Positions 1 to 15,482 of a stretch of 15,482 nt of DNA are shown piece after piece. The stretch is taken from NCBI GenBank assembly GCA_002792395.1, contig PFOG01000124.1, forward strand, positions 1 to 15,482, written 5' to 3'. Source of the stretch: Candidatus Portnoybacteria bacterium CG_4_10_14_0_2_um_filter_44_20. GTDB taxonomy: Bacteria; Patescibacteriota; Minisyncoccia; Portnoybacterales; GCA-002795985. Position 1 is the stretch's first letter. Each line of letters starts with the position of its first letter. Both the position numbers and the translations under genes were made by a program. Below the pieces are notes generated by a model. The model was given only the letters and a program-made list of their open reading frames with translations, was not told the DNA's origin and did no database searches.

Positions 1-111
1 CAAAACAAGTTGTCCCCGGCGCAATTTATGCTGCAATGGCAAGCAAAGCAACCAATTATTCTTAACATGCCGCAAGAGTCCAGAATTGGGTGGGGTCATA
101 CAAGATGTTGA
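1..111 (+). CDS. Possible 3' end of a transposase/integrase (partial, 5' end outside window)
   Basis: Frame 1 is open from the window edge to a TGA at 109-111 and gives a 36-residue C-terminal tail. It contains LSPAQFMLQW near its start and ends RIGWGHTRC. Tails with a 'TPxQFL' motif followed by a closing W-x-HT are common at the C-terminus of IS481/IS3-like DDE integrases, which is the only basis for this call. Frames 2 and 3 are also open for a while (to about 149 and 62), so even the frame is uncertain. If it is a transposase, the end of the insertion sequence should lie close to the promoter at 108-136. Confidence 0.25.
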   Translation, partial: QNKLSPAQFMLQWQAKQPIILNMPQESRIGWGHTRC

Positions 112-136
112 CAAACTCCCAAAAATCATATATTAT
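108..136 (+). promoter_or_regulatory. Sigma70-type promoter for the amidohydrolase unit
   Basis: TTGACA at 108-113 is a perfect -35. A 17-nt spacer separates it from TATTAT at 131-136, which matches the -10 consensus at 5 of 6 positions. Transcription should start near 143, giving a leader of about 37 nt before the ATG at 180. It overlaps the stop codon of the possible upstream partial gene. Confidence 0.75.
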
Positions 137-179
137 ACGCTCAATTTGTAAAGACTGAATCGGAATTAGGGGGGTTGGC

Positions 180-1397
180 ATGTTGAGAGAGAAAGCACCT
201 TTAAAACGTGGCATTATTGGTCCAAGGGAAATTTCTGAATACGATGAGATGTTTTTGAGCCTAGTGTTTGAGCGAGGCGGCTTCTATAATGCCCACGGGC
301 ATCTTGATCGTGCCGGTACCTTGAAAGATGTTTATCTCAAACATATTAACACCACGCCCTTGGCGGCCAGTCTTCATTCGCTACCGGTAAAACAGAATCT
401 GGTCGGGGACTTACATAATGGTATTGCCTATACCGAAGAAGATCTTCGGGAAAGAATGGCTCGGGTTATTGAGCGGTTGATTTCTTATGGTACAACTGGT
501 CTTGCCACTTGTATTGATGTGTCGCCCGACATCAGGGAAGATGGGTTGCTGGCTTGGCGCGTTGCTCGGGAAATCAAAGAAATTTTTGCCGACCGAATTG
601 CCATCCGGCTGGGCCCCCATCCTATTTTCGGCTTTAAAGACGGCACTGGTCGATGGGATGTCTACCAGGAGGCCGCGAAAACGTCGGATTTCTTAACTTG
701 CCTGCCGGAAAAAGATTTATATTTTGACGAAAGTGTCCGTGATAGCAAGGTCGGTTTCCGTAAGCACATCCGGATGGTTTTTGACCTGGCTTGCGAGCTT
801 GGAAAAGAGGTGCACCTCCATTTAGATCAGTTGAATGACCCGGCCGAAAAAGGAACCAAAACTCTTATTGAGGGGTTGAGGTGGTTGAATCAGCCGGCTA
901 TTTCCGAACATTCTGGTCCTGCGGTCTGGGCGATTCACATGCTTTCGCCGGCGGCATACAGCGAAAAGGATTTTGCTGAAGTTGTTGATGGTTTGCTTGA
1001 GCATAACATCGGCGTCATAGTTTGCGCTACCGCCGGTCTTTCCAATCGTCAGCCCCGACCAATTAACGCGCCGACTCACAATTCTATCACGCGGGTTCTG
1101 GAATTGATTAAATGCAAGGTGCCGATTTTATTTGGAACCGACAACATCTGCGATTTTTTTGTGCCGCAGGCTAACGGCGACATGCTGGAGGAGTTGAAGG
1201 TGGCGGGACTGAGCATTCGTTTTCCTCTTCCCGACGTGCTGGCCAAATTAGCGGCCGGAGAAAAGTTGAATGAGGTTGACCGTGAGCGAGTTGGGCAGGC
1301 GCTTTATCAAGAAGAAAAAACATTCAAAGAGCTTGATCCCGCTTGGCAGTCGGCGGTCGATCTGGTTAAAGATTTAGAAAAAAAACGCTGGTATTGA
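180..1397 (+). CDS. Amidohydrolase-superfamily protein, cytosine-deaminase-like
   Basis: A 405-residue metal-dependent hydrolase of the amidohydrolase superfamily, probably a TIM-barrel deaminase or amidase acting in the cytoplasm. The metal-ligand pattern is visible: H39-G-H41 followed by LD, the HLHLDQLNDP segment with H212 and H214, H253 in AIHML, and the late Asp D321 in FGTDN. The HxHLD start and the 'H-x-D-x-x-NDP' strand resemble the CodA-like (cytosine/isoguanine deaminase) branch more than ureases or dihydroorotases. There is no signal peptide. ATG 180 is chosen because an AGGGGGG Shine-Dalgarno (168-174) sits five bases upstream. The gene begins a short unit with its own promoter, and a small unknown gene follows 19 nt later. 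The substrate cannot be read from sequence. Superfamily is sure; the deaminase assignment is inference. Confidence 0.85.
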   Translation: MLREKAPLKRGIIGPREISEYDEMFLSLVFERGGFYNAHGHLDRAGTLKDVYLKHINTTPLAASLHSLPVKQNLVGDLHNGIAYTEEDLRERMARVIERLISYGTTGLATCIDVSPDIREDGLLAWRVAREIKEIFADRIAIRLGPHPIFGFKDGTGRWDVYQEAAKTSDFLTCLPEKDLYFDESVRDSKVGFRKHIRMVFDLACELGKEVHLHLDQLNDPAEKGTKTLIEGLRWLNQPAISEHSGPAVWAIHMLSPAAYSEKDFAEVVDGLLEHNIGVIVCATAGLSNRQPRPINAPTHNSITRVLELIKCKVPILFGTDNICDFFVPQANGDMLEELKVAGLSIRFPLPDVLAKLAAGEKLNEVDRERVGQALYQEEKTFKELDPAWQSAVDLVKDLEKKRWY

Positions 1398-1416
1398 AAA
1401 CAGGGAGAGAAAAGAA

Positions 1417-1743
1417 ATGTGGGAATTCTCTGATAAAACAGCATGTGTGAGCGTCCCGCTCACAATTAAGCGAAGCTTGTGTGAGCGTCCCGCTCACAAT
1501 AACGAACTTTGGGCAATCGTTTTTGATCGGGGTCGTTCTTGGTTTTATCGCGATGAATTTTCCTACAAAGAAATCGCTGAAATTTTACGACTACAGGACG
1601 AGGTAACTGACATCGAGGCGGCCGTTAATCTTTGTGTCGAGCGTGGCCGGTTGGACATAAGCGATGTCAATGAGCCATTTCCAGAGATTTTTTACAAAGT
1701 GACAGAAAGGGGGAAAGCGGCTTACAACGCCCTAAGATCTTAA
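1417..1743 (+). CDS. Small protein of unknown function with a palindromic repeat inside its coding region
   Basis: A 108-residue protein I do not recognise. Residues from about 30 onward look like a compact soluble domain (WFYRDEFSYKEIAEIL, then a helix, then a KVTERGKAAYNAL end), a pattern seen in winged-helix proteins, but no family can be named. ATG 1417 follows AGGGAGA (1402-1408) at an 8-nt spacing, a good ribosome site. Residues 10-28 come entirely from two copies of a palindrome (1444-1500). The two copies are read in different frames, CVSVPLTI and LCERPAHN, and the insert is 57 nt, a multiple of three, so the frame is kept. The ancestral protein was probably about 89 residues. It lies 19 nt after the amidohydrolase and 12 nt before a terminator, so the two are likely co-transcribed. 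Confidence 0.65.
   Translation: MWEFSDKTACVSVPLTIKRSLCERPAHNNELWAIVFDRGRSWFYRDEFSYKEIAEILRLQDEVTDIEAAVNLCVERGRLDISDVNEPFPEIFYKVTERGKAAYNALRS
1444..1500. repeat. Double palindromic repeat inserted in a coding region
   Basis: Two identical 23-bp copies lie at 1444-1466 and 1478-1500, 34 bp apart. Each contains the palindrome TGTGAGCG-TCC-CGCTCACA (1446-1464 and 1480-1498). The linker itself carries a small palindrome, AAGC-gaa-GCTT (1468-1478). The whole is 57 bp and is translated as part of the 1417-1743 gene. It resembles in concept the protein-embedded palindromic elements of Rickettsia, but the sequence is unrelated as far as I can see. Confidence 0.85.
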
Positions 1744-1755
1744 AAATTTAAATTT

Positions 1756-1785
1756 AGCTACCGTGTTTCACGGTAGCTGTTTTTG
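1756..1785 (+). terminator. Rho-independent terminator after the amidohydrolase unit
   Basis: A perfect 10-bp stem AGCTACCGTG / CACGGTAGCT (1756-1765 and 1769-1778) with a TTT loop is followed by GTTTTTG. It begins 12 nt after the stop of the small gene, an expected position for the end of the 180-1743 transcript. Confidence 0.88.
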
Positions 1786-1795
1786 TTGGCGATGG

Positions 1796-1839
1796 GGCGC
1801 AGGGACTAAGTCCCTTTCAAGGGACTTAGTCCCTGCGCC
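1796..1839. repeat. Nested palindrome, 15-4-15 type, family 1, intact copy
   Basis: A perfect 21-bp inverted repeat with a 2-nt loop. Each arm is itself an odd palindrome: AGGGACTAAGTCCCT (1801-1815) and AGGGACTTAGTCCCT (1820-1834), separated by four bases, with GGCGC/GCGCC closing the outside. The DNA can fold as one long hairpin or as two small ones. A decayed relative lies at 5527-5560. A second GGCGC at 1855-1859 could compete for the GCGCC arm. Confidence 0.85.
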
Positions 1840-1967
1840 GGGCTCTTTCTATTGGCGCTAAAAATTAGTAGAATAAAATAAGCGTCTGGTGGTATCTAAT
1901 GGTTTTGTTGCAGATGAGTCGAAATTCTGATACCGAATATGCGCCCAGTAATACAACCTCGACTTAT

Positions 1968-1996
1968 TTGATGAACTTACGGGACATAATTATAGA
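1968..1996 (+). promoter_or_regulatory. Possible promoter for rlmE
   Basis: TTGATG (1968-1973), a 17-nt spacer, then TATAGA (1991-1996). The -35 matches 4 of 6 and the -10 matches 4 of 6. It lies between the arms of the long inverted repeat, so if used, the left arm would not be in the transcript. Confidence 0.4.
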
Positions 1997-2042
1997 TAAA
2001 ACGTAAAACTTAACCTCAACTGTCAGTTCGTTGTATTGTCTT

Positions 2043-2061
2043 GCCCGACGCAGCGTCGGGC
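2043..2061. repeat. 9-1-9 perfect palindrome upstream of rlmE
   Basis: GCCCGACGC-A-GCGTCGGGC is a perfect 19-bp palindrome with one central base. It shares the CCCGAC/GTCGGG core with the terminator stem at 14658-14674. It lies just before the likely rlmE start and would be translated only if the upstream TTG at 2031 were used. Confidence 0.85.
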
Positions 2062-2081
2062 AGTCGAGGTTGATATACTGG

Positions 2082-2687
2082 GTGTATCGTAAAAATAAAA
2101 AAAATGAATACTACAGCCGGAGGGCAAGGGCGGAGGGTTTTCCGGCCCGGTCGGTTTATAAACTGAAAGAGATCGACGAAAAGTATAAAATTTTTCGGTG
2201 GGGTGATAGGGTTTTGGATTTGGGTTGCGCGCCTGGGTCTTGGATGATGTATGCTGTTCAGAAGGTAGGGGATGAGGGGAGAGTGGTTGGCGTTGATCTG
2301 GGGGACCTAAAGATATCCTTGGCGGCGAATATGCGTTTTGTCAAAAATGATATTACTAAGCTGAGGTTTGATGATTTTTTGGAGTTTAATAAGAACTTCG
2401 ATGTTGTTATTTCTGATTTGGCTCCAAAAACGACTGGCGTCGAAACGGCTGATGTCGTTAATTCTGTCATGTTAGCTAACGAAGCGTTAACTCTGGCCAG
2501 ATTAGCTCTTCGGCCGGGCGGTAATTTTGTCTGCAAGGTTTTTGAATGTGAGCTGGCCGAAAATTTTTGTAAAGAAGTCGAGGAAAGCTTTAGATTTGTA
2601 AAACGATTTAGGCCGAAAGCGGTTAGTAAGGGAAGCAGGGAATTCTTTATTGTGGCGCTCGACCGGAAGTCGCCAAACAACGGATAA
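2082..2687 (+). CDS. rlmE: 23S rRNA (uridine-2'-O)-methyltransferase RlmE/FtsJ
   Basis: This SAM-dependent RNA methyltransferase should methylate the A-loop uridine (U2552 in E. coli numbering) during late 50S assembly. With the GTG 2082 start it is 201 residues, close to the E. coli length of about 209. The SAM motif DLGCAPGSW is at 46-54. All four catalytic positions of the family (K-D-K-E) are present: K27 in SVYKL, D112 in ISDLAP, K152 in FVCKVFE and E187 in SREFF. An in-frame TTG at 2031 gives a 17-residue extension encoded largely by a palindrome, so I reject it. GTG 2082 has a GAGG 12 nt upstream, rather far, and TTG 2070 is a second option. The GH1 gene follows after 17 nt. Family is certain; the exact start is not. 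Confidence 0.92.
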   Translation: MYRKNKKNEYYSRRARAEGFPARSVYKLKEIDEKYKIFRWGDRVLDLGCAPGSWMMYAVQKVGDEGRVVGVDLGDLKISLAANMRFVKNDITKLRFDDFLEFNKNFDVVISDLAPKTTGVETADVVNSVMLANEALTLARLALRPGGNFVCKVFECELAENFCKEVEESFRFVKRFRPKAVSKGSREFFIVALDRKSPNNG

Positions 2688-2704
2688 TTTAATGGATTAT
2701 ATAA

Positions 2705-3952
2705 ATGAATAAAAAAATTAAACTACAATTCCCCGAGGGGTTTTTGTGGGGCGCGGCCACTTCGGCGCATCAGGTCGAAGGTAATAATCGCAATGACTGG
2801 TCGGAATGGGAAAAAATCAACGCGGAAAGGTTGGCGCGTGAAGCTAAGAATTATTGGCAGCCGTGGCAACAGGAGAAGTTCCCCGAAATGTTCGACCCGC
2901 AAAACTATATTTCCGGTCGGGCTTGCGACCACTATAACCGTTTTGCGGAGGATTTCGATATCGCTAAATCGCTGGGCCATAATGCCCATCGTTTTTCCAT
3001 CGAATGGTCGCGCGTTGAGCCGGAGGAAGGAAAATTCAACCAAGAGGCAATTGAGCATTATCGCCAAGTGGTTTTGGCCTTGCGTGAACGCGGCCTTGAG
3101 CCGTTTGTGACTTTGTGGCATTTGCCCTTGCCGCTTTGGCTGGCGGAAAAAGGGGGAATAAGAAGCCGGGATTTCCCGAAATTTTTTGAGCGGTATGTTA
3201 TAAAGATGGCCGAGACGTTCGGTTCGGAAGTAAAATATTGGCTGACTGTCAATGAGCCGGAGATCTACGCCCTCAATTCCTATTTCCGCGGCCGCTGGAC
3301 TCCACAGCGCCGGGGAGCTTTAAACTTTTATTTCGCGATGAGAGCTTTTGTTAAGGCGCATCGGCGCGCCTATCGCGCTATCAAAAAAATCGCGCCCCTT
3401 TCCATTGTCGGGGTCGTTTGTAATTTATCAGACTTTGAATCGTCAGCCGGCGTTATTAATGCTTTAATTAAAGTGCTTTCGGAAAGATATTGGAATCATT
3501 ATTTTTTGCGACACACGCGAAACCAGCTGGATTGCATCGGACTCAATTTTTATTTCCATAATCGGATAAACTACGGATTGAATAAAAATATCAAAGAGGT
3601 TGTCTCTGATATCGGTTGGGACACGCATCCGGAGGGGATTGAGAATGTTTTAGTCGGCCTGAGGGAGTATGACAAGCCCATTTATATAACCGAAAGTGGG
3701 ATAGCGGATAAAGACGATAAGAACAGAACCTGGTTTATAGCTGAAACCTTAAGGGCGGTTTCAAGGGCGATGGCGCGAGGTATTAATGTTCAGGGTTATT
3801 TTCACTGGTCTCTTCTGGATAATTTTGAGTGGGACAAAGGTTTTTGGCCGAGGTTTGGATTAGTTGAGGTGGACCACAAAACAATGGAGAGGAAAATCCG
3901 TCCGAGTGCCTACGCGTATAAAGATATTATTGAGAATGGGTTAAATTGTTAA
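2705..3952 (+). CDS. Glycoside hydrolase family 1 beta-glycosidase
   Basis: A 415-residue retaining beta-glycosidase (beta-glucosidase/galactosidase type) of the GH1 (beta/alpha)8 fold. The family N-terminal signature FLWGAATSAHQVEG is at 13-26. The acid/base Glu is E184 in LTVNEP, and the nucleophile is E330 in YITESG, where most members have TENG. The substrate-site W-S-L-x-D-N-F-E-W motif is near residues 368-376, and RFGLVEVD follows. The subsite residues H139 and N183 are visible. There is no signal peptide, so it probably acts in the cytoplasm on imported or internally made glycosides. At 415 residues it is shorter than the usual 440-480, with the loss between residues 200 and 300. ATG 2705 lacks a Shine-Dalgarno site. 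The next gene begins 2 nt after the stop, suggesting coupling. Confidence 0.95.
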   Translation: MNKKIKLQFPEGFLWGAATSAHQVEGNNRNDWSEWEKINAERLAREAKNYWQPWQQEKFPEMFDPQNYISGRACDHYNRFAEDFDIAKSLGHNAHRFSIEWSRVEPEEGKFNQEAIEHYRQVVLALRERGLEPFVTLWHLPLPLWLAEKGGIRSRDFPKFFERYVIKMAETFGSEVKYWLTVNEPEIYALNSYFRGRWTPQRRGALNFYFAMRAFVKAHRRAYRAIKKIAPLSIVGVVCNLSDFESSAGVINALIKVLSERYWNHYFLRHTRNQLDCIGLNFYFHNRINYGLNKNIKEVVSDIGWDTHPEGIENVLVGLREYDKPIYITESGIADKDDKNRTWFIAETLRAVSRAMARGINVQGYFHWSLLDNFEWDKGFWPRFGLVEVDHKTMERKIRPSAYAYKDIIENGLNC

Positions 3953-3954
3953 TT

Positions 3955-4707
3955 ATGCCAATTGAAACTTCAATAATTATAAGAACGCGAAATGAAGAAA
4001 AATGGTTGGGGCGGATTTTGGAAATGTTGTTTAGTCAGACATACAAGGATTTTGAAGTGATTATAGTTGACTCGGAATCAACCGATAAAACCCTTGAAAT
4101 AGCTAGAAGATTTTCGGTAAAGATTCTGAATATACCATATAAAGACTTTTCTTATCCTTATGCTCTTAATTATGGCGTCAGAAATTCCAATGCCAGCCGT
4201 TATGCCGTGATAATGTCTGCCCATTCTTTGCCCGTTTCTGAAACTTGGCTTGCAGACGGATTAAAAAATTTTTCACAGCAGAAAAATATTTTAGGTGTTT
4301 ATGGATTTATTCGGGCTCTTCCCGGTTCGACATTCTGGGATAAGTTTTTCTTGGATGGCAGTTACTGGCTGCGTGGCCTCCGGTATGGCCCCGGGAATAA
4401 TGAAACATATATCGTTGATAAAAGCGGAATGGGGGTGATGGGTTTTACCAATGCGATTATTTTAAAAGAACTCTGGCTAAAAAGGCAGTTCAATGAAAAT
4501 TATGGTCTTGGCGGAGAGGATGAGGAGTGGGCAAATTACTGGCTAGTGAGAGGACATCGGGCCGTAAGGGATACGAAATTTACCGTTAGGCATTCTCACG
4601 GGCTGGGTCTTTATGGTTGGTGCAGACAATTTAAATACTGGAGTTCTACGAAAAATCCTCAACCATTTAAACGGCTGCCCTTTCGGAGAGACCCGACACA
4701 TTCTTGA
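3955..4707 (+). CDS. Family 2 glycosyltransferase
   Basis: A 250-residue GT-A fold sugar transferase, probably cytoplasmic. The N-terminal nucleotide-sugar-binding part is clear: TSIIIRTRNEE (5-15), then VIIVDSESTD (35-44) with D39. The usual DxD position is occupied by SAHSLP (88-93), a variant found in some rhamnosyltransferase-like GT2 proteins. The catalytic-base ED motif is in GGEDEEWA (E188, D189). There are no membrane segments. The ATG at 3955 is preferred over an in-frame TTG at 3946 that overlaps the GH1 stop. The gap to GH1 is two bases, so translation is probably coupled, placing a glycosidase and a glycosyltransferase in one message. Acceptor and donor cannot be inferred. It likely works on a cell-surface polysaccharide or glycolipid. 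Confidence 0.88.
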   Translation: MPIETSIIIRTRNEEKWLGRILEMLFSQTYKDFEVIIVDSESTDKTLEIARRFSVKILNIPYKDFSYPYALNYGVRNSNASRYAVIMSAHSLPVSETWLADGLKNFSQQKNILGVYGFIRALPGSTFWDKFFLDGSYWLRGLRYGPGNNETYIVDKSGMGVMGFTNAIILKELWLKRQFNENYGLGGEDEEWANYWLVRGHRAVRDTKFTVRHSHGLGLYGWCRQFKYWSSTKNPQPFKRLPFRRDPTHS

Positions 4708-4771
4708 TCGTTTCGATTGAGGCGAAATAAATAACAAAGTATCTAATTCTAGATTTTTAAACGCTTTCTCA

Positions 4772-5323
4772 ATGAAAAAAATCGATATTAATATTTTAAG
4801 AAAACGAAAGGAGTTTGTGGCGCTTTTGGTCCGCCTGCTTTGGCTTTGGGACCGATTGGTCGCGATTGTCTGTGTGGCGGCCTTGGATGCGGCAATGGGA
4901 ACATTTTTGGTTGTGGCGCTGGCGAAATTGACGCATTATCAACTGAATACCAACGTGGTTCTTTGGGGGATTTTCAGCGCTTTGTGGATAGATATTGACG
5001 CCGTTTTGTATTGGTCGCCAGTCGTTATCAGCCGGTCGCTGGAGTGGGTTGAAAGTTGGATAAGGTGGGATTCATTTTTCGAATTGATCGAATTATTGGA
5101 TCGGGGGGCGGACAAATGGGCCAAGTGGATTGGGGACCACAGAAATATTCTTCATTATCCGTGGATAATAGTTCCTATCGTTCTGATCTTCTGGCGGGCT
5201 GGTTTGAGTCCTTTTTATATCTGGATTTTTTTCTGGGTAGCCTCGCCCATTTTTTCCATGACAGCGTTGATAGTTTTGGCGTCAAGTGGTTTTCGCCTCT
5301 TAGCTCAAAGAGGTGTGCGTTGA
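4772..5323 (+). CDS. YdjM/DUF457-like membrane protein, zero-frame product of a frameshifted gene
   Basis: The zero frame gives 183 residues, ending in a basic tail (LLAQRGVR). It carries two parts of a YdjM/DUF457-like (membrane-bound metal-dependent hydrolase) pattern: D74-x-D76 in LWIDIDAVLYW, and H123-R124 with H128 in GDHRNILHYPW. Hydrophobic segments are near 29-52, 61-81 and 129-146. The third family part, LAHFFHDSVDSFGVKW, is absent here but appears in the -1 frame right after a T7 run at 5226-5232. Joining the frames there gives a complete 235-residue protein ending at 5478. The zero-frame product therefore looks truncated. Either the gene is broken, the assembly has lost or gained a T, or slippage makes the full protein. 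ATG 4772 has no clear Shine-Dalgarno site. The family assignment rests on these motifs only. Confidence 0.6.
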   Translation: MKKIDINILRKRKEFVALLVRLLWLWDRLVAIVCVAALDAAMGTFLVVALAKLTHYQLNTNVVLWGIFSALWIDIDAVLYWSPVVISRSLEWVESWIRWDSFFELIELLDRGADKWAKWIGDHRNILHYPWIIVPIVLIFWRAGLSPFYIWIFFWVASPIFSMTALIVLASSGFRLLAQRGVR

Positions 5324-5478
5324 ATAAATGGAGCATCAAAGTTGTTTTGTCCGAAGATATGCCGACTGAAGCTACTTGGTTTGATAATGTCGCTTCCCGG
5401 CCCATCAGGCTTTTTATCAGGGAGTTGGTTGGCGCCAGTATTCTCTTTTTGGTTTCTATCTTTTGGATGACTTTTTGA
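5225..5478 (+). pseudogene. Out-of-frame 3' part of the YdjM/DUF457-like gene
   Basis: Read in frame 1 this stretch encodes LGSLAHFFHDSVDSFGVKW, a polybasic middle and a C-terminal hydrophobic segment (VGASILFLVSIFWMTF) before the TGA at 5476-5478. It is the natural continuation of the 4772 gene: H160, H163 and D164 (numbered in the joined protein) would supply the H-x-x-H-D part of the family site. It has no start codon or ribosome site of its own at a sensible position. I treat it as the tail of one 235-residue protein rather than a separate gene. Whether it is a dead remnant or reached by -1 slippage cannot be settled from the sequence. Confidence 0.6.
5226..5233 (+). other. T7 slippery run at the frame break
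   Basis: Zero-frame codons are ATT TTT TTC, containing the heptamer T-TTT-TTC (5227-5233), a classical X-XXY-YYZ -1 slip site. A run of seven T is also prone to polymerase slippage and to sequencing error. I see no strong downstream stem-loop or internal Shine-Dalgarno stimulator at the usual distances. Confidence 0.6.
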
Positions 5479-5499
5479 TGGCAGATATTTTGCGCCTTG

Positions 5500-5591
5500 A
5501 ATGAAATTTCCCGCAGCGTGGCGTGAAGGGACTAAGTCCCTCTCGAGAGATTTAGTCCTCTAAGCCGGGCAGCGTTGCGAGGAGTTTCATT
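5500..5591. repeat. Nested inverted repeat, family 1, decayed copy
   Basis: The core is AGGGACTAAGTCCCT (5527-5541), identical to the arm at 1801-1815, then a CTCG linker, then a degenerate second arm (5546-5560, four changes). Outside it, 5500-5518 is complementary to 5573-5591 at 15 of 19 positions, with AATGAAA and TTTCATT at the tips. The whole 92 bp forms one large imperfect hairpin filling the gap before the EamA gene. Both copies of the family are followed by CCGGGC. Confidence 0.75.
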
Positions 5592-5613
5592 TTTGTCATA
5601 AGAAGAATATAAT
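5585..5613 (+). promoter_or_regulatory. Possible promoter for the EamA transporter
   Basis: A perfect -10 TATAAT lies at 5608-5613, 37 nt before the ATG at 5651. The -35 at 17-nt spacing is poor (TTTCAT, 5585-5590) and lies in the right arm of the large inverted repeat. A GAGGTGG at 5628-5634 is 16 nt from the ATG, too far for an ideal ribosome site. Confidence 0.4.
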
Positions 5614-5650
5614 TATCTTATGGGTTTGAGGTGGCAGATATTTTTATTTC

Positions 5651-6643
5651 ATGTCCTGGCTATTTATTGCTATTGTCGCGTATTTTATTAACGCCTTTAC
5701 TGCGGTTATTGATAAATCGCTTTTGGTTCGGCCGATTCCCGATCCGTTAGTTTACACGTTTTATATCGGTTTTTTAAGCGTTTTCGCGTTGATTCTGCCA
5801 TATTTGTCGTGTCTTGGTTCTTTGTTCTCCTATGGCTCATTTGTCTGCGTCGGTTTATCTTGGCCCGGATTGTCCAATCTGGCAATTGATCTCGGTGCCG
5901 GTTTGATTTTTCTTGCGTCGCTTTTTCTTCTTTACTCGGCTCTCAAAAAGGGCGAAGCTTCGAGAGTTGCGCCGGTTATCGGTGGCCTAACGCCAGTTTT
6001 TATTTTGCTTCTGTCTTATTTATTTTTGGGCGAACGATTAGCTTTTTGGCAAATAACAGCTTTTGTTTTTTTGGTGGCAGGGGGGGGTGTTATTTCGCTT
6101 GAGTGGAATGTTGGCGAAGGCGGCATACGGAAAAGGCGGCTTTTTCGAAGTTGGAGGTTGAGCGTTGGCGCCGCGCTGGTTCTGGCTATTTTTTATGTTT
6201 GCGCGAAAGTAATTTATACGCATCAGGAATTTATCGCTGGATTTGTTTGGAGTCGGATGGGAAGTTTTTTAGGAAGTTTATTATTGTTGGTGTTTATCAA
6301 AAAACGAAAGGCCATCTGGAGCGCTACCAGGAATTTGGGCGCTCCAGCGGGCCAGCCCGCAAAGCTACGCTTAGCGTTGCTGGCGGGTAGCTTGCTTGTT
6401 TTTAACAAAATTTTGGCGGGAGTAGCGTTTGTTCTCCTCAATTACGCCATTTACTTGGGTAGCGCGTCTTTGGTTAACGCGGCGCAAGGAGCGCAATATG
6501 TTTTTTTGCTTGGCCTAATCGTTTTTTTCGCTAAAACAAGGCCGCGCATTTTAGAAGAGGAAATAAATTGGCCGCTTTTCGGACAAAAATTTTTAGCCGT
6601 TATTTTAATCAGCGCCGGTCTGTTAATTCTGGCGCAGGTATAA
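5651..6643 (+). CDS. EamA/DMT-superfamily membrane transporter
   Basis: A 330-residue integral membrane protein with about ten hydrophobic helices in two halves, as in the drug/metabolite transporter superfamily. The first half ends with the typical EamA pattern: SALKKGEASRVAPVIGGLTPVF, then LSYLFLGERLAFWQITAFVFLVAGG near residues 95-155. The second half starts near 173. Substrates in this superfamily range from amino acids and nucleotide sugars to small metabolites, and nothing here fixes one. The loop between about residues 222 and 246 (WSATRNLGAPAGQPAKLRLALLA) is encoded by two strong DNA hairpins (6316-6388) and looks like repeat-derived filler inside a cytoplasmic or exposed loop. ATG 5651 is the first start after an in-frame stop at 5627. 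Confidence 0.85.
   Translation: MSWLFIAIVAYFINAFTAVIDKSLLVRPIPDPLVYTFYIGFLSVFALILPYLSCLGSLFSYGSFVCVGLSWPGLSNLAIDLGAGLIFLASLFLLYSALKKGEASRVAPVIGGLTPVFILLLSYLFLGERLAFWQITAFVFLVAGGGVISLEWNVGEGGIRKRRLFRSWRLSVGAALVLAIFYVCAKVIYTHQEFIAGFVWSRMGSFLGSLLLLVFIKKRKAIWSATRNLGAPAGQPAKLRLALLAGSLLVFNKILAGVAFVLLNYAIYLGSASLVNAAQGAQYVFLLGLIVFFAKTRPRILEEEINWPLFGQKFLAVILISAGLLILAQV
6316..6388. repeat. Tandem palindromes inside the EamA coding region
   Basis: Hairpin one pairs CTGGAGCGC (6316-6324) with GCGCTCCAG (6339-6347) perfectly, with an inner CCA/TGG. Hairpin two spans 6355-6388: CCCGC / GCGGG outside and AGCTACGCT-T-AGCGTTGCT (8 of 9 pairs) inside. A third small palindrome, GCGGGC-CA-GCCCGC (6347-6360), overlaps them. 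Such dense symmetry in coding sequence suggests an inserted palindromic element kept in frame. Confidence 0.7.
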
Positions 6644-6663
6644 TGCGAATAATGCAAAAAGTT

Positions 6664-6725
6664 ATGCGAAAAATACGAACAAGACGCGAGTGTAAACTGT
6701 AAAATTTCGTTCGCATATTTCGCAT
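6664..6725. repeat. Imperfect inverted repeat between EamA and glycosidase genes
   Basis: 6664-6680 (ATGCGAAAAATACGAAC) pairs with 6709-6725 at 15 of 17 positions. The wider 6650-6746 stretch contains many ATGCGAA/TTCGCAT words in both orientations, including TTCGCGTCGTTCGCAT just before the next gene. It is probably a degenerate repeat cluster rather than a terminator, as no T-run follows. Confidence 0.6.
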
Positions 6726-6755
6726 GTCATTTCGCGTCGTTCGCATTGTATATCC

Positions 6756-7748
6756 ATGTTTAAGAAACTCCTCGTCTTAATAATTCTCATGGCGGCGTTG
6801 GTCTGGGGGTTTAATCGTCTGAGTCAGCCGCCGACAGACATTACCCAAGATATTAAATGGGGGATATCTTTCTCGCGAATTTTTGCCAGGGATATGGGTT
6901 TGGATTGGAAAGAAGCTTATTTAGCTATCCTTGGCGAGTTGCAGCCTAAAACATTGCGCTTGCCGATATATTGGGAGGATGTGGAGCCGCGGGAGGGACA
7001 ATATACTTTTAATGATTACGACTGGATGATCGAACAAGCGAAAGAAAAAAAGTTTGATATGATTTTAGTGGTTGGCAGAAAGTTGCCTCGCTGGCCGGAA
7101 TGCCATGTCCCGACTTGGGCGGCAAGCAGAAGCGAGGAGGTTCAGCAGGATAAAATGCTACTTTTAATTTCCGAAATCGTCAAGAGGTATAAAACCTTGG
7201 AAAATCTTTATGCCTGGCAGGTGGAAAATGAACCGTTTTTAGCTTTTGGAGAATGTCCAACGGTGGATGCCAGTTTTCTGGACCAAGAGATTGCCCTGGT
7301 CAAGTCTCTGGACAATCGTCACCCGGTTATTGTAACTGATAGCGGAGAGTTGAGTATCTGGCTACGGGCTGCCAAGCGGGCTGATATTTTTGGCACCACC
7401 ATGTATCGGGTCGTCCATCAAAAGTATCTTGGTTACGTCGAGTATCCTTTGCCGCCTAAATTCTTTTGGCTGAAAGCGAATACGATTCGTTTATTTTATC
7501 CGGGCAAGCCGATTTTTGTTTCCGAGCTTCAGGCTGAGCCATGGGGCCCGCAACTTCTTTTTGATTTACCGTTGGACGAGCAGGAAAAATCGATGACCAT
7601 TAAGCAGTTTCGAGAGAACATCGCTTATGCCAAAGAGGTTGGTTTTTCTCCGGCATATCTTTGGGGCGCGGAGTGGTGGTATTGGATGAAAACGATAAAT
7701 AATGATAGCAGTTATTGGAAAGAGGCGAAGAAATTGTTTAGCCAATAG
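6756..7748 (+). CDS. Membrane-anchored clan GH-A glycoside hydrolase (GH5/GH42-like)
   Basis: A 330-residue protein with a single N-terminal hydrophobic segment (residues 5-19 after MFKK), so it is probably anchored outside the membrane or secreted. The rest reads as a (beta/alpha)8 retaining glycosidase of clan GH-A. It has LRLPIYWEDVEPREGQYTF (67-85), typical of the second-strand region in GH42/GH5 proteins, then the acid/base Glu E159 in QVENEP, and a likely nucleophile E257 in FVSELQAEPWG. A WGAEWWYW segment near 312-319 would line the active site. The exact family cannot be named from motifs alone. It is unrelated in sequence to the GH1 gene upstream but shares the clan. ATG 6756 has no Shine-Dalgarno site. 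Confidence 0.8.
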   Translation: MFKKLLVLIILMAALVWGFNRLSQPPTDITQDIKWGISFSRIFARDMGLDWKEAYLAILGELQPKTLRLPIYWEDVEPREGQYTFNDYDWMIEQAKEKKFDMILVVGRKLPRWPECHVPTWAASRSEEVQQDKMLLLISEIVKRYKTLENLYAWQVENEPFLAFGECPTVDASFLDQEIALVKSLDNRHPVIVTDSGELSIWLRAAKRADIFGTTMYRVVHQKYLGYVEYPLPPKFFWLKANTIRLFYPGKPIFVSELQAEPWGPQLLFDLPLDEQEKSMTIKQFRENIAYAKEVGFSPAYLWGAEWWYWMKTINNDSSYWKEAKKLFSQ

Positions 7749-7769
7749 TAGCTAACCAATGAAATGCAG

Positions 7770-7801
7770 GAGAACGGTTCTCCGCGTGAAGAACCGTTCT
7801 C
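7770..7801. repeat. Nested palindrome, 15-4-15 type, family 2, copy A
   Basis: GAGAACGGTTCT (7770-7781) and its perfect reverse complement (7790-7801) form a 12-bp stem around an 8-nt loop. The left arm reads GGAGAACGGTTCTCC (7769-7783), itself a 7-1-7 palindrome. The sequence from GCAGGAGAACGG onward matches the copy at 8998-9031. It ends 15 nt before the ATG of the aminopeptidase gene. Confidence 0.85.
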
Positions 7802-7816
7802 TTAAAATTGATTACT

Positions 7817-8977
7817 ATGGAAAACTTCAAATTTTTAGTAGAATCCGCGCCGGAAATTCCACATGAACAACAAAAAGAGAAGGAAGCTCTGGTAACGCCG
7901 GAGATGATCAAGGTTGCCGAAAACGCTTTGCGCGATTTCGTCGCATTAAAAGAAAGCGAGAGGGTCAAATTCTTGAAGGATAAAAAGACTAATCCCGCGA
8001 CATTGAATTTGCTGCAAGCGGCGATTAAATCAATTGGCTGCGAAAGCCAAGAAATCCGTTTGAGTAAACGCATAAAAAAGGATTTACCAGAATTGACCAA
8101 GGAGTCGGTTATTATTGATCTTGGCGGGGAGTCGGGGCTTGTGGGTGATTTATATGATGAACTCCCCGAAATTAATAGCCGACTGCTGGCTCTATATGAC
8201 GCGTCTCCTGATGTTTTTCGAGCGGACGGCCCGATGAGCGAAAGAAGAGAAGACTTGGAAAACCGGCTTAATAAGATGGATGAAGTTTTACGTGACGCCA
8301 CGGGCTTTAAAATCACTTCGGTCTATGGTACGGATTTAAAAGTTCCTTTGCGTATGGCGAAAGAAAGAAAGTGGTTTAAGGATTCGGGGGCGATTGATAC
8401 GCCGGGCCGGTGGGATAATTTGCCTGGCGGAGAGATTTATACCTGTCCTGACGAAGAAAAAGTAAGCGGAGTTTTGGTTCTGCCGGTTTTAGACTCAGAG
8501 ATTAGCGGCGAACAAGGAGTAGATAAATTTGTCAGGGTTAAGATATATAGCGGAAAAATCATTTTGATTCAAGGCGGCGAATCAGCCCAAAAATTAAGAC
8601 AGATACTGGAAGAAAGCGCCAAAGAAGAACATGAGGAGGGCAGTGGTAACCCGTGGAATGTTTATACAATCGCGGAAATCGCTTTTGGCGCGAATAGCAA
8701 GGCCCGCTCGGTGGTTCGGGACGAAAATCAGCCCTATAATTTTGCCGGTACTCCCACTGTTGAGGCGGAAAAGAGGTTGGGAACAATGCATCTTGCTTTC
8801 GGTGACGCTAAGCATGGCGAAGAGGAAGCGGAGGGGTTTCGAGAAGCAGTTTCCCATTTTGATTTTGTCATTCCCCGCAACGGTTTAACGGTCGAGATGT
8901 TTACTAACGAAGGCGATTTCGAGAGAGGAAAAAATGGGCGGAAGATAATCGATGACGGCAATTGGAGTTTTTTCTAA
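7817..8977 (+). CDS. M29-like metallo-aminopeptidase (AmpS/aminopeptidase T-like)
   Basis: A 386-residue protein with the active-site layout of family M29 aminopeptidases, cytoplasmic two-metal enzymes that release N-terminal residues from peptides. The visible signatures are TPGRWDNLPGGEIYTCP (195-211) with ligand E206, YTIAEIAFGAN (283-293) with E287, LGTMHLAFGD (321-330) with H325, and SHFDFVI (346-352) with H347 and D349. These correspond to the E, E, H, H-x-D metal set of the family. The N-terminal 90 residues are divergent and helical. ATG 7817 is preferred to an in-frame TTG at 7808. No Shine-Dalgarno is present, but TAAAAT (7803-7808) lies upstream without a -35. Copies of one palindromic element sit directly before and after the gene. 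The family is convincing; substrate range is unknown. Confidence 0.8.
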   Translation: MENFKFLVESAPEIPHEQQKEKEALVTPEMIKVAENALRDFVALKESERVKFLKDKKTNPATLNLLQAAIKSIGCESQEIRLSKRIKKDLPELTKESVIIDLGGESGLVGDLYDELPEINSRLLALYDASPDVFRADGPMSERREDLENRLNKMDEVLRDATGFKITSVYGTDLKVPLRMAKERKWFKDSGAIDTPGRWDNLPGGEIYTCPDEEKVSGVLVLPVLDSEISGEQGVDKFVRVKIYSGKIILIQGGESAQKLRQILEESAKEEHEEGSGNPWNVYTIAEIAFGANSKARSVVRDENQPYNFAGTPTVEAEKRLGTMHLAFGDAKHGEEEAEGFREAVSHFDFVIPRNGLTVEMFTNEGDFERGKNGRKIIDDGNWSFF

Positions 8978-8997
8978 ATAAATTTTGTTAAAACGCA

Positions 8998-9031
8998 GGA
9001 GAACGGTTCTCCACGCGGAGAACCGTTCTCC
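8998..9031. repeat. Nested palindrome, 15-4-15 type, family 2, copy B
   Basis: GGAGAACGGTTCTCC (8998-9012), a 4-nt ACGC linker, then GGAGAACCGTTCTCC (9017-9031). The arms are perfect reverse complements of each other and each is a 7-1-7 palindrome. It fills most of the gap between the aminopeptidase and ROK genes. It could act as a weak stem for termination, but no T-run follows on the plus strand. Confidence 0.9.
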
Positions 9032-9054
9032 CAAAATTAAGTAGGCGAAATCAT

Positions 9055-9909
9055 ATGTATTATTTGGGTTTTGATATCGGCGGCTCGAGCACAAAGGCTG
9101 TTTTAGTCAAAGAGAAACAAATTTTAAAGTCATTGGTTGAGGATACGCCGGATAATCTTGACGGGCTGTTTAAGTTAGCCAGAAAAATGAGAGACGAGCT
9201 GGTGGAGGGAATTATACCCGATGAGATCGGCGGGGCGGGTTTTGCCGTGGCCGGCGTTCTTGATTTGGGGCGCGAGAAAGTGTTGAATAGCCCCAATATT
9301 AGTTATCTTAATAATCAACCGTTAAAAAAATTAGCGGAAGAAAAATTAAATTGGCCGATTAAATTAGAGCACGATACGCACTGTTTTCTTTTGGCGGAAA
9401 AAGAAATTGGTTCGGCCCAAGGTTTTAAAAACGTTTTTTATCTGACATTGGGAACGGGAATCGGCGGAGCGTTCATGGTTGAAGGGACTGTCGTCTTTGG
9501 CGCGCATGGTGCGGCCGGCGAACTCGGACATATAATTATTGATAATAGTAGCGGCTTAGAATACGAAGATATGGCAGCTGATAAATTTCTAAAAAAATCT
9601 TTGGGGGTGGGCTCAATGAAAGCGAGGACATTAGTTGAGTCTGGTAATCAAAAAGCGATTGAGGTCTTAAAACAAATGAGTAATAATCTTGGTATTGGCG
9701 TGGCAAACATTATAAATATTTTGGATCCGGAAGCAATTATTATCAGCGGAGGAATTAGTTGGGCGCAAGATTTTCTATTAGTAGGCATCAATCAAGCCGT
9801 TGAGAAATTTGTTAACTCGCCGGAAGCAAAAAAAACCAAAATTTTATTCAGCGAACTCGACCGCTTCGGCGGCGCGCTGGGTGCGGCGTTGATGGTCGAG
9901 AATGACTAG
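9055..9909 (+). CDS. ROK-family sugar kinase-like protein, zinc motif absent
   Basis: A 284-residue ASKHA-fold protein of the ROK family (glucokinase, fructokinase, N-acetylmannosamine kinase and relatives). Phosphate-1 motif LGFDIGGSSTKAVLV is at 4-18 with D7. The catalytic base is D107 in EHDTHCFLLAE (family consensus END). Phosphate-2 is TLGTGIGGAFMVEG (131-144). The sugar-binding GAAGELGH is at 152-159 with E156 and H159. Directly after, where most ROK proteins have the CxCGxxGC zinc site, this one has IIIDNSSGLEYEDMAADKF with no cysteines. Zinc-free ROK variants exist, so it may still be an active hexokinase. There is no helix-turn-helix domain, so it is a kinase rather than a repressor. 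It probably feeds sugars released by the nearby glycosidases into metabolism (inference). Confidence 0.88.
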   Translation: MYYLGFDIGGSSTKAVLVKEKQILKSLVEDTPDNLDGLFKLARKMRDELVEGIIPDEIGGAGFAVAGVLDLGREKVLNSPNISYLNNQPLKKLAEEKLNWPIKLEHDTHCFLLAEKEIGSAQGFKNVFYLTLGTGIGGAFMVEGTVVFGAHGAAGELGHIIIDNSSGLEYEDMAADKFLKKSLGVGSMKARTLVESGNQKAIEVLKQMSNNLGIGVANIINILDPEAIIISGGISWAQDFLLVGINQAVEKFVNSPEAKKTKILFSELDRFGGALGAALMVEND

Positions 9910-9968
9910 AAGTTAAATCTTCAGCCGAGAAGAATATCCTGAAACTACGATTTAAGCAGTTTTTTCGT

Positions 9969-9997
9969 TTGACAAGCAAGGCCGGTTTGGCTAAAAT
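9969..9997 (+). promoter_or_regulatory. Consensus promoter placing iscS on a leaderless transcript
   Basis: TTGACA (9969-9974), a 17-nt spacer, then TAAAAT (9992-9997, 5 of 6). Only six bases separate the -10 from the ATG at 10004, so the usual +1 position falls on or next to the A of the start codon. There is no Shine-Dalgarno sequence in the intervening TTTAAC. Confidence 0.78.
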
Positions 9998-10003
9998 TTT
10001 AAC

Positions 10004-11215
10004 ATGAGCAAGAAAAAAATATACTTGGATTACGCCGCGACGACGCCGGTTGACGAGGAAGTTTTTGAAGCGATGAAGCCCTATTTTTGCGAAAAATTCG
10101 GTAATCCGTCATCTTCGCATCAATTCGGCAAAGAGACGCGCGAGGCGGTTGAGGCGGCCAGGAAGCAGGTGGCCGATTTTTTGCGTTGCAAGCCAGAAGA
10201 AATTATTTTTACCAGCGGCGCGACGGAAAGTAATAATCTGGCCATCAGGGGTGTAACAGCAAAGAGTATAGGGCAAAAGAAATCCGGCGCGGGTTTTGTG
10301 CCGCATGTGATAACGTCGTCTGTCGAACACTCTTGTGTTTTGAATGCTTGCAAAACTCTCGAAGATGATAAATTGGCGGAAGTAACATATTTGTCGGTTA
10401 ATAAGGAGGGGCTGGTGGAAATTGAAGAGATTGAAAGGGCGGTGAAAAGCAGGACGGTCTTGGTTTCCATTATGTACGCCAACAACGAGATCGGGACGGT
10501 CCAGCCGATCGAGGAAATCGGTAATCTGATCAAACGGCTTAATGGCTCACGCGGCGGAGAGCGGAGCAGCCGGATTTATTTTCACACTGACGCGGTACAG
10601 GCGATAAACTATCTTGATTGCGATGTTAATACGCTTGGAGTTGATTTGCTCTCGATTTCCGCGCATAAATTTTACGGGCCGAAAGGTGTGGGCGCGCTTT
10701 TTATAAAAGAAGGCACCTCAATTGCCAGAATTCAGGATGGCGGCGGCCAGGAATTTGGAATGCGGCCCGGGACCCACAATGTTCCGGGGATTGTTGGTTT
10801 GGGAGAGGCGATTACCAAAATAAAAAATAATGAATCAGTAAATGAGAATATCGAAAGGCTGAGCGACAAATTAATTGACGGCATATTAAAATCCGTGCCG
10901 AATTCCAAGCTTAACGGTTCGTGCAAGAAAAGATTACCTAACAATGTAAATATTAGTTTTCCGGGCGCGGAGGGAGAAGCGATTTTATTGGCCTTGAGCT
11001 TTGAGGGCGTTGCTGTTTCCACCGGATCAGCTTGCGCTTCCAGCGACCTAAGGCCGTCACATGTTTTGGTTGCCTTAGGTCTTGGCCCGGCGGATTATCA
11101 TTCAAGCGTACGCTTTACGTTGGGCAAATATACGACCGAAGAAGAAATTGGCCGCGTGTTAACGGTTTTGCCTGGAATTATTGAGCGGCTGCGTAAAATA
11201 AGTGGTCAAGCTTAG
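10004..11215 (+). CDS. iscS: Cysteine desulfurase (IscS/NifS family)
   Basis: A 403-residue PLP enzyme that takes sulfur from L-cysteine as a protein-bound persulfide and passes it to the Fe-S scaffold, and often to tRNA thiolation. Fold-type I signatures are complete: YLDYAATTP (7-15), FTSGATESNN (69-78), the PLP-stacking H109 in VEH, HTDAVQ (194-199) with D196 and Q199, and the Schiff-base lysine K222 in SAHKFYGPKG. The sulfur-accepting Cys is C344 in TGSACASSDLRPSH, the extended-loop form of IscS/NifS. Small extra segments (about 88-98 and 180-190) lie in surface loops. iscU follows after 45 nt. Expression starts from the leaderless-type promoter described above. Function is secure; iscS versus nifS naming is arbitrary. 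Confidence 0.95.
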   Translation: MSKKKIYLDYAATTPVDEEVFEAMKPYFCEKFGNPSSSHQFGKETREAVEAARKQVADFLRCKPEEIIFTSGATESNNLAIRGVTAKSIGQKKSGAGFVPHVITSSVEHSCVLNACKTLEDDKLAEVTYLSVNKEGLVEIEEIERAVKSRTVLVSIMYANNEIGTVQPIEEIGNLIKRLNGSRGGERSSRIYFHTDAVQAINYLDCDVNTLGVDLLSISAHKFYGPKGVGALFIKEGTSIARIQDGGGQEFGMRPGTHNVPGIVGLGEAITKIKNNESVNENIERLSDKLIDGILKSVPNSKLNGSCKKRLPNNVNISFPGAEGEAILLALSFEGVAVSTGSACASSDLRPSHVLVALGLGPADYHSSVRFTLGKYTTEEEIGRVLTVLPGIIERLRKISGQA

Positions 11216-11239
11216 CTTGATTACCGCCCCGTTTGGCGG
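11206..11239. repeat. 7-1-7 palindrome over the iscS stop codon plus adjoining small hairpin
   Basis: TCAAGCT-T-AGCTTGA (11206-11220) is a perfect odd palindrome that supplies the last codons and the TAG stop of iscS. Immediately after, CCGCC (11224-11228) pairs with GGCGG (11235-11239) around CCGTTT. Both lie between iscS and iscU and might tune the ratio of the two proteins or protect the 3' end. Confidence 0.65.
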
Positions 11240-11260
11240 AGCGGAAACTAAATTAAATTT

Positions 11261-11662
11261 ATGTCGATTGATTACTCGGAAAAAGTAATAAAACATTTTT
11301 TCAACCCGCAAAACATGGGAAAAATGGAAGATCCGGACGGCGTGGGAACGGCCGGCAATATTGCCTGCGGCGATGAAATGACGATTTGCATCAAGGTGAA
11401 AGGGGCGGCGGGCGATGACAGGGAAAATGATGTTGTTGAAGATGTCAGATTCGAGACTTTGGGATGCGCGGCGGCCATTGCCACTTCATCAATGGTTACA
11501 GAATTGGCTAAGGGGAAAACCATCAAAGAAGCGAAACAGATCAGCCTTAAAGACGTGGCTGGCGAGTTGGGCGGCCTGCCCCCGATTAAAATGCATTGTT
11601 CCAATATGGCGGCCGACGCGCTGCATAAAGCGATAGAAGACTACTTACAAAAATCCAAATGA
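11261..11662 (+). CDS. iscU: Fe-S cluster assembly scaffold IscU (NifU N-terminal type)
   Basis: A 133-residue scaffold on which [2Fe-2S] clusters are built with sulfur from the cysteine desulfurase. The three cluster cysteines are present: C36 in NIACGDEM, C69 in LGCAAAIATSS and C113 in IKMHCSNMA. The conserved Asp (D38) and His (H112) are in place. The LPPIKMHC segment corresponds to the LPPVK chaperone-recognition site of IscU for HscA-type Hsp70. Length is close to the 128 residues of E. coli IscU, with a small acidic insertion (GAAGDDREND) before strand three. It lies directly downstream of iscS, forming a two-gene minimal ISC module. No iscA, hscA/B or ferredoxin gene is in the window. 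ATG 11261 has no Shine-Dalgarno site. Confidence 0.93.
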   Translation: MSIDYSEKVIKHFFNPQNMGKMEDPDGVGTAGNIACGDEMTICIKVKGAAGDDRENDVVEDVRFETLGCAAAIATSSMVTELAKGKTIKEAKQISLKDVAGELGGLPPIKMHCSNMAADALHKAIEDYLQKSK

Positions 11663-11712
11663 TAAAATCTAAGGAGAAAACGGTAAAAGCCGTGTTGAGG
11701 GAAAGATAAAGC

Positions 11713-11900
11713 CGCAGAACCACGCAGAACAATACCCCACACAAGAAACTTCGTTTCTGTGCGGGGCAGGCGCAGAACCACGCAGAAATTTGTTCGCTTT
11801 TGGCGAAGAAATCTTCAGCGAAGCTGAACATTTTCCGCGTAGTTCCGCGTAGAAGCGAGTCCGCGGAGCGGACGAGCGGTTCAGCGTAGTTCAGCGATAG
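11713..11900. repeat. Decamer-dimer repeat field between iscU and clpB
   Basis: The unit is TTC-N-GCGT-R-G, arranged as head-to-tail dimers. On the minus strand the 17-bp CGCAGAACCACGCAGAA occurs identically at 11713-11729 and 11771-11787 (N = T). On the plus strand TTCCGCGTAG is exactly doubled at 11833-11852 (N = C), and TTCAGCGTAG with TTCAGCGATAG is at 11880-11900 (N = A). Between them are hairpins: a long stem at 11735-11766, TTCGC/GCGAA at 11793-11807, TTCAGC-GAA-GCTGAA at 11814-11828 and GTCCGC-GGA-GCGGAC at 11859-11873. The field touches the clpB start codon. I see no gene in 11663-11901 and no clear promoter. Confidence 0.75.
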
Positions 11901-11901
11901 T

Positions 11902-14520
11902 ATGCAAATAGACCGTTTTACAATTAAAGCTCAGGAGGCTCTGCGTGACGCGCATATTTTAGCAACGCAGCGTAATCATCAGCAGATCGATACTCTTCAT
12001 CTTTTAAGCGCGCTTATTTCTCAAAAGGCAACCGTGGTTATGCCGCTTTTGGAAGGATTGGGGACTAATATTTCTTTTCTTGAGGCGGAAGTTGAAAAAG
12101 GAATGGCTAATTTGGTGCAGATGTCTGGTGATGTCGCAGTCGGACAGATCTTTATTACTCAAGAACTAAACCATGTTTTAAATCAAGCCGCGACTGAGGC
12201 TAAAAATTTGCAAGACGAATATATTTCCTGCGAACATTTATTTCTGGCTATTCTTGAGGCTTCGCCGAAAGTTAAGGATTTATTAAAATCGTTTGAAGTT
12301 ACGAAAGAAAGAGTGTTGGGGATTTTGGGCGATGTTCGGGGAGCGCAGCACGTAACTGATGCGGAGCCGGAGAGTAAATATCAAGTCTTGGAAAAATACG
12401 CGCGTAATTTAACTGAGTTGGCTCGAAAAGAAAAGCTGGATCCTGTTATCGGCCGCGACGAGGAGATCAGGCGGGTAATGCAGGTTTTATCGAGGCGTAC
12501 CAAAAATAACCCGGTTCTTATTGGCGAGGCGGGTGTTGGCAAGACGGCGATTGCCGAGGGTTTGGCGCAGCGAATTACCGCTGGGGACGTGCCGGATTCG
12601 ATTAGGGACAAAGAGCTGATTGCTTTGGACTTGGGCGCCTTGATCGCTGGCACCAAATTTCGCGGTGAGTTCGAAGATAGGATCAAGGCGGTGTTAAAAG
12701 AAATTGATCGTTCAGCTGGCAAATATATTTTATTTATTGATGAACTTCATACGCTTGTTGGCGCGGGCGCGGCTGAAGGTTCAATTGACGCCTCTAATTT
12801 ATTAAAACCCGCTTTGGCGCGTGGCGAGTTAAGAGCGATCGGCGCCACCACGCTAAAAGAATATCAGAAATATATCGAGAGAGATCCTGCTCTGGAACGC
12901 AGATTTCAGCCGGTTTTGGTGACTGAGCCGTCGATTGAAGATACCATCGCTATTTTGAGAGGTATCAAGGAAAAATATGAAGTCCATCATGGTGTCCGGA
13001 TCATTGATCAGGCGCTGGTGGCGGCGGCTAATTTATCCGCCCGCTATATTAGCGATCGTTTTTTGCCTGACAAAGCGGTTGATTTGATGGATGAAGCCGC
13101 TTCAGCCTTACGTATGGAAATTGACAGCATGCCGACCGAACTCGATCGGGCCAAGCGGAAAATGATAAAGCTGGAAATTGAGCGGCAGGCGCTTAAAAAA
13201 GAAAAAAATCCGGAATCCAGATCCCGGCTAAAGAAGATCGAAAAAGACTTAGCCGAGCTAAAAGAGGCGACGCAAGGTCTTGAGATGCGCTGGAAGTCGG
13301 AAAAAGACATTATTTCCAAGATAAGGGAATCAAAGGCGCGAATTGATAAATTGAAGCAGGAAGCGGATATTGCTGAGCGCTCTGGTGAGCTGCAAAAAGT
13401 GGCGGAAATCCGCTACGGACGCATTCCAGAGGCGGAAAAAGAAATGAAGTCCGCGCAAAAGAAGCTGACGGAAATTCAAAAGGGTTCGCCGATCCTGAAG
13501 GAAGAAATAACCGAAGCGGATGTGGCCAGAGTTGTTTCGCGCTGGACCGGCATTCCGGTTGCGCGGATGCTTGAGTCGGAAGCGGAGAAATTAACCAGAA
13601 TGGAGGATGAGCTTCATAAAAGAGTTATCGGCCAAGACGAAGCGGTCAAGGCCGTGGCGGCGGCGGTGCGCCGCGCCAGAGCGGGCGTGTCAGAAGAGGG
13701 CAGACCGATTGGCTCTTTTATGTTTTTGGGCCCGACTGGCGTTGGCAAAACAGAGCTTTCTCGCGCTTTGGCCGAATTTATGTTTGATGAAGAAAACGCC
13801 GTAATCAGAATTGACATGTCGGAATATATGGAAAAACACGCGGTGGCGAGAATGGTTGGTTCGCCGCCAGGATATGTCGGTTATGAAGAGGGCGGACAAT
13901 TGACCGAAGCGGTCAGAAGGCGGCCGTACAGCGTGATTCTTTTTGATGAAATTGAAAAAGCCCACCCGGAAGTTTTTAATATTCTGTTGCAAGTCTTAGA
14001 TAATGGCCGGTTAACCGATGCCAAGGGGCGGGTGGTTAATTTCAAAAACACAGTCATTATCATGACTTCCAACATCGGCAATGAGGTATTAAGAAAAGTC
14101 TCGCTTGGCTTTTTGGCGGACGGAGATAAAGAACCGGAACAGGAAACTTCGGAAGAGATAAAATTAAGGGTTTTTGAAGAGTTAAAAAAGCATTTTAAGC
14201 CGGAATTTCTTAATCGAATTGACGAAATCATTGTTTTTCATACTTTATCTAAAGATGATTTGGCTAAGATAATTGATTTACAGTTGGCACTTGTGTCCGA
14301 ACGTCTGGCCAATAAGAAAATCAAGATTAAAGTCAGCCCCAAAGCCAAGAAGTTTTTGGTTGAAAAGGGTTACGATCCGACCTATGGCGCCCGGCCGCTC
14401 AAGCGGGTTATCCAGCAGATGATTCTGGATGAAATTGCCAAGCAGATAATCGCCGGAAAAATCCAGGAAGGCCAAAAAGTTGAAGTTGACGCTCCGGGTG
14501 ATAAAATTGTGATTAAATGA
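11902..14520 (+). CDS. clpB: ClpB disaggregase (Hsp100 AAA+ chaperone)
   Basis: An 872-residue hexameric ATPase that, with DnaK, pulls polypeptides out of aggregates. Domains in order: the double Clp-N repeat (about 1-145); AAA-1 with Walker A GEAGVGKT (208-215) and Walker B ILFIDE (276-281); a full coiled-coil M domain (about 400-525, Lys/Glu-rich), which separates ClpB from ClpC and ClpA; AAA-2 with Walker A GPTGVGKT (610-617) and Walker B VILFDE (678-683); and sensor-2 GARPLKR (829-835). Pore-loop motifs KFRGEFEDR and GYVGYEEGG are present. There is no IGF-type ClpP-binding loop. ATG 11902 begins the standard family N-terminus ([14 protein letters not shown]) but has no Shine-Dalgarno; repeat sequence abuts the start codon. 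No CIRCE element or sigma32-like promoter is visible. Length is normal. Confidence 0.97.
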
Positions 14521-14547
14521 AAAATATCAAAAAAAGGAGGTGATAGA

Positions 14548-14598
14548 GTGAAACGTTACGTTATTCCTTGCGTAGCCCACCGTTGTAGCGGCAGTTAG
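14548..14598 (+). CDS. 16-codon ORF with a perfect Shine-Dalgarno site, unknown function
   Basis: Beginning 27 nt after the clpB stop, AAAGGAGGTGAT (14533-14544) matches the complement of the 16S rRNA 3' tail over 12 bases, the strongest ribosome site in the window. Seven bases after its GGAGG, a GTG opens a short frame: MKRYVIPCVAHRCSGS, stop TAG at 14596-14598. It has two cysteines and a histidine (C8, H11, C13) and is basic. I do not recognise the peptide. A 6-bp stem GTTACG/CGTAGC inside the ORF leaves CCTT in its loop, which could pair with AAGG of the ribosome site. A GC-rich hairpin follows the stop by 4 nt. Alternatives: a translated leader or regulatory RNA that captures 30S subunits, or chance. 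Confidence 0.4.
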   Translation: MKRYVIPCVAHRCSGS

Positions 14599-14602
14599 GT
14601 CG

Positions 14603-14637
14603 AGGAGGGGCGCTTTTGTTAATTTAGCGCCGCTCCT
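14603..14637 (+). terminator. GC-rich hairpin after the small ORF
   Basis: GGAG-G-GGCGC (14604-14613) pairs with GCGCC-G-CTCC (14627-14636) with one G-G mismatch and a 13-nt T-rich loop. Only a short TTAAAAAGG follows, so on its own it is a weak intrinsic terminator. It may be a 3'-end stabiliser or part of a structured RNA together with the small ORF. Confidence 0.5.
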
Positions 14638-14656
14638 TAAAAAGGTTTTTCCGAAA

Positions 14657-14687
14657 GCCCGACATTGTGTCGGGGTATTTTTATTTT
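14657..14687 (+). terminator. Rho-independent terminator of the clpB/small-ORF transcript
   Basis: CCCGACA-TTG-TGTCGGG (14658-14674) followed by GTATTTTTATTTT. The stem shares its CCCGAC/GTCGGG core with the palindrome at 2043-2061. Its T-tract runs into the -35 of the next promoter, so the two transcription units are packed end to end. Confidence 0.75.
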
Positions 14688-14715
14688 GACGAGAAAGGGT
14701 TTTATTTGCTATGAT
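14686..14715 (+). promoter_or_regulatory. Promoter for the HtrA-like gene
   Basis: TTGACG (14686-14691, 5 of 6), an 18-nt spacer, then TATGAT (14710-14715, 5 of 6). The expected start is near 14722, giving a leader of about 20 nt with no clear Shine-Dalgarno before the ATG at 14742. Confidence 0.7.
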
Positions 14716-14741
14716 GGGAGTACTCGTAAACATATAAATCT

Positions 14742-15482
14742 ATGAAAAAATTCTGGTTTTTTATTTTTATTGTTATTATTGGCGCATTAGCCGGAATTTT
14801 AGGCAGCCAGTTTCTGGCTCCTTATTTAGCTCACGCGCCTTCATTTGACGGGATAGGCTGGTTGAAGAATGGCAATAGCGGAACAACGATAATTCAAAAG
14901 ACGGAAGAAAAAACTATTCGTGAAGATACGGCAGTTGAAGACGCTATCAGTAAAATTGACGCATCGGCGGTGGGCGTAATCGGCGGCAGTAAGCCGGCTA
15001 TTTCTAAGACAATTAAAAAACCCTTACCGACAGTTTCTTTGTTCGGAACCGGTTTTTTGGTTACGAGCGATGGCTTGATTCTTGCGGCCAGCTCAACGGT
15101 TCCGGCGAAAAATTATGAATATAGCGTTGTCCGCGACGGAAAGACTGTTTCGGCAGAAGTCGTTAAAAGAGACGACAATTTGGGCTTGGTTTTGTTAAAA
15201 ATCCAGCAGTCCAACTTGCCGGTTGTTTCCTGGGCTGATTTCGACAGCTTGCGGTTGGGCGTGCGGCTGGTCTTATTTGGAGTTGACGCCTCAAATAATT
15301 TTCAAAAATTCGTTGATTGGGGAATCGCCGCGTCTTTTTCCGGCAAAAATTTTTCCGTCAGCATGGATAAAGAACCAGGTGAGGCTAACGGCGCGCCGAT
15401 AATAACCACTTTGGGCGAGGTGGCTGGAATGGTTTTGGTTGATAAAAACGGAAATTTGAAAGTCGTGGCAAGCGATGTAATA
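14742..15482 (+). CDS. HtrA/DegP-like protein with degenerate catalytic triad (3' end outside window)
   Basis: The open frame runs from ATG 14742 past the window end (247 codons seen). Residues 4-24 form a hydrophobic anchor after MKK, so the rest should lie outside the membrane. A linker follows, then a trypsin-like fold of the HtrA (S1C) kind: GTGFLVTSDGLILAAS (102-117), VVKRDDNLGLVLLKI (140-154) and PGEANGAPIITTLGEVAGM (212-230). In active HtrA proteins these carry LTNxHV, DLAxLK and GNSGGP. Here the His position reads S118, the Asp position reads N or G (146-148), and the Ser position reads N216. All three catalytic residues therefore seem lost, making it a likely pseudoprotease that may still bind peptides or partners. 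Any PDZ domain would lie beyond the window. Confidence 0.72.
   Translation, partial: MKKFWFFIFIVIIGALAGILGSQFLAPYLAHAPSFDGIGWLKNGNSGTTIIQKTEEKTIREDTAVEDAISKIDASAVGVIGGSKPAISKTIKKPLPTVSLFGTGFLVTSDGLILAASSTVPAKNYEYSVVRDGKTVSAEVVKRDDNLGLVLLKIQQSNLPVVSWADFDSLRLGVRLVLFGVDASNNFQKFVDWGIAASFSGKNFSVSMDKEPGEANGAPIITTLGEVAGMVLVDKNGNLKVVASDVI

Follow-up and report, generated by a model that had tools for sequence, protein, structure and literature searches.

Behind clpB in this stretch of DNA lie 16 codons preceded by a perfect match to the tail of 16S rRNA, and the question they raise is whether so short an open reading frame (ORF) is a gene and, if it is, whether its product acts as a peptide or as an RNA. 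ORFs this short usually go unannotated. An earlier note on this DNA had offered two readings, an undescribed microprotein with a C-x2-H-x-C pattern or an RNA that titrates 30S subunits. The window considered here is the whole stretch that was analysed, 15,482 nucleotides in length (G000:C42:1-15482), and its source assembly comprises 219 contigs and 1,017,932 bases (~1.02 Mb).

The leader, the frame and their surroundings

The features of the window to which the text refers are the following.

10004..11215, + strand: nifS/iscS-type gene (aminotransferase class V), in the same run of genes as clpB
11261..11662, + strand: nifU/iscU-type gene, in the same run of genes as clpB
11902..14520, + strand: clpB, directly upstream of the micro-ORF, with a transcript that is probably common to both
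14533..14544, + strand: Shine-Dalgarno (SD) site, a 12-base match to the usual bacterial 16S tail
14548..14598, + strand: 16-codon micro-ORF with GTG start and TAG stop, VKRYVIPCVAHRCSGS, from ORF reading and homology
14602..14638, + strand: stable hairpin without a T-run, 3 nt after the micro-ORF stop, from the fold
14658..14684, + strand: intrinsic terminator (hairpin 14658-14674 plus tail), which probably ends the clpB/micro-ORF transcript
14686..14715, + strand: promoter-like site (TTGACG, 18 nt, TATGAT), belonging to the following HtrA-like gene

The leader, AAAGGAGGTGAT, occupies positions 14533-14544, the GTG start (14548-14550) lies 3 nt downstream of it, and the frame closes with TAG at 14596-14598. 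The perfect anti-16S leader that the earlier note had placed ahead of a 16-codon ORF was thus confirmed, and it is unique in its assembly, as AAAGGAGGTGAT occurs once on the forward and never on the reverse strand of the 1,017,932 bases, with no occurrence of the backward control. Duplex energies were calculated with the usual bacterial 16S tail (a 16S gene was looked for in the window's own assembly and none was found); on this basis the leader is the strongest anti-16S site on both window strands at -19.1 kcal, the next independent site reaching -15.8. Among 15 starts picked from the ORF list, the start at 14548 scored -18.1 kcal and the 14 others were much weaker (-0.8 to -11.1), and the earlier remark that most starts in the window have no SD was therefore right. 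Across 285 genomes of the class, AAAGGAGGTGAT followed within 1-8 nt by RTG gave 135 rows compared to 4 for the backward control, so that such sites, as a class, are real initiation signals; four of the 135 rows are second readings of one site and five resemble the antisense of 16S. In the window's own genome alone, the shorter AAGGAGGT followed within 2-11 nt by RTG is barely enriched (13 versus 8 for the control), a point in favour of a chance ORF, in which 16 codons without meaning would stand behind an SD that is itself either real or accidental.

The micro-ORF and the next gene are separated by the terminator and the promoter-like site listed above; since that gene has a promoter-like site of its own, the micro-ORF most likely lies on the clpB transcript. 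The strong hairpin that had been described behind the stop is present at 14602-14638. An RNA-level function, in which the element would be a ribosome decoy or its bound 30S subunit would stabilise the 3' end, is favoured by the position of so extreme an SD at a transcript end and by the fold of 14521-14700 (z -2.86). However, the accessibility of the SD is ordinary (0.511, against a mean of 0.588 and sd of 0.175 for synonymous recodings, 36% of 300 being equally low), no Rfam match was found in the window, and the family described below conserves amino acids, not bases; we regard this explanation as highly improbable. Titration of 30S subunits is likewise not supported, because amino acids are what the family keeps. 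The earlier note had also read a CCTT loop inside the ORF as a possible switch: its pairing with the SD is present in the predicted fold, whereas the switch was not borne out, the SD being no less accessible than in the recodings.

Three further observations concern the window, its genome and its class. The nifU-clpB gap (window positions 11700-11900) contains repeated words, among them cgcagaaccacgcagaa and ttccgcgtag, and is by eye a likely intergenic repeat. Elsewhere in the same genome (L078, G000:C127, 4979-6746, minus strand) a 561-aa frame encodes a radical SAM/SPASM-type maturase, for which the best NCBIfam hit is the PapB family at 135.5 bits (cut-off 340) and which overlaps an ORF of 33 aa, MQKAQPKQRPALKVKPLPKLKVLCTCQQPSNCH, preceded by a strong SD; the two are likely a RiPP pair. 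Other short Cys-rich ORFs stand behind perfect AAAGGAGGTGAT sites in the class (L129, L137, L166, L182, L108, L119, L095), and some of them may be peptide precursors.

Homologous micro-ORFs in cellular genomes and phages

Plain searches with the window element returned little. Run over 55 genomes, its own included, blastn of 14521-14660 gave only short matches beyond itself (best E 0.0014); the SD-plus-start pattern and the CVAHRC codon pattern each matched its own genome only (1 of 93 and 1 of 383 genomes, respectively), and a pattern for the SD and start matched no stretch of IMG/VR. No phage was matched by blastn, and the three plasmid matches, all from Vibrio, lie under a protease gene at query positions 133-167, behind the ORF. 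Searches by tblastn with three short relatives against phages and one against plasmids found none, and a scan of genome contigs with the next gene's protein found a single distant locus. No genome of the window's family or genus was returned, the nearest relatives belonging to the same order only, and the window copy thus has no close relative that could show synonymous change. Five of these same-order genomes (G005, G006, G008, G010, G012) encode ClpB proteins 70-73% identical to the window's, and in each clpB is followed by a gene that starts, by eye, like the window's HtrA-like gene; no SD-led micro-ORF lies between the two. The earlier expectation that the element always follows clpB is refuted by these five genomes and by nine other cellular copies located elsewhere, and a link to clpB was rejected after reading 30 clpB loci (own included; 149 genomes had a match).

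Relatives emerged from loci behind other AAAGGAGGTGAT sites, of which 111 sites in 110 loci were read, not all 135 rows. Three micro-ORFs, in G034 (MMWMFPHATHCSCCGKERQSRARR), G012 (MRWLFPHATHCSCCGSCILSRA) and G019 (MVRFTVPRTANCSEGCPIASRARR), are alike in both DNA and peptide. A sequence model built from this trio, with the window left out, was run over 42 chosen sources and matched the window ORF from SD to stop at 14.8 bits (E 0.0026 over 130,603 bases; E 0.02 in the window's own genome), a test that is not fully blind, as the trio was noticed partly through its likeness to the window peptide. Its own three members aside, the model's other matches were five phage loci, reached through the 3' motif only, and it matched none of 33 further loci that share the perfect SD. 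The ORF L098 (MKRILPHGQNFPNPFN), which scored 12.2 bits, was excluded from the family. Among 237 genomes of the class, 28 matched at E <=0.1, of which 20 were dropped as chance or as having no such ORF and eight, window included, were kept after sequence reading. The further copies are in G014 (MRWMFPHATHCSSCGSSTLS), G108 (MRYMLPRTAHCSEGCMLMS), G187 (MHTRHWMLRETAHCSEGCRTKG..), G027 (MKRFTIPRVAHCSDGCRTRG..) and G006 (MTKKRFFVPRAAHCCEGS), the last from the same order as the window; G187, G027 and G006 score near noise (16.9, 13.6 and 13.4 bits) and were accepted on ORF, ribosome site and terminator. The codon pattern AHC[SC][DE]G matched six of 182 genomes of the phylum, and one of the six is a real copy, in G526 of another class; this ORF, MKRFMIPRVAHCSDGCAI, begins with an ATG placed 1 nt after the nifU stop codon. 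The distribution is therefore sparse (8/237 with the window, 1/182, and 1/16 within the class of G526, where only that genome has a copy), and the cellular total is ten copies, namely the window and nine micro-ORFs in other genomes of the phylum. All ten carry the ribosome site GGAG, and in all of them a terminator-like hairpin lies <=80 nt from the end of the peptide; in G027 and G187 the terminator precedes any in-frame stop.

The surroundings of the cellular copies vary. The window copy lies behind nifS-nifU-clpB and that of G526 behind nifU, the G108 copy follows an FAD oxidase with a 4Fe-4S end, the G006 copy, which has a promoter-like site of its own, comes ~600 nt after groEL, and the G034 copy lies behind grpE-dnaK-dnaJ (names read from the sequences), one more gene and a tRNA; the five remaining copies have other surroundings. 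The neighbouring iron-sulfur and chaperone genes are suggestive, although ten loci do not prove a link.

Several side observations were made around these loci. In L222, L233 and L238 (three of the ten cellular copies) a TTGACA lies 7 nt before TGnTATAAT just upstream of the micro-ORF; the usual spacing between such promoter elements is 17. In L287 and L288 the frame of the micro-ORF is still open where the terminator hairpin lies, and their transcripts should for that reason end without a stop codon. The motif GTCCCGAGCANGACGYNAAA, often followed by CTGCTC and able to form a GAGCA/TGCTC hairpin (L191, L193, L194; L195-L211 in IMG/VR; phage records), stands behind the micro-ORFs of G012, G019 and G034 and, with changes, of G014 and G108; in phages it frequently follows a stop codon closely or occupies a gap between genes, ahead of genes for scaffold or ssDNA-binding proteins or within groups of tRNAs. 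Rfam gave no match to it. It was rejected as a component of the window's element, since a search that allowed 3 mismatches gave 0 matches, and as a phage marker of the peptide family, as the 22 motif loci contain neither the peptide nor a DUF1360-like frame.

Metagenome and viral sequences enlarge the family considerably. Searching 5.8 billion clustered proteins with a profile yielded 22 candidates and, among these, 15 hits, of which 14 are at E <=0.005; one of the 14 (P0001) is the G027 ORF itself, leaving 13 further metagenome proteins, all of which have the core PR[VT]AHCS or RETAHCS. A degenerate pattern run over IMG/VR matched 45 stretches, of which 31 are distinct. The pattern required neither a stop, nor a [RK][FY] front, nor Arg over Ser; a stop nonetheless follows straight after the last Cys in 25 of the 31, [RK][FY] precedes in 28, and Arg stands in all 31 where Ser was also allowed. 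After three rows that are not micro-ORFs (L303, L312, L316) were dropped, 28 distinct micro-ORFs remain, each with a start codon, and some of the phages they come from are close relatives of one another; 25 of the 28 end in ..[KR][FY]x[IV]PRxAHCxxGC-stop. One more copy, L260, came from another pattern, and L300 falls within the 45 stretches; a further search gave three matches, of which these two were kept, and another pattern search matched 34 stretches, of which one was kept.

The amino acids of the family are under constraint. Across 32 distinct DNA copies each fixed residue is written with several codons (Pro 4, Ala 4, Gly 4, second Arg 6), and over 14 codons pN/pS is 0.23 (pN 0.19, pS 0.86), a ratio that is too low because the P, R/S, A, H, C, G and C columns were forced by the search patterns and the front part by the filter. 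The argument for constraint is accordingly made from the stop, which no pattern demanded, and from the third codon positions, which were free to vary: different codons are used for the same residues, which implies that selection acts on the peptide, and the family almost certainly functions at the peptide level. The microprotein reading of the earlier note is thereby supported, as homologous micro-ORFs with synonymous changes exist.

A gene resembling DUF1360 (PF07098) adjoins 16 of the 28 distinct viral micro-ORFs, in 15 of the 16 at <=23 nt. Five micro-ORFs lie behind this gene and directly before, or overlapping, a long ORF, which in two of the five (L300, L338) is the terminase large subunit by Pfam, with the end of the micro-ORF overlapping or touching the terminase gene start; ten are convergent with the DUF1360-like gene at 0-5 nt, and one lies 70 nt before it. 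Because Pfam finds terminase genes in L260, L300, L325 and L338, these four are phage genomes. The HMM used for the DUF1360-like gene was built from L260, L300 and L325, chosen as ORF neighbours, and the count without L300 and L325 is 14 of 26; L260 and L325 pass the Pfam cut-off for DUF1360 and L300 fails it. The phage protein is hydrophobic, with a CPxCLxFW-like stretch recognised by eye, and PADLOC gave no match for three of the DUF1360-like proteins. Among the papers searched, one, on mycobacteria, contains the name DUF1360. No DUF1360-like frame was found in the window or in the stretches around the other cellular copies, and the phage partner thus does not carry over to these loci.

These arrangements also bear on a nascent-peptide regulator, in which ribosomes would pause on the conserved codons before the hairpin and so decide what happens to the transcript end or to the gene that follows. 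The closeness of the hairpin to the peptide in cellular copies, the terminators ahead of any in-frame stop in G027 and G187, and the contact with the terminase start in L300 and L338 would all suit such a mechanism. Yet the cellular copies end at a terminator-like hairpin, the downstream neighbour is a convergent DUF1360-like gene in 10 of the 28 viral copies, in the window a separate promoter-like site precedes the next gene, and no SD switch was seen, and we consider this explanation quite unlikely.

The window copy as a probable divergent homologue

The window peptide retains part of the family signature. The front [KR]R[FY]x[IVLF]P is present in register with the start codon (MKRYVIP), as is the A-H pair with His four residues after Pro (PCVAH), and the GGAG ribosome site and close terminator-like hairpin are those of the other cellular copies. 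The Arg/His after Pro and the Cys directly after His are both absent (PC and HR instead), each one transition from codons seen in relatives, and the window copy is classed on that account as a divergent homologue rather than a typical member. It ends GS-stop, with Ser for the last Cys; the GC end is not strict, however, as GS closes the G006 copy too and CG is found in the HATHC copies. Its Cys and His residues are therefore C8, H11 and C13 instead of HCxxGC, and the C-x2-H-x-C pattern of the earlier note holds for the window copy only, whereas the family signature is HCxxGC.

We compared the window peptide with its relatives by permutation. In 100,000 shuffles, chance likeness was rare against G006 (3e-5), G526 (2.3e-4), G027 (4.1e-4) and G108 (1.4e-3) and the remaining six relatives gave weak results (0.05 to 0.57); the summed alignment score over ten relatives was reached by 140 of the 100,000 shuffles (1.4e-3), and the sum against the first trio alone (G034, G012, G019) gave 0.023. 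An HMM of 43 other cores, with the window left out, ranks the window ORF first of 843 six-frame segments, but with no more than 8.1 bits (E 0.11 over these segments); 13 of 20 random 100-kb sequences attain that score somewhere, so that a blind search would have missed it. The 43.2 bits given by the R2 profile are no test, because R2 contains the window. That low score, and the lack of close relatives among the genomes returned, count in favour of a chance ORF with an accidental likeness to the family. Against this, the perfect SD and start single out one ORF beforehand, and that ORF matches the family in register from start codon to stop; we therefore rate homology of the window copy, judged from sequence, as very likely, though not certain, and chance as improbable.

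If the family is real, the window copy could still be decaying, with two signature residues one transition off, the last Cys replaced by Ser and the SD a remnant. It is alone among the ten cellular copies in lacking a Cys directly after His/Asn, and its low score in the HMM built without it would fit decay; the SD and frame are nevertheless intact, the same-order G006 copy likewise ends GS, and two Cys and a His are retained in a new spacing. Decay therefore appears unlikely, and we think it probable that 14533-14598 is a real 16-residue microprotein gene, a divergent homologue of the [KR]R[FY]x[IV]PRxAHCxxGC family of Patescibacteria-like genomes and uncultured phages.

Possible function and comparison with known systems

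As a microprotein gene, the window locus would yield its peptide at the 3' end of the nifS-nifU-clpB run, and the product would act as a peptide, not as an RNA. Its basic-aromatic-Pro-Arg front probably docks on a protein partner, which in phages may be the DUF1360-like protein, and its Cys/His end may bind a metal ion or thiol, in the window copy with a C-x2-H-x-C ligand geometry. The metal or thiol step is possible for the family, at somewhat less than an even chance, and less probable for the window copy. A bolder proposal, which we hold to be rather unlikely, is that phages keep the peptide beside the DUF1360 membrane protein as its working partner, that Patescibacteria took it over and placed it behind iron-sulfur and chaperone genes, and that the HCxxGC end and the CPxCLxFW-like stretch form one shared metal or disulfide site, which would make this one of the smallest widely shared protein families. 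The prediction that peptide and DUF1360 act together is testable in E. coli. Near-invariant residues within 16 codons, in phages with different terminases and in Patescibacteria-like genomes, are a rare handle on the function of both the microprotein and DUF1360.

The PRxAHCxxGC microprotein family, as delimited here, is apparently undescribed. A literal literature search for the family's peptide strings gave no match, and none was found on SD-led small proteins of Patescibacteria. The GMSC small-ORF catalogue predicts ORFs of >=30 nt from metagenomes (PMC11364881), and family members may for that reason well sit unnamed in it. Compared with such anonymous entries, no described family, function or phage neighbour was found for the peptide.

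The phage DUF1360 (PF07098) neighbourhood is alike in 16 of the 28 viral micro-ORFs, whereas the cellular loci lack a DUF1360-like frame. Radical-SAM RiPP precursors resemble the family in being short Cys-containing peptides behind a strong ribosome site, but a peptide of 16 residues is too short to include a leader, and no RiPP maturase was found among the window proteins scanned. Regulatory leader peptides, such as TnaC and SecM, share with the micro-ORFs a very short frame, a strong ribosome site and a hairpin behind it; they differ in that the cellular copies described here end at a terminator-like hairpin and the next gene in the window has a promoter-like site of its own.
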